Source: an uncultured Pelagibacteraceae bacterium (GTDB lineage Bacteria > Pseudomonadota > Alphaproteobacteria > Pelagibacterales > AG-422-B15). From it: 57,046 bases of DNA. Below are positions 1-57,046 of the stretch, piece by piece. Location: positions 1 through 57,046 of the forward strand of contig CACFAO010000007.1 in NCBI GenBank assembly GCA_902564295.1, in the 5' to 3' direction. Position 1 is the first letter of the stretch, and each line of letters opens with the position of its first letter. Position numbers and translations under genes: made by a program. Below the pieces are notes generated by a model. That model was given only the letters and a program-made list of their open reading frames with translations, was not told the DNA's origin and ran no database searches.

Positions 1-981
1 ATCCACGTACCCCTCAACCTTATCCGTAGTAAATAAAGATGGCTTATATTGTTCCAAAAGCCTTACTGATTGCAGTCGATTTTGTAACTCGACCCAATCA
101 GAAATGTTTTCGATATCGTATACAAACTTAAATCTGTAAACCTCATCAGATTGTTTTGTTAAATCAATCCATGTAAGTAAAAGTTCATTTTTTATATCAT
201 CAATTAATGGTAAAAAAATATCATCCCTAAATAAAGAATAATCAGTCAAATAACTCTTTCTAATTATCTTTTCTTTTTGATTCAAATTAAACTTTATTAT
301 TAAATCAAATCTAAGCTCATTTAATTTTTCATAAATAGGGCTACACCATATTAATATTATGTCATTTTCATCATTTAAATTATTTCCTTCCATGTCTTTA
401 TTTTCCAAAAATTTAGATAAATCTGTATTGCCCATTTCAGTCTGTGAAAAGGTCTTTACATCTAGGTTTATTTTATTACCTATATTTTTAATTTTTTTCC
501 ATTCGGTGTTCCATAAATTAAACAGAATAAAAAATTGATTAGAATTAGAAAATGCGACATTAACTGTGATATTTTGAGAACTTACCTCAGAAAATGTCAA
601 GGAATTCGATTTGTAGAATTCTTTGATACGGAACGGACTAAAATATATATTAAACTCGCCAAGGTAATTTTCTGTAGAAATTTTTTCATCAACAAACTCA
701 ATACTTTCTACAAAATAAGAAATATCAATATCTTTTAGTTTGCTTAATTTTTTATAATCCTCTGGCGTAAGAAGCTTTACTGATACTCTTTTAAAGGCAA
801 TTTCTTCAGCTTTAGATATAGCGGTATTTCTAATATCAGTCTCATTTGAAAAAGATAAATTTACCTTTATGCCAGATGATGAAAAAAAATCTACATTTTC
901 ATTAGCAAGACTGGAATTAATTAAAGCAAATAAAAAAACAATCACAAAGCTTATTTGCTTAGTATTGGTATTAAAAATCAT
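1..981 (-). CDS. DUF2066-like secreted protein, 3' end truncated by window edge
   Basis: An open frame of 327 codons runs from an ATG at 981 to the window edge with no stop, so the C terminus is missing. The first ~26 residues are a clear signal peptide: a short polar start, a hydrophobic stretch, then SSLANE, so the protein should be exported. The following stretch (AEEIAFKRVSVKLLTPEDY, then a Y-x-G-x-F-x-I-Y-F pattern) resembles the DUF2066 family, which in Alphaproteobacteria is often found beside purM. The family has no established biochemical role. It is divergent from purM with only 15 bp between the two start codons, so their promoters must overlap the coding ends. The family assignment is by eye; the signal peptide and the frame are firm. 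Confidence 0.72.
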   Translation of the reverse strand, partial: MIFNTNTKQISFVIVFLFALINSSLANENVDFFSSSGIKVNLSFSNETDIRNTAISKAEEIAFKRVSVKLLTPEDYKKLSKLKDIDISYFVESIEFVDEKISTENYLGEFNIYFSPFRIKEFYKSNSLTFSEVSSQNITVNVAFSNSNQFFILFNLWNTEWKKIKNIGNKINLDVKTFSQTEMGNTDLSKFLENKDMEGNNLNDENDIILIWCSPIYEKLNELRFDLIIKFNLNQKEKIIRKSYLTDYSLFRDDIFLPLIDDIKNELLLTWIDLTKQSDEVYRFKFVYDIENISDWVELQNRLQSVRLLEQYKPSLFTTDKVEGYVD

Positions 982-996
982 ATATAAGAAATCTAA

Positions 997-2040
997 ATGA
1001 AGAAGCTATCATACTCAAGTTCAGGCGTAAGCATAAATAAAGGAAATAAATTTGTGTCTGAAATTAAAAAAATAATTCGTAAAGATAAAAATCTTAAAAA
1101 ATCCAATATTGGTGGTTTTTCAGGTCAATTTGTTCTCGATTCAAAAATTAAAAAACCGATTCTTGTTGGTGCAACCGATGGAGTTGGAACAAAGATTGAG
1201 ATTGCCCGTATGATGAGAGACCATAAGACAATTGGCATTGACCTTGTTGCCATGTGCGTGAATGACTTAATAGTTGATCAGGCTAAACCTCTTTTTTTCT
1301 TAGACTATATTTCAACCGGAAAATTAGACATATCTAAAGGTAAAGAAATTATAGGGGGTATTATTAAGGGATGTAAAATATCTAATTGTTCACTGCTAGG
1401 TGGAGAAACAGCTGAACATCCAGGAGTTGATTCAAACGATAAGTATGATCTTGCTGGATTTTGTGTAGGAGTTAAGAGTGGAGTTGCCAAAGCAAGTCCA
1501 AAATTAAACGAAAATGATATTATTGTAGGAATTTCATCATCAGGTCTTCACTCTAATGGATATTCTCTTGTTAGAAAGATAATCAAAGAAAACAAAATAA
1601 AATTAAATAAGAAAATAGAAAAAAATAAAACCATTGGTGAACTATTACTTAAGCCTACAGAGATATACGTAAGTCCAATACTTGAAATGTACACAAAAAA
1701 AATAATAAAAACATGCGCTCATATTACTGGTGGAGGAATAACAGAAAATTTACCAAGGTCATTAAATAAAAATGTTTCAGCAATAATAAATTTAGAAACC
1801 TTTAATTTGCCAAGAATATTTAAATGGATACAAAGTTTTGGGGTATCGCAAAATGAAATGTTAAAAACATTTAATTGCGGATATGGAATGATAGTAATCT
1901 TAGATAGAACAAAGTTTAATCAATTTGAAAAATCAATTAAGAAACACCAATTTAAATACAGTATAATTGGCAATTTAGTTAATTCAAAAAAAATAAATAA
2001 AAAAGTTAGTTATATTGGCAAATTAAATTTTAATGATTAA
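997..2040 (+). CDS. purM: Phosphoribosylformylglycinamidine cyclo-ligase (AIR synthetase)
   Basis: Catalyses the ATP-dependent ring closure of FGAM to aminoimidazole ribonucleotide, the fifth step of de novo purine synthesis, in the cytosol. The 347-residue length fits PurM. The phosphate/ATP-binding signature GATDGVGTK is at residues 58-66 and GGETAEHPG at 135-143. The C-terminal domain carries HITGGGITENLPR, as expected for the AIRS_C fold. The gene overlaps purN by 8 bp, so the two enzymes are translated as a coupled pair. A TATAAG-like -10 hexamer at about 983-988 would start transcription only a base or two before the ATG. Confidence 0.97.
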   Translation: MKKLSYSSSGVSINKGNKFVSEIKKIIRKDKNLKKSNIGGFSGQFVLDSKIKKPILVGATDGVGTKIEIARMMRDHKTIGIDLVAMCVNDLIVDQAKPLFFLDYISTGKLDISKGKEIIGGIIKGCKISNCSLLGGETAEHPGVDSNDKYDLAGFCVGVKSGVAKASPKLNENDIIVGISSSGLHSNGYSLVRKIIKENKIKLNKKIEKNKTIGELLLKPTEIYVSPILEMYTKKIIKTCAHITGGGITENLPRSLNKNVSAIINLETFNLPRIFKWIQSFGVSQNEMLKTFNCGYGMIVILDRTKFNQFEKSIKKHQFKYSIIGNLVNSKKINKKVSYIGKLNFND

Positions 2041-2605
2041 GCATCCCATAGGTATCTTTATATCTGGACGTGGTTCAAATTTAAAATCGATTGTTGATGC
2101 ATGTAAAGAAAAACATTATCCAGCAGAAATAAAGGTTGTTTTTTCAAATAATAAGAATGCTCCCGGCTTAAGTTTTGCAAAAGAAAATAATTTAGAAGCA
2201 ATCACACTGGACTACCACAATTTTAAAAATACTGAAGAATATGAAGAAGAGATTATCAGTCTATTAAAACCTTATGACCTTGAACTAATTTGTTTAGCAG
2301 GATATATGAAAATATTATCAAAAAAATTAATTGATCATTATCCTAATAAAATTATAAACATACATCCTTCATTGTTACCAGAATATAAAGGACTCAATAC
2401 TCACAGACGTGTTCTAGAAAATAATGAAACTAAGACAGGTTGTTCAGTACACTATGTAAATCAGGAAATGGATGGAGGAGAAGTTATTTTACAGAGAGAA
2501 GTAGATATAAATGCTGAGGATACTGAAAGTTCTATTGCTCGAAGGGTTCTAAAAGAAGAACATATAATTTACCCCGAGGCTATTAAGTTAGTGCTTACGA
2601 AATGA
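2033..2605 (+). CDS. purN: Phosphoribosylglycinamide formyltransferase
   Basis: Transfers the formyl group from 10-formyltetrahydrofolate to GAR, the third step of purine synthesis. SGRGSN (residues 11-16) is the phosphate-binding loop. The catalytic triad is visible as N109 and H111 in the NIHPSLLP motif and D147 in the MDGGE segment. The 190-residue length is normal. The start codon lies inside the end of purM (8 bp overlap). Its stop codon lies inside the end of ndk on the opposite strand (11 bp overlap), which leaves no room for a terminator between the two convergent genes. Confidence 0.97.
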
Positions 2606-3017
2606 TATCCGCTTCATCAAAAAAGTGATTTATTTCGATTTCAGCATTTTCAGGACTGTCTGATCCATGCACAGAATTCTTTTCTAGAGATAAAGCGTAT
2701 TTTTTTCTAATCGTTCCCTCATCAGCTTCTTCTGGATTAGTTGCTCCCATTACTTCTCTATTCCTTTGAATTGCATTTTCTCCCTCAAGGACCTGTACTA
2801 CGATCGGTCCTGAACACATAAAATCGCACAAACTTTGGAAAAAAGGCTTGTCAGAATGAACCCCATAAAAAGAGGCTGCTTTATTTTGGTCTATTAGAAT
2901 CCTTTTAGATGCAACAATTCTCAGGCCGGCAGACTCAAGCATGGCTGTAATTTCACCAATTTTATCTCGCTCAACGGCATCTGGTTTTATGATAGAAAAA
3001 GTTCTCTCTATTGCCAT
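2595..3017 (-). CDS. ndk: Nucleoside diphosphate kinase
   Basis: Equilibrates nucleoside di- and triphosphates through a phospho-histidine intermediate. The 140-residue protein begins with [14 protein letters not shown]. The active-site His is H117 in NSVHGSDS, and [14 protein letters not shown] precedes it, all as in bacterial NDK. It follows pepA on the minus strand with a one-base overlap (TAATG), so it is probably translated by re-initiation after PepA. Confidence 0.97.
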
Positions 3018-4543
3018 TATTTACCCTCATAATATTTAGAGACAAATCTATTTAAAAGCTTAACACCAAAAGCTGTTGCACCTTTTGGCGAAGTTGGCAA
3101 TGGTTGCTTAGTCCATGTAGTTCCAGCAATATCAAGGTGTGCCCACGGAACTTTATTTACAAATCTCTGCAAGAATTGTGCCGCTGTAATAGAACCTGGA
3201 CCTCTTCCATTTGTAATATTTTGCATATCTGCAATAGGTGAATTTAACATTTTGTCATACCTATCATTAAGAGGAAGTCTCCACAATTTCTCTCCCTCAA
3301 TATCTCCAGCTTCTGCTAGTTGCTTACTTACTCTATCACTATTTGAGAAAAGTCCTGCATATTCATCACCTAATGCAACAATTATAGCTCCAGTTAATGT
3401 TGCAAGGTCAACCATAAGCTCTGGCTTATATTGCTCTTGTGTGTACCATAGAGCATCAGCAAGAACTAATCTTCCCTCTGCATCTGTATTTAATACCTCT
3501 ATCGTTTGACCTGAATAAGACTTAACTACATCACTCGGTCTTTGAGCTTTGCTACCAATATGATTTTCAACTAAACCAACAACACCGATTACATTGGCTT
3601 TTGCCTTTCTTAATGCAAGGGCTTTCATTAAACCAATTACAACTCCTGAGCCACCCATGTCATATTTCATTTCTTCCATACCATTTGAAGGTTTTAATGA
3701 TACGCCCCCAGTGTCAAATGAAACACCCTTGCCAATAAATGCTATTGGTTTTTTTTTCTTATTTCTTGCACCATTCCATTTCATGATAACCAACTGTGAA
3801 TCATGTATGCTGCCCTGGCCTACACCCAATAAAGATCCCATACCAAGCTTCTTCATTTCTTTTTCACCTAATACTTTTACATCAACCCCGTATTCACCAA
3901 GTGATTTTGCATATTCAGCGATTTTTGGCGGGGTCATCACATTTGGAGGTTCAGTAACCAAGTTTCTTGTTAAAGTAACGCCCTGATGTATTGCGCTTAT
4001 ACCTTCATAGTTTTTTGCAAGTCGAGTATGCTGAGATGAATAGATTTTTACTTTTTTATTTTTAGTTTTATTTTTATTTTTATTTTTTTTGTCGTTTTTT
4101 TTAGAAAAGTACTTTGTGAAGCTATATGAAGCTAATGACATTCCAAGAGCCATTTCACTTATGGCATTTAATGAACCAACTTTTGATGAAGAAATACCAT
4201 CTGGATAAACTATTACATTAGTTTCCTTATAGAATTTGATGAGAGAATTTAAATGGCCACCTAGAACCTGAAAATCTCTTATTTGATAGTCTTTAAAATT
4301 TTTTAATTTAAATACGTATAACTTTGAAAGCTTTAAATTTGCTGGTTGATGTATTATTGAATAATCGAAGTTTTTAGAGTTTCTTTCCTGAAAGGATATA
4401 TCCGATTTAATAATATTTGATATATACTTTTTTGATAGTTGATCTAATTTTTTTCCATAACCTATAAGCCGACACTTATTGTCGCAAAATACTACCCCTA
4501 TTGCATCTTTTTCTTGTCTTAAGTTATTAAATTGAATATCCAT
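3017..4543 (-). CDS. pepA: Leucyl aminopeptidase, M17 family
   Basis: A cytosolic dinuclear-metal aminopeptidase that removes N-terminal residues from peptides. The catalytic domain is complete: [10 protein letters not shown] (residues 271-280, with metal-binding K272 and D277) and the M17 hallmark NTDAEGRL (352-359). The 508-residue length is usual. Residues 148-166, between the N-terminal domain and the catalytic domain, are almost entirely lysine and asparagine, an expanded low-complexity linker. In Alphaproteobacteria pepA is commonly divergent from lptF, as here, with a 40 bp gap. Confidence 0.96.
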
Positions 4544-4570
4544 ACGTATATACCTTTAGCAAAATATTGA

Positions 4571-4576
4571 TATAAT
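4571..4576 (+). promoter_or_regulatory. Extended -10 promoter of the lptF operon (probably leaderless)
   Basis: TATAAT lies at 4571-4576, preceded by TG one base upstream (4568-4569), which makes a perfect extended -10 element. The usual 6-7 base distance to the start site puts +1 at 4583-4584, the A of the lptF ATG or one base before it. There is no Shine-Dalgarno sequence. I infer a leaderless transcript; the -10 sequence itself is directly visible. Confidence 0.5.
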
Positions 4577-4583
4577 TGAGAAA

Positions 4584-5702
4584 ATGTCAAGATTTACAAC
4601 ATATGCGATTAAAGAAATCTCTTCAAGTTTTTTATTACTAATAATTCTATTAAGTACTATTTTATGGTTAGGTCAAGGTCTAAGGCACATAGAACTACTT
4701 ACATCAGATAATGTATCCTTTGCAGCATATCTTTCTTATATCATATTACTTTTACCAAAAATATTACTTTTAACAATTCCTATTTGTCTTTTTTTGTCAG
4801 TACTTATTAATATTAACAGACTAAGAAATGATAGTGAGTTAATAATTTTGTGGGCATCTGGAAAGTCTGAAAGAGACATTTTGCTGAAACCAATTTTTTT
4901 CTTTGCTATAATAATATATTTTTTATCGACAATTATAAGTGTTTATATCACTCCGGTATCTCTGAATGAAATTAGACATAAAATAATCGATATAAGGTCG
5001 TCTGGGATCCATGCATCAATACTTAAAGAAAAAAAATTTATATCACCCGCGGATACTCTTACTATCTTTATTCAAGAAAGAGATGGCAACAAGATAAACG
5101 GTTTACTTATACACGACCTAAAAGATAAGAATAGTCCTCAAACTTATATAGCTCAAAGGGGTGAGTTCATAGAAGAGAATAATAAAAAAATACTTAGATT
5201 ATTTAATGGAAATATTCAAATATTTGACAATAAAGAAAATAGAATTTCAGAAATTGAATTTGAGTCTTACGACCTGAATTTGTCACCATACAATAAACAA
5301 GAAAATAACCATATATATTCTGATGAACTTTTTACAAAACAAATTATAAGCAATTTAGATAGAAAAAATATTAAGGATTTTAATAAATACGAAAAAGAAC
5401 AATTTGCAGAATTGCATTCAAGATTTGCTGACCCTATGTACATATTTTGTTTCGCGCTTATTCCACTAATTATGCTAAAGTTTTCTCAAAAACCAGGCGA
5501 TAATTTTTTCAAGCCCATAACAACAGTTTCAATTGTTGCTTTTATCTTTCAAATAACCCAAATAGCAATTTCAAATCTTTTAATTGAAAAAAGTAGCTTA
5601 GTTTATGCCGCTTACCTGTTGCCAATTATTTTTTTTACTTTAATTGTTTTATTAATTTTTGTAGATAATTTTAAAATTCGAGGATATTTAAATGTTCGCT
5701 AA
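4584..5702 (+). CDS. lptF: LPS export system permease LptF
   Basis: One of the two inner-membrane permeases that, with LptB2, extract lipopolysaccharide from the inner membrane and pass it to the periplasmic bridge. The 372-residue YjgP/YjgQ-family protein has three N-terminal membrane segments (about 14-34, 50-80, 98-120), a periplasmic beta domain, and three C-terminal segments (about 275-365). It opens the operon lptF-lptG-lptD-surA-rsmA, in which neighbouring genes overlap or almost touch. It overlaps lptG by 11 bp. Confidence 0.94.
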   Translation: MSRFTTYAIKEISSSFLLLIILLSTILWLGQGLRHIELLTSDNVSFAAYLSYIILLLPKILLLTIPICLFLSVLININRLRNDSELIILWASGKSERDILLKPIFFFAIIIYFLSTIISVYITPVSLNEIRHKIIDIRSSGIHASILKEKKFISPADTLTIFIQERDGNKINGLLIHDLKDKNSPQTYIAQRGEFIEENNKKILRLFNGNIQIFDNKENRISEIEFESYDLNLSPYNKQENNHIYSDELFTKQIISNLDRKNIKDFNKYEKEQFAELHSRFADPMYIFCFALIPLIMLKFSQKPGDNFFKPITTVSIVAFIFQITQIAISNLLIEKSSLVYAAYLLPIIFFTLIVLLIFVDNFKIRGYLNVR

Positions 5703-6801
5703 ATTGGACATATATATCTTAAAAAAGTTTTTTTACTCATTTATTATAACTTTTATTGTATTTGCTGTAATTTTATTTATTGGAGATTTTGTTGAACAAT
5801 TAAGAAAAACAACAGGTAAAAATACCCCCTTGAATATTGTTTTTCAATTAACGGCTCTAAATTTTTTTAACCTTATATATTTTACTTTGCCTTTAATATC
5901 TTTTTTTGGATCAATTTTAGCATTTCTAAGTTTGATAAGAGGCTCTGAGAAAATTATTATTAATTCGGTTGGAATTTCAAATCTAAAATTTTCAATTCCA
6001 GCTATATCATTATATATTTTTTTAGGTGTTTTTTTTATTACAATTATTAATCCACTCACATCAATATTTGATGAGCGATATAGTGAATTAGAGTATAAAT
6101 ATATTGATAGAGTTGATAAATTTGCGTCAATTACGAAAAATGGATTATGGCTAAAACAGGAAAATGATGAAAAAAATGTTTCCAGTGTTTTGTATGCTCA
6201 AAACATAAAAGAGCAAGGTAAACATATAATTGATTTTATGATTCTTGAATATGATTTAAGCGGCTCATTTAAGGGCAGATTGGACGGAAAATCAGCAATA
6301 CTTATGGATGGTTATTGGAAAATGAGCAATACACAAATTACACCAAAATTTGGATCGGCGTCTTTTCAAATAACTCATGATTATAAAACAAATATTAAAG
6401 CTGAGGATATCACTGATAGTTTGTCATCTCCAACTAATATTTCAATATGGAGACTGGTTCCATTTATAGGCTTCCTAGAGAGCTTGGGTTACTCTGCGGT
6501 AGATTTTAAAATGCATCTTTATGATCTTATATTTTTACCTTTTTTTATGGGATCCTTAGTTTTGCTTGCATCATCTCTTATCAGAAAATTAAAACAAAAT
6601 GATAAATTTACTAATACTATTATTTATTCTCTGATATTGATATTTATTATTTATTTTACTTCCAATTTACTCGAAGCTCTAGGGGCAACTTCACAAATAA
6701 GCCCATTAATTTCAAAAGGATCTTTGCCATTGATTGTGAGTTGTTTGTCAATCTTAATTTATCAAAAAGATATTATAGTAAATTTTTTTCAAAATGACTG
6801 A
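5692..6801 (+). CDS. lptG: LPS export system permease LptG
   Basis: Partner of LptF in the LptB2FG transporter. The 369 residues show the same layout: a hydrophobic N-terminal trio including VFAVILFIGDFVEQLRK, a periplasmic jellyroll-like middle, and three C-terminal membrane segments. The position directly after lptF with an 11 bp overlap, and directly before lptD, supports the assignment over a second LptF. Its 3' end overlaps lptD by 8 bp. Confidence 0.93.
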   Translation: MFAKLDIYILKKFFYSFIITFIVFAVILFIGDFVEQLRKTTGKNTPLNIVFQLTALNFFNLIYFTLPLISFFGSILAFLSLIRGSEKIIINSVGISNLKFSIPAISLYIFLGVFFITIINPLTSIFDERYSELEYKYIDRVDKFASITKNGLWLKQENDEKNVSSVLYAQNIKEQGKHIIDFMILEYDLSGSFKGRLDGKSAILMDGYWKMSNTQITPKFGSASFQITHDYKTNIKAEDITDSLSSPTNISIWRLVPFIGFLESLGYSAVDFKMHLYDLIFLPFFMGSLVLLASSLIRKLKQNDKFTNTIIYSLILIFIIYFTSNLLEALGATSQISPLISKGSLPLIVSCLSILIYQKDIIVNFFQND

Positions 6802-8887
6802 ACTTTTTAGATTAAAATATTTCTATTTAATATTTCTATCATTTGTTACAATAACTGCTATTTCATCAAATAAAATTGCAGCAGATCAAAAATTAAAAAT
6901 TACTGCTGATGAAATTTTGACAATACAAGAAGAAGGGGTCATTGAAGCAAGGGGAAATGCAGTTGCTGTAGATGAAAAAGGGTCAAAAATTAAATCAGAT
7001 TTAATAATATTTGATAGAAATGAGTCCTCAATAAGCGCTGATGGAAACATCATATTAAATGATACAGACGGCAATACATATTTTTTGGATCATTTGGAAT
7101 CAGATACTGAAATTAATAATTTAAAGGGAAATAAGATAAAGGTAAGATTAGATGACGGATCAAGAATTGTTGGTTCTAGCCTTGTAAAAAAAGATAAAAT
7201 AAGTGGTCTTGAGGACGCTGAATTCACTCCCTGTTTAGAAAGTGACTATTTGATACCGAAATGTCCGGGGTGGAAATTGAAAGCAAAAAAAATATTTCAA
7301 GATAATGAGAATAAAACAATCTATTATGATCATGCGCAAATACATTTATTCAATGTACCTGTCTTCTATATACCCTTTTTTTCACATCCAGATCCATCGG
7401 TAAATAAGAGGTCAGGATTTCTGATGCCAACGGTTGAAACTGATCAAAATTTAGGAGATACTTTTTCGATACCTTTCTTTTATAATATCAAAAGCAATTT
7501 AGATTTAACTTTTACTCCTACTTTTCAATCAAAAAGTAATAACTTTTATTCATTTAATTATAGACAGATAAATGAAAGTGGAGATTTAAATCTTGATGCC
7601 AGTATAGACGACAATGATGATGATACTGGAACAAGTCATCATATATTTCTTAATTCTAAGATCAATAATCCTTTTGGATCTCTGAAAGCTTTTATGCAGT
7701 CAGGAAATAATGATACGTATATGAGAAAAAATAAAATTAATAAACTTACAATATTAAAGTCTGGGCTAAGCTTTGAAAGGTCATATGATAATTATTATTT
7801 CTCAATGGATACTATTGGGTATAAACACCTTGCAATTCAAAATAGTGAACAATGGGAATATGTTTATCCAAGAATTAATTATAATATAAATGACATTGAA
7901 GACGGTATATTTAATGGTAATATAAATTTAAATAATCAGTTAAAATTTAATAAAGATTTAAGTGAAAATTACACTACACTTGCCTCATCACAATTAAATT
8001 GGAATAAAAAATCTATTCATAATCAAAGTGGTCTAGCCTTTGAAAATACTGCAAACCTGAGAGTTGTATCAATTTCCATTGATAATAAAAATAATGACGA
8101 CTCTAATAACATTAGATTTTACCCTCAAATACATAGTGTAATTACTTACCCTTTAATGAAATCTACTTCAATCATTAATCAAACCTTGTCACCTGTGATA
8201 ATGCCGGTACTTGCTCCATATAACAACTATACAAACGCCCAGGCGATATCCAGTAGTAATATTTTTTCATCAAATAGAGCTACGTCAATTACTCAATGGG
8301 AAAGTGGTCCAAGAATTAATTACGGCATAGATTGGCTAATAGATAATAATGATAAAGCCAGTTTCAAATTAACAATAGGTCAGAGCTATAGAATTAATAA
8401 AAATAAATCAGATACAGCAGAAGAATTATCTGATTATTATTTTATTACTGATGCATCTTTCAAAAATAATCATCTCAGTAATTCAATAGTACTAGATAGA
8501 AAAGATAAAGACGTAAAATCAATCAGTATGAATACATATTCTGAATTATACGATATTAAATTAAAGGTCGATTATGATTATACTTCAAGCAAATATTCAA
8601 GTTTGAATGAGCAAATTGCAGTAGGTGGAGAGTATAATTTTGAAGATAATTTTTACTTTAAATTCACAGGTACAAAAGATATTGATACCAATAAAAATAT
8701 TGGGTACCAATATGGTTTATTATATGAAGATAATTGTTTAGGAATAGACTTCAACTATTATAGGGATAAAACTATAGATCGGGATATTAAAGAAAGTGAC
8801 GGATACAGCTTTACTGTTGTATTAAAACCATTTGGATCTACAAGAAACTATGGAAAGAGTAAAGTATTTGGGCCATTAATTAAGTGA
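6794..8887 (+). CDS. lptD: LPS assembly outer-membrane protein LptD
   Basis: Outer-membrane barrel that inserts LPS into the outer leaflet. An N-terminal signal segment (about 10-30, ending IAADQ) is followed by an OstA/LptA-like beta-jellyroll (about 33-150: ADEILTIQEEGVIEARGNAVA). A cysteine pair region TPCLESDYLIPKCPGWK comes next, then the barrel from about 200 onward. The C-terminal half has the alternating aromatic pattern of a barrel. The 697-residue length fits an alphaproteobacterial LptD. An lptE gene is not visible nearby. The next gene is the chaperone that would help fold this barrel. Confidence 0.93.
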   Translation: MTELFRLKYFYLIFLSFVTITAISSNKIAADQKLKITADEILTIQEEGVIEARGNAVAVDEKGSKIKSDLIIFDRNESSISADGNIILNDTDGNTYFLDHLESDTEINNLKGNKIKVRLDDGSRIVGSSLVKKDKISGLEDAEFTPCLESDYLIPKCPGWKLKAKKIFQDNENKTIYYDHAQIHLFNVPVFYIPFFSHPDPSVNKRSGFLMPTVETDQNLGDTFSIPFFYNIKSNLDLTFTPTFQSKSNNFYSFNYRQINESGDLNLDASIDDNDDDTGTSHHIFLNSKINNPFGSLKAFMQSGNNDTYMRKNKINKLTILKSGLSFERSYDNYYFSMDTIGYKHLAIQNSEQWEYVYPRINYNINDIEDGIFNGNINLNNQLKFNKDLSENYTTLASSQLNWNKKSIHNQSGLAFENTANLRVVSISIDNKNNDDSNNIRFYPQIHSVITYPLMKSTSIINQTLSPVIMPVLAPYNNYTNAQAISSSNIFSSNRATSITQWESGPRINYGIDWLIDNNDKASFKLTIGQSYRINKNKSDTAEELSDYYFITDASFKNNHLSNSIVLDRKDKDVKSISMNTYSELYDIKLKVDYDYTSSKYSSLNEQIAVGGEYNFEDNFYFKFTGTKDIDTNKNIGYQYGLLYEDNCLGIDFNYYRDKTIDRDIKESDGYSFTVVLKPFGSTRNYGKSKVFGPLIK

Positions 8888-8888
8888 A

Positions 8889-9497
8889 ATGATAAAATAT
8901 AAATTGTTCCTTTTTTTTATTACTTTTTTTATTATCTCATCAGTTATAAGAGCAGATAATAAAGTTGATCACAAAATTGCAGTACTAGTAAACGAAGATA
9001 TAATTACCTCATTCGACATAATACAAAGAATTAAACTAACAGCAGTATTAAATGGCATAAATATAAATGATGATAATAATCAAATGATTCTTAATAATGT
9101 GGTTGATGAGCTCATTCAGGAAAAAGTAAAACTTCAAAAAATAAATGAATACAAAATTAAAGTTGATGAAATAGAATATATAAATTTTGAAGAAAATTTT
9201 CTTAAAAGAAATAACATTGATAGGTCACAACTGCTGCTATCACTAGAAGATAATAGCATTAATTATCATGAGTTAAAAAGATTGCTTAATAGTGAATTGT
9301 TATGGAGCAAGCTAATAAATGGGCTTTATTACAGACTTACATCTGTAAGTGACATTGAAATTGGAGAAATAATATCAAAAAACCCAAATCTTTCTAATGA
9401 ACAGGCCGAGTCATTGGTAATTCAGAGACAATTAGATTTGCAAAGTAGCAAATTAATACGTGATATCATGAATGAGGCAACAGTTGAATATAAATAG
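8889..9497 (+). CDS. surA: Short SurA-like periplasmic chaperone without parvulin domain
   Basis: SurA escorts unfolded outer-membrane proteins across the periplasm. The protein has a signal peptide (first ~22 residues, ending VIRADN) and then the SurA N-terminal helical domain: IAVLVNEDIITSFDIIQRI, a VVDELIQEKVKLQ helix, and a further helix around LLNSELLWSKLI. The frame stops at 202 residues. SurA proteins are usually about 400 or more residues and carry one or two PpiC/parvulin domains; none is present here. It sits between lptD and rsmA, the standard place for surA. The usual pdxA between surA and rsmA is absent. I see no sign of a frameshift: the stop lies 26 bp inside rsmA. Confidence 0.8.
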   Translation: MIKYKLFLFFITFFIISSVIRADNKVDHKIAVLVNEDIITSFDIIQRIKLTAVLNGININDDNNQMILNNVVDELIQEKVKLQKINEYKIKVDEIEYINFEENFLKRNNIDRSQLLLSLEDNSINYHELKRLLNSELLWSKLINGLYYRLTSVSDIEIGEIISKNPNLSNEQAESLVIQRQLDLQSSKLIRDIMNEATVEYK

Positions 9498-10269
9498 AAT
9501 TGTCGCAAAAAAATCACTAGGCCAAAATTTTATTATTGATGAAAATTTTCTTGCTAAATTAGATCATTATATCGACTCATCAAGTAGCCATATCTTGATT
9601 GAGATAGGTCCAGGTAAAGGGGCTTTGACATCGTATCTTGAAAAAAAAGATTTCAAAAAGCTCTATCTTATTGAAAAAGACAATGACCTTGTGAGACAAC
9701 TTCAAGAAAAATATAATGACATAAAAAATATAAATATAATTCATAATGATGCATTATTGGTTGATTATAAGAATTTCATGAGTTCTAAGAATAAGGTAAT
9801 TATTTATGGCAATTTACCCTTTAATATATCAACTAAATTACTAACAACTTGGTTAAGTAGTAATCAGTGGCCATCATTCTTTGATAAAATGATATTAATG
9901 TTTCAAAAAGAAGTTGCGGATAGAATTCTCGCAAACCATAATTGTAAAAAATACGGCCGATTGTCAGTACTTGTGCAATCTAGGTGTAACGTGAAGAAAT
10001 TGATAGATGCTCCTGCTAGCATATTTTATCCAAAACCAAAAGTTAACGGCACAGTAATTCAATTTGAACCTATTAATAAATATAACGACATCGATTTTGC
10101 CAAGCTTAAAATCTTATTGGAAAAATCCTTTCAGAATAGAAGAAAAAAAATAAAAAATACTCTAGGAGAATATAGAAACATTCTTATGAAACTAAATTTA
10201 GACGAAAATTTAAGACCTGAGAACCTCTCGGTTTCTGATTACTGTAAATTATCCAAACTAATTAATTAG
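9472..10269 (+). CDS. rsmA: 16S rRNA dimethyladenosine transferase
   Basis: Dimethylates the two adjacent adenosines near the 3' end of 16S rRNA late in small-subunit maturation. KKSLGQNFIID (about 13-23) and the SAM-binding EIGPGKGALT (44-53) are present, with the catalytic NLPFNIS motif at 114-120. The 265-residue length is normal. The start codon is inside surA (26 bp overlap). The next in-frame Met would remove the SLGQNF motif, so this start is kept. Its last four codons share a 12 bp palindrome with the end of gmk. Confidence 0.97.
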   Translation: MRQQLNINRIVAKKSLGQNFIIDENFLAKLDHYIDSSSSHILIEIGPGKGALTSYLEKKDFKKLYLIEKDNDLVRQLQEKYNDIKNINIIHNDALLVDYKNFMSSKNKVIIYGNLPFNISTKLLTTWLSSNQWPSFFDKMILMFQKEVADRILANHNCKKYGRLSVLVQSRCNVKKLIDAPASIFYPKPKVNGTVIQFEPINKYNDIDFAKLKILLEKSFQNRRKKIKNTLGEYRNILMKLNLDENLRPENLSVSDYCKLSKLIN

Positions 10270-10854
10270 CCGATTTCTGTGATTATTTATGATTAGTTCT
10301 ATATCTTTGACACATCTTTCGATTTCATCGTTAATGATAATATAGTCATATTCATCTTTATGATGCATTTCAGTATCATATTGTTTCATTCTTTTGTCAA
10401 TTGCTTCCAGATCGTCACCAGATTTCTCTGAACGCAATTTAAGTCTCTGATAAATAATATCTCTTGAAGGTGGAACAATAAATATTGAAACAATATTTGA
10501 AAATTCTATTTTTTTTAACTGTGATGCTCCCTGCCAGTCAATATCAAATATAATATCTCGATTATTTATAAAATGATCTTCAACATTTTTACTAGGTGAT
10601 CCATAATAATTGCCAAATACATGGGCATGTTCGAGATAATCATTATTTTTAATTTTTAATTTAAATTCAAGTTCATTAATGAAATTATAATCTACTCCAT
10701 TTATTTCATTGTCTCTTGCGGGCCTAGTAGTATCTGAAATTGATAATCCAATTTTTTGGTCTCTTTCAACAATTTTATTACAAACTGTAGTTTTTCCTGC
10801 TCCGGATGGAGATGATATTACAATGATGAGATTTTTTTTACTAAATTCCTTCAT
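10258..10854 (-). CDS. gmk: Guanylate kinase
   Basis: Phosphorylates GMP to GDP, feeding GTP and (p)ppGpp pools. The P-loop SSPSGAGKTTV starts at residue 14. TTRPARDNEINGVDYNF is the GMP-binding segment and DIDWQGASQL follows. The 198-residue length is typical. It is the last gene of the fab operon, starting 14 bp inside the end of fabF, and it converges with rsmA with a 12 bp overlap. Confidence 0.97.
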   Translation of the reverse strand: MKEFSKKNLIIVISSPSGAGKTTVCNKIVERDQKIGLSISDTTRPARDNEINGVDYNFINELEFKLKIKNNDYLEHAHVFGNYYGSPSKNVEDHFINNRDIIFDIDWQGASQLKKIEFSNIVSIFIVPPSRDIIYQRLKLRSEKSGDDLEAIDKRMKQYDTEMHHKDEYDYIIINDEIERCVKDIELIINNHRNRLIN

Positions 10855-12106
10855 TAAATTTTCTAATTACTAATGATACGTTGGTACCTCCAAAGCCAAA
10901 AGAATTAGATAAGATATTATTTACTTCTAAATCAAGAGGATTTTCTTTTATAAAGTTAATATTTTTAGAATCAATTTCTTCACCAAGGTTTAATGTGTAA
11001 GGCAATTTATTGTTATTTAAACATAAAATTGAATATATTGCCTCAACTGCACCTGCGGCACCCAATAGGTGGCCAATCTGAGATTTAGTTGAAGATACGT
11101 TAACTCTATATCTATTTTGGGCAAAAACACGGTCAATAGCTAGCACTTCAACTTTATCACCCGATGGTGTTGAAGTGCCATGAGCATTTATGTATTCGAT
11201 TTCTTTCGGTTCAATCATTGCATCTTTAAGTGCATTCATCATAGCTCTATAAGCGCCATCCCCTGTTGGCTCTGGAAGTGTATAATGATAAGCATCTGAT
11301 GACATTCCATAACCCTTTATTTCGGCTAATATATTAGCGCCTCGGCTCAGAGCATGCTCTAATTCTTCCAAAATAAGTATTGCTCCCCCCTCGCCCATAA
11401 CAAAGCCATCTCTATCTATATCAAAGGGCCTGGATGCCATTTTAGGATTATCATTATATTTTGTACTCAATGCTTTACACGATGTGAATCCTTCAATCCC
11501 GATGGGGCTTATTGTGGCCTCAGATCCCCCTGTAACCATAATATCTGCTTGACCATGTTGAATAAGTCTAAAAGACTCACCGATTGCATGTGCGGATGAT
11601 GCGCATGCGGACACAGTTGAATAGTTTGGTCCTTTAAGATTATATCTTATAGACAAGTAGCCAGAAGACATATTGATAATTCTGCCCGTAATAAAAAAAG
11701 GACTTATTTTTTTACCACTGTTAAAATTTATAGATGTTTCTTCAATTCCTGGTAAGCCTCCCATTCCCGAGCCAACTATACAACCTGCTCGATAAGATTT
11801 TGGATCATCAATATGTATCAAATTGCTTTGCTTGAATGCTTCTTCACATGCGACTAATGTGAATTTGATGAATTCATCGATTTTTTTTAATTCTTTTCTA
11901 TCAATATATTTTTCGGCTATAAAAGATCCTTCAATGTCATCAGACCGAGGCACCTCACAAGCGACGCGACATTTAAATGTTGATGTGTCAAAACTTTTTA
12001 TATTACCTGCGCCTGATGATCCTGAGATTAGTCTTTGCCAATTAATCTGAGTTCCACACCCAAGAGGAGTCACTAACCCTATGCCAGTAACAACAACTCT
12101 TTTCAT
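10841..12106 (-). CDS. fabF: 3-oxoacyl-ACP synthase II
   Basis: Condenses malonyl-ACP with acyl-ACP in fatty-acid elongation. The thiolase-fold catalytic Cys is C168 in STVSACASSAHAIG. The two active-site histidines lie in NAHGTSTPSGD (about 305-316) and GHLLGAAGAVEA (about 343 onward), and a C-terminal NSFGFGGTN is present. The 421-residue length is typical. It follows acpP with 8 bp between, and its tail overlaps gmk. The mltG and yicC genes often found next to it in Alphaproteobacteria are absent here. Confidence 0.97.
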   Translation of the reverse strand: MKRVVVTGIGLVTPLGCGTQINWQRLISGSSGAGNIKSFDTSTFKCRVACEVPRSDDIEGSFIAEKYIDRKELKKIDEFIKFTLVACEEAFKQSNLIHIDDPKSYRAGCIVGSGMGGLPGIEETSINFNSGKKISPFFITGRIINMSSGYLSIRYNLKGPNYSTVSACASSAHAIGESFRLIQHGQADIMVTGGSEATISPIGIEGFTSCKALSTKYNDNPKMASRPFDIDRDGFVMGEGGAILILEELEHALSRGANILAEIKGYGMSSDAYHYTLPEPTGDGAYRAMMNALKDAMIEPKEIEYINAHGTSTPSGDKVEVLAIDRVFAQNRYRVNVSSTKSQIGHLLGAAGAVEAIYSILCLNNNKLPYTLNLGEEIDSKNINFIKENPLDLEVNNILSNSFGFGGTNVSLVIRKFNEGI

Positions 12107-12114
12107 TGATAATT

Positions 12115-12348
12115 TTATTTAGCTTCTAAGTGGGAAATTGCGTCACCAACTGTAAGAATAGTCTCTGCTTTTTCGTCAGGAATTTCAACATCGAAGGCTT
12201 CTTCAAAGGCCATCACTAATTCAACTGTGTCTAAGCTATCAGCGCCTAGATCGTCAATGAATTTTGCATCTTCAGTGATCTTTTCCATATCATCAATACC
12301 AAGATGCTCAGCTATTATTTTTTTTACTCTTTCTGCAACATCACTCAT
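12115..12348 (-). CDS. acpP: Acyl carrier protein
   Basis: Carries acyl intermediates on 4'-phosphopantetheine. The attachment Ser is S38 in [11 protein letters not shown]. The protein is acidic and 77 residues long. I place the start at the ATG at 12348 ([10 protein letters not shown]): a TAGGAG Shine-Dalgarno lies 5 bases upstream and the family starts there. A GTG two codons further upstream is unlikely. It sits between fabG and fabF and probably also has its own promoter inside the end of fabG. Confidence 0.97.
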
Positions 12349-12379
12349 ATACACTCCTAACTATTTTTCTCACTTTTAT

Positions 12380-12402
12380 TACGATATGCATCACATTGTC
12401 AA
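12380..12402 (-). promoter_or_regulatory. Candidate internal promoter for acpP
   Basis: On the minus strand a perfect -35 hexamer TTGACA lies at 12402-12397, within the last codons of fabG. An AT-rich -10-like TAATAA follows after a short (about 15-base) spacer. The spacer is shorter than ideal, so the -10 is uncertain. A separate promoter would fit the high expression normally required for acyl carrier protein. Confidence 0.35.
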
Positions 12403-13110
12403 GCCGCCATTAACATGAAGCACTTGACCTGTAATATATGATGATTCTTCTGAGGAAAGAAAATAAACTGCAGATGCTATTTCATTAACATTACCTATTC
12501 TGCCCAAAGGTATCTTTTCCTCCATCATGCTAAGTTTTTTTTCATCAATAGTATCAAGAATTTCAGTCCTTACAAATCCTGGCGATACACAATTTACAGT
12601 GATGCCTCTTGTTGCAACTTCATTAGCTATAGTTCTTGTTATTCCCTCAATTCCCGCTTTTGACGCTACGTAATTTGCTTGACCTGGATTCCCAATTTTT
12701 GCTGCATCAGATGTAATATTTATAATTCTCCCCCACCTAACTTTAATCATATCTTTAACAATAAGCTTTGTTAATTTATAGTTTGAATTTAAGTTTATAT
12801 TTATCACTTCTTCCCATTCGCTATCACTCATTCTTAATAATAAATTATCCTTAGTAACACCTGCATTATTTATAAGAACATTTGTTGCACCATAAAAATC
12901 TTTTGATTTAATTACCATCTCTTCGATTTGAGAACTCTTTGATAAATCGCATTTGATACACTTAAGTCGCTCTTTGTATTTTTTTTCAAGAAAATCTAAT
13001 TTATCAATGTTCGTTCCAGTTGCGCAGATATTATATCCATTTGAGTGATAAATACTTACTAAGCTTTGTCCTATGCCTCCTGTTGCTCCAGTAATTAATA
13101 CATTTTTCAT
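12391..13110 (-). CDS. fabG: 3-oxoacyl-ACP reductase
   Basis: NADPH-dependent reduction of 3-oxoacyl-ACP in fatty-acid elongation. It is a classical SDR of 239 residues: TGATGGIG cofactor loop at 7-14, NNAG at 81-84, and catalytic S134, Y147, K151 (NYVASKAG). The start overlaps the fabD stop by 4 bp (ATGA), indicating translational coupling. Confidence 0.96.
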   Translation of the reverse strand: MKNVLITGATGGIGQSLVSIYHSNGYNICATGTNIDKLDFLEKKYKERLKCIKCDLSKSSQIEEMVIKSKDFYGATNVLINNAGVTKDNLLLRMSDSEWEEVININLNSNYKLTKLIVKDMIKVRWGRIINITSDAAKIGNPGQANYVASKAGIEGITRTIANEVATRGITVNCVSPGFVRTEILDTIDEKKLSMMEEKIPLGRIGNVNEIASAVYFLSSEESSYITGQVLHVNGGLTM

Positions 13111-14045
13111 AACTCTATATTATCTAATTTATCTAAATCCTCTAGTCTACTTATCGAAATTGCAGTCACATCTTTAGCTATTCTTTTAACTAAATTTGTA
13201 AGTACATTTCCTGGGCCAATTTCAACAAAACAGTCAAAACCATCAGTAACCATATTCTCAATTATTTCTCTCCATCTTACCTTGGAAATTACTTGCTCAA
13301 CTAGTAATTTATCAATTGTATCTCTGCTGCATTTTTTGGCTGTAACATTTGAGTAGAGCGGAACATCGAATGAGTTAAAATTATAATTCGTAATTTCTGA
13401 ACGCATTACTTTAGATGCAGAGTCAATTAATTTACAATGAAATGGAGCGCTAACAGGTAATTTTATTGCTCTCTTAATTTTTAAATCTTTCGAATTATCA
13501 GCCACATAATTAATAGCACTTATCTCACCGCTTAAAACAACTTGACCAACAGCATTATCATTGGCAATAAATAATTTTCCATGGTCATTTGACTTTGATA
13601 ATACATTTTCAATTATTTCATTTGTGCAGCCAATTAAAGCAATCATTCCTCCAGTACCTAAAGGCATACTCTCTTGCATTGCTCTTGATCTTACTTTTAA
13701 CAATCTAACGGAGTCTTCAAAACTCAGACTTTTATTAACAACTAAAGCGCTATACTCTCCAAGTGAGTGACCAGCGACACAACTATAACAATTAGTGTCC
13801 AGTAACTTTTCCTGAATTAGTGCTTCGAATATTGCAATACTTGTAGCCATAATAGATGGTTGAGAATTTTGTGTTTGCAAAAGATTATCCTCATCGCCTG
13901 TAAAAATTAAATTAGATAATTTTCTTCCAATTGTATCATCAAGTCTTTCATATATATCCCTGGAAATTTGAAATTTTTTACAGAAATCATGGCCCATTCC
14001 AATATATTGTGAGCCTTGCCCTGGAAAAATTAATGCCGTTTTCAT
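13107..14045 (-). CDS. fabD: Malonyl-CoA:ACP transacylase
   Basis: Loads malonyl groups onto ACP. It begins with the typical FPGQGSQYIGMG. The catalytic Ser is S94 in GHSLGEYSAL, and the second half carries the VSAPFHCKLI active-site His. The 312-residue length is normal. It is first in the minus-strand operon fabD-fabG-acpP-fabF-gmk, divergent from rpsF with 73 bp between the start codons. Confidence 0.96.
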   Translation of the reverse strand: MKTALIFPGQGSQYIGMGHDFCKKFQISRDIYERLDDTIGRKLSNLIFTGDEDNLLQTQNSQPSIMATSIAIFEALIQEKLLDTNCYSCVAGHSLGEYSALVVNKSLSFEDSVRLLKVRSRAMQESMPLGTGGMIALIGCTNEIIENVLSKSNDHGKLFIANDNAVGQVVLSGEISAINYVADNSKDLKIKRAIKLPVSAPFHCKLIDSASKVMRSEITNYNFNSFDVPLYSNVTAKKCSRDTIDKLLVEQVISKVRWREIIENMVTDGFDCFVEIGPGNVLTNLVKRIAKDVTAISISRLEDLDKLDNIEL

Positions 14046-14118
14046 CTAAAAAGAATGCTTGCTTAAAAGTTGATTATAGAATAATTATTCCATTTTTAAC
14101 AATAAATACAGAATATTC

Positions 14119-14451
14119 ATGGCACAATTTGAACATATTATAATGCTAAGACAGGATTTAAGTTCATCTGACCTTGAAGAGGCAATTAAAGCTCACGAGC
14201 AAACATTGAACGATCTAGAAGGAAATATTATTTATAAAGAAAGTTGGGGGCTTAGAAACCTGGCTTACCCAATCAAAGAGAATAAGAAAGCTTTCTACGA
14301 ATTTATGAATATTGAATTACCACAAAATAGAATCAATGATCTTAATTTGAAACTCAATTTAAATGAAAAAATCATTAGGTATCTATCAATCAAAGTAAAA
14401 CAATTTTGTGAAACCCCTACAATGATGGTCAAGGAAAAGGAAGATAAATAA
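14119..14451 (+). CDS. rpsF: 30S ribosomal protein S6
   Basis: Small-subunit platform protein that binds S18. The 110 residues show the S6 pattern: FEHIIMLRQDLS near the start, then WGLRNLAYPIKENKKAFY at about 44-61. It opens the conserved rpsF-rpsR-rplI operon. Only 3 bp separate it from rpsR. Confidence 0.96.
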   Translation: MAQFEHIIMLRQDLSSSDLEEAIKAHEQTLNDLEGNIIYKESWGLRNLAYPIKENKKAFYEFMNIELPQNRINDLNLKLNLNEKIIRYLSIKVKQFCETPTMMVKEKEDK

Positions 14452-14454
14452 TCA

Positions 14455-14649
14455 ATGGAAAAGTTTACAAGAAAAAGTGATACAGAATTTGATTACAAAG
14501 ATACTTCGAGTCTGAGAAAATTTATGTCCGAAAAAGGTAAGATTACACCAAGAAGAATAAGTTATATTTCAATCAAAAAACAAAGAGACCTTTCAAACGC
14601 AATCAAAAGAGCAAGATATCTCGCACTACTTCCATATACAGGAAAATAA
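14455..14649 (+). CDS. rpsR: 30S ribosomal protein S18
   Basis: Partner of S6 on the 30S platform. The 64-residue basic protein contains [22 protein letters not shown] and the C-terminal [14 protein letters not shown] that is nearly universal in S18. It lies between rpsF and rplI with 1 bp before rplI. Confidence 0.97.
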
Positions 14650-14650
14650 A

Positions 14651-15097
14651 ATGCAAATAATACTTCTTGAAACACTAAGTAAACTCGGAAAAGCTGGTGA
14701 GGTTGTTTCTGTTAAAGACGGTTTTGCTAAAAACTTCCTAATACCTCAAAAAAAGGCTGTTATTGCCAATAAAAAAAATGTAAGTGAGCTTGAGTCAAAA
14801 ATGTCTCAAATAAATGAGAATAATAATGCTAAAATTAAAGAAGCAAATGATTTAAAATCGAAGTTAGATCAGCAAGAAATTTCCATTTATATGGAATCGA
14901 ATGATGATGGTAATCTGTATGGCAATGTTGGAGTCAAGCAGGTTCTAGTAGAATTAAAAAATAAGTATGACGTCAGCCTGTCACCTGAAAACATAATATT
15001 AGGCAACGTTAAATCTCTTGGATCCTATTCAATAACTGTAAGGTTGTACGACGATATATCTGCAGAGCTTAAAGTAGAGATAATTAAAAAAAGTTAA
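14651..15097 (+). CDS. rplI: 50S ribosomal protein L9
   Basis: Binds 23S rRNA at the base of the L1 stalk. The N-terminal domain carries LGKAGEVVSVKDGFAKNFLIPQ, a long charged helix follows (about 40-75), and the C-terminal domain closes the protein. The 148 residues match the family. It ends the ribosomal operon; the 151 bp that follow contain inverted repeats before dnaB. Confidence 0.97.
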   Translation: MQIILLETLSKLGKAGEVVSVKDGFAKNFLIPQKKAVIANKKNVSELESKMSQINENNNAKIKEANDLKSKLDQQEISIYMESNDDGNLYGNVGVKQVLVELKNKYDVSLSPENIILGNVKSLGSYSITVRLYDDISAELKVEIIKKS

Positions 15098-15162
15098 AAC
15101 CCAATTCCTCTATATATCAATTATTTACATACTATTCCTGTAAATTTACCTGATTACTAAAT

Positions 15163-15194
15163 GATATTAACATTATAAAATGTCTGTTAATATC
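15163..15194 (+). terminator. Stem-loop after rplI (possible weak terminator or attenuator)
   Basis: GATATTAACA at 15163-15172 is exactly complementary to TGTTAATATC at 15185-15194, with a 12-base loop, followed by TTTTAAAT. The stem is AT-rich and so weak. A second, shorter perfect repeat (ATTTACA/TGTAAAT, 15123-15129 and 15139-15145) lies just upstream. The pair could reduce read-through from the ribosomal genes into dnaB or bind a regulator. Confidence 0.4.
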
Positions 15195-15248
15195 TTTTAA
15201 ATAAATTCTACTGACATATTCATTAATTTAATATTATGTATTTTTATT

Positions 15249-16706
15249 ATGTCTTCTTCATTTCAGATACAAAATAGTAATTTGAATATAAAAGAATTAC
15301 CTCACAATCTTGAGGCAGAACAAGGTATAATAGGTGCTATTTTACTTAACAATGAAATTTACTTTGATATTTCTGACATAATTAATACTGAGCATTTTTT
15401 TGAACCAGTTCATAAAGTAATTTTTGAAGTAATTGGCAAGATTATATCTAAAGGTCAAATAGCTACTCCAATAACTCTAAAGAGTTTTTTTGAAGTTGAA
15501 AAAAATTTAGAAGAAATTGGAGGTTCGAACTATCTTCTAAGACTTGCAAATTCTGCTGTTTCTCTTGATTACGCAAAAAACTACGCAAGTATAATATACA
15601 ATTTAGCAGTCAGAAGAGGTCTGTATGAATTGGGAGGAAAAGTTCAGCATGACGCGATTGAGAGTAATATGGAAACTAAGCCTGAGGACTTAATTGAAGA
15701 AACTGAAAAAAATCTGTATCAAATTTCTGAGAAAGGAACATCTCAAAATAATATCCAGACATTTCAAAGTTCAGTTGAAGAAGCAATAGAATTAGCAAAA
15801 AAAGCATTTGAAAAAGATAGTAGTGTTGTTGGTATATCGTCAGATTTTACTGATTTAGACAGTAAGCTAGGTGGATTCCATCCTTCAGATTTAATTATAA
15901 TAGCTGGAAGACCGTCAATGGGAAAAACCTCTTTGGCAACAAATATCGCGTTTAATATTGCAAAGAATGCACATTCTGAAAAAGATGCAGACTCAAGTGT
16001 TCTATTTTTTTCATTAGAAATGTCTTCAGAGCAACTAGCCAGAAGAATTCTATCTGAGCAAGCAAGAATAAGTTCTAATGATATAAGAAGAGGAAATTTA
16101 TCGGAAAATGATTTAGATAATTTAGTATCAGTTTCTAAAGAAATATTAGAAATACCCCTTTTTATCGATGATACACCTGCGGTTAACATTGGTACATTAT
16201 CCTCTAGGGCAAGAAGATTAAAAAGAAAGCATGGCTTAGGAGTGATTGTTGTAGATTATTTGCAATTATTAAGGCCAAGTAAGACATCAAGAAATGAGTC
16301 AAGAGTTTTAGAGATATCTGAAATTACCCAGGGACTGAAAGCTCTTGCGAAAGAATTAAATATACCAATTATTGCCTTATCCCAATTATCAAGACAAGTT
16401 GAACAGAGAGAAGATAAAAAACCGCAATTATCTGATTTAAGAGAGTCAGGATCCATTGAGCAAGACTCTGATGTAGTTATGTTCATTTATAGAGAAGAGT
16501 ACTACCTCGAAAAGATCGCCCCATCACCAGGAACAGCTGAATTCATAGAATGGCAACAAAAAATGGATGAGATACATGGACAAGCTGATTTACTAATTAT
16601 GAAACAACGACACGGACCAACTGGAAATATAAAATTAAGCTTTGAAGCAAAATATACAAGATTTGGAAACTTTATAAGCAATGAAAATGCAAATATTTAT
16701 GAGTAA
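15249..16706 (+). CDS. dnaB: Replicative DNA helicase
   Basis: Hexameric 5'-3' helicase of the replication fork. It has an N-terminal primase-binding domain (LPHNLEAEQGIIGAILL, about residues 17-33 on) and a RecA-type motor with Walker A AGRPSMGKT at about 218-226. Walker B is VIVVDYLQLL, and the C-terminal motifs ALSQLSRQVEQREDK and SDLRESGSIEQDSD follow. The 485-residue length is normal and no intein is present. The rpsF-rpsR-rplI-dnaB order is widespread in Alphaproteobacteria. Confidence 0.97.
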   Translation: MSSSFQIQNSNLNIKELPHNLEAEQGIIGAILLNNEIYFDISDIINTEHFFEPVHKVIFEVIGKIISKGQIATPITLKSFFEVEKNLEEIGGSNYLLRLANSAVSLDYAKNYASIIYNLAVRRGLYELGGKVQHDAIESNMETKPEDLIEETEKNLYQISEKGTSQNNIQTFQSSVEEAIELAKKAFEKDSSVVGISSDFTDLDSKLGGFHPSDLIIIAGRPSMGKTSLATNIAFNIAKNAHSEKDADSSVLFFSLEMSSEQLARRILSEQARISSNDIRRGNLSENDLDNLVSVSKEILEIPLFIDDTPAVNIGTLSSRARRLKRKHGLGVIVVDYLQLLRPSKTSRNESRVLEISEITQGLKALAKELNIPIIALSQLSRQVEQREDKKPQLSDLRESGSIEQDSDVVMFIYREEYYLEKIAPSPGTAEFIEWQQKMDEIHGQADLLIMKQRHGPTGNIKLSFEAKYTRFGNFISNENANIYE

Positions 16707-16717
16707 GATTTTCAAAT

Positions 16718-17818
16718 ATGAACAATATTGATAAAAATACATTCTTAAATATTAATTTAAAATCCTTAAATAAAAATTACAAATTAATAAAAAAGAGAAT
16801 AAGCAAAGGTTGTATAATTGCAGCAACTGTAAAAGCCAATGCTTATGGATTAGGAGTTGATAAAATTGTTCCAAGCTTATTCAAATCTGGTTGTAAGCAT
16901 TTTTTTGTAGCTACAACCGATGAAGCTGTTGAGTTGCGTAAAATGAATAAAAAGATATTTATATTCATTTTAAATGGGCTAGTAGCTAAAGAAATAAAGA
17001 TAGTTAAAAAGTATAATTTAATTCCAGTAATAAATAATTTATCGCAATTGAAAAAAATCGAACGTTTTCAGCTTAATAATAAAATACAACTTAAAATTGC
17101 ACTTCACTTTGACACTGGAATGTCTAGACTTGGATTTGACAAGATTGAAACAACTAAACTAATTGAAAATAGATCAAAGTTAATCGTTTATTCGAATATT
17201 TTCTTAGTAATGAGTCATCTATCTTGTGCTGACAACAAACTTTCGAAATTAAATAAAAAACAACTAAATAGTTTTTTGAAATTAAAAAAGAATTTTCCCA
17301 ATTCTTTACATAGTCTGTCAAACTCTGCTGGTATATTGCTTGGCAAAGACTATCACTTTGATATGGTTAGGCCAGGAATTTCGCTATATGGCGGGAACTG
17401 TCAAATTGGTGAAAAAAAAATTTATAATAATGTGGTGTCTTTAAAGGCTAAATTAATTCAAGTAAGAGAAATATATAAGGGTGATACTATAGGCTATGGT
17501 GCAACTTACAAAGCAAAATCAAAAATGAAAATTGGTACTTTGGCTATCGGCTATGCTGATGGATTTAACAGACTTTTTTCAAATAATTATCATATTTTAT
17601 TTCAAAACAAAAAAGTAAAGATAGTAGGAAGGGTCTCAATGGATCTAATTACAGTAGATTTAACAAAAATTAACCTAAGCAAGAATGTAATGAACGAAGA
17701 TTTTGAAATAATAAGTCATAAGTATTCGATAAATACAATTTCAAAAATAATAAATACCATACCCTACGAAATTCTAACAAATCTAGGCAAAAGATATCAA
17801 AGAAGATATATTTCTTAA
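16718..17818 (+). CDS. alr: Alanine racemase
   Basis: PLP enzyme supplying D-alanine for peptidoglycan. The PLP lysine is K39 in ATVKANAYGLG, and the opposing catalytic Tyr lies in IGYGATYKA (around 261). RVSMDLITVDLT is also recognisable. The 366-residue length is typical. It lies 11 bp after dnaB and 3 bp before the exporter gene; in related genomes radA often follows alr, but not here. Confidence 0.95.
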   Translation: MNNIDKNTFLNINLKSLNKNYKLIKKRISKGCIIAATVKANAYGLGVDKIVPSLFKSGCKHFFVATTDEAVELRKMNKKIFIFILNGLVAKEIKIVKKYNLIPVINNLSQLKKIERFQLNNKIQLKIALHFDTGMSRLGFDKIETTKLIENRSKLIVYSNIFLVMSHLSCADNKLSKLNKKQLNSFLKLKKNFPNSLHSLSNSAGILLGKDYHFDMVRPGISLYGGNCQIGEKKIYNNVVSLKAKLIQVREIYKGDTIGYGATYKAKSKMKIGTLAIGYADGFNRLFSNNYHILFQNKKVKIVGRVSMDLITVDLTKINLSKNVMNEDFEIISHKYSINTISKIINTIPYEILTNLGKRYQRRYIS

Positions 17819-17821
17819 TTA

Positions 17822-20257
17822 ATGGAGAAACTTTATTTATCTATATTAGGAAAGCATACAAAAATTGCATTGTTATTTTTTTTTATCACTATAATTTTTT
17901 TTGCATATAGTACAAAAGATTTTCAACTTGATGCATCATCTGATACTTTAATTCTTGAGCAAGATCAAGATCTAAAAGAATATAGAAAGATAATAAATAA
18001 TTATGGCTCAAGTGATTTTCTGATCGTAACATTTACTGATAAGAGAAAAATACTAACTGAAGGTAATTTAGAAATAATAAAGTCATTCATTAGTAGACTA
18101 AATAAATTGTCATGGATCGATAATGTGCAATCAGTTTTTGATGTTCCATTACTCGAAATAAAAAATCAAAATCTTACTGATCTTATTGATGAAATTTTAA
18201 CTATTAGTTCCCCTGGAATTGATCTGAAGTTGGCTGAAAAAGAATTATTAAACAGTCCGATTTTTAAAAATCTGATTATTAGTGAAGATGCAACTAGTAC
18301 TGGAGTACTAATTAATTTTAAAAAAGATAATGATTACGATGAACTTATTAAAGAGAGAGATAATCTTAAAGAAGAAAAAAAATTATCAAACGAACAAAAG
18401 AATTATCTCAATAAAATTAATATTGAGTACCAGACAAGAAAAAAATCTTTTGACAACGAACGTCATCACAATATTAACCAAATTAGAGAATTGATTAATG
18501 ATTATGCGAACAAGGGTTTAAAAATACACCTAGGGGGTGTAGCTATGATTGCTGATGATACCATTACATTTGTAAAAAATGATATTATTGTATTTGGAAT
18601 AGGTGCTATGATATTTATTCTAATTGTTCTTTTCGTTGTGTTCAAAAATCCAATTTGGATGCTGGTCTGTATATCAAATTGCATTACATCGCTTGTGCTA
18701 ATGATAGGAACAGTATCATTACTTGATTGGAAAGTTACAGTTATTTCCTCAAATTTTATAATGCTAATTCTTATTCTTTCTTTGTCTATGACCGTGCATA
18801 TTGTAGTTAGATTCAGGCAATTTTTACTCGATAGTAAAAGTTACTCAAATACACAGGCGCTTATTTTGACAATTAATAAAATGTATAAGCCATGTTTATA
18901 TGCTGCACTAACTACCATTTTTGCATTTGCGACTCTATACTCGAGTGGAATTAAGCCTGTAATGGATTTTGGTTTGATGATGTGCGTAGGCTTATTTATA
19001 ACATATGTAACAAGTTTTACATTTTTACCATTAATTATCTCTTTTTTTAAATTAAATGTAGCAAACAATATTTTAAAAGAAAAAAATAAAGGACTATTTA
19101 CATACTTGCCTTTAAATTTTCCAAAGATTTTACTATTAAGTTTTTTTACGATTTTTTGTATCAGTTTCTACGGCGCAACAAAATTAAAAGTTGAAAATAG
19201 TTTTGTTGATTATTTCAAGAAGGATACAGAAATATATCAAGGTATGAAGTTAATTGATGACAAGCTGGGTGGAACCACGCCGCTCGACATTATCATTGAT
19301 TTTAACAATGAGTCAGATGAATTATTTGATGGAAGTGTAGATGATGAATTTATGGATTTCGGAATTGAATACGATCCTGCAGATTACTGGTTCACCAATG
19401 AGAAAATAAGTATTATAAAAAATATTCATGATCATCTAGAAGAATATCCTTTTTCAGGCAAAGTATTATCTTTGGCGTCAATTGTAAGAACTGCTGAAAA
19501 ACTTAATTCTAATAATGAATTTGATACACTTGAATTATCAATACTCTATAAGAAACTACCAAATGATTTAAAAAGTCAAATCATTAATCCTTATGTCCTC
19601 ATTGATGATAATCAAGCAAGAATTACAATGAGAGTTATTGATACACACCCTGAATTAAATAGGGCCAATTTTATAGCTGACCTAAATAATCATATTGAAA
19701 ATAATTATTCAACTGGAGCAATAAATGTTTCAATTGCTGGAGTTTTAATACTTTATAATAATATGTTACAGAGTCTTTTTGACTCACAAATTAAATCATT
19801 ATCTATTGTTTTATTTGGAATTTTTTTGATGTTATTTTTTTTATTTAGGTCACTTAAAATAGCTATTGCAGCAATAGTACCTAACTTAGTTGCTTGTTTT
19901 GTTATTCTTGGAACAATGGGATTAGTATCAATCCCCCTCGATCTTATGACAATAACTATCGCGGCAATTACTATTGGAATTGCCGTTGATAATTCTATAC
20001 ACTATATTTATAGGTATAAGGAATACTACACTGAGGGTCGCGATCATAAAGAAACCCTAATTAAATGCAATGATACGGTTGGAGTGGCTATCAAAAATAC
20101 CTCTTATACAATTATTGCTGGGTTTTCTATTCTCATATTTTCAAACTTTTATCCAACAATTTATTTTGGATTATTTACTGCACTTGCAATGTCAGTAGCA
20201 CTTTTTGGCAGCCTTACACTTTTACCAATATTACTTAATAGGCTTTTGAAATATTAA
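17822..20257 (+). CDS. MMPL/RND-superfamily exporter (HpnN-like)
   Basis: 811 residues with two repeated halves. Each half has one N-terminal membrane helix (about 15-32 and about 435-455), a soluble periplasmic domain, and a block of about five further helices (about 255-415 and about 650-805). The second half contains TITIAAITIGIAVDNSIHYIYRY, the acidic membrane motif of this RND branch; the matching first-half segment is ILSLSMTVHIVVRFR. Relatives export hydrophobic lipids such as hopanoids, or are uncharacterised; I cannot name the substrate. A charged coiled stretch (about 170-215) interrupts the first periplasmic domain. It sits in an operon with alr and cvpA. Confidence 0.78.
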   Translation: MEKLYLSILGKHTKIALLFFFITIIFFAYSTKDFQLDASSDTLILEQDQDLKEYRKIINNYGSSDFLIVTFTDKRKILTEGNLEIIKSFISRLNKLSWIDNVQSVFDVPLLEIKNQNLTDLIDEILTISSPGIDLKLAEKELLNSPIFKNLIISEDATSTGVLINFKKDNDYDELIKERDNLKEEKKLSNEQKNYLNKINIEYQTRKKSFDNERHHNINQIRELINDYANKGLKIHLGGVAMIADDTITFVKNDIIVFGIGAMIFILIVLFVVFKNPIWMLVCISNCITSLVLMIGTVSLLDWKVTVISSNFIMLILILSLSMTVHIVVRFRQFLLDSKSYSNTQALILTINKMYKPCLYAALTTIFAFATLYSSGIKPVMDFGLMMCVGLFITYVTSFTFLPLIISFFKLNVANNILKEKNKGLFTYLPLNFPKILLLSFFTIFCISFYGATKLKVENSFVDYFKKDTEIYQGMKLIDDKLGGTTPLDIIIDFNNESDELFDGSVDDEFMDFGIEYDPADYWFTNEKISIIKNIHDHLEEYPFSGKVLSLASIVRTAEKLNSNNEFDTLELSILYKKLPNDLKSQIINPYVLIDDNQARITMRVIDTHPELNRANFIADLNNHIENNYSTGAINVSIAGVLILYNNMLQSLFDSQIKSLSIVLFGIFLMLFFLFRSLKIAIAAIVPNLVACFVILGTMGLVSIPLDLMTITIAAITIGIAVDNSIHYIYRYKEYYTEGRDHKETLIKCNDTVGVAIKNTSYTIIAGFSILIFSNFYPTIYFGLFTALAMSVALFGSLTLLPILLNRLLKY

Positions 20258-20260
20258 AAA

Positions 20261-20767
20261 ATGAGTTTTGACTTTTCTACATTTCTTAACCCTTTTGATA
20301 TTTTATTTTTAATTGTAATTGCGATATCATTTTTTTATGGAATAAAAAATGGTTTAACCAAAAGTTTTTTTAATTTTTTTAAATGGATAGTTATTTTTTA
20401 TTTAATTAAGAATTGCTTTAATGTATTACGACCAATATTTGACCTATATATAACAAATCAAACACTTTCAGATATATTAATATTTTTCTCTACTCTTATA
20501 GTTTCATATATAATTATATCATTTATAAATCGCATAATAATTGGCCTTTTACAGCCGAAAAAATCTTTCTTTATCGATGTCTTTTTTGGTGGTGTCTTAG
20601 GAATACTAAGAGGATACATAATATTTATACTATTAATATTCTTTATAGATAGCAATTTTTCATTCAAATCAGTGCCTGACTTTATGAAAAATGGAACCTT
20701 TGACGAGGTAATAAAATATGGTGTAGAACTTCTTGAGCAAATTCCAAGGAACATTGATGAAATTTAA
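20261..20767 (+). CDS. cvpA: CvpA-family membrane protein
   Basis: 168 residues with four predicted membrane helices (about 12-32, 38-55, 65-90, 105-130) and the CvpA pattern FDILFLIVIAISFFYGIKNG near the start. The family is an inner-membrane protein linked to envelope homeostasis. In most proteobacteria purF follows directly; here the next gene is an SDR, so purF must be elsewhere or lost. Confidence 0.85.
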   Translation: MSFDFSTFLNPFDILFLIVIAISFFYGIKNGLTKSFFNFFKWIVIFYLIKNCFNVLRPIFDLYITNQTLSDILIFFSTLIVSYIIISFINRIIIGLLQPKKSFFIDVFFGGVLGILRGYIIFILLIFFIDSNFSFKSVPDFMKNGTFDEVIKYGVELLEQIPRNIDEI

Positions 20768-20779
20768 ATATAAATTCTA

Positions 20780-21466
20780 ATGAAACATTTAAATTGTTTA
20801 ATTACAGGCGCTTCATCTGGTATAGGGAAAGAGATTGCAATTGAACTATCTTATTTTGTAAAACATATTTACATAAGCGCCCGAAATGTAAAAAAATTAG
20901 AGCACGTGCACGACAAGGTTGTTAAAAACTCAGAATGCACAATCGTTCCACTAGATTTATGTGAAGAAAATGGTATTGAGGAATTGGCTAGAAATATTTT
21001 TAAAAAAGACAAGCGTCTAGATATCTTAGTTTTATCGGCCGGTATAATCAATCAATTATCGCCTGTTGAGTCAATTGAATTAAAAAAATTAAATGAAATT
21101 ATTAATCTTAACTATATTTCTAACTTTAGAATGCTTAAAAATTTTCATCCTTTATTGAAAAGTTCAAATAATTCAAATATTGCTTTGATATCTTCAATTA
21201 AAGACTCTTCTAAGGATTATTATTGGGGCATATATCAACCAATAATGACGGCATTAAACGAACTTTTTACTACTTACGCAAAAGAAAATCAAAGTACAAA
21301 TATAAGGACCAATATCTTTTGTCCAAAAGCAGTAAATACAAGTTTTAGAGATGTCATAATGCCTGGAGAAAACAAAAACAATATTAGCGATGCTAGAAGT
21401 GTGGCTAAAAAAATTGCAAGTCACATATTTAGTAAAGCCAAGTCAGGAATCATTGAAATTAATTAA
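20780..21466 (+). CDS. Short-chain dehydrogenase-like protein with altered active site
   Basis: 228-residue SDR fold with a complete nucleotide-binding loop TGASSGIG (9-16) and a Ser in ALISSI (138-139). The motif that should read Y-x-x-x-K reads Y152-Q-P-I-M156, so the catalytic lysine is replaced by methionine. The family normally found at this position in Alphaproteobacteria (after cvpA-purF) is a YciK-like SDR of unknown substrate. The intact cofactor loop with a lost lysine suggests a changed or non-catalytic role. It ends 8 bp inside der on the other strand. Confidence 0.82.
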   Translation: MKHLNCLITGASSGIGKEIAIELSYFVKHIYISARNVKKLEHVHDKVVKNSECTIVPLDLCEENGIEELARNIFKKDKRLDILVLSAGIINQLSPVESIELKKLNEIINLNYISNFRMLKNFHPLLKSSNNSNIALISSIKDSSKDYYWGIYQPIMTALNELFTTYAKENQSTNIRTNIFCPKAVNTSFRDVIMPGENKNNISDARSVAKKIASHIFSKAKSGIIEIN

Positions 21467-22274
21467 CGTATGGATTATTTGACATTTTAAAATCATATAT
21501 TATGGGAATTCCCTCAAGTCTAAAATAATTTCTAAATGCATTGTCAAAGTATTTCTGAAATATAGCCGGGGGTTTTTTATTTATATTTAAAAATATTTTA
21601 AATTTAGGTATATGGTTTTTAACTTGAACAATATATTTAGGTTTTATCTCCCTTTTATTTAATTTTGGAAAATTTGCCTTTTTATTTAGATAAATAATTA
21701 ATTTTTTTAGATTTTGTTTTTTTATCTCAACCGATAAAAGATTTTTCTTATAAATAATTTCATTCAATACAGATTTAATATTTATATTTTTTTTCGCAGA
21801 GATAAATTTAATATTTATTAGTCTGTATTTACTATAATTATTTTTAAGATATCTATTTAAATTTAATTTATAGGTTTTCTTATCATCAATTAAATCAATC
21901 TTATTAAATAAAAAAAATAAAACTTTATTTTTACTTATAGCTAAATCTGCAAGCCGAAAATCTTGTCTAGTTATGTTTTCTAATGAGTCGATTAAAAGTA
22001 TAATAACATCTACATTCTTGGTTAATCTTACAACTTCTGTATTACGTATTAATTCCTCTTTTACTACTACTTTGCTTTTTCTGCGTAAACCTGGTGTGTC
22101 AATAATTGTAAACTCATTATTTCTGTGAATAAATTTTTTTTTATGAATAGTTTTAGTTAAGCCATATTCATCACCAACAGGTGAAATGTAATCTCCGAGT
22201 AAAGTATTAAATAAGGTAGATTTTCCCGAATTAGGTTTTCCAATAATTCCTAAACTTATTTTATTTGAACCCAT
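21459..22274 (-). CDS. der: Der-type GTPase with a single G domain (first G domain missing)
   Basis: Der (EngA) is a ribosome-assembly GTPase for the 50S subunit, normally of 440-500 residues with two tandem G domains and a KH-like domain. This frame has about 271 residues. GKPNSGKS (12-19), DTPGLRRKSKV (59-69), NKID (124-127) and SAKK (about 160) form one G domain. A KH-like tail (about 190-271) ends IPIIYDFKMSNNPYVN. The segment from DTPGLRRK to TRQDFRLADLA matches the second G domain of Der, so the first is absent. The start is set at the ATG at 22274; upstream ATGs at 22280 and 22292 overlap bamB further and add nothing conserved. The panB-YfgM-bamB-der order supports identity. Confidence 0.82.
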   Translation of the reverse strand: MGSNKISLGIIGKPNSGKSTLFNTLLGDYISPVGDEYGLTKTIHKKKFIHRNNEFTIIDTPGLRRKSKVVVKEELIRNTEVVRLTKNVDVIILLIDSLENITRQDFRLADLAISKNKVLFFLFNKIDLIDDKKTYKLNLNRYLKNNYSKYRLINIKFISAKKNINIKSVLNEIIYKKNLLSVEIKKQNLKKLIIYLNKKANFPKLNKREIKPKYIVQVKNHIPKFKIFLNINKKPPAIFQKYFDNAFRNYFRLEGIPIIYDFKMSNNPYVN

Positions 22275-23559
22275 ACACATTAGAGTTTTCATCGGACAAG
22301 AAAATACTTTCAGATAATATTAATGGTGGTACTAAAAGCCCCTTAACTCCAAGTGAGCCTGAAGAGAGTATTTCTCCAGTTATTGGTGATACAACTTTTA
22401 ATTCCCCAAAATAAGAAATATTATATATTAAATTATTTATTAAGTACGGACCTAGCCAAAGATTTAAGTTTTCTACTTTTTGTCCTTTACGATATTTTAA
22501 TAAATCAGTTATCCAGAAGACTTCTGAGCTTTCTTTATCAATGCATACTAGCTTGCCGTCATCATTAATGATGTAAATTTGATTGCCAGATAATATCGGT
22601 GTTCTATATCCTGATAAATCAATTTCCCAATTGCGTTGTCCATTAATTGCGCTGACAGAAATAAGCTTTCCATTTGAACTTAATGAATAAATTGTATTGC
22701 CTGAAATTACTGGGCTTGCTGAAATGTCCTTGATATCGAAATTACTTACCTTAGAAATTTTAGAAACGTTCTCAGACCAAACTGGCTTCCCGGTATCGAA
22801 GATAAATGCCACTAATTCTCCATTGCTAAATGGTGCAATAATCATATTTTCAAAAGCAACTGGGGAGGAAGTGAAAAGATTTTTCTTTGATTCAGAAATT
22901 GTCTGAAATGACCAATCAATTTCTCCATTAGCAATATTAATGGAGAAAATTCTGTTGTCAGCTGATATAAAGTAGATATGGTCTCTGTAGATTAATGGCG
23001 GCGAAAGAATCGGGTATTTTATATTAACTCCCCATATTTCACTGCCTTCTTCTGCATCAAATAATTTTACCTGTCCGTAGCCATCCACAAAAACTATTTT
23101 ATTATCAAAATATGCTATTCCACCTCTTACGACTTCGTATTTTTTAATTCCATCAATTTTGATATCAACTTTAAATAAAACTTCCTCAGTAGAGGCATTA
23201 ACACAAATAAGGAAACCATCACTTAGAATCTGACAGATATTATTGTTAAAAAATATTGGTTGTATAATATTTACTGGCCCTCTTTTTCCTGAAATAATTT
23301 TTGCTTTCTTTGTAAGTGATGAGGATGAGTAAATATTGTTAAGATGATTATTAGGATTTAAAAAATGTTGACTCCAAAACATAACTTCTTTTGGCTGATC
23401 AATTTTAATGTTACTGGGATCAAGGTCTAATGACTCTGAAATCTCAGCATTATAACTTAGTACAGGAAATCCCGTATTTTTATTTTCAATAGATTCTTTT
23501 TTTGAGCAGGAAATTACTAAGATAAAAATAATTAGTAAGATCGAGTATTTGTAACGCAT
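22261..23559 (-). CDS. bamB: BamB-like outer-membrane assembly lipoprotein
   Basis: Beta-propeller lipoprotein of the BAM complex that inserts barrels into the outer membrane. I place the start at the ATG at 23559: a positive start, a hydrophobic run, and the lipobox VISC with lipidated Cys at residue 18. A TTG six codons earlier overlaps the preceding gene and is unlikely. The rest is a series of PQQ/YVTN-type blades, for example LLSVSA-like strands and repeated G-x-x-x-W segments (EIWGVN, GEIDWSF, GKPVWSE, GQRNWEID). It lies between a YfgM-like gene and der, the usual alphaproteobacterial place. Confidence 0.9.
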   Translation of the reverse strand: MRYKYSILLIIFILVISCSKKESIENKNTGFPVLSYNAEISESLDLDPSNIKIDQPKEVMFWSQHFLNPNNHLNNIYSSSSLTKKAKIISGKRGPVNIIQPIFFNNNICQILSDGFLICVNASTEEVLFKVDIKIDGIKKYEVVRGGIAYFDNKIVFVDGYGQVKLFDAEEGSEIWGVNIKYPILSPPLIYRDHIYFISADNRIFSINIANGEIDWSFQTISESKKNLFTSSPVAFENMIIAPFSNGELVAFIFDTGKPVWSENVSKISKVSNFDIKDISASPVISGNTIYSLSSNGKLISVSAINGQRNWEIDLSGYRTPILSGNQIYIINDDGKLVCIDKESSEVFWITDLLKYRKGQKVENLNLWLGPYLINNLIYNISYFGELKVVSPITGEILSSGSLGVKGLLVPPLILSESIFLSDENSNVYGFK

Positions 23560-23560
23560 G

Positions 23561-24193
23561 CTATTCAGCAATTTCAATAAATTTTTCAGCTCTTATTTTT
23601 ATGTCCATAGGAGCATCAACTGAGTCAATTAATTTCTTAAAACCAATTTTACTTTCTTCATTTTTACCTAGTAATAGTTTTTTTATTAATAAAAGTTCCT
23701 CGAAAAGAAATTTAAAGTTACTGTCTTGAGATTTTACGATATCTAGATATCTCATAAATTCTGGCTCATCTATTTCATCAATTTTATTTAGTAGAAGCAA
23801 ATAAGCAGCTAAGTCAACAAGAATAGCATCATATTTATTGTTATTGATTATATTCTTAAGTCCGTTTATGCCTTCTATTTTATCTCCATTTTGAATCTGT
23901 AGATTGGAAAGTCTCAACTCAGCTAGGCCAGATAAATATTCATTTTTTGAACCTACCAAGTCATCAAATGCTTGTATTTGATTATTAATACCTTTTTCGT
24001 AAGTTGCCGCTATATACATTTCAATAAGTTTTTCATTTTTTGACAGATCTGATGATTTTTTTACTTGATAACCCACAACTGAGAATACAATTATGAGTAT
24101 GCTTACAATTAAATAAATACCATATCTTTTCCAAAGATTAGAAAACTTTTGTTTTCTCAAATCTTCGTCAACTTGTCTTAAAATATCACTCAT
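23561..24193 (-). CDS. YfgM-like membrane-anchored TPR protein
   Basis: 210 residues: a short charged N terminus (RQVDEDLRKQKFSNLWKRYG), one membrane helix (about 26-44), then an all-helical periplasmic part. In Gammaproteobacteria, YfgM is an ancillary SecYEG-associated protein that cooperates with periplasmic chaperones. The length and the position directly upstream of bamB match the family. It starts by overlapping the panB stop codon by one base. Confidence 0.78.
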   Translation of the reverse strand: MSDILRQVDEDLRKQKFSNLWKRYGIYLIVSILIIVFSVVGYQVKKSSDLSKNEKLIEMYIAATYEKGINNQIQAFDDLVGSKNEYLSGLAELRLSNLQIQNGDKIEGINGLKNIINNNKYDAILVDLAAYLLLLNKIDEIDEPEFMRYLDIVKSQDSNFKFLFEELLLIKKLLLGKNEESKIGFKKLIDSVDAPMDIKIRAEKFIEIAE

Positions 24194-25020
24194 TAATCTT
24201 TTCTATTGTAACTTACAATTTGTGGATGCATACGATATACGTGTTCTGTTGAAGGAAATGTTCTATCTTTTACTTCAGCAGCATATTTGTTAACTGCAAT
24301 CTTAATAGCATCTTCTAGATCAACGTATTTTTTGACAAATTTTGGTGCCACATTTGATAATCCTAGTATATCTTCTGTTACTAATATTTGGCCATCACAA
24401 CTTGGAGAAGCTCCTATTCCAATCGTAGGAATATTTAAAATCGAAGTTATTTCTGCAGCTAGAGGTTCGGCCATGCCTTCTAAAACTAGTGAGAATGCAC
24501 CAGCTTCTTCAACAGCAACTGCATCATCAATATATTTTTGCCATTCAGATTTTTCTTTTCCTCTTACCTTATAACCTCCATCTATCAATACACTTTGAGG
24601 CTGTAAACCAATATGACCCATTACCGGAATTGAGCTTTGCGTGAGATGTTTAATTGTCTTTGATATTTTCTGTCCACCTTCGAGCTTTATGCCGTTGCAA
24701 TTTGTCTCTTTCATCACACGTGCGGAGTTCATGAATGCTTTATCAACCGACTCTTCGTAAGTGCCGAAGGGCATATCAACAATTACACATGATTTACTTG
24801 AAGCGCCAACAACAGATTTTGCATGATTAATCATTTGTTCAAGCGTAACTTGAAGTGTATTTTCATAATCATAAAGAACCATTCCAAGCGAGTCTCCTAC
24901 CAACATTAAGTCAACTTTCTCATCAATAGCTCTAGCAATTGGTGCAGTGTATGCAGTCAGACATACAATTGGGGTCTTTCCTTTGCGAGACTTTATATCA
25001 TTTGCTGATTTTCTTAACAT
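24193..25020 (-). CDS. panB: Ketopantoate hydroxymethyltransferase
   Basis: Makes ketopantoate from ketoisovalerate and methylene-THF, the first committed step of pantothenate/CoA synthesis. The metal-binding segment VGDSLGMVLYDYENTL (42-56), the region KLEGGQKI (about 113-120) and GHIGLQPQSV are intact. The 275-residue length is normal. It is the first gene of panB-YfgM-bamB-der. The panC partner is not in this window. Confidence 0.96.
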   Translation of the reverse strand: MLRKSANDIKSRKGKTPIVCLTAYTAPIARAIDEKVDLMLVGDSLGMVLYDYENTLQVTLEQMINHAKSVVGASSKSCVIVDMPFGTYEESVDKAFMNSARVMKETNCNGIKLEGGQKISKTIKHLTQSSIPVMGHIGLQPQSVLIDGGYKVRGKEKSEWQKYIDDAVAVEEAGAFSLVLEGMAEPLAAEITSILNIPTIGIGASPSCDGQILVTEDILGLSNVAPKFVKKYVDLEDAIKIAVNKYAAEVKDRTFPSTEHVYRMHPQIVSYNRKD

Positions 25021-25078
25021 GGGATCGGTTTATACTTGATAAATAAGAAAAATTCTAGGGAAAGCTTAGTTTTTATAA

Positions 25079-25603
25079 CTATTCCTCTAATTCACTATCA
25101 ATTAATACTGCTATTAGAAGAGCAGGTTCAGAGCCGTTGTTTACCCATGCATGATTTGTGCCACGCTGTACTACAACATCAAAAGGGTTAATTCTTACCT
25201 CTTCTTCATCCAAAATTAAAGTTACATCCCCTTTTAACAGAATAATATAATCAATTGTTTTAGTTTTGTGCATCGCTGGATGTTTCTTTACATCAACTCG
25301 GTGATGTGCCGCGCCAATACGGCTGAAGGCTTCCTCGGCCATTTTATTTAGCACCTCAATAGGAGCACCTTTAGGAGTTGGCATTATTTGAAAATATCTA
25401 AATTTAGAACCTCCTTGAGGCGGAGATAAAATTATATCACTGTCAGCTCGGTCCTTACTGCTTTTTGTATCAATAATTTTTCCGTCCTCATTCCATAGTT
25501 CGAACAGGCCTCCAATTTCTTCTCCAATGGAACGAGCTGGTGGGCCATCAATTTTAATTACAGATTTACCATCTTCATTGTGTCCTGTAACAATTCTTCT
25601 CAC
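25079..25603 (-). CDS. Cupin-domain protein
   Basis: 174 residues. The C-terminal half is a single cupin barrel: HKTKTIDYIILLKGDVTLILDEEEVRINPFDVVVQRGTNHAW holds the two cupin motifs with the metal-binding G-x-x-x-H-x-W region. The N-terminal ~80 residues are unrecognised. Similar proteins are annotated only as cupins, so the substrate is unknown. The start is a GTG at 25603 preceded by a full AAAGGAGGT Shine-Dalgarno 6-7 bases upstream, unusually strong for this window. It lies 18 bp after the membrane protein gene and is probably co-transcribed with it. Confidence 0.8.
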   Translation of the reverse strand: MRRIVTGHNEDGKSVIKIDGPPARSIGEEIGGLFELWNEDGKIIDTKSSKDRADSDIILSPPQGGSKFRYFQIMPTPKGAPIEVLNKMAEEAFSRIGAAHHRVDVKKHPAMHKTKTIDYIILLKGDVTLILDEEEVRINPFDVVVQRGTNHAWVNNGSEPALLIAVLIDSELEE

Positions 25604-25621
25604 TTAATAACCTCCTTTATT

Positions 25622-26140
25622 TTAATCCCTTCTTACGTTTGGGATAATTTCTTCTTGGTAACCTTCTTTAAAAGTTGCTCGATCGCCATAAATTTCAGTT
25701 TCAAACCATTCGACAAATTCTTTTGATTTAATCCCCCTCCAATATTTCCAAGTTGACTGTGCAATAGGAGCTTTCATGGTGCCCAATTTCAACATATGCA
25801 TTCTCATTTTTAAATGAGTTTCATCAACAAAACCTTTTTCAACTTTTTCGTACGTATCAAAAATATCCACTAGTAATGCATTTACATATACTGCTACTCT
25901 CCATTTATCTGCGTTATCTAGTTCGCCTGCAGCCCAATCTTTCGAGAGAAAGTTACTAAATTCTTTATCTTTCGATGTATTAAAATACCTCTCATACATT
26001 CTGTGTGTTAAAGAGTGTCCAAACTGCGCTTTTGTGATTTCATTTTGCTGATGTATTTGTATTCCTAAATAAATAACAGAAACAACTACACCAAATGCTG
26101 CAACCATTTGCACTATAATTATTATTGTTTCTGCGCTCAT
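25622..26140 (-). CDS. Small membrane-anchored protein of unknown function
   Basis: 172 residues: one N-terminal membrane helix (about 5-27, IIIIVQMVAAFGVVVSVIYLGIQI) followed by a soluble helical domain containing RMYERYFNT, WRVAVYVNALLVDIFDTYEKVEKGF and a C-terminal W-x-x-x-K-x-x-E-F-V-E-W-F-E. Proteins with this helix-plus-soluble layout are common in marine proteobacteria and unannotated. I do not assign a function. It precedes the cupin gene closely and follows the photolyase gene after 76 bp. Confidence 0.7.
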   Translation of the reverse strand: MSAETIIIIVQMVAAFGVVVSVIYLGIQIHQQNEITKAQFGHSLTHRMYERYFNTSKDKEFSNFLSKDWAAGELDNADKWRVAVYVNALLVDIFDTYEKVEKGFVDETHLKMRMHMLKLGTMKAPIAQSTWKYWRGIKSKEFVEWFETEIYGDRATFKEGYQEEIIPNVRRD

Positions 26141-26216
26141 AAATACAGACTATACATTATTATACTTTTGTGGCAAAAACTTTGCTTAGATCGATTTATA
26201 AAAATTGATTTAATAA

Positions 26217-27647
26217 TTAACTTTTAGTAGTAGCGAACGCTTCCAAAGCTTTTTGTCTAGAGGAACCAATCTCGACAATTGGCATTGGATAATCTTTACC
26301 AAGTTTAACATTTGCAGAGTCTAAGACATCTTTAGGTGCCTCCCAAGGATTAAATAAATACTTATTTGGCATATCCTTAAGTTCAGGAATATATTTTTTT
26401 GTATATTTGCCATCTGGATCAAATTTCTGACCCTGCATAACTGGATTGAATATTCTAAAATATGGTGCTGCATCAGCTCCTGAGCCAGCAATCCATTGCC
26501 ATCCTGCACTATTATTAGCAAGATCGGCATCAACTAAACAATCCCAGAACCATCTTTCACCGTGGTGCCAGTGTAATAATAAATTTTTGACTAAGAATGA
26601 CCCCACAACCATCCTCAAACGATTGTGCATATAGCCAGTCTGCCAAAGTTCCCTCATACCAGCGTCTACTATTGGATACCCTGTAAGTCCCTTTTGCCAT
26701 TTCTTTAATGCATCTTTATTTTTATCCCAAGGAAATTTATCAAACTTCTTTTGAAGATTTTCTTTTGGTAAGGTTGGGAAGTGGTACAGAAGATTGAAAG
26801 AAAATTCCCTCCAACCAAGTTCACTTAAAAAATGATCCAAATCTCTTTTGATTTCTTTTTTTCCTTCTTGGGTTTTTGATCGATACCAAACTTGGTTAGG
26901 TGAAACCTCTCCAAAATGTAAATGAGGTGATAGTTGCGAAACATTGTTTCCAGATGGAAAATTTCTACCTTCTTTATAGTTAGCAAGGCCTTCTTTTATA
27001 AAGACATCAATTTTATTATTTGCACCCTTCTCTCCTGGAGTCCAAAGTTTTTCCATATCACCATACCAATTGTTTTCTGGTATTAGCTTTAGATCATCTA
27101 TGCTATTGCTGTTTGTCTTATCCAACAGTAGGTTGTCTAACTTGGGTTTTTGTATTGGGGTTCTTGGCATTTCAGAATTCAAACAACCTTTTCTGTAGTA
27201 AGGAGTAAATACCTTATATGGAGTACCATCATTTTTGATCACGTTCCAAGGCTCCCAAAGAAGAGATCCATTAAATGTGTTTACACTTATTTTCTTATCT
27301 TCAAAAAAACTTTTGATTTTTTTATCTCTTTTTATTCGCCACGGTTCATAACATCTATTCCAGAATATCTCTTTAACATTATAAGTTTCAGTAAGTTTAA
27401 TAAGGATTTTCTTTGGATCGCCTTTATAGAGACTCAAATTATTATCTAATGATTTTTTTAGAGCAATTAATGATTGGTGAAGCCACCATTTACTAGCAGA
27501 ACCATTTATATGTTCTTTCGAGTTTTCATCATCAAATATAAAAATTGGCAACGTTGCACCATTTTTAATCGAATTATATAATCCAGGATTGTCTGATAGT
27601 CGTAAGTCTTGTCTGAACCAGAAAATATTAATATCTTTTTTGGGCAT
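26217..27647 (-). CDS. phr: Deoxyribodipyrimidine photolyase (cryptochrome/photolyase family)
   Basis: Light-driven repair of UV pyrimidine dimers using FAD plus an antenna chromophore. An N-terminal antenna domain (IFWFRQDLRLSDNPGLY, about 7-23) is followed by the FAD domain with GWREFSFNLLYHFP, MRELWQTGYMHNRLRMVVGSFLVK and NSAGWQWIAGSGADAAPYFR. The 476-residue length fits class I CPD photolyase. It suggests life in sunlit water. The downstream genes (membrane protein, cupin) run in the same direction but after 76 bp. Confidence 0.95.
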   Translation of the reverse strand: MPKKDINIFWFRQDLRLSDNPGLYNSIKNGATLPIFIFDDENSKEHINGSASKWWLHQSLIALKKSLDNNLSLYKGDPKKILIKLTETYNVKEIFWNRCYEPWRIKRDKKIKSFFEDKKISVNTFNGSLLWEPWNVIKNDGTPYKVFTPYYRKGCLNSEMPRTPIQKPKLDNLLLDKTNSNSIDDLKLIPENNWYGDMEKLWTPGEKGANNKIDVFIKEGLANYKEGRNFPSGNNVSQLSPHLHFGEVSPNQVWYRSKTQEGKKEIKRDLDHFLSELGWREFSFNLLYHFPTLPKENLQKKFDKFPWDKNKDALKKWQKGLTGYPIVDAGMRELWQTGYMHNRLRMVVGSFLVKNLLLHWHHGERWFWDCLVDADLANNSAGWQWIAGSGADAAPYFRIFNPVMQGQKFDPDGKYTKKYIPELKDMPNKYLFNPWEAPKDVLDSANVKLGKDYPMPIVEIGSSRQKALEAFATTKS

Positions 27648-27694
27648 AAACTAAAATATAGTCTAAATAATCAGACTTTCTATACCAACCAAAT

Positions 27695-28213
27695 TCATTG
27701 AATCTTATATTCAAAATTTTGAGTTGTTGGATTGTGCCCCAATAATTTAGCTCCATTTCTTATGTGATAGTGCGTTGCCATAGGCGTTAGTGGAGAAAGT
27801 GTTACTATTCTTTTATATCCCATTTCCTTGCCAAATTTTAGAGCCTCTTCCATAATTTTTCGTCCCGCTCCTTTTTTACGAGACCATACAGTGTAAGCAA
27901 TAATTGTATCAGCATTTTGCTCGTAAACTGCTAAACGGCTCATCAAATCTAACTCTCTTACTGAATGAGGAACGTCCTTAGTAAATGCCAAACACATAAT
28001 TCCCTCAATTTGATTATTGTATTCCAAGCCATAAATTTTTCTTTCATGTGAGGTTCTCCATTGAACATCAAGTTCTGGTCTCACAGGATCTTCAGACACA
28101 TCAATATCATCTAATTCAATAAATTTAGATGTCTTAATCCAGCTAAAATCAGTTAAATTAAAGTTAAATATTGATTTAAAAAAATTTAATATTTTTTGAA
28201 ATAAATTATTCAT
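27695..28213 (-). CDS. GNAT-like acetyltransferase-domain protein
   Basis: 172 residues. The second half has GNAT features: IEGIMCLAF (beta4-like), then AYTVWSRKKGAGRKIMEEALKFGKEMGYKRIVTLSPL, where KKGAGRKIM corresponds to the acetyl-CoA loop Q/RxxGxG/A. The first ~35 residues are hydrophobic and phenylalanine-rich. No substrate can be named. The start codon lies 4 bp from the outermost copy of the guaA-end repeat, so GAGTGGGA of that repeat may act as its ribosome-binding site. It was probably the original neighbour of guaA before the accessory genes entered. Confidence 0.72.
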   Translation of the reverse strand: MNNLFQKILNFFKSIFNFNLTDFSWIKTSKFIELDDIDVSEDPVRPELDVQWRTSHERKIYGLEYNNQIEGIMCLAFTKDVPHSVRELDLMSRLAVYEQNADTIIAYTVWSRKKGAGRKIMEEALKFGKEMGYKRIVTLSPLTPMATHYHIRNGAKLLGHNPTTQNFEYKIQ

Positions 28214-28216
28214 TTA

Positions 28217-28301
28217 TTATTCCCACTCAATAGTGCCAGTTTTTAGCCATAAATAGCAATACTTACAACGACTATTTTTAGAGTGTGTAAGATATGTGTA
28301 A
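28217..28301 (-). repeat. guaA-end repeat, copy D (outermost att-like unit)
   Basis: 85 bp, more diverged than copies B and C. It begins on the plus strand with TTATTCCCACTCAATAG, the complement of the guaA codons for T-I-E-W-E-stop. CTTACA lies at 28262-28267, TGTAAG at 28286-28291 and TGTAA at 28297-28301, the last two 11 bp apart. It abuts the start of the acetyltransferase gene. Confidence 0.88.
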
Positions 28302-28347
28302 TTTAATTTGAACAAAGCATTAGTATTATATTGAAACAAAAATAATT

Positions 28348-28779
28348 ATGAAGTATTTTAAAAGGATGAAAATATTTTTAACATTTATTACGTTTTTTTT
28401 CTTTCCAATAGGAAATGTTTTTGCTGATGAAATAAATTTAAAGTCAGACATGGATCATGGCCTCAATTTGGGTGTATTTGGAGGCGGTGACCCATTATGG
28501 AAAAAAAAACTAAATACCAGTATTGGAGATAGGATTACAATAGAAGACTATTACTTCTGGTCTTATGATGACACACAATGGATGAGTGGAGGAAAACTTC
28601 ATCTAATCAATGATGATAGCTTAGGTACATCTACTCGAGTTGTTTGTTCAGTTGACAGCAAGACAGGCGACGATATTGTTTCAATCGGTAAAAGAATGTC
28701 TGTTAAAGTTGATGGTATAATTGCGAAATACAATGATAGTGGAGGTTTAAGAATTGATCCCTGTAATATTACGTACTAA
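28348..28779 (+). CDS. Secreted OB-fold-like small protein (cassette cargo 3)
   Basis: 143 residues with a signal peptide (about 1-26, ending NVFADE). The mature part has VVCSVDSKTGDDIVSIGKRMSVKVDGIIAKYNDSGGLRIDPCNI, resembling small tRNA_anti-like/OB-fold secreted proteins, in which G-K-x-V-x-V-x-G-x-I is followed by a Cys-containing strand. Two cysteines could form a disulfide. Function unknown. It is the only gene between repeat copies D and C and is transcribed opposite to guaA, with its stop codon 8 bp from copy C. Confidence 0.7.
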   Translation: MKYFKRMKIFLTFITFFFFPIGNVFADEINLKSDMDHGLNLGVFGGGDPLWKKKLNTSIGDRITIEDYYFWSYDDTQWMSGGKLHLINDDSLGTSTRVVCSVDSKTGDDIVSIGKRMSVKVDGIIAKYNDSGGLRIDPCNITY

Positions 28780-28787
28780 TTTTTAAT

Positions 28788-28876
28788 TTATTCCCACTCA
28801 ATAGTGCCAGCTTGTAGAAGCCTTATATTACAATGCTTATAGCAGTTTTTTTTAAAGTGTGTAAGTTTTGTGTAAG
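28788..28876 (-). repeat. guaA-end repeat, copy C
   Basis: 89 bp, about ten differences from copy B by my count and no gaps. It begins with the same 17 bases as copies B and D (guaA terminal codons). CTTATA, replacing CTTACA, is at 28836-28841, and TGTAAG is at 28860-28865 and 28871-28876, exactly 11 bp apart. Confidence 0.9.
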
Positions 28877-28925
28877 AATTAATTTATTAAGTTCGGTAAT
28901 CCAAAAAACTTCTGCTGTTTTAAAA

Positions 28926-29234
28926 TTATCTTCTACCTTTTTTGTACTCTCTAACACAAAGTTCAAATACTGGGCTTCCAAAATTATTTGCGATTGAGCA
29001 ATAATTGTACGCTTTGTATTGATTATAATAAGGAAAAGCTATTGAAATTATAATAAGTATATAAACAAAATAAATAATTATACTTTTAAAGGATATTTTA
29101 CCACAAGACGGACATTTAATTGCATTTTTTGCAACGATATTATTGCAAGAAGTACAATTACTTTTGCCCGAAAGAGTTAAATAGTAACTTCCGATTATTA
29201 TTACGATAGCAATTATAAATTGAGTTAATGACAT
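28926..29234 (-). CDS. Zinc-ribbon membrane protein (cassette cargo 2)
   Basis: 102 residues: a membrane helix (about 4-22), a zinc-ribbon with two knuckles (C-T-S-C at about 27-30 and C-P-S-C-G at about 41-45), a second membrane helix (about 50-68), then a short tail with two more cysteines and a basic end. The layout puts the ribbon between the two helices. Function unknown; such proteins are widespread and uncharacterised. It is the sole gene between copies C and B. Its promoter appears to be carried within the cassette. Confidence 0.72.
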   Translation of the reverse strand: MSLTQFIIAIVIIIGSYYLTLSGKSNCTSCNNIVAKNAIKCPSCGKISFKSIIIYFVYILIIISIAFPYYNQYKAYNYCSIANNFGSPVFELCVREYKKGRR

Positions 29235-29240
29235 TTTAAA

Positions 29241-29246
29241 ATTATA
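29241..29246 (-). promoter_or_regulatory. Extended -10 promoter of the zinc-ribbon cassette gene
   Basis: Read on the minus strand, TGTTATAAT ends at 29241: TATAAT (29246-29241) with TG one base upstream. Six bases (TTTAAA) separate the hexamer from the ATG at 29234, so transcription would start at or next to the first codon. The arrangement matches that of lptF. Confidence 0.5.
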
Positions 29247-29272
29247 ACATTAATAATTATAAGAAGGTACTT

Positions 29273-29361
29273 TTATTCCCACTCAATAGCGCCAGTTTGT
29301 AAAAGCCTTGTATAACAATACTTACAGCGGCTGTTTTTAAAGTGTGTAAGTTTTGTGTAAG
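29273..29361 (-). repeat. guaA-end repeat, copy B
   Basis: 89 bp starting with the complement of the guaA terminal codons (TTATTCCCACTCAATAG). Downstream on the plus strand are CTTACA at 29321-29326 inside a small palindrome (ACAGCGGCTGT), and TGTAAG at 29345-29350 and 29356-29361, spaced 11 bp. These look like recombinase arm sites next to a core site. It is nearly identical to copy C. Confidence 0.9.
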
Positions 29362-29434
29362 TTTTTTTCACAATATTAATTTTTTAATCTCTCAATTAAT
29401 TTATTCAATTCAATTGAATTTGCAAAGGTTACAT

Positions 29435-29914
29435 CTACTCGATTAGTTGATCATTCAGAGGCCTAAAATTGAGATTTACTAGTTTCCGCCATCGCATTTG
29501 TCTATAGGAGTAAAAAATGAATGCGTAGATATAGATTGGTAATGTGAAAAGACCAGCATCGATAGAAACCTCATCTGTATATCGAGTTCCGCCTCCCTCC
29601 GATTCTAAAAAAATTAGATGATCCCAAGTTTTTGCTATAGAACCACTTCCATTATCTCTGAGAACCCAATGATCGGATTTTTGTGGAAATTCTATACCTA
29701 TAATTTGTTTTCCGATGGGTAAAAAATGAAATGCGAACATTTTTATGGAGAACTGCCTCTCAACCCATTTTGACGAAAAGGAACTTGGCTCAATAGGATA
29801 GAATTTCATTAAGCCAGCCGACACGTAATTGAGCAACGCTGGCGTCATTAAATAACTCTTAACTGTCTCTAAATCTGCTGCTAAATAGGTGCTGATTTTT
29901 AGCGTACGCATCAT
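29435..29914 (-). CDS. SRPBCC (START-like) domain protein (cassette cargo 1)
   Basis: 159 residues matching the ligand-binding SRPBCC/polyketide-cyclase fold: a beta start MRTLKISTYLAADLETVKSYLMTP, mid strands SSKWVERQFSIKMFAFHFLPIG, and a closing helix with an aromatic cluster. It probably binds a hydrophobic ligand; nothing more can be said. The start at 29914 overlaps the guaA stop as ATGA, so the gene is translationally coupled to guaA. A GTG at 29920 is possible but lies deeper in guaA. It is flanked by the guaA end and repeat copy B. Confidence 0.75.
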   Translation of the reverse strand: MMRTLKISTYLAADLETVKSYLMTPALLNYVSAGLMKFYPIEPSSFSSKWVERQFSIKMFAFHFLPIGKQIIGIEFPQKSDHWVLRDNGSGSIAKTWDHLIFLESEGGGTRYTDEVSIDAGLFTLPIYIYAFIFYSYRQMRWRKLVNLNFRPLNDQLIE

Positions 29915-29933
29915 TCCCACTCAATAGTACCAG
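29911..29933 (-). repeat. guaA terminal core (copy A, genuine guaA end)
   Basis: The 3' end of guaA itself, coding G-T-I-E-W-E-stop. Copies B, C and D share CTATTGAGTGGGAAT with it exactly and CTGG just upstream. The sequence following differs: here the stop is TGA, formed with the start of the cargo gene, while B-D continue as TAA. The similarity ends at the guaA side, as expected for an attachment core. Confidence 0.85.
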
Positions 29934-31449
29934 GTGGTTTTGAAGTTGTATCATATACAACTCTATTTATACCCTTAACTTCATTTATTATTCTTGTTGA
30001 AACTTTACTCAAAAATTCACCTTTGAAAGGATAAAAATCTGCCGTCATTCCATCAACAGACGTAACAGCTCTTAATCCGCAGACTTGTTCATATGATCTA
30101 TGATCACCCATAACACCAACAGTTTTAATTGGCATCAAGACTGCAAATGCTTGCCAAATTTTATCGTATAAACCTGCTTCTTTAATTTCTTCGATATATA
30201 TATTATCGGCCTCTTGTAAAATCTTTACTCTGTCTGCTGTAACCTCGCCAAGTATTCTTATTCCCAATCCGGGACCTGGGAATGGATGTCTGTTGATAAA
30301 TTTTTTTGGGAGTCTCATCTCCAGCCCTAATGTTCTAACTTCATCCTTAAAAAGTTCTCTTAAAGGCTCTACAAGTTTAAGTTTCATTCTTTTTGGTAAA
30401 CCGCCGACATTATGATGAGATTTAATAACTGATGTGGGACCACCATGAAAACTCTGACTTTCGATTACATCAGGATAAATAGTTCCTTGAGCTAAATATT
30501 TAGCATGTTTTATTTTGTTTGCCTCTTGGTTAAATATTTTTATAAAAAGATTACCTATTATTTTTCTCTTTTTCTCTGGATCAGTGGCGCCCTTTAGGGC
30601 TTTTATAAATATCTTTCTTGAATCTTTGACTATTAATCGAGATTTAAAATGCTTTTTAAACATTTTTACTACTTCTTTTGTTTCATTTATTCTCATTAAA
30701 CCTGTATCAACATAAATGCATGTTAATTGCTTATTTATGGCTTTTGAAATTATAGCTGCAGTAACAGTACTATCCACTCCACCCGACAATCCACAAATTA
30801 CCTGGTCCTTATGAACTGAATGTTTAATCTCAGTAATCTGATTTCTTAAATGATTTTTCATGCTCCAGTTTCTTTTTACCTTACAAATTTTGAATATAAA
30901 ATTTTCGATTATCTTATGACCATTGGGTGTATGGACTACTTCAGGGTGAAATTGTAGACCGTAATAAGATTGTTTTTTATTTTCAACCGCTGCAAACTTA
31001 GTATTTGAACTTGATGCAATGCTTTTAAAATCTCTTGGTAAACTAATAACCTTATCACCATGGCTCATCCAAACATAATTCGAGCTCATTCCTTTTCTAA
31101 ATCCTGAGAATAAAACGCTTTTTTTTGATGGCTTTATAAGAGTTTTACCAAATTCTCTTTTTTTTGAAATTTTAACTTTCCCACCAAGTTGGTAACATAA
31201 TAATTGCATGCCATAGCAAATTCCCAATATAGGGATATTTAAATTGAATATTCTTTTATCAATTTTTGGAGTATTTGACTTATGAACACTTGCTGGGCCC
31301 CCAGAGAAAACTATTCCTGAACATCCTCTATTAAGTATTTGCCTATAAAGTGATTTGCTTGACACAATTTCACAATAAACTCCAGCTTCTCTTACTCTTC
31401 TTGCTATTAACTGTGTTACTTGAGATCCAAAATCAACAATAAATATCAT
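29911..31449 (-). CDS. guaA: GMP synthase (glutamine-hydrolysing)
   Basis: Converts XMP to GMP using glutamine-derived ammonia. A class I amidotransferase domain with nucleophile C78 (GICYGMQLLCY) and GLQFHPEV (about 161-168) is followed by the ATP-pyrophosphatase domain with GLSGGVDST (about 222-230). The C-terminal dimerisation domain ends in the conserved PPGTIEWE. The 512-residue length is normal. The terminal codons serve as the attachment core of the adjoining cassette array, and the protein sequence is unaffected by the insertions. guaB lies upstream in the same direction. Confidence 0.98.
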   Translation of the reverse strand: MIFIVDFGSQVTQLIARRVREAGVYCEIVSSKSLYRQILNRGCSGIVFSGGPASVHKSNTPKIDKRIFNLNIPILGICYGMQLLCYQLGGKVKISKKREFGKTLIKPSKKSVLFSGFRKGMSSNYVWMSHGDKVISLPRDFKSIASSSNTKFAAVENKKQSYYGLQFHPEVVHTPNGHKIIENFIFKICKVKRNWSMKNHLRNQITEIKHSVHKDQVICGLSGGVDSTVTAAIISKAINKQLTCIYVDTGLMRINETKEVVKMFKKHFKSRLIVKDSRKIFIKALKGATDPEKKRKIIGNLFIKIFNQEANKIKHAKYLAQGTIYPDVIESQSFHGGPTSVIKSHHNVGGLPKRMKLKLVEPLRELFKDEVRTLGLEMRLPKKFINRHPFPGPGLGIRILGEVTADRVKILQEADNIYIEEIKEAGLYDKIWQAFAVLMPIKTVGVMGDHRSYEQVCGLRAVTSVDGMTADFYPFKGEFLSKVSTRIINEVKGINRVVYDTTSKPPGTIEWE

Positions 31450-31452
31450 TAT

Positions 31453-31851
31453 TTATTCCGCCAAATCTTTTAATTTGACAATTTCTTCGCATGAAGTTTG
31501 ACATAATACTTCAAGATTGGATATTTGCTCAGCGTATTGCTCAATTAGTCCCAACTCATAAGATACTTTCCCTATTAAATAATTTAGCTCAAGATTATGT
31601 GGGATAAGCGTAAAAGCAATTTCATAATATTTAAGTGCATTATTCTGATCATCTAAGCCTTCATATGATTTGCCTAATAGAATATATGACTCAGATGATT
31701 TGGGATTAAAAACAATATCTTTTTCCAAATATCTAATTGCGTTTTCAAAGTTTTTTTCATTAAAACCATTTAACGCTGATGTATAAAAACTATTTGAGGC
31801 AGATATAATTGTTGGATAAAGAAAAATGGCTGTTACCAATAGTATTTTCAT
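31453..31851 (-). CDS. Secreted TPR-repeat protein
   Basis: 132 residues if started at the ATG at 31851, which gives a proper signal peptide (MKILLVTAIFLYPTIISAS) and a 7 bp gap after guaB. An upstream start inside guaB would spoil it. The mature part has two to three tetratricopeptide repeats (NGFNEKNFENAIRYLEKDIVFNP, ESYILLGKSYEGLDDQNNALKYYEIAFTLIP), a protein-interaction scaffold. Many related genomes have rsmB between guaB and guaA; this gene occupies that slot. Confidence 0.78.
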   Translation of the reverse strand: MKILLVTAIFLYPTIISASNSFYTSALNGFNEKNFENAIRYLEKDIVFNPKSSESYILLGKSYEGLDDQNNALKYYEIAFTLIPHNLELNYLIGKVSYELGLIEQYAEQISNLEVLCQTSCEEIVKLKDLAE

Positions 31852-31858
31852 TAAACAT

Positions 31859-33325
31859 TTATATGTTTGTCGGATAATTTGGTGACTCTCTTGTGATATC
31901 GACATCATGTACATGGCTTTCCTTAAGACCTGCTCCTGTAATTTCTACAAACTTAACATTCTTTTTAAATTCTACTATATCTTTTGAACCAGTGTATCCC
32001 ATAGAAGCCTTTAAGCCTCCAACAAGCTGGTATATAATTGGCGATATAGGTCCTTTGTAGGGAACTCTTCCTTCGATTCCCTCAGGAACGTGCTTATTAC
32101 TCTCAGTTATTTCTTCTTGAAAATACCTATCTGCAGAACCCCTAGCCATAGCCCCAAGGGATCCCATTCCTCTATATGATTTATAGCTTCTTCCCTTAAA
32201 TAAATATACCTCACCTGGAGACTCATCAGTTCCAGCAAAGAGTGAACCGATCATAACTCCGCTCGCTCCTGCGCCTAAGGCTTTTGCTATATCGCCAGAA
32301 TATTTAATTCCACCATCCGCAATTATCGGCACTCCTTTTTTTGCCGCAGTTTCAGCACAATCTAAAATTGCTGAAAATTGGGGTACACCAATTCCAGCTA
32401 CCACTCTTGTGGTACATATTGATCCTGGGCCTATTCCGACTTTCACACAATCAGCTCCTTGATCAATAAGTTCTTCAGTAGCATCGTTTGTAGCAACATT
32501 TCCAACAATCACATCTGTTGAGAATTTTGATTTTATTTCTTTTAAAGCGCTAATAACTTTTTCTGAGTGACCGTGTGCAGTGTCTATCACAAGAACATCT
32601 ACGCCAGCTTCAATAAGTTGTTCCGCTCTATGAATTGCTTCTTCACCAACTCCAATTGCAGCTCCAACGATTAACCTACCTTTTTGATCTTTCGAGGAAT
32701 TTGGATGAAGCTGACTTTTTTCTATATCTTTAACAGTAATTAAACCAATACATTTGCCCTTATCATCGACAACTAATAATTTTTCAATTCTATGCTTGTG
32801 TAACAATTTTTGTGCATCATCTGTTGAAATTCCATCTTTGACAGTCACTAAATTTTTACTAGTCATTAATTCACTTATTTTTTGAGACATATTCGTTGCA
32901 AATCGTACGTCTCTATTTGTTAGAATGCCTAATAATTTATCATCTACATCAACAACAGGTATGCCTGAAATCTCATTGAGCTTCATTAATTCTAAAGCGT
33001 CAGCTAACGTTGCTGATGGTAGTATAGTTAATGGATCAATTACCATTCCAGTTTCAAATTTTTTCACTTTTGAAACATTCTGTGACTGTTCATCTATGGA
33101 CATGTTTTTGTGTAATATCCCCATTCCACCGGACTGAGCAATTGCAATAGCTAGCTTGTATTCAGTTACTGTATCCATTGCAGAAGATATAAGAGGAACA
33201 CCCAATGAAATATTAGAAGTAATTTTTGTAAAAGTGCTTACATCTGAAGGAAGTACAGAAGATCGTGCAGGCTTAATAAGAACGTCGTCAAATGAAAGAG
33301 ATTTTTTGATACTGGAGTGCTCCAT
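31859..33325 (-). CDS. guaB: IMP dehydrogenase
   Basis: NAD-dependent oxidation of IMP to XMP, the rate-limiting step to GMP. A TIM barrel is split by a CBS pair (about residues 95-205: [12 protein letters not shown] and [12 protein letters not shown]). The catalytic loop [18 protein letters not shown] carries the active Cys, and the [16 protein letters not shown] flap and PYKGP region are present. The 488-residue length is standard. It heads the guaB-TPR-guaA run. Confidence 0.98.
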
Positions 33326-33356
33326 CTCTGAGAAATAAATTATTTATTAATTTATG

Positions 33357-33992
33357 TCAATCAATTGGTGACTTTTTTTCAAGACAAACCAAGTATATCT
33401 CGCTCGATTCTTTGCGGCTTGACTTAGGCTTGAAGGAAGTGACTTTTTTAAAATGTTTTTTACAAGTTAGTATAACATCTGAAATATCACCTGATCTAAA
33501 ATATTTTGAAACCATGTTTCCACCTGGTTTCAATTCTTTTAGGGCAAAATCAACGACATTCTCTAATAATTCAAGTGAAAGCAAAAAATCTGATGATCTA
33601 TTACCAGATAAATTTGGGGATATATCAGACACAATAAGATCAAATTTGTCATATTTGGCTAATATTTTTGTGCATTCATCAGACAAGAAATCGACTTTAT
33701 ATACATCCACATTCTTAATGGGGTTCATATCCAATAGATCTAACGCCACTATCTTTTTAAGATTTTTGCCACGAAATTTTAGTACCTCGCTCCAACTGCC
33801 AGGAGCAGATCCAATGTCTAAAGCTTTTTCTAAACCATCAAGAAGTTTATATTTTTCAATAATTTCAATTAACTTATAAGCCGCTCGAGATCTAAAATTA
33901 TCTTTTGAGGACTTTTTTACATACTCATCCTCTAAATGTCTTTTAAGCCATTTTTTACTCTTATCTGAAAAGGACTTATTCTTAATTTTCAT
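33357..33992 (-). CDS. rlmE: 23S rRNA 2'-O-ribose methyltransferase
   Basis: FtsJ/RrmJ family; methylates the ribose of a uridine in the A-loop of 23S rRNA. With the ATG at 33992 the protein has 211 residues; a TTG six codons earlier is a poorer start. Seen are SRAAYKL (substrate side), the SAM loop DIGSAPGSWSEV, DLIVSDISPNLSG (catalytic Asp), LKPGGNMVSKYF (Lys) and SSRKESSEIYLV (Glu), together the K-D-K-E set. It is divergent from the efflux operon. Confidence 0.95.
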   Translation of the reverse strand: MKIKNKSFSDKSKKWLKRHLEDEYVKKSSKDNFRSRAAYKLIEIIEKYKLLDGLEKALDIGSAPGSWSEVLKFRGKNLKKIVALDLLDMNPIKNVDVYKVDFLSDECTKILAKYDKFDLIVSDISPNLSGNRSSDFLLSLELLENVVDFALKELKPGGNMVSKYFRSGDISDVILTCKKHFKKVTSFKPKSSRKESSEIYLVCLEKKSPID

Positions 33993-34056
33993 AAAATTGT
34001 TATTTTTCAATCATTTATAACTGAAAAAATCCAATTTGATAACTTAAACATTAAAA

Positions 34057-34108
34057 CTATATCATAATGATATAGGTATTGATTATATATATCATTCTGA
34101 TATATATA
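34057..34108 (+). promoter_or_regulatory. Twin palindromic operators for the efflux operon (likely PadR sites)
   Basis: Two perfect palindromes lie in the 121 bp upstream of the TolC-like gene. Operator 1 is CTATATCATAATGATATAG (34057-34075). Operator 2 (34084-34108) has 11 bp arms TATATATATCA and TGATATATATA around TTC. Both share the core TATATCA-N3-TGATATA, and their centres (34066 and 34096) are 30 bp apart, close to three helical turns. The operon encodes a PadR-type repressor two genes on, so autoregulation is the obvious reading. An RpoD-like -10 probably overlaps operator 1. Confidence 0.7.
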
Positions 34109-34131
34109 CGCTCTTTTTTAAAAGGATACAG

Positions 34132-35418
34132 ATGAAATACATTATACACATTGTACTGGTATACTTAATGTTGAATATTTCTGTTCAGGCATTGAGCCTT
34201 AAGGAAGCAGTTAACGACTCATTATCTAATAATTTATCACTCAAGATTGAAGCGATAAATGTTGATATGGCTAAAGAAGATCATCTTCAATCAACAACGA
34301 ACTACTTTCCAACGATAACTTTAAGTGGAAGTTTATCTGAAAATGACTACTCAGACATTAAAAGTCAGTCTGGAAGTGTTACAAATGGTTACGAGTTATC
34401 ACCTAGCAGTAAATCAATCGTCCTATCACAAAATATATTTAGTGGTTTTAGTCGATTTTACAGTTCACTCTCTTCAAAGGAACAATTACATATTCAAAAT
34501 CTTACCCAATCAAAAGTCACGCAGGACATTATCTTAGAAACAATAGACGCATACTATAATGTATTACTTGCGCAAAAGATAGTTCAATCAAATAAGGATA
34601 ACTTTAATTCAGTAAGTGAGAGGTTCAATGCAACAAGCAAAGAGTTTGAAGTTGGATTAGCTTCTAAGACTGATGTTGCTCAATCAGATGCATTTCTCAA
34701 TAATTCAAAAATTAACCTTCTCGATGCAAAAATAAATTTAAAAAATACTATGAATTCCTTTTATAATTTAATTGGAACTCAACCAAACAATTTAACGTTT
34801 TCTGAAATTAATTCAGAGGCCCCTGATACGTTTGAGGAATATAAAAAATTAGTTATTTCAAACAATTATACAATAAGAATAGTGGATTCAACTCTTAATG
34901 TTTACCACGCAAATCTTGGTATAGCTAGGTCAGCTTTGTACCCACAAATTAATCTTTCGGCATCAAGAACAGAACTTGAAGAATATTCAACAACTGTTGA
35001 TGAACTTATAAATGAAGAATTGCAAGCAACAGTTACATGGCCAATTTTTAAATCTGGAAAATCGCTGTCTAACATAAGAAAAGCAAAAAAACGAAAAAAT
35101 AGTCAAATAATTCTAATACAAAAAACAACAAATGAAACGCTTTCACTAGCAGAGAACATTTGGGAAAACTATCTTATTACTGACGAAACAGTAGAAGCAG
35201 CTAAATTGAACTTTTTTGCAAACAAAACCGCTTATGAAGGAACTGTCATAGAGGAAGAAGTAGGAGAAAGAAGTGTTCTTGATGTACTAACGGCAAGACA
35301 AAGTCTGCTTAATGCAGAAATCAAATACTTCCAAGAGCAAAAAGACCGTGAAATCACAAAAGCTCAAGTTATGTATATGTCAGGTATTTTAAATTTGTCA
35401 TCACTAGGAATGAATTAA
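34132..35418 (+). CDS. TolC-like outer-membrane efflux protein
   Basis: Outer-membrane channel of a tripartite efflux pump. 428 residues with a signal peptide (about 1-21, ending SVQA), then two outer-membrane-efflux repeats: SLKEAVNDSLSNNLSLKIEA at the start and long amphipathic helices with alternating coil and strand. The second repeat contains the conserved ATVTWPIFKSGKS segment. AAAGGA upstream of the ATG is a fair ribosome-binding site. It is the first gene of the PadR/RND operon; the PadR gene starts 1 bp after its stop. Confidence 0.88.
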   Translation: MKYIIHIVLVYLMLNISVQALSLKEAVNDSLSNNLSLKIEAINVDMAKEDHLQSTTNYFPTITLSGSLSENDYSDIKSQSGSVTNGYELSPSSKSIVLSQNIFSGFSRFYSSLSSKEQLHIQNLTQSKVTQDIILETIDAYYNVLLAQKIVQSNKDNFNSVSERFNATSKEFEVGLASKTDVAQSDAFLNNSKINLLDAKINLKNTMNSFYNLIGTQPNNLTFSEINSEAPDTFEEYKKLVISNNYTIRIVDSTLNVYHANLGIARSALYPQINLSASRTELEEYSTTVDELINEELQATVTWPIFKSGKSLSNIRKAKKRKNSQIILIQKTTNETLSLAENIWENYLITDETVEAAKLNFFANKTAYEGTVIEEEVGERSVLDVLTARQSLLNAEIKYFQEQKDREITKAQVMYMSGILNLSSLGMN

Positions 35419-35419
35419 T

Positions 35420-35980
35420 ATGCAAAAAGAAACACTTTGTTTAGGACTTCTATCGCTTGGACCAAGATCTGGTTATGAAATTAAACAAATGTTTGAAGGT
35501 CCGTTGTCAGATTTTTATAGTTTAAGTTTTGGCACGATCTATCCGACTTTAAATAACTTACAAGCTGATAAATATGTATCGTGTAAACAACATTCCCAAA
35601 GTAAAAAACCTGATAAAAAAGTTTACACAATAACTAAAAAGGGAATGGAATTAATGAAAGATAATTTACTAAGTGATGCATCTTCTTATATACGTTCAGG
35701 AAACTTCGGAGACCAAATTAAATCTGAATTTTTTTTACTCTTATTATTTTCAAAATATTTGCCAAAAGAAACCATGGATACAGTTTTAAATGAACGTGTT
35801 TTGTATTTGAGACAAAAGCTTGAACAATTCAAATACGATGGTCCTGTTCCAGGAAATTTAGACGCAATAAGAAACGAAAAATCGGTTTCATTTATCAGAG
35901 GTCTTGCATCTTCATTAATTGAAACAGGATTAAATTACATGGAAAAAAATAGGCACCTACTCAAAGAAAAAACTAAATAA
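35420..35980 (+). CDS. PadR-family transcriptional regulator
   Basis: 186 residues. The N-terminal winged helix (LGLLSLGPRSGYEIKQMFEGPLSDFYSLSFGTIYPTLNNLQADKYV) carries the PadR motif, and the C-terminal Vir_act-like helical domain (about 95-180) mediates dimerisation. PadR proteins usually repress transport or detoxification genes and release DNA on ligand binding. Its place between the channel and pump genes, with twin palindromes at the operon start, points to autorepression. The ligand is unknown. Confidence 0.9.
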   Translation: MQKETLCLGLLSLGPRSGYEIKQMFEGPLSDFYSLSFGTIYPTLNNLQADKYVSCKQHSQSKKPDKKVYTITKKGMELMKDNLLSDASSYIRSGNFGDQIKSEFFLLLLFSKYLPKETMDTVLNERVLYLRQKLEQFKYDGPVPGNLDAIRNEKSVSFIRGLASSLIETGLNYMEKNRHLLKEKTK

Positions 35981-36006
35981 ATAAATAATTATATCGAGGT
36001 ACAAAC

Positions 36007-37065
36007 ATGAGATTTTTATACAGTAACTATATGATAGCTTTTTACATACTCGCTGCTGTCCTCATTTGGATTTTGTCGGGTGTCTTAGGTGACAATAATG
36101 ATATTGAATTAGCTGAGAGTGATAAAAAGTCCGTAGAAACGAATAATACTGTTTCGGTGAGAGTAATGGAAACAGTCTCTGAAAAAAAAATATTTTATTT
36201 AATAATCAGAGGTAAAACCGAAGCCAATAAAAAAATTAATTTGAGTCCAAAAACTTCTTCTAACGTTATATCCACATCTTCTAAGGGTAAGTTTGTTAAA
36301 AAAAATGATTTAGTTTGTAGTTTGGAAGAAGAAAATAGATCCGCAATGTTGGATGAGGCTCTTGCTTTACAAAATCAAGCAAGTTTACAGTATGATGCGA
36401 TTAACAAGCTTAAAATTGATGGGTATCGGTCTGAAAACGATTTAGCAATGGCTGAGGCAAAACTTAAAAGTGCTGATGCTAAAGTAGAGATGGCACAAAA
36501 TGAATTAAATAATACAAAAATAATTGCCCCTTTTGACGGGTACATTGAAGAAGTGCATGTCGAAATAGGGTCTTTAATTGGACCAAGCCTGCCTTGTGTA
36601 ACAATTATTCAATTAGATCCAATGAAGGTTATTGGTGAAGTAACTGAAAAAGAGGTAAATAAAATTAAAAAAGGATCAAAGGTTGAAATCGAACTTCTTA
36701 ATAATAAAAACTTGAACGGGCAAATTAAATTTGTAAGTAAGAGTGCATCGCCTATGACCAGAACCTATGCAGTGGAAGCTGAAATATCCAATATAGACGG
36801 TGAAATTAGGGAGGGACTGACAGCGGAAATAAAGGTGCCTATTCGCGAAACCTCTGCACATTTAATTCCTTCTTATCTATTATCTCTAGATGATAGTGGA
36901 GAACTGGGTGTAAAAATCGCTGTTGATAATAAGGCATCATTTAAAAGTATTTCAATTATTGAGGATACTCCAGAAGGACTATGGGTAGAGGGTTTGCCTA
37001 AAAAAACTAAAATTATCACAGTCGGTCAAGAATATGTGATTGAAGGACAGGTAATTAATTATTAA
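36007..37065 (+). CDS. RND efflux membrane-fusion protein
   Basis: Periplasmic adaptor joining the RND pump to the TolC channel. 352 residues with an uncleaved N-terminal membrane helix (about 10-28) and no lipobox Cys. A lipoyl/hairpin region follows (about 80-165, with EMAQNELNNTKIIAPFDGYIEEVHVEIGSLI). The beta-barrel and membrane-proximal domains follow. Its stop and the first RND start codon are directly adjacent (TAA-ATG). Confidence 0.9.
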   Translation: MRFLYSNYMIAFYILAAVLIWILSGVLGDNNDIELAESDKKSVETNNTVSVRVMETVSEKKIFYLIIRGKTEANKKINLSPKTSSNVISTSSKGKFVKKNDLVCSLEEENRSAMLDEALALQNQASLQYDAINKLKIDGYRSENDLAMAEAKLKSADAKVEMAQNELNNTKIIAPFDGYIEEVHVEIGSLIGPSLPCVTIIQLDPMKVIGEVTEKEVNKIKKGSKVEIELLNNKNLNGQIKFVSKSASPMTRTYAVEAEISNIDGEIREGLTAEIKVPIRETSAHLIPSYLLSLDDSGELGVKIAVDNKASFKSISIIEDTPEGLWVEGLPKKTKIITVGQEYVIEGQVINY

Positions 37066-40000
37066 ATGATTGAGTTTTTTGTAGATAGAAAAAGAACGGC
37101 TATTGCTTTTCTATTAGTTCTTATAGTTGCCGGTATTTTTGGTCGGATTAATATTCCTGTAGAAGCTGAACCTGATATTACAATTCCGGTTGTCTATGCT
37201 GGAGTAGGACTTCCCGGCGTGTCACCATCTGACTCCGAGAGATTATTAGTCCGTCCATTAGAAGAAGAATTAAGATCAATAGAAGGTGTAAAAAAGCTTC
37301 AAGCATTTGGTTACGAGGGTTACGCTGCAGCAGTCGTAGAATTTGAAGCAGCCGAAACAATGACAAAATCTTTAGACAGTGTCAGAGATGCTGTTAATGA
37401 AGCTAAATCTAAATTTCCTGATGATGCTAAGGAACCAATTGTCAGAGAAGTATCGTTGTCTGATGATCCATCAATTATTGTTGCAATTTCATCAGACATT
37501 GCACAAGAAAGAGACCTGCTTAATATCATGAGAGATATTAAAAATGAAATAGAACTTCTTCCTGAAATATTTGAAGTTGATCTGATTGGAAACAGAGATG
37601 AGCAATTAGAAGCCATACTTAATCGTAACCAAATTGAAAACTATAACATTTCCCTCTATGAAATAATCAGAGCAATAAATAACAATAATCAAGCTGTCAT
37701 GGCAGGTGAAATAGAAACGGGAAAAGGACAATTCTCAGTAGATGTACCAGGCTTATTTGAAGACGAAAGCGAGATCAATTCAATACCAATCAGATCTTCT
37801 TCTAACGGTGTTGTATTATTATCAGATATTTCTGAAGTAAAAAGAAATTTCAAAGAGCGAACCTTCTTTGCAAGCATAAATCAAAATCAAAGTATTTGTC
37901 TCGGAGTTAAAAAAGCCCGTGGAGCAAACCTAATAAGTACGATTAATAAGGTAGAAAACATTGTAGAAAAATATCAATCTAAGGTTTCTTCTGATATTCG
38001 TCTTGGCTATGTATTAAACACTAAGGATACAATGCTTGAGCAAGTTAATTCACTGCAAGGAAACATTATAATGGCTACTATGTTTGTTTTGATCGTAGCC
38101 ATGATTACATTTGGAATTAGATCATCTTTAATAGTTGGCTCCGGTATTCCTGTATCAATCATTATTGCAATTTTCATTTTATATGCTCTTGGGTTTACAT
38201 ATAACTTCATGGTAATTTTTGGAATGCTAGTGGCCTTAGGAATGTTAATTGACGGCTCAATCGTAGTTGTGGAATTAGCTGATAGGAAGATGGTAGAAGG
38301 ATATGATAAAAAGGCTGCCTTTATTTATGCTGCAAAAAGAATGTTCTGGCCCGTCACCGCGTCAGCAGCAACAACATTAGCTGTTTTTATACCCTTATTT
38401 TTTTGGCCCGGTGTAAGCGGACAGTTCATGAGAGTTCTACCTATTACAATATTTATCATTTTAACAGTAGCTTTAATTTATAGCTTAATGATTGTGCCAG
38501 TAATCGGAAGTATATTTGGAAAAGCATCAGAGATGAGCAAAAAAACCGTGCAGTCAATTAGTTCTGAACATACATTTGACCTTACTAAAGTTGAAGGCGT
38601 TGTTGGTAAGTATATAAATTTTCTGAGCATAGTTCTTAAAAGACCGTTACTGATTAGCGGAACGATAATTGCATTTGCGTTTATTGTAATTTCAACTTAT
38701 TCATCAGTAGGTAATGGTGTTGTTTTAGTCTCTCAAAGTGATCCATTCGCTGGCTACGGTAAAATACAAGCTCGTGGAAACCTTACAATTGAACAAATTG
38801 ACGAACTGTCTGAAACGGTTGAGGAAATTGTATACAATACAAAAGGAATAAAAAATTTATTTCTACAAACTGGAAGATTTAATAGTTTTAGATCTGGTGG
38901 AAGCAGTTCTGATGATACAATTGCATCATTTTTCTTTGAATTTACAGACAGAAATGAGAGGGAGAATGGAAGAGTTGTAATTGAAAATATGAGAAAAGAA
39001 TTGGACAAAATACCAGGCATTAAAACTGAAATCAAAGCGCAAGAAGGTGGCCCTCCCACTGGTAAAGATATTGAAATAAGGGTTCTTGGACCAAGTAGAG
39101 ACTCTACAATGAATGTTGCTCAAGAGATAAAAAATTATTTGAGTGAAATAGATGGAATTGTCAACCTAGAAAGCACTCTTCCTGTTCCCGGAGTTGAATG
39201 GGAACTTTTTGTTGATAAGCCTAAAGCAGCTAAATTTGGGGCTGATATACCTACAATTGGAAATTCTATTGGCCTTATTACTAGCGGACTTACTATTGGT
39301 TCTTATAGACCAAAAGATATTGACGAAGAATTAGATATTGTCTTGAGGTATCCAAAAAAAGAGAGGTATATTGATGAGCTTGATAATATTTTAATAAATA
39401 CAGAGTCTGGCCTGGTTCCTATTTCAAATTTTGTTGAAAAAAAACCTCAACAAAAAGTAAATTATGTAAGAAAATTTGATTCAAAACATGTCACTATAAT
39501 TAAAGCAGATGTATCCTCAGGATTTACGCCTGAGTCAAGATTAACGCTATTTGAAACATGGATCAAAGACCAAAGTATTCCCGCAAATATTGATATTGAA
39601 TTTGGTGGTGATAACGAAGAACAGGTGAATTCCCTTAATTTTGTTACGCAGGCATTTATTATATCAATCATGTTAATGGCAGCATTGCTGGTTACTCAAT
39701 TTAATAATTTTTACCAGATGACAATAATTCTAAGTGCAGTCGTACTAAGTACAGCTGGAGTTATGTTAGGCTTACTTATATTTGATCAAGTCTTTAGTGC
39801 ACTTTTAACTGGTATTGGAATTGTATCTTTGGCAGGAATAGTGGTAAATAACAATATAATACTCATTGATAGCTTTAATGTTATTTCCTCGAAGTCCAAT
39901 GAAGACGTAAGAACTAGAATAATTAAAGCATGCGCACAAAGATTGCGTCCTATCTTTCTGACATCATTAACAACAATGTTAGGCTTAATCCCTTTAGCAC

Positions 40001-40203
40001 TCAACTATTCCATTGATCCCATTGCAAGAGAGATTGCCTATGATTCAAACGCTTCTACATCTTGGGCTCCATTAGCGCAATGCATCATTTATGGTATTTC
40101 TTTTTCAGCAATTTTAACACTAGTACTAACTCCTTGTCTTTTAGTTCTACCAGATCATATTAAAGAAATTATCAGTAAATATAAAAAACCATCCTTTGCA
40201 TAA
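37066..40203 (+). CDS. RND efflux pump, inner-membrane subunit 1
   Basis: Proton-driven exporter of 1045 residues with two repeated halves and 12 membrane helices. It opens with the canonical first helix and the porter region PEAEPDITIPVV-like start. In the proton-relay helix 4, the usual D-D pair reads L-I-D-G-S-I-V-V-V-E (about residue 395), so one Asp is replaced by Gly. In helix 10, the usual Lys is in G-I-V-V-N-N-N-I-I-L-I-D (about 926), with Asn. Both variants occur in a recognised RND branch, so this is a variant relay and not an obvious loss of function. Substrate unknown. Confidence 0.9.
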   Translation: MIEFFVDRKRTAIAFLLVLIVAGIFGRINIPVEAEPDITIPVVYAGVGLPGVSPSDSERLLVRPLEEELRSIEGVKKLQAFGYEGYAAAVVEFEAAETMTKSLDSVRDAVNEAKSKFPDDAKEPIVREVSLSDDPSIIVAISSDIAQERDLLNIMRDIKNEIELLPEIFEVDLIGNRDEQLEAILNRNQIENYNISLYEIIRAINNNNQAVMAGEIETGKGQFSVDVPGLFEDESEINSIPIRSSSNGVVLLSDISEVKRNFKERTFFASINQNQSICLGVKKARGANLISTINKVENIVEKYQSKVSSDIRLGYVLNTKDTMLEQVNSLQGNIIMATMFVLIVAMITFGIRSSLIVGSGIPVSIIIAIFILYALGFTYNFMVIFGMLVALGMLIDGSIVVVELADRKMVEGYDKKAAFIYAAKRMFWPVTASAATTLAVFIPLFFWPGVSGQFMRVLPITIFIILTVALIYSLMIVPVIGSIFGKASEMSKKTVQSISSEHTFDLTKVEGVVGKYINFLSIVLKRPLLISGTIIAFAFIVISTYSSVGNGVVLVSQSDPFAGYGKIQARGNLTIEQIDELSETVEEIVYNTKGIKNLFLQTGRFNSFRSGGSSSDDTIASFFFEFTDRNERENGRVVIENMRKELDKIPGIKTEIKAQEGGPPTGKDIEIRVLGPSRDSTMNVAQEIKNYLSEIDGIVNLESTLPVPGVEWELFVDKPKAAKFGADIPTIGNSIGLITSGLTIGSYRPKDIDEELDIVLRYPKKERYIDELDNILINTESGLVPISNFVEKKPQQKVNYVRKFDSKHVTIIKADVSSGFTPESRLTLFETWIKDQSIPANIDIEFGGDNEEQVNSLNFVTQAFIISIMLMAALLVTQFNNFYQMTIILSAVVLSTAGVMLGLLIFDQVFSALLTGIGIVSLAGIVVNNNIILIDSFNVISSKSNEDVRTRIIKACAQRLRPIFLTSLTTMLGLIPLALNYSIDPIAREIAYDSNASTSWAPLAQCIIYGISFSAILTLVLTPCLLVLPDHIKEIISKYKKPSFA

Positions 40204-43200
40204 ATGCTAAAAAAAATACTTGATATAATTTTTCTTAGAAAAAAGACTATTAACACTATTTTGGTTGGGATATTTTTAGTTGGTATCTTATCTTATACAA
40301 GTTTTCCAAGACATGAGTGGCCTAACGTAGACCTGAAATCGGTATCAGTAATAATTTATTATGATGGAGCATCTTCAACAGATGTGGAAAGATTAATTAC
40401 AACTCCAATTGAAAAAGAAATGATGACGATGAAAGACTCTAAAGAAGTTATTTCCATTACGAAAGATGGACTTGTATCATTTCTTGTTGCTTTTGAATTA
40501 AACACTGAGATACCAAATATTGCAAAAGAAGTAAGAAATAAAATTCTTAACATCGAAGAGCTTCCTAAGGGCTATGACCTTCGTGAAGTAGTTGAGCATA
40601 AGTCATCAAACTATCAATTTGTACTAGTTGGTATTCATGGTGATATGGGCTATCGAGAATTGGTAAAAGTGGCTGAAAAATATGAAGACGAATTTGAAAA
40701 ATTATATGATGTTACAGATATTGAATACAAGGGAAAGAAAGAAGAGATAATAGACATAAATATCAATGCATCTGCCATGGAAAAATATGGCCTAGGAATT
40801 AATGATGTACTGAACTCTTTTCGAAAATATAACAACCTTATCTCTGCAGGAAAAATTACAAATAACAATTCAGACTACTCTGTAAAAATCAAATCTTTAT
40901 ATAAATCAGCAACAGAGCTTAGAAGGTTACCTATAAAATCCTCAACAAATAAGACAATCTATTTAAGTGATATTGCAAACGTAAAACAAACATTCGATAA
41001 AAATAAGGACTACGTCAACATAAATGGTAACCCAGGCATTTTACTACAAATAAACAAAAAAGAAAATTCAAGTACAATTACGCTTTACGAGAGCATAAAG
41101 AAGAAACTTGCAGAGTTAGATGGAACTATTAGCCCCATTGCATCTGCTGTCCTAATAGCCGACGAATCTAAGGACATCAATGATAGAATTTCAGCATCTG
41201 AGAATACTGTAATAACTGCCGTTATCATTGTAATGACTATTATAGTAGCTATTCTTGGGTGGCGAGTAGGACTTCTCGTTGGCATTTCAATACCCACAAC
41301 TTACTTACTTTCAATAACAATACTTAATTTTATGGGCATGTCCTATAATTTAATGAGCATAATGGGCCTTGTGTTATCTGTGGGCCTACTTGTTGATGGT
41401 CCAATCGTAATTACAGAGTATGCGAGAAGAGAACAAGAAAAGGGAATTAGAAGATCTGTTTCTTATCTTAATGCAGCACATGATATGTTTTATCCAATAT
41501 TTGCTTCAACACTTACAACTGTTTTAGCGTTCTTGCCATTAGCATTTTGGCCAGATTTTTTTGGTGTGTGGATACGAGTAATACCAAGAACTGTTCTAGT
41601 GGTTTTATTATGCTCTTTCTTTGTTACAATGATTATAATTCCTGTACTTGGGTCATCTTTTGGAATGAAAACTGCAGGAATGGCGGCCAAAAAAGATCCT
41701 TACGATAGTTTGTTATATACATATTATGGTATGGTCGTTAACTACATAATTTTTAATCCCATTAAAGTTTCTCTTTTTGGTATTTTTATATTTTTGGCAA
41801 TTGTTTATGGGACAATAAAATCAAATACTGAATATGTTTTTTTTGCTGAAGATAAAGCAAACAGTCTTGAAATCGAGATTTTGGCGAAAGGCAATTTATC
41901 ACCAGCTGAGTCCAAAGGTTATTTAGAGGAAACAATTGATGTAATCGTCGGACATCCTCATATCAAAAATTTTTATGGAAATACAATTTACAGAGATAGA
42001 ATATGGTTATTTGATAATAATCCCACTGACATGGTTGCGGATATCTGGGTAGATTTAATTGATTTCAAAGACAGGCCAGATACTGATTTAGTCATTAAGG
42101 ACCTTGAAGAAAAGTTATCAATTATTCAAGGTTTAAATATTACTGTTAGTGCAAATGATTATAGTGGATCGCAATGGTCCAAAGATCTTACTATTGAAGT
42201 ACAATCACCAGATTCTACAAAAATTCGACAATTTGCTGAAATTGTGCTTCAGAAATTAATTAAAGATGACTCTTATACTGATCAAAATATCAAAAATCCA
42301 ATTACTGGTATTGAATGGATATATAATATTGATTCAAATGAAACAAAAAAATATGATCTACCAAAAAATACCATTGGAGACAGTATTAAAATTGCTACTT
42401 CAGGTCTTACAATAGGTAACATTATTCCAGACAATGCTGAGGAGAGAATACCAGTAAAAATTTATCTGCCCTCTGATGAAAAAACATTCTCCTCAATTGA
42501 GCGAACAAATATTTCCACATCTCAAGGACTGGTTCCTCTTTCTAACTTCGTAGATAAACAAAAAAGAGAAAAAATTTTTACAATTGGAAAACAACAAGGA
42601 ATGAGAACCCTTGTAATTGACGCAAATATTAAGGATGAATTAAATGCATCGGCCATAAAACAGGATCTAGCAAATTGGGTAAATGAATTAAATCTACCTT
42701 CAAATGTATTTATAAAGTTCGCGGGTGAAGCAGAGGACTCAGCTAGCTCAATGAGTTTTTTGATAATAGCATTTTTAGGAGCTTTGGTTGCTATTTTTAT
42801 CGTATTGATCACTCTGTTTAATAGCTTTTATCATACCTTTATAATTTTGTTTTCTGTGATCCTTTCGATTGGAGGAATCTTACTTGGAACCCTATTACTT
42901 GGATTAAAATTTAGTATTGTGTTTTCAGGACTTGGGATTGTTGCTTGCATGGGAATTGTAGTTAATAATAATATTATTTTAATTGATAGTTATCGTAAAG
43001 AACTTAGTAAGAATGATAATAATATCTATGATGCTATTTTAATTGCATGCAAAAACAGAATTCGGCCAATTTTTTTAACTACTATTACAACAATCACAGG
43101 ATTGCTTCCATCCGCACTTCAAATAAGTTTAGATATTTTTGATAGAACAATTGCATATAAAAGTGAAGAAACATATTTCTTTGTTCTACTTGCTTGGTCA

Positions 43201-43335
43201 CTTATATGGGGCATTGGATTTGCATCATTTGCTACATTATTTGTTACTCCGGCCCTTCTTGCTTTGCCTAAAAGTCTAAGTAATATATTTTATAGTAAAT
43301 CAAAAATTCTAAACAATAAGGTCTTAATAGATTGA
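40204..43335 (+). CDS. RND efflux pump, inner-membrane subunit 2
   Basis: 1043 residues, the same architecture as subunit 1 and adjacent to it (TAA-ATG), so the two probably form a heteromeric pump as in MdtBC-type systems. The relay residues are again variant: L-V-D-G-P-I-V-I-T-E (about 397) and G-I-V-V-N-N-N-I-I-L-I-D (about 919). The N-terminal porter differs strongly from that of subunit 1, including ASSTDVERLITTPIEKEM. The stop overlaps the next gene by 4 bp (TTGA). Confidence 0.9.
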   Translation: MLKKILDIIFLRKKTINTILVGIFLVGILSYTSFPRHEWPNVDLKSVSVIIYYDGASSTDVERLITTPIEKEMMTMKDSKEVISITKDGLVSFLVAFELNTEIPNIAKEVRNKILNIEELPKGYDLREVVEHKSSNYQFVLVGIHGDMGYRELVKVAEKYEDEFEKLYDVTDIEYKGKKEEIIDININASAMEKYGLGINDVLNSFRKYNNLISAGKITNNNSDYSVKIKSLYKSATELRRLPIKSSTNKTIYLSDIANVKQTFDKNKDYVNINGNPGILLQINKKENSSTITLYESIKKKLAELDGTISPIASAVLIADESKDINDRISASENTVITAVIIVMTIIVAILGWRVGLLVGISIPTTYLLSITILNFMGMSYNLMSIMGLVLSVGLLVDGPIVITEYARREQEKGIRRSVSYLNAAHDMFYPIFASTLTTVLAFLPLAFWPDFFGVWIRVIPRTVLVVLLCSFFVTMIIIPVLGSSFGMKTAGMAAKKDPYDSLLYTYYGMVVNYIIFNPIKVSLFGIFIFLAIVYGTIKSNTEYVFFAEDKANSLEIEILAKGNLSPAESKGYLEETIDVIVGHPHIKNFYGNTIYRDRIWLFDNNPTDMVADIWVDLIDFKDRPDTDLVIKDLEEKLSIIQGLNITVSANDYSGSQWSKDLTIEVQSPDSTKIRQFAEIVLQKLIKDDSYTDQNIKNPITGIEWIYNIDSNETKKYDLPKNTIGDSIKIATSGLTIGNIIPDNAEERIPVKIYLPSDEKTFSSIERTNISTSQGLVPLSNFVDKQKREKIFTIGKQQGMRTLVIDANIKDELNASAIKQDLANWVNELNLPSNVFIKFAGEAEDSASSMSFLIIAFLGALVAIFIVLITLFNSFYHTFIILFSVILSIGGILLGTLLLGLKFSIVFSGLGIVACMGIVVNNNIILIDSYRKELSKNDNNIYDAILIACKNRIRPIFLTTITTITGLLPSALQISLDIFDRTIAYKSEETYFFVLLAWSLIWGIGFASFATLFVTPALLALPKSLSNIFYSKSKILNNKVLID

Positions 43336-43883
43336 TAAAGTCTGTAGCTATTTACTGTGGTTCTTCAAATCACGTAAACAGCATTTATAAAAATGAAGCC
43401 GAGAAAGTTGGATCACTTTTAGCAAAACATAAAATTAAACTTATTTATGGCGGTGGAAATATGGGTTTGATGGGGATATTAGCTAACAGTGCACTTGATA
43501 ACGGAGGGGATGTATATGGTGTAATTACTGAACACTTAATTGATATAGAAAAGAAAAATAAAAGCCTCAATAATCTTAAAATAGTCAAAACAATGCATCA
43601 AAGAAAAATGGAAATGTTTAATCAAGCTGACTGTTTTATCATTTTTCCTGGAGGAATAGGAACTCTAGAAGAATTCTTTGAAGTTTATTCTTGGAAACAG
43701 CTTCGACTGCATAAAAAACCTATTTATATTTATAATCTAAATAATTTTTGGAATGAACTTCTTAGTCTTATAGATCGACTAATAGATGAGGATTTTGCTG
43801 GCGAAAATATGAAAGAAGCATATAAAGTAATCAACAATTATGATGATCTCACAAAACTATTAGAAAATAATGGGCAAAATTAA
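43332..43883 (+). CDS. LOG-family (TIGR00730-type) protein
   Basis: 183 residues with the lysine-decarboxylase-like/LOG signature: [12 protein letters not shown] near the start, GGGNMGLMG (about 38-46) and the terminal [19 protein letters not shown] (about 107-125). These are the PGGxGTxxE and nucleotide-binding motifs of cytokinin-activating-type phosphoribohydrolases; the substrate in bacteria is often nucleoside monophosphates. The start is a TTG at 43332 overlapping the RND stop by 4 bp; no other start gives the GSSN motif. It overlaps icd by 14 bp. Confidence 0.88.
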
Positions 43884-45099
43884 AGTAAAAACACCACTCG
43901 TCGAAATTGATGGTGATGAAATGACAAGAATTATATGGCAATTCATCAAGGATAAATTAATACTTCCCTACCTTGATATAGAACTAGACTATTATGATCT
44001 AGGCGTAGAGAACAGAGATAAAACTAATGATAAAGTTACTGTAGACTCAGCCAATGCAATAAAAAAATATGGTGTAGGAGTTAAATGCGCAACTATCACA
44101 CCAGATGAAGATAGGGTGAAGGAATTTAAGCTAAAAGAAATGTGGCGTTCCCCAAACGGAACAATAAGAAATATCCTTGGTGGTACAGTTTTTAGAGAGC
44201 CAATAGTTTGCGAAAATGTTCCAAGGCTTGTACCCGGTTGGACAGATCCAATTGTAGTAGGACGACACGCATTTGGCGATCAATATAGAGCGACAGATTT
44301 TAAGGTTCCTGGAAAAGGAAAATTAAGCATTAAGTGGACGCCCGATGACCCCAACCAAGAACCGATAGAAAAAGAGGTTTATGAGTTTCAATCAAGTGGC
44401 GTTGCGATGGCAATGTACAATACCGATGAGTCCATACGTGATTTTGCTAGATCGTGCATGAATTACGCTCTAATGAGAGAGTGGCCAGTCTATTTATCGA
44501 CAAAAAATACTATTCTCAAAAAATATGACGGACGATTTAAAGATTTATTTCAGGAAATTTATGATAAAGAATTTGCTGATCAATTCAAATCTTTGGAACT
44601 TGATTATGAACATAGATTAATTGATGACATGGTCGCATCTGCATTAAAATGGAATGGAAAATTTGTTTGGGCATGTAAGAATTATGATGGAGATGTTCAA
44701 TCAGATACTGTCGCTCAAGGTTTTGGCTCTCTTGGATTAATGACAAGCGTGTTGATGACACCTGATGGAAAAACAATTGAGGCTGAAGCTGCTCACGGAA
44801 CTGTAACGAGGCACTATAGACTTCATCAAGAAGGAAAACAAACATCTACAAATCCAATAGCATCAATTTTTGCATGGTCAAGAGGTCTAAAGTATAGAGG
44901 AAAACTTGACGATAATGATGAACTAATTAAGTTTGCTGATATTCTTGAGAAAGTCTGTGTAAAAACAGTTGAACGTGGATCAATGACAAAGGATTTGGCA
45001 CTTCTTATGCCTCATGAGCAAGATTGGCACAGTACTGAAGACTTTCTTGAAATAATTGAACGAAATTTAAATAAAGCCCTTAATCCAACTTATCAGTAA
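43870..45099 (+). CDS. icd: NADP-dependent isocitrate dehydrogenase
   Basis: Oxidative decarboxylation of isocitrate to 2-oxoglutarate in the TCA cycle. The 409-residue protein belongs to the alphaproteobacterial/eukaryotic-type [16 protein letters not shown] at the start, the substrate-binding [13 protein letters not shown] with the catalytic Ser-Asn region, and the metal-binding [12 protein letters not shown] near the end. It starts within the LOG gene and ends 20 bp inside alaS on the other strand. Confidence 0.97.
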
Positions 45100-47656
45100 T
45101 AAATTTCAGTATTTTATTTTTTTGGTCAGTTTCATCAATTAAATCGCCACCAGACTGAGCAAAATCTTTTCTGCCACCTCCTCCTTTTCCGTTAGAAACT
45201 GAAGAAGCGTACAAAGCAATATCATCTGCACCAATGACCTTTGTGAGGTTGTCTGTTACACCAACTAGGTAGCTGATTTTATTGTCTTTTTTTGAACCTA
45301 GAACAATAATACCACCATTTTTGAATTTTCTTTTGGCATTATCAATCACAGGTCTTAACGCAGAGCTTTTAGAATTTTCACAAAAGATAATGATGGTGTT
45401 TTTATTATTTGAAATTTCATCATTAACTTCTTTGATTAAATTATTAACTTCCTCTTTCGATTTTGATTTATCTTTTTCGGAAATTAATTTCTTTTCTTCT
45501 ATTTTCTTATTCTCTGCAGCTTTATTCATTTGATAAACTTTCAGGTCTTCACCGCGCAGAGCTTCAATCCTTCTAACTCCTGAAGCAACCGAAGATTCAT
45601 TAACTATTTTTAATTTCCCAATTTGACTTGTGTTCTCAACATGCGTGCCGCCACATAATTCAATGCTGAATGTTTTATTTCTCATCTTTCCTATTTTTAA
45701 CACTCTTACCTCATCAGAATATTTTTCTCCAAATAGAGCAAGTGCTCCAGCATTTACAGCGTCATCTGGTGTCATAATTTGAGTTTCAACATCTGATCCT
45801 TCCTCAATAACTGTATTCGAAATCTGCTCTATTTTAGATATCTCACTTTCTGAAAGAGATTTATGGTGACTAAAATCAAATCTTAATTTATCAAACGAAA
45901 CTAAAGAGCCTTTCTGGGTCACATGATCTCCCAAAACTTCTCTTAATGCTTGATGTAAAATATGTGTCGCAGAATGATAAGTCTTACATGAGCTTCTTCT
46001 AGCAGAATTAATTGACAAATGTGCACCTGTACCTTTATTGATATCTCCTCTAATTACTTTTCCGTGATGCACAAATAGGTTTCCTTTTTTTTGTGTGTCT
46101 GAAACTTCAAATTCGAAATTATCAGCTTCTATTGTTCCTGTATCACCAATTTGTCCACCAGACTCAGCATAAAATACTGTTTGATTGAGTATTAGCGATC
46201 CGTTGTCACCGCTATGTAAGCCATCAACTAATACACCTTCTTTTATTATAGAAATAATACTTCCTTCTGTTTTTTCAGATGTGTAGCCTAAAAACTCTGT
46301 AGGGGATAAACTTTTATTTAACTCAAACCAAATTTTATCGGTAGCTGTGCCACCAGATCCAGTCCAATTGCTTCTTGCTTTTTCTTTTTGATCCTCCAAA
46401 CATTTCTTAAAATCATCAATATCCACTTCAATTTTCTTATTTCTCAAAATATCTTGCGTTAAATCAATTGGGAAGCCATATGTGTCATACAGCTTAAAAG
46501 CTGACTGCCCATTTAGAATGGTTTTTCCATTCAAATTATCGATCATTGTATCAAGTTGCTTAATTCCTCTGGACAATAAATCTCTGAACCTTTGTTCTTC
46601 ATATTTCAATGTTTCATTTATTAGAGACTCTGCTCTTTCAAGCTCAGGATAGGACATTTTCATATTTGAAATCAGAGTTGGTGCCAGTTTGTGCATCATT
46701 AAATCATTGTAATTTAGAATGTGTACGTGCCTCATTGCTCTTCTCATAATTCTCCTTAAGACATAACCTCTGCCTTCATTCGATGGAAGGACACCGTCAG
46801 CAATTAAAAAGCATGAAGATCTTAGATGATCAGCTATTACTCTATGGCTTGATATTAAATTTTCATCATCATTTTTAGTTAATTCTTTAGAATGATTTAT
46901 AATTTCTAATATACTATCAACTTGATAATTATCATTTGTGCCCTGCATAACCGCAGCTATTCTCTCAATACCCATACCTGTGTCTATTGAGGGTCTTGGC
47001 AAATCAATACGATTTACTGTGTCAACTTGTTCATACTGCATAAAAACAAGATTCCATATTTCTACAAATCGATCACCCGTTTCATCAGCTTCACTAGGCG
47101 GTTTGCCAGTATAATTTTCACCATGATCATAAAATATTTCCGAGCAAGGTCCGCATGGCCCAGTTTCTCCCATTGACCAGAAATTATCTTTTGTAGAAAT
47201 TCTTATTATTTTATCATCGCTGAATCCAGTAATCTTCTTCCAAGCATTGTAAGCCTGCTCATCATCGTGATAAATAGTCACACAAAGCTTATCTTTATTT
47301 ATTCCCAGTTCAGAAGTGATAAATCTCCATGCATAATCTATTGCATCATCCTTAAAATAATCTCCAAATGAGAAATTTCCTAACATTTCAAAAAAAGTAT
47401 GATGCCTTAACGTATAGCCTACATTTTCTAAATCATTATGTTTCCCTCCTGCCCTAATGCATTTCTGAGCCGTTACGGCGCGGTTGAAATCTGTTTTCTC
47501 TAAACCTGTAAGTACATTTTTAAATTGAACCATTCCTGAATTAGCAAACATCAAAGTAGGATCATTTTGCGGCACAAGGGGGCTTGAATGAACATGTTTA
47601 TGTCCATTTCTTACAAAGTAAGTTATGAATGAGTCCCTTAAACTATTAATTTTCAT
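45080..47656 (-). CDS. alaS: Alanyl-tRNA synthetase
   Basis: Charges tRNA-Ala and edits mis-acylated Ser/Gly. The class II aminoacylation domain is at the N terminus ([23 protein letters not shown], with the typical F-x-x-x-G-H-x-H-V start). The editing domain carries [11 protein letters not shown] and [11 protein letters not shown], the zinc-binding His/Cys set. The C-Ala domain ends the protein. The 858-residue length is typical. It lies downstream of recA on the same strand, separated by a terminator hairpin. Confidence 0.98.
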
Positions 47657-47687
47657 AGTAAAGGTATAACATCGAGACGGCTAAAAC

Positions 47688-47716
47688 GCAAAAAGACGCT
47701 TCAAGCGCCTTTTTGC
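47688..47716 (-). terminator. Rho-independent terminator after recA
   Basis: GCAAAAAGACGCTT (47688-47701) pairs with AAGCGCCTTTTTGC (47703-47716) across a single unpaired base, so the real loop is a few bases larger. One G-T pair interrupts the stem. Read on the minus strand, a GC core is followed by a T-run. It is symmetrical and could stop transcription in either direction. It separates recA from alaS and is the only clear intrinsic terminator I see in the window. Confidence 0.8.
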
Positions 47717-47739
47717 TATGATCAATTTATATGAATTTC

Positions 47740-48819
47740 TTATTCTTCTGGAGTATCTTCGACTTCCTCGTTTTCTCCAATTTGCTCAGGCATTTCCTCA
47801 GATTGTCCTCTAATTATTGACTCAATTTCATTAGCTACTGCAGGATTGTCCTTTAAAAAGATCTTAGAGTTTTCTCTTCCTTGACCTATCTTATTACCTT
47901 TATAAGAAAACCACGCCCCAGACTTTTCAATAGTGCCAACTTTTACACCCAAATCAATAAGCTCGCCCAATTTTGAAATTCCCTCACCGTACATAATGTC
48001 AAATTCCACTACGCGGAATGGCGGAGCAACTTTATTTTTTACAACCTTTACTCTTGTTTGGTTTCCAATAATTTCGTCTTTATCTTTTATTGCCCCTATC
48101 CTTCTGATGTCTAATCTGCATGATGAGTAAAATTTCAGAGCATTACCTCCAGCCGTTGTTTCAGGGCTACCAAACATCACACCAATTTTCATTCGAATTT
48201 GATTGATGAATATTACCATACAATTGGATTTAGATACGGAGCCTGTAAGTTTTCTTAATGCTTGACTCATTAATCTTGCTTGAAGACCCATGTGTGCATC
48301 TCCCATTTCACCCTCAATTTCTGCTTTAGGAGTTAATGCTGCAACTGAGTCGACAACTAGAACTGATATTGCTTTCGATCTAACAAGTGAGTCGGTTATT
48401 TCAAGAGCTTGCTCACCTGTATCTGGCTGCGAAATGATAAGTTCATCAATGTTTACGCCGAGTTTTTTTGCGTAAGCAGGATCCAATGCATGCTCAGCAT
48501 CAATAAACGCGCAATTCTCACCTTTTTTCTGCGCTTCGGCAATGACATGTAATGCAAGAGTTGTTTTACCCGATGATTCTGGTCCATAAATTTCAACTAT
48601 TCTACCTTTTGGCAGTCCACCTATTCCTAAAGCTACATCTAAAGATAAAGACCCAGTTGAAATTGCCTCAACATCCATAACGGTCCTTTGGCCAAGTTTC
48701 ATAATTGAGCCTTTTCCGTAAGTTTGCTCAATTTGTGACATTGCCACGTCTAAAGCTTTTGCTTTTTCTGAGTTGTCCATTTTTTTATCGTCTACCACTT
48801 TTAAATTTGCTTTTGTCAT
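47740..48819 (-). CDS. recA: Recombinase A
   Basis: DNA strand exchange, and co-protease for LexA. Walker A is GPESSGKTT (79-87), [11 protein letters not shown] the Walker B, and [10 protein letters not shown] the DNA-binding segment. The C-terminal end is acidic (EEVEDTPEE). The 359-residue length is typical and there is no intein. GGAGAAAG before the ATG is a clear ribosome-binding site. A LexA-like box and promoter lie 40-90 bp upstream. Confidence 0.98.
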
Positions 48820-48858
48820 GTGCTTTCTCCAAACTTAGTTTTAATATATATCCCATTT

Positions 48859-48905
48859 GTACACATTTTGTTCTCATTTTACAATACCATATAAACCATT
48901 GTTAA
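48859..48905 (-). promoter_or_regulatory. recA promoter with SOS-box-like element
   Basis: Minus strand: TTAACA (48905-48900) then 18 bases then TAAAAT (48881-48876) is a usable -35/-10. Directly downstream, GAAC-N7-GTAC (48873-48859) is one mismatch from the alphaproteobacterial LexA box (GTTC-N7-GTTC in complement). The overlap with the transcription start fits repression by LexA. lexA itself is not in the window. Confidence 0.45.
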
Positions 48906-49051
48906 ATAACGATAAAATATAATTTGTTCAATTAATGTTCTTAAATTTTATAGTTTTTATCAACAGTTGATTCTTAATCTAATGATATAACTCAATTAGA
49001 TTAACTTAAATATATATCTAAAATTGGCTGATTTTCACTGTTAATAACTAT

Positions 49052-49462
49052 TTAGTCGTCAGAATGAAGCTTTTCGTCTCTCTCGTGCATTTCTTGGGCT
49101 TCAATACTGAGAGTAGTTACTGGCCTAGCGTCCAATCTTTCGATATTTATTGGTTCTCCAGTAACTTCGCAATAGCCATAGCTTCCATTTTCTATCCTGG
49201 CAAGCGCAGCATCTATCTTGGCGATTAATTTACGTTGCCTATCTCGAGACTTTAATTCAAGGGATTTCTCTGACTCTTGGGTAGCTCTATCAGACATGTC
49301 GGCTGGAGCAATTGAATCTTGTAGATTCTCGACTGTTTCTCTACTTTCTCTGTGAATCTCATCCTTCCAATTTTTAAGCTTGGTTCTAAAATATTCTTTT
49401 TGCTTTGCGTTCATGAACTTTTCAGATTTTGTTGGCTTGTAGGTTTTTGGAAGTTTGACCAT
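49052..49462 (-). CDS. dksA: DksA/TraR-family RNA polymerase regulator
   Basis: Binds the secondary channel of RNA polymerase and, with ppGpp, represses rRNA promoters. 136 residues with a coiled-coil hairpin (about 20-85: LKNWKDEIHRESRETVENLQD with the D-x-x-D tip region APADMSDRATQ) and a zinc-finger remnant YGYCEVTGEPINIERLDARPVTTLSIEAQE. Only one of the four zinc cysteines remains, the usual state in alphaproteobacterial DksA. A strong AAGGAGT ribosome-binding site precedes the ATG. The 232 bp between it and recA hold no other gene. Confidence 0.93.
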   Translation of the reverse strand: MVKLPKTYKPTKSEKFMNAKQKEYFRTKLKNWKDEIHRESRETVENLQDSIAPADMSDRATQESEKSLELKSRDRQRKLIAKIDAALARIENGSYGYCEVTGEPINIERLDARPVTTLSIEAQEMHERDEKLHSDD

Positions 49463-49603
49463 ATTTACTCCTTGAGAATTAAGATTAAAAACAGTTGGGT
49501 GCTTTTAGTGGTTTTTGTTATTTAAGTCAACGGAACATTACAATTTTTATGATTGATAAATAACTGAAATATAATATGTTTCTCTGAAATTAATCTTAAT
49601 TAT

Positions 49604-50458
49604 ATGAAGTTTGAAGGAACCAGCTCCTATATTGCAACAGAGGATCTTAAAGTGGCAGTAAATGCCGCTATTACTCTTGAAAGACCAATAATAGTCAAAG
49701 GTGAGCCTGGCACTGGTAAAACAATGCTAGCTCATGAGGTGGCAAAATCTCTAGATGCTGAAATAATAACTTGGCATATTAAGTCTACAACTAAAGCTCA
49801 ACAAGGTCTCTACGAATATGATGCTGTTACAAGATTGCGTGATTCGCAGCTAGGAGATGAAAAAGTTAAGGATATCAAAAATTATATCAGCAAAGGTAAG
49901 TTATGGAATGCTTTTGAGAGCGATAAAAGGCCAGTCCTATTAATAGATGAAATTGATAAGGCTGATATCGAATTTCCAAACGATCTATTACTAGAACTAG
50001 ATAAGATGGAATTTTTTGTTTACGAAACTGGTGAGACGATTAAGGCACAAAATAGGCCAATAGTAATTATAACATCAAACAATGAGAAGGAATTACCGGA
50101 CGCATTTCTTAGAAGGTGCTTTTTTCATTACATTAAGTTTCCTGATCCAAATACGATGGAAGAGATCGTTGAAGTGCATTATCCAGATATAAAAAAAGAT
50201 CTAATTCAAGAAGCATTTAAAATATTTTACGATATTAGAGAAGTTCCAGGAATTAAAAAGAAGCCATCTACCTCTGAACTAATTGATTGGCTAAAGTTGC
50301 TCATGACGGATGATGTAGATGCTAAAATCCTAAGAGAAAAGGATCCGAAAAAGTTAATACCACCTCTTCATGGGGCTTTGCTAAAGAATGAACAAGATGT
50401 TCATTTATTTGAGCGTTTAGCTTTCATATCTCGTAGAGAAAATGAGAATGTTGAGTAG
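49604..50458 (+). CDS. MoxR-family AAA+ ATPase
   Basis: 284 residues. Walker A is GEPGTGKT (33-40), Walker B LLIDEIDKAD (about 110-119), with the sensor region VIITSNNEKELPDAFLRRC. MoxR ATPases work with VWA-domain proteins to mature metalloenzymes or large complexes. The next gene is a VWA protein of the CoxE type, as in CoxD/CoxE pairs of CO-dehydrogenase clusters, but no cox structural genes are present here. Confidence 0.9.
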   Translation: MKFEGTSSYIATEDLKVAVNAAITLERPIIVKGEPGTGKTMLAHEVAKSLDAEIITWHIKSTTKAQQGLYEYDAVTRLRDSQLGDEKVKDIKNYISKGKLWNAFESDKRPVLLIDEIDKADIEFPNDLLLELDKMEFFVYETGETIKAQNRPIVIITSNNEKELPDAFLRRCFFHYIKFPDPNTMEEIVEVHYPDIKKDLIQEAFKIFYDIREVPGIKKKPSTSELIDWLKLLMTDDVDAKILREKDPKKLIPPLHGALLKNEQDVHLFERLAFISRRENENVE

Positions 50459-50486
50459 AGTAAGAATCTCTATAAAATAATATTAT

Positions 50487-51665
50487 ATGTTTATTAATTT
50501 CTTTTTTGACCTCAAACAAGCAAGCTTACCCGTATCATTAAAAGAATACTTGATGTTGATGGAAGCGATGAATAAGCGTGTTGTTGACTCATTCAATGTT
50601 AACGACTTTTATTATCTAAGCCGCTCAGCATTAGTCAAAGATGAGAGATATTTAGATAAATTTGATCGAGTTTTTGGGCATTCATTTAAGGGGTTAGAGA
50701 ACCCTGAAGGTGAAACAGCAAAAGAAATTCCAGAAGAATGGTTAAAATTGATGGGGCAAAAGTATTTAACTGATGAAGAAAAAAAGATGATTGAGTCTTT
50801 GGGTGGCTGGGACAAGTTAATGGAAACACTCAAACAGAGGTTGGAGGAGCAAAAAAAGAGGCACCAAGGTGGAAGCAAATGGATTGGAACAGGTGGAACA
50901 TCTCCTTTTGGAGCATACGGCTATAACCCTGAAGGAATAAGAATTGGTCAGAAAGAAGGAAAAAGTAAAAAGGCAGTAAAAGTTTGGGATAAAAGAGAAT
51001 TTAGCAACTTAGATGGCGACGTAGAACTTGGTACTCGAAATATAAAGATTGCTCTTAGAAGATTGAGAAAGTTTGCGCGCGAAGGAGCTGAAACTGAGTT
51101 AGATTTAGATAATACAATTAAGTCTACTGCTCATAAAGGTTACATTGACGTTAAAATGATGCCTGAACGAAGAAACAAAATCAAAGTATTACTTTTTTTT
51201 GATGTTGGTGGATCAATGGATGCACATGTTAAAATCTGTGAGGAGCTATTTTCTGCAGCAAGAACAGAATTTAAACACATGGAATATTTCTACTACCACA
51301 ATTGCTTGTATGATGCGGTTTGGAAAGATAATAATCGCAGATACAATGACAATATCAAAACATGGGACGTTCTGCACACATACCCATCTGATTATAAAAT
51401 AATATTTGTTGGAGACGCTGAAATGAGCCCGTATGAAATAACCTACCCTGGCGGAAGTGTAGAGTTCTGGAACGAAGAGTCTGGTGAAACTTGGCTAACT
51501 AGAATGTTAAACGTATACGAGAATGCGATTTGGCTTAATCCGATACCTGAGCGATATTGGGATAGAATTGCATCAACTTCCATTATAAAGCAGATCTTTT
51601 CTGATCGAATGTTTCCTCTCACAATTGAGGGAATTGATCAGGCCATGCGTGAACTAAATAAATAA
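50487..51665 (+). CDS. CoxE-like VWA-domain protein
   Basis: 392 residues. A variable N-terminal part (about 1-180) contains a glutamine/lysine-rich helix and a glycine-rich stretch. A VWA domain (about 225-390) carries the metal-site variant FFDVGGSMD (about 239-247) and YYYHNCLYDAVWKDN downstream. The G-G-S form of the MIDAS motif is common to this subfamily. It is 28 bp after the MoxR gene, and the pair probably acts as one assembly machine whose target is not evident. Confidence 0.85.
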   Translation: MFINFFFDLKQASLPVSLKEYLMLMEAMNKRVVDSFNVNDFYYLSRSALVKDERYLDKFDRVFGHSFKGLENPEGETAKEIPEEWLKLMGQKYLTDEEKKMIESLGGWDKLMETLKQRLEEQKKRHQGGSKWIGTGGTSPFGAYGYNPEGIRIGQKEGKSKKAVKVWDKREFSNLDGDVELGTRNIKIALRRLRKFAREGAETELDLDNTIKSTAHKGYIDVKMMPERRNKIKVLLFFDVGGSMDAHVKICEELFSAARTEFKHMEYFYYHNCLYDAVWKDNNRRYNDNIKTWDVLHTYPSDYKIIFVGDAEMSPYEITYPGGSVEFWNEESGETWLTRMLNVYENAIWLNPIPERYWDRIASTSIIKQIFSDRMFPLTIEGIDQAMRELNK

Positions 51666-51668
51666 ACC

Positions 51669-52538
51669 ATGCTTAAAGAGCAGAACGTTATTTTGGGCAT
51701 ATCTTTGTTATGCCTAGGATTATTAATAGCTCCTTTATATGATGCGCTCGCTAAGTACTTAAGCGAGGACATTGGTATACTTGAAATAATTTGGGGACGT
51801 TTTTTCAGCCATTTTATTTTCTTAGTACCACTTGTTTATTTTTTAAAAGGAAAAAAAGAATTTGTTAATCAATCAACAAAGCATCAATTAATCAGAGGTA
51901 CTTTTATATTTCTTGCGACGGCATTCTTTTATGCATCAATTTCACAAATCCCTCTTGCAAATGCATTGAGCATAATGCTCATTGCTCCCATTGTGGTGGT
52001 ATTCATGTCTTCATTTATTTTGGGAGAAAAATTAAATTCACTAAAGATCTTTTGTACATTTTTTGGTTTTTTTGGAACTCTTTTAGTAATACAGCCAGGG
52101 TTTAGTGAGTTTAATTATTTTTCTTTGTTTGCCTTATTTTCAGGATTCTTTTATGCAATGTATCTTGTTTACACACGCCGTGTAAACTTTACTTCTGATC
52201 CATGGGTAAGCCTGTGTTATACCGCTATTCCTGGGGCAATAATAATGACTATTTTTCTTCCTTTTTATTGGAACAGTGATCCTAATTTTAGTCAGATTAT
52301 TTTGATGGGCTCAATTGGATTAGTTGTGATTCTGGTACATTTTATATTTATAAAAGCTTATCAAAATGCTGAAGCAAGCATTTTGGCGCCATTTCACTAT
52401 TTTGAAATCGTCAGTAATATGCTAATAAGCGTCTTATTTTTTAGAGATATTCCAAACATAATAGTTTGCTTTGGAATTCTTTGTATTGTGAGTAGCGGAG
52501 TACTTATAACTGTTAGGCAAAAACTAAATTATGAATAA
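51669..52538 (+). CDS. EamA/DMT-family transporter
   Basis: 289 residues with ten predicted membrane helices arranged as two EamA repeats. The first helix region is LGISLLCLGLLIAPLYDALAKYL, and LANALSIMLIAPIVVVFMSSFILGE falls in repeat 1. Family members export amino acids, purines or other metabolites; the substrate here is unknown. It starts 3 bp after the VWA gene and overlaps dusA by 8 bp. Confidence 0.86.
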   Translation: MLKEQNVILGISLLCLGLLIAPLYDALAKYLSEDIGILEIIWGRFFSHFIFLVPLVYFLKGKKEFVNQSTKHQLIRGTFIFLATAFFYASISQIPLANALSIMLIAPIVVVFMSSFILGEKLNSLKIFCTFFGFFGTLLVIQPGFSEFNYFSLFALFSGFFYAMYLVYTRRVNFTSDPWVSLCYTAIPGAIIMTIFLPFYWNSDPNFSQIILMGSIGLVVILVHFIFIKAYQNAEASILAPFHYFEIVSNMLISVLFFRDIPNIIVCFGILCIVSSGVLITVRQKLNYE

Positions 52539-53502
52539 TTTGAACGTTGACTATCGCTTTTCTGTAGCACCAATGATGGGAGTGACAACTCCAAGTGCAA
52601 GGTACATGTACCGTCTTATTTCAAAAGAAGCTGTTTTATTTACTGAAATGATAGCCAGTCAAGCTTTACACAGAGGCGATTACAAAAAACTTCTTAGAAA
52701 AGAAAATATCGAAAAACCTGTCATTCTACAGGTTGGCGGTTCTGATATAGGCTTATTAAAATATTCAACAAATTTAGCAAATAAGTTTGATTATCAGGGT
52801 ATCAATTTAAATGTTGGCTGCCCCTCTAAAAAAGTTTCTCAAGGGAAAATGGGGGCGTGTTTGATGAAAGAAGCAGAACTGGTTAGAGATTGCTTGAGTG
52901 GAATGAAAGAAGAGACTTCAATGGATGTTTCATTAAAATGTAGAATTGGTGTTGATGAATTTGACTCTTATGATTTTTTTAGAAATTTCATTTCTACAGT
53001 TCTTGAGAGTGATGTGAAAATTATTTTTATTCATGCCCGAAAAGCTTTTCTAAAAGGTCTTGATCCTAAAAAAAATCGCACATTGCCAGAACTTAAATAT
53101 GAATTTGTTTACAATATCAAAAAGGAGTTTCCTGAAATTAAATTTATAATGAATGGAGGTTTAACAAATATTGATGACTGTATTGAACAATTAAAATATT
53201 TAGATGGAGTGATGATAGGTCGAGCAATACAGGCAAACCCTTTCTTTATAAAAGATGTGGATCATATTTTTTATGGTCAAAGTAATATTCAAGTTAACAA
53301 GTCCGATGTTGTGAAAAAGTATTTTAATTATATTAAAATGAATATTGAAACTGTATCTACCTACGAATTGCTCAGTCCATTACTTTCACTTTGTTTTGGA
53401 GTTCCAGGATCTAAAAAATTTAAACAAGAAGTGAATGAATTAATAAGAGCGAGAGATATCAATAAGTTAGAAGATACTTATCTAAATTTGATTGCCGCTT
53501 AA
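52531..53502 (+). CDS. dusA: tRNA-dihydrouridine synthase A
   Basis: FMN/NADPH-dependent reduction of uridines in the D-loop of tRNA. The TIM barrel begins RFSVAPMMGVTT. The catalytic Cys is C97 in NVGCPSKKV. DYFVHARKA-like IFIHARKAFLKGL, then KFIMNGGL and DGVMIGRA, hold the FMN. The 323-residue length fits DusA. Its stop shares the palindrome TTAA with the stop of the convergent nitroreductase gene (4 bp overlap). Confidence 0.93.
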   Translation: MNNLNVDYRFSVAPMMGVTTPSARYMYRLISKEAVLFTEMIASQALHRGDYKKLLRKENIEKPVILQVGGSDIGLLKYSTNLANKFDYQGINLNVGCPSKKVSQGKMGACLMKEAELVRDCLSGMKEETSMDVSLKCRIGVDEFDSYDFFRNFISTVLESDVKIIFIHARKAFLKGLDPKKNRTLPELKYEFVYNIKKEFPEIKFIMNGGLTNIDDCIEQLKYLDGVMIGRAIQANPFFIKDVDHIFYGQSNIQVNKSDVVKKYFNYIKMNIETVSTYELLSPLLSLCFGVPGSKKFKQEVNELIRARDINKLEDTYLNLIAA

Positions 53503-54074
53503 ATTATTTCAGCAATATCAGAAAAGTTATACCTCGGCGCTCTTTCATAAAAACCGCCTTCAGCAGCGTATCCCAAATTACATAGAAAATTGCTTTTAAT
53601 TGTCGTGCCATTAAAAAATTCCTTATCAACTAGATCATTTGAGAATCCTGACATTGGTCCAACTGATAAACCAAGAGAATTTGCTGCCTTTATGAAGTAA
53701 CCTCCTTGAATTGATGAGTTTCTAAAGGCTGTAACCTCAGACTTAGTTGTATCATTTTCAAAATATTGCTTAGCATCCTCACGTAAATAGTTTTTTGGAA
53801 GATCACGCCAAAATTCTACGTCCATCCCAATGATTGTACATACAGGTGCGTTGATAACTTTGCTAATATTATCATCACTCACTAATTTTGATAGCTTTTC
53901 CTTTGAAATACTACTTTTTAGAAACTTTAATCTCATTGGACTAGAGTTAAACGAAGTTGGTCCCCACTTAACAAGATTATAAAGTTCATTCAGTGTATCG
54001 TTTGCAACTTCCTTTTCAGTAAATTTATAACAAGTCTGTGGTTCAACAAATATTTCTTTAATTTTGTCAGACAT
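53499..54074 (-). CDS. RutE-like nitroreductase (malonic semialdehyde reductase family)
   Basis: 191-residue FMN nitroreductase. VKWGPTSFNSSPMRLKFL, FRNSSIQGGYFIKAANSLGLSVGPMSGF and the closing GYAAEGGFYERAPR match the RutE/HadB family throughout. In E. coli RutE reduces malonic semialdehyde in pyrimidine catabolism, but no other rut genes are nearby. A general aldehyde or redox detoxification role is possible. It begins a run of four minus-strand redox genes. Confidence 0.85.
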   Translation of the reverse strand: MSDKIKEIFVEPQTCYKFTEKEVANDTLNELYNLVKWGPTSFNSSPMRLKFLKSSISKEKLSKLVSDDNISKVINAPVCTIIGMDVEFWRDLPKNYLREDAKQYFENDTTKSEVTAFRNSSIQGGYFIKAANSLGLSVGPMSGFSNDLVDKEFFNGTTIKSNFLCNLGYAAEGGFYERAPRYNFSDIAEII

Positions 54075-54075
54075 C

Positions 54076-54537
54076 TTAGATTATAGCTTGAATGTGTTCC
54101 TCAATCTCTTCAGGTTTTTTTTGTGTACCAAAACCTCTAACAAATTCACCTTCTTTATTGATTAAAAACTTTGTAAAATTCCACTGTATCTCTCTGCCTG
54201 CTTCTTCAGTAAGCTTAACAAAAAGAGGTGATGCATTTTCTCCATTGACATCAATCTTATCAAACAGGCGAAAGGATACATTATACTTCGTGTCACAAAA
54301 ATCTTTTATTTCTTCATTCGTCCCTTTTTCTTGGGCGCCAAATTGATTACAGGGAAATGCTAAAACTTCTAACCCTTTGTCTTTATATTTATCATAGAGA
54401 TTTTGTAAGCCAGTATATTGCGGTGTAAAACCACAAGCACTTGCTACGTTTACAATTAATAGAGTTTTTCCCTTGAATTCTTCCATTTTGATAGAGTTCA
54501 TATCAATGTCTTTTACTTCAATGTCATAAATACTCAT
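54076..54537 (-). CDS. Glutathione peroxidase (Cys type)
   Basis: 153 residues. NVASACGFTPQYTGLQ places the catalytic Cys at 35. FPCNQFG supplies the active-site Gln and QWNFTKFLI the Trp/Asn. Reduces hydroperoxides, with thioredoxin as the likely donor in Cys-type bacterial enzymes. It has no signal peptide, so it is cytosolic. It ends 1 bp before the nitroreductase start. Confidence 0.93.
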   Translation of the reverse strand: MSIYDIEVKDIDMNSIKMEEFKGKTLLIVNVASACGFTPQYTGLQNLYDKYKDKGLEVLAFPCNQFGAQEKGTNEEIKDFCDTKYNVSFRLFDKIDVNGENASPLFVKLTEEAGREIQWNFTKFLINKEGEFVRGFGTQKKPEEIEEHIQAII

Positions 54538-54544
54538 ATTTTTC

Positions 54545-55381
54545 TTATCTTACAAATGTTCCATTATTATAGTCATTAATCGCTTTAATAATCTCACTTT
54601 TGGTATTCATTACAAATGGTCCGCCACGAGCAATGCTTTCACCAATTGGTTCACCTGCGATTAATAAAAACTTAGCATTGGTTTCAGCGGATACTTTCAA
54701 ATTATTGCCATTTGTCAACAACACAAGTTTAGATCCCTCAATATTATCATGAGATAGGTTACCGATTTTTATTCTGCCATCAACCAAGTAAACAAAACTG
54801 TTATGCGATTTGGGTATTGAAAAACTAAACTGTTTATTTTGCTTAAGTTCAACATCAAAGAATATTGGCTCAACATTATGCTTTTTAATCGGCCCTTCAG
54901 CGTTCTCAAATTTTCCAGCAATTACTTTAACTTTTTTATCTTCATCGTGATGCATACTCATCTCATTGGCATCAATATAATGATATTCGGGCTTACTCAT
55001 TTTTAAGCTAGCAGGCATATTAATCCATAACTGAAAACCGTGAAGCTTGCCCTCCTTCATAGCGGGCATTTCGGAGTGAATAATTCCACTGCCAGTTTTC
55101 ATCCACTGCACATCACCTGCTGTCATTCTTCCTTCTCCACCAGTACTATCTTTATGCTCAAATTCTCCAGCCAGCATATAAGTCACCGTCTCTATTCCTC
55201 TATGAGGATGTGATGGGAAACCAGCTATATAGTCCTTGCTGTCTTCAGAACCAAACTCGTCCAACATTAAAAAAGGATCAAAATAATTTGGCTCCACGCC
55301 TATACTTCTTTTTAATTTTACTCCAGCACCGTCTGTTGCGAGAACAGGATTAATAATATTTTTAACCTCAATGTCAGACAT
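54545..55381 (-). CDS. Pirin-family bicupin protein
   Basis: 278 residues. FPSHPHRGIETVTYMLAGEFEHKDSTGGEG holds the N-terminal metal-binding His residues, followed by GDVQWMKTGSGIIHSEMP. The C-terminal domain is a second, degenerate cupin. Some pirins act as quercetin dioxygenases or redox sensors; the function here is unknown. The gap to the peroxidase gene is 7 bp. Confidence 0.92.
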   Translation of the reverse strand: MSDIEVKNIINPVLATDGAGVKLKRSIGVEPNYFDPFLMLDEFGSEDSKDYIAGFPSHPHRGIETVTYMLAGEFEHKDSTGGEGRMTAGDVQWMKTGSGIIHSEMPAMKEGKLHGFQLWINMPASLKMSKPEYHYIDANEMSMHHDEDKKVKVIAGKFENAEGPIKKHNVEPIFFDVELKQNKQFSFSIPKSHNSFVYLVDGRIKIGNLSHDNIEGSKLVLLTNGNNLKVSAETNAKFLLIAGEPIGESIARGGPFVMNTKSEIIKAINDYNNGTFVR

Positions 55382-55384
55382 ATT

Positions 55385-56335
55385 TTAATTAAAGGTTAAA
55401 ATTATTTTGCCTTTTGCGCGACCACTTTTGAGATGATTGTAAGCATCAAGATATTGATCAAAAGAAAATATTTTTTCGATGATGGGCTTAATCTTTCCAT
55501 CTTCAATCCACATTCTAAATAAATCTAAATTTGCAGTTGATGTTCTACCAGATAATACAACTCTTGATTTTTTTCTTTGAAACAGTTGTTTTGCCACATC
55601 TATATTATTGTAGATATTATTTTTTGTAGTCACATATATTCCGTTAGCTGACAAGATTTTTGATGCATTAGGAAAAGATAGATTTCCATTTGCGTCAAAA
55701 ACGATATCATATTTTTTTGATGAAGATAAAATATCTTCTTTTGTATAATCAACTACGTCATCTATATTAAAATCATTTTTAATCCACTCGTAATTTCTAT
55801 CACTCGTTACCGCAGTTATTTCTGTTTCATATATTTTAGCCATTTGAATTGCAAAAGAACCCACTCCTCCGGATGCACCATTAATTAAGATCTTGTGTCC
55901 CTTTCGAATTGAAGCAATATTTCTCAATGCTAGCAACGATGTATTTGCTACTTGAGGAATAGCGGCCGCTTCGTGTAACTTGATATTTTTTGGTACGAGT
56001 GAAATTAACTTTTGAGAAATTTTAATTTTTTCTGCGGCACTTCCATTGAATAATATATCTGTCATACCAAATACTTTATCACCAACTTTAAAAGCTCCTA
56101 CATCTCTTCCAATTTCAGTAATTTCACCACTGAAATCACAGGCAGTGAATATAGGAAATTTATTCAGATTGGTTATGGGCTTAAATCCACCTTGCATTTT
56201 TTTTATATCAACTGGATTAAGCGATACAGCCTCGATCTTTACAATTACTTCTGATCTTTTAGGTCTTGGCTCAGCAACCTCTAAAATTTCAAGATTATCA
56301 ATATCTCCGTATGAGTTGTATCCTATTGCTTTCAT
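55385..56335 (-). CDS. Zinc-free MDR-family quinone/enone oxidoreductase
   Basis: 316 residues of the medium-chain dehydrogenase/reductase fold: an N-terminal GroES-like domain (EVIVKIEAVSLNPVDIKKMQGG) and a Rossmann domain with GHKILINGASGGVGSFAIQMAK (cofactor loop). It ends SGRAKGKIILTF. No structural zinc cysteines are present, as in the quinone oxidoreductase branch. It starts the redox run and lies 3 bp before the pirin gene. The 60-70 bp to the PAP2 gene is the divergent promoter region. Confidence 0.9.
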   Translation of the reverse strand: MKAIGYNSYGDIDNLEILEVAEPRPKRSEVIVKIEAVSLNPVDIKKMQGGFKPITNLNKFPIFTACDFSGEITEIGRDVGAFKVGDKVFGMTDILFNGSAAEKIKISQKLISLVPKNIKLHEAAAIPQVANTSLLALRNIASIRKGHKILINGASGGVGSFAIQMAKIYETEITAVTSDRNYEWIKNDFNIDDVVDYTKEDILSSSKKYDIVFDANGNLSFPNASKILSANGIYVTTKNNIYNNIDVAKQLFQRKKSRVVLSGRTSTANLDLFRMWIEDGKIKPIIEKIFSFDQYLDAYNHLKSGRAKGKIILTFN

Positions 56336-56399
56336 TTAAATATCTAATTAATGATTTTTTGATATATAATTAATAAAACCACAAATACAACAGATATTC

Positions 56400-57046
56400 A
56401 TGATTTATAGTTTACTTAATGACATTAGTTGGGTAGTCAATATTCGAACACCCTATTTAACTCCTATATTTGAATTTTTTACATGGTTGGGATATCGAGA
56501 TTTTTTATTCATGTTTATCCCATTTATTTATTGGTGTTATGACCGAAAAGTTTTTGGCAAACTTCTTGTAATAGTTTTCTTTTCCGCAATTATAAATTCA
56601 TTTCTGAAAGATATTTTTCAAGATCCTAGGCCGGATTTTGCTCTTAATATTGATCCATGGCTTCAAACTGAAACTTCATTCGGGTTTCCAAGTGGTCACA
56701 CTCAAATTGCGGTCGTGATTTGGCTTTATATAGCCTTAAATGTAAAGAATTTATTTGTGAAGTCACTCTCAATAATTTTTCTCTTTGGAGTGCCTCTAAG
56801 CCGAGTTTACTTGGGAGTTCATGACATTGGAGATATTTTAGGAGGCTTGGTTGTTGGATTAGTTACTCTTTACATTGCAGACCTCATCTACAAAAACATT
56901 GAAAGAGGAAATATTAAATTTAATACCTTTACAAAATATTTATCATTAGTTGTAATCTTTCTTTTATTTTATCTTACATGGCCGACTGCACATGGAAATG
57001 AAGCAGCAATAGCAATAGGAGGTCTAATGATTGGTTTCTTTATCGG
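56400..57046 (+). CDS. PAP2-family membrane phosphatase, 3' end truncated by window edge
   Basis: 215 complete codons from the ATG at 56400 are visible and the frame is open at the edge. It is a multi-helix protein with the three acid-phosphatase motifs: K-x6-R-P (K70 to P78), PSGH (97-100) and S-R-x5-H-x3-D (SRVYLGVHDIGD, about 136-147). Relatives dephosphorylate lipids such as undecaprenyl pyrophosphate or phosphatidate. The C-terminal hydrophobic part continues beyond the window. It is divergent from the quinone oxidoreductase gene. Confidence 0.88.
   Translation, partial: MIYSLLNDISWVVNIRTPYLTPIFEFFTWLGYRDFLFMFIPFIYWCYDRKVFGKLLVIVFFSAIINSFLKDIFQDPRPDFALNIDPWLQTETSFGFPSGHTQIAVVIWLYIALNVKNLFVKSLSIIFLFGVPLSRVYLGVHDIGDILGGLVVGLVTLYIADLIYKNIERGNIKFNTFTKYLSLVVIFLLFYLTWPTAHGNEAAIAIGGLMIGFFI

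Follow-up and report, generated by a model that had tools for sequence, protein, structure and literature searches.

Bacteria of the SAR11 group reach extremely high abundance in the ocean with very small genomes, in which few mobile elements have been recognised. Elements moved by known integrases carry arm sites on both sides of the core. The 3′ end of guaA is a target of such enzymes: GAGTGGGA is the reported core of guaA-specific integrases (PMC7775301, PMC9376610), and a guaA-site integrase also moves the att-only segment CR2-sul2 (PMC9376610). Here we analyse a guaA locus from a SAR11-group genome in which short repeated units separate a series of small inserts. The stretch of DNA analysed (the window) is a single contig (G000:C7) of 57,046 bp from a 79%-complete assembly, and the nearest named relatives of its guaA are Pelagibacteraceae single-cell genomes. 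Three cassettes lie 3′ of guaA, closed by units B, C and D respectively, and a backbone GNAT gene stands directly after unit D:

26217..27647, minus strand: backbone DNA photolyase, conserved flank.
27695..28213, minus strand: backbone GNAT-like gene, far border of the variable region.
28217..28302, minus strand: unit D, putative att site at the end of cassette 3; 3 bp are deleted and the final box is shortened to GTGTAA.
28221..28791, minus strand: cassette 3, 571 bp, putatively the oldest.
28348..28779, plus strand: cassette 3 gene, 143 aa, signal-like N-terminus, without a family match.
28788..28876, minus strand: unit C, putative att site ending cassette 2, core at 28792-28799.
Boxes of unit C, minus strand: inverted box CTTATA; direct GTGTAAG boxes starting at 28859 and 28870.
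28792..29276, minus strand: cassette 2, 485 bp.
28926..29234, minus strand: cassette 2 gene, 102 aa, membrane segments likely, weak double zinc ribbon match (DZR, E=0.008, below the cut-off).
29273..29361, minus strand: unit B, putative att site ending cassette 1, core at 29277-29284.
Boxes of unit B, minus strand: inverted box at 29321-29326; direct GTGTAAG boxes starting at 29344 and 29355.
29277..29914, minus strand: cassette 1, 638 bp core to core, adjoining guaA, putatively the newest position.
29435..29905, minus strand: cassette 1 gene, 156-161 aa, protein identical in genome G027, with no family match in Pfam, NCBIfam or PADLOC.
29913-29933, minus strand: attB-like core formed by the final bases of guaA (core match).
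29915..29922, minus strand: core octamer GAGTGGGA (TCCCACTC on the plus strand), copy A at the guaA end, without arm boxes.
29911..31449, minus strand: guaA (GMP synthase; Pfam GATase and GMP_synt_C), host target gene.

The copy at 29913, the fourth in the window, is the true 3′ end of guaA and consists of the core alone. The GNAT-like and photolyase genes form a conserved backbone in most relatives, and 28 members of the GNAT-like cluster lie downstream of guaA in the compared genomes, which are incomplete single-cell or metagenome assemblies. At the end of one contig (G018:C1, L135) the photolyase seems to be inverted right after guaA, probably a chimera of whole-genome amplification.

A first-pass annotation had described units B and C as ungapped copies with about ten differences, each carrying an inverted box followed by two direct boxes 11 bp apart, and had compared this layout to an att site with arm-type sites. 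That each unit terminates a mobile cassette of its own was not part of that description. A script check reproduced these measurements: B (29273-29361) and C (28788-28876) align over 89 bp without gaps and with exactly 10 differences, the inverted box lies 48 bp into the unit (CTTACA in B, CTTATA in C), and the TGTAAG boxes of both stand at 72 and 83, a spacing of 11 bp. Copy D holds to the same order, with CTTACA at 45, TGTAAG at 69 and TGTAA at 80, again 11 bp apart. The palindrome reported as perfect in copy B (ACAGCGGCTGT) stood only in part, as its arms are perfect (ACAGC/GCTGT) but its centre is unpaired and it is absent from copies C and D and from several homologues; it is trivial. The core pattern occurs four times in the window against 0.00 expected from shuffles, and all three occurrences of GTGTAA-N5-GTGTAA in the 57 kb fall inside units (0.0 expected, 200 shuffles), with core-to-direct-box distances of 59, 59 and 56 bp. 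Because spacing common to units within the window could reflect copy similarity alone, distant instances provide the real test.

The core and the box layout are both conserved in other SAR11 genomes, as far as the sequences indicate. A DNA search of 397 genomes of the order Pelagibacterales identified 19 with the unit or its core, all belonging to family f1 and distributed over four genera. The core GGNRCNATTGAGTGGGARTRR occurs at 55 sites in 37 of the 397 genomes and a reversed-pattern control at none, and every site whose surroundings were inspected lies at a guaA end or a cassette end. Within the guaA neighbourhoods of core-bearing genomes, 15 genomes have at least one additional core downstream of guaA with no more than one mismatch; a sixteenth (G062) is divided between two contigs, and four further genomes have degenerate cores at this position. 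The box layout is present in 15 units from 11 SAR11 genomes, and alignment across genomes shows that 14 of the 15 keep the 11-bp spacing and the position of the inverted box, the exception being the second unit of G010, which has lost the arm with the direct boxes. Box columns are 96% conserved versus 90% for the other arm columns (permutation p about 0.09), and since these units are homologous copies, conserved spacing among them alone is weak evidence. Searched by itself across the order, the arm pattern gave matches outside guaA cassettes that all carry one mismatch, which is about chance level.

Most cassettes have boxes on a single side of the core. The cassette ends of G027, G009, G034 and G086 have the core and no TTACAC boxes, so that other integrases or arm loss must be allowed for. 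Cassette ends in G082:C2 and G035:C3 have arms of a second type (CTGTATACGTTGCTATA...), which likewise lie 32 bp from the core and have no CTTACAC boxes; they may reflect a different integrase specificity. In G062 and G024, where the inserts are larger, box pairs are present on the guaA side as well, and these inserts may resemble autonomous elements more closely. The G062 contig stops 0.47 kb downstream of guaA and truncates an insert (G062:C1, L186) that, by eye, starts with the N-terminus of an HsdM-like protein (type I restriction methylase), apparently interrupted by a stop and preceded by TTACAC box pairs.

A pattern set in advance, TCCCACTC-N48-72-GTGTAA-N5-GTGTAA, was run on 219 other alphaproteobacterial genomes and returned one match, in G515, flanked by the guaA end and by a second core at 130 bp from the first. 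In G515 the boxes lie at offsets 46/69/80 (44/67/78 in unit B), and this unrelated alphaproteobacterium retains all three boxes in the same layout (inverted box, 23 bp, box, 11 bp, box). The spacers of the two units are unalignable (4/17 identical, similarity not significant). The matched stretch (G515:C20, L229, 1304-1441), a 130-bp core-to-core remnant at a non-SAR11 guaA, resembles a collapsed, cargo-less att pair. The first-pass annotation had named two outcomes that would tell against arm-type att sites, namely box spacing that varies between copies and a conserved RNA fold with covariation; neither was found, and the sequences support the att-site reading.

Paired boxes one turn apart also accompany integrases of known type. 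In the window's own genus, G031 carries a 9.2-kb element encoding a P4-type integrase (Arm-DNA-bind_3 and Phage_integrase) and a primase-helicase. Pairs of GTGTAAA boxes 11 bp apart occur at both ends of this element and nowhere else in the 19-kb stretch, the right-end pair lies 58 bp from an 8-bp core, and a pattern related to these pairs was found only at that element in 53 family genomes. Joining the flanks at TTACCAAT restores tRNA-Thr(GGT). The element (G031:C1:101000-120000, L172, 8127-17305) is P4-satellite-like and inserted in the anticodon loop of the tRNA-Thr(GGT) gene, and apparently neither of its ends rebuilds the tRNA. In E. coli KFu015, a guaA island with its own integrase has a core followed after 61 bp by two ACCATG-type boxes 12 bp apart. 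An arrangement of core, about 60 bp and two boxes one turn apart thus appears common to sites that differ in the boxes and targets recognised by their integrases. An insert of 3.8 kb at guaA of E. coli TB06052 (L223, 5184-9011) encodes no integrase; two DUF262 genes lie between its TCCCACTC cores, and its ACCATG boxes resemble those of integrase-bearing guaA islands. Among 5375 matching E. coli genomes, 836 have a guaA-yfgI junction that is not 80% covered at any single place, and the interrupted junctions that were inspected have their inserts at the guaA end, making this end a busy integration site in E. coli. The guaA island is absent from E. coli CFT073 and K-12, which were used for the guaA seed.

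Core-to-core distances across the SAR11 loci range from 392 to 2068 bp, with a median of about 533 bp, and nearly all segments hold a single gene. Cargo includes a YdhR-like protein, zinc-ribbon proteins, a methyltransferase, a GNAT enzyme, a glycosyltransferase and unknown small proteins. Cassette genes run in the direction of guaA, the window gene at 28348-28779 being the sole exception seen, and this nearly uniform orientation suggests expression by read-through. A 2.07-kb guaA cassette in G026 (G026:C13, L122) contains a complete type II pair, a C5 methyltransferase and a BsuBI/PstI-type endonuclease, indicating that guaA cassettes can deliver phage defence.

Comparison of cassettes between genomes points to horizontal movement of these single-gene segments. 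The first cassettes (cluster 6) of G059 and G007 are 99.2% identical over 510 bp, and the guaA genes of the same two genomes are 74.3% identical. Cassette 1 of the window shares about 500 identical bp with G027, the identity beginning inside the core, and just upstream of the core the two guaA genes differ (ACTATTG versus ACAATTG). A G059-type cassette is placed behind the restriction-modification cassette in G026. Genera g7 and g8 share an older 95-aa cassette (cluster 11), and in g7 differing newer cassettes lie between cluster 11 and guaA, which fits insertion next to guaA. The junctions likewise appear site-specific. In a distal core, the bases on the 5′ side are those of the cassette and the bases on the 3′ side are those of the host; CTGGCGC is present in both G059 and G007, and the guaA ends of these hosts are CAGGAAC and CTGGCAC. 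Empty sites in G013, G025, G032 and G064 read GGGAGTAATTTATGAAGG, and in G001 GGGAGTAATTTATGAAGG is found behind the cassette, the guaA end now reading GGGAATAAGAA. These junction polymorphisms confine strand exchange to ATTGAGTGGGA, which includes GAGTGGGA, and this confinement rules out target-site duplication and homologous exchange via the flanks.

The cassettes encode no tyrosine recombinase, and the window genome has one Xer-like match. We did not find an integrase serving the guaA cassettes: the cassette-bearing genomes have XerC and XerD only, except for G082, which encodes one further integrase of 343 aa away from guaA. Integrases outside XerC and XerD in the family (G082, G080, G006 and G031) were rejected as candidates, none being at guaA or beside a unit, as were the P4-type integrases of other SAR11 genomes, which lie close to tRNA genes with guaA absent. 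No relative of the G031 integrase was detected within the fetched flanks of alphaproteobacterial guaA loci. Three scans of viral contigs (IMG/VR) for core plus arms and one for a shared cassette protein gave nothing relevant; three viral core matches (L166-L168) were attributed to chance and lie inside open frames where checkable. Phage and plasmid collections contained no copy of the unit, and the sole plasmid matches, 26-27 bp upstream of Acinetobacter repM (E 0.2-0.7), were taken as chance.

We consider it quite probable, judging from the sequences, that each unit is an att site belonging to a cassette that has no integrase and is mobilised in trans, and that the cassettes form an integron-like array. 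Each 89-bp unit would constitute an integrase attachment site composed of a 23-bp guaA-end core and one arm region, with the inverted box and the two direct boxes one helical turn apart making up the arm. A guaA-specific, P4-like tyrosine integrase (Arm-DNA-bind_3 class) would bind these boxes in trans, putatively as double-stranded DNA, and recombine the cassette site with the guaA end. Exchange inside GAGTGGGA would restore guaA and place the small cassette right behind it, and repeated insertion next to guaA would build a cassette array with the newest member nearest guaA. Cassettes may pass through circular intermediates and would be expressed by read-through from guaA.

An alternative that accepts the units as att sites treats the cassettes as remnants instead of mobile units, produced by tandem accretion of decayed islands (CIMEs) as integrase-bearing elements entered guaA serially and each shrank to one gene and an att site. 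CIME accretion is a published route to such tandems (PMC5704250), and it agrees with the collapsed 130-bp remnant in G515, the E. coli TB06052 guaA island without an integrase, and the arm-like boxes on the guaA side in G062 and G024, as expected of larger elements. We nevertheless regard accretion as unlikely, although it is the least improbable of the rivals. The 510-bp cassette has identical ends in species with guaA 74% identical and also in G026, and its recurrence across species and behind the G026 restriction-modification cassette indicates movement in the small form itself. Moreover, cassettes are as a rule 392-660 bp long with a single intact gene, a tidy outcome for random decay, and we found small cassettes shared intact and no intermediate series of decay from an ICE or IME.

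The remaining explanations seem to us very improbable. Modules of the dif type driven by XerC and XerD, as in Acinetobacter plasmids, would suit a family in which nearly all genomes have just these two recombinases, and pdif modules are likewise small and without a recombinase; the likely SAR11 dif, ATAATATATATTATGTAAA (common to G059 and G001), is nevertheless unlike the guaA core, and to our knowledge Xer sites have no arm boxes. We attach hardly any weight to a target-duplicating transposon, for which the core copies would be target-site duplications: every insert does lie between two guaA-end copies, but 5′ of the exchange the distal cores have bases specific to the cassette and hence are not copies of the host target. 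There is equally little reason to favour an RNA element or terminator carried with guaA ends. Pairing of the second direct box with the inverted box would give a weak stem, but RNAalifold assigns 14 units only -5.09 kcal/mol, and the compensatory-change check suggested in the first-pass annotation revealed no covarying RNA, with 1 of 13 predicted pairs doubly changed. Rfam returned no match of note, and the G515 spacers differ while the box positions hold.

If trans-mobilised att-site cassettes are indeed what these loci contain, then streamlined ocean bacteria have a cassette array without a resident integrase. An array anchored at guaA would explain gain and loss, with precise ends, of single genes such as the restriction-modification pair, zinc-ribbon proteins and methyltransferases, and junction sequences by themselves would suffice to test gene flow. 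Integrases acting at guaA would then be able to sustain non-autonomous cassettes in an integron-like way of life, and further examples can be sought by the sequence signature of a core, about 60 bp and two boxes one turn apart. A tentative extension, which we would not at present bet on, is that a P4-like integrase, whose carrier would probably be a roaming phage satellite or island, capturing single genes via a one-armed att site and stacking them behind guaA in SAR11, represents a third gene-cassette system beside integrons and dif modules.

The SAR11 locus shares features with several described systems. Islands and ICEs at guaA with P4-type integrases (GIsul2, ICERspD18B, Song et al. 2012) use the same gene, its 3′ end and the same core octamer, and the SAR11 sequences have what appears to be a guaA-type integrase site: a guaA 3′ end with core GAGTGGGA, exchange inside the core and conserved box spacing. 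The distance from core to paired arm boxes is about 60 bp in the E. coli example, as in the SAR11 units. The islands measure about 15 kb or more and encode an integrase, whereas SAR11 inserts are 0.4-2 kb, usually hold one gene and have no integrase of their own, which places them outside guaA genomic islands, IMEs and ICEs; their arms, unlike those of the islands, are mostly one-sided. Both CR2-sul2 and the SAR11 cassettes are att-flanked segments at the guaA core with the integrase gene outside the unit (PMC9376610), but the integrase gene of CR2-sul2 is next door in the same island, and in SAR11 the locus has none and none has so far been seen in the genome. Like CIMEs, the cassettes are att-flanked, integrase-less and stacked at one gene end (PMC5704250). 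With attL and attR retained and integrase and transfer genes absent they appear to fit the CIME definition, save that decay from a larger element is only a possibility; CIMEs are usually kilobase remnants of ICEs or IMEs, whereas SAR11 cassettes are compact and single-gene, with exact ends across species. Modules of the pdif type in Acinetobacter plasmids are also small and bounded by tyrosine-recombinase sites, with a recombinase acting in trans (as would be the case in SAR11), but the SAR11 cassettes are chromosomal and have arm boxes, and their site is not a dif-like XerC/XerD site. Compared with integrons, the SAR11 array has no integrase at the locus and thus no IntI, no attI, and a unit without a conserved hairpin fold in place of a foldable attC, and it relies on a housekeeping-gene anchor and putative double-stranded arm boxes. 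In both systems, however, the cassettes are single-gene with a recombination site at the gene 3′ end and genes oriented alike, and the array is anchored at one spot with the newest cassette first.
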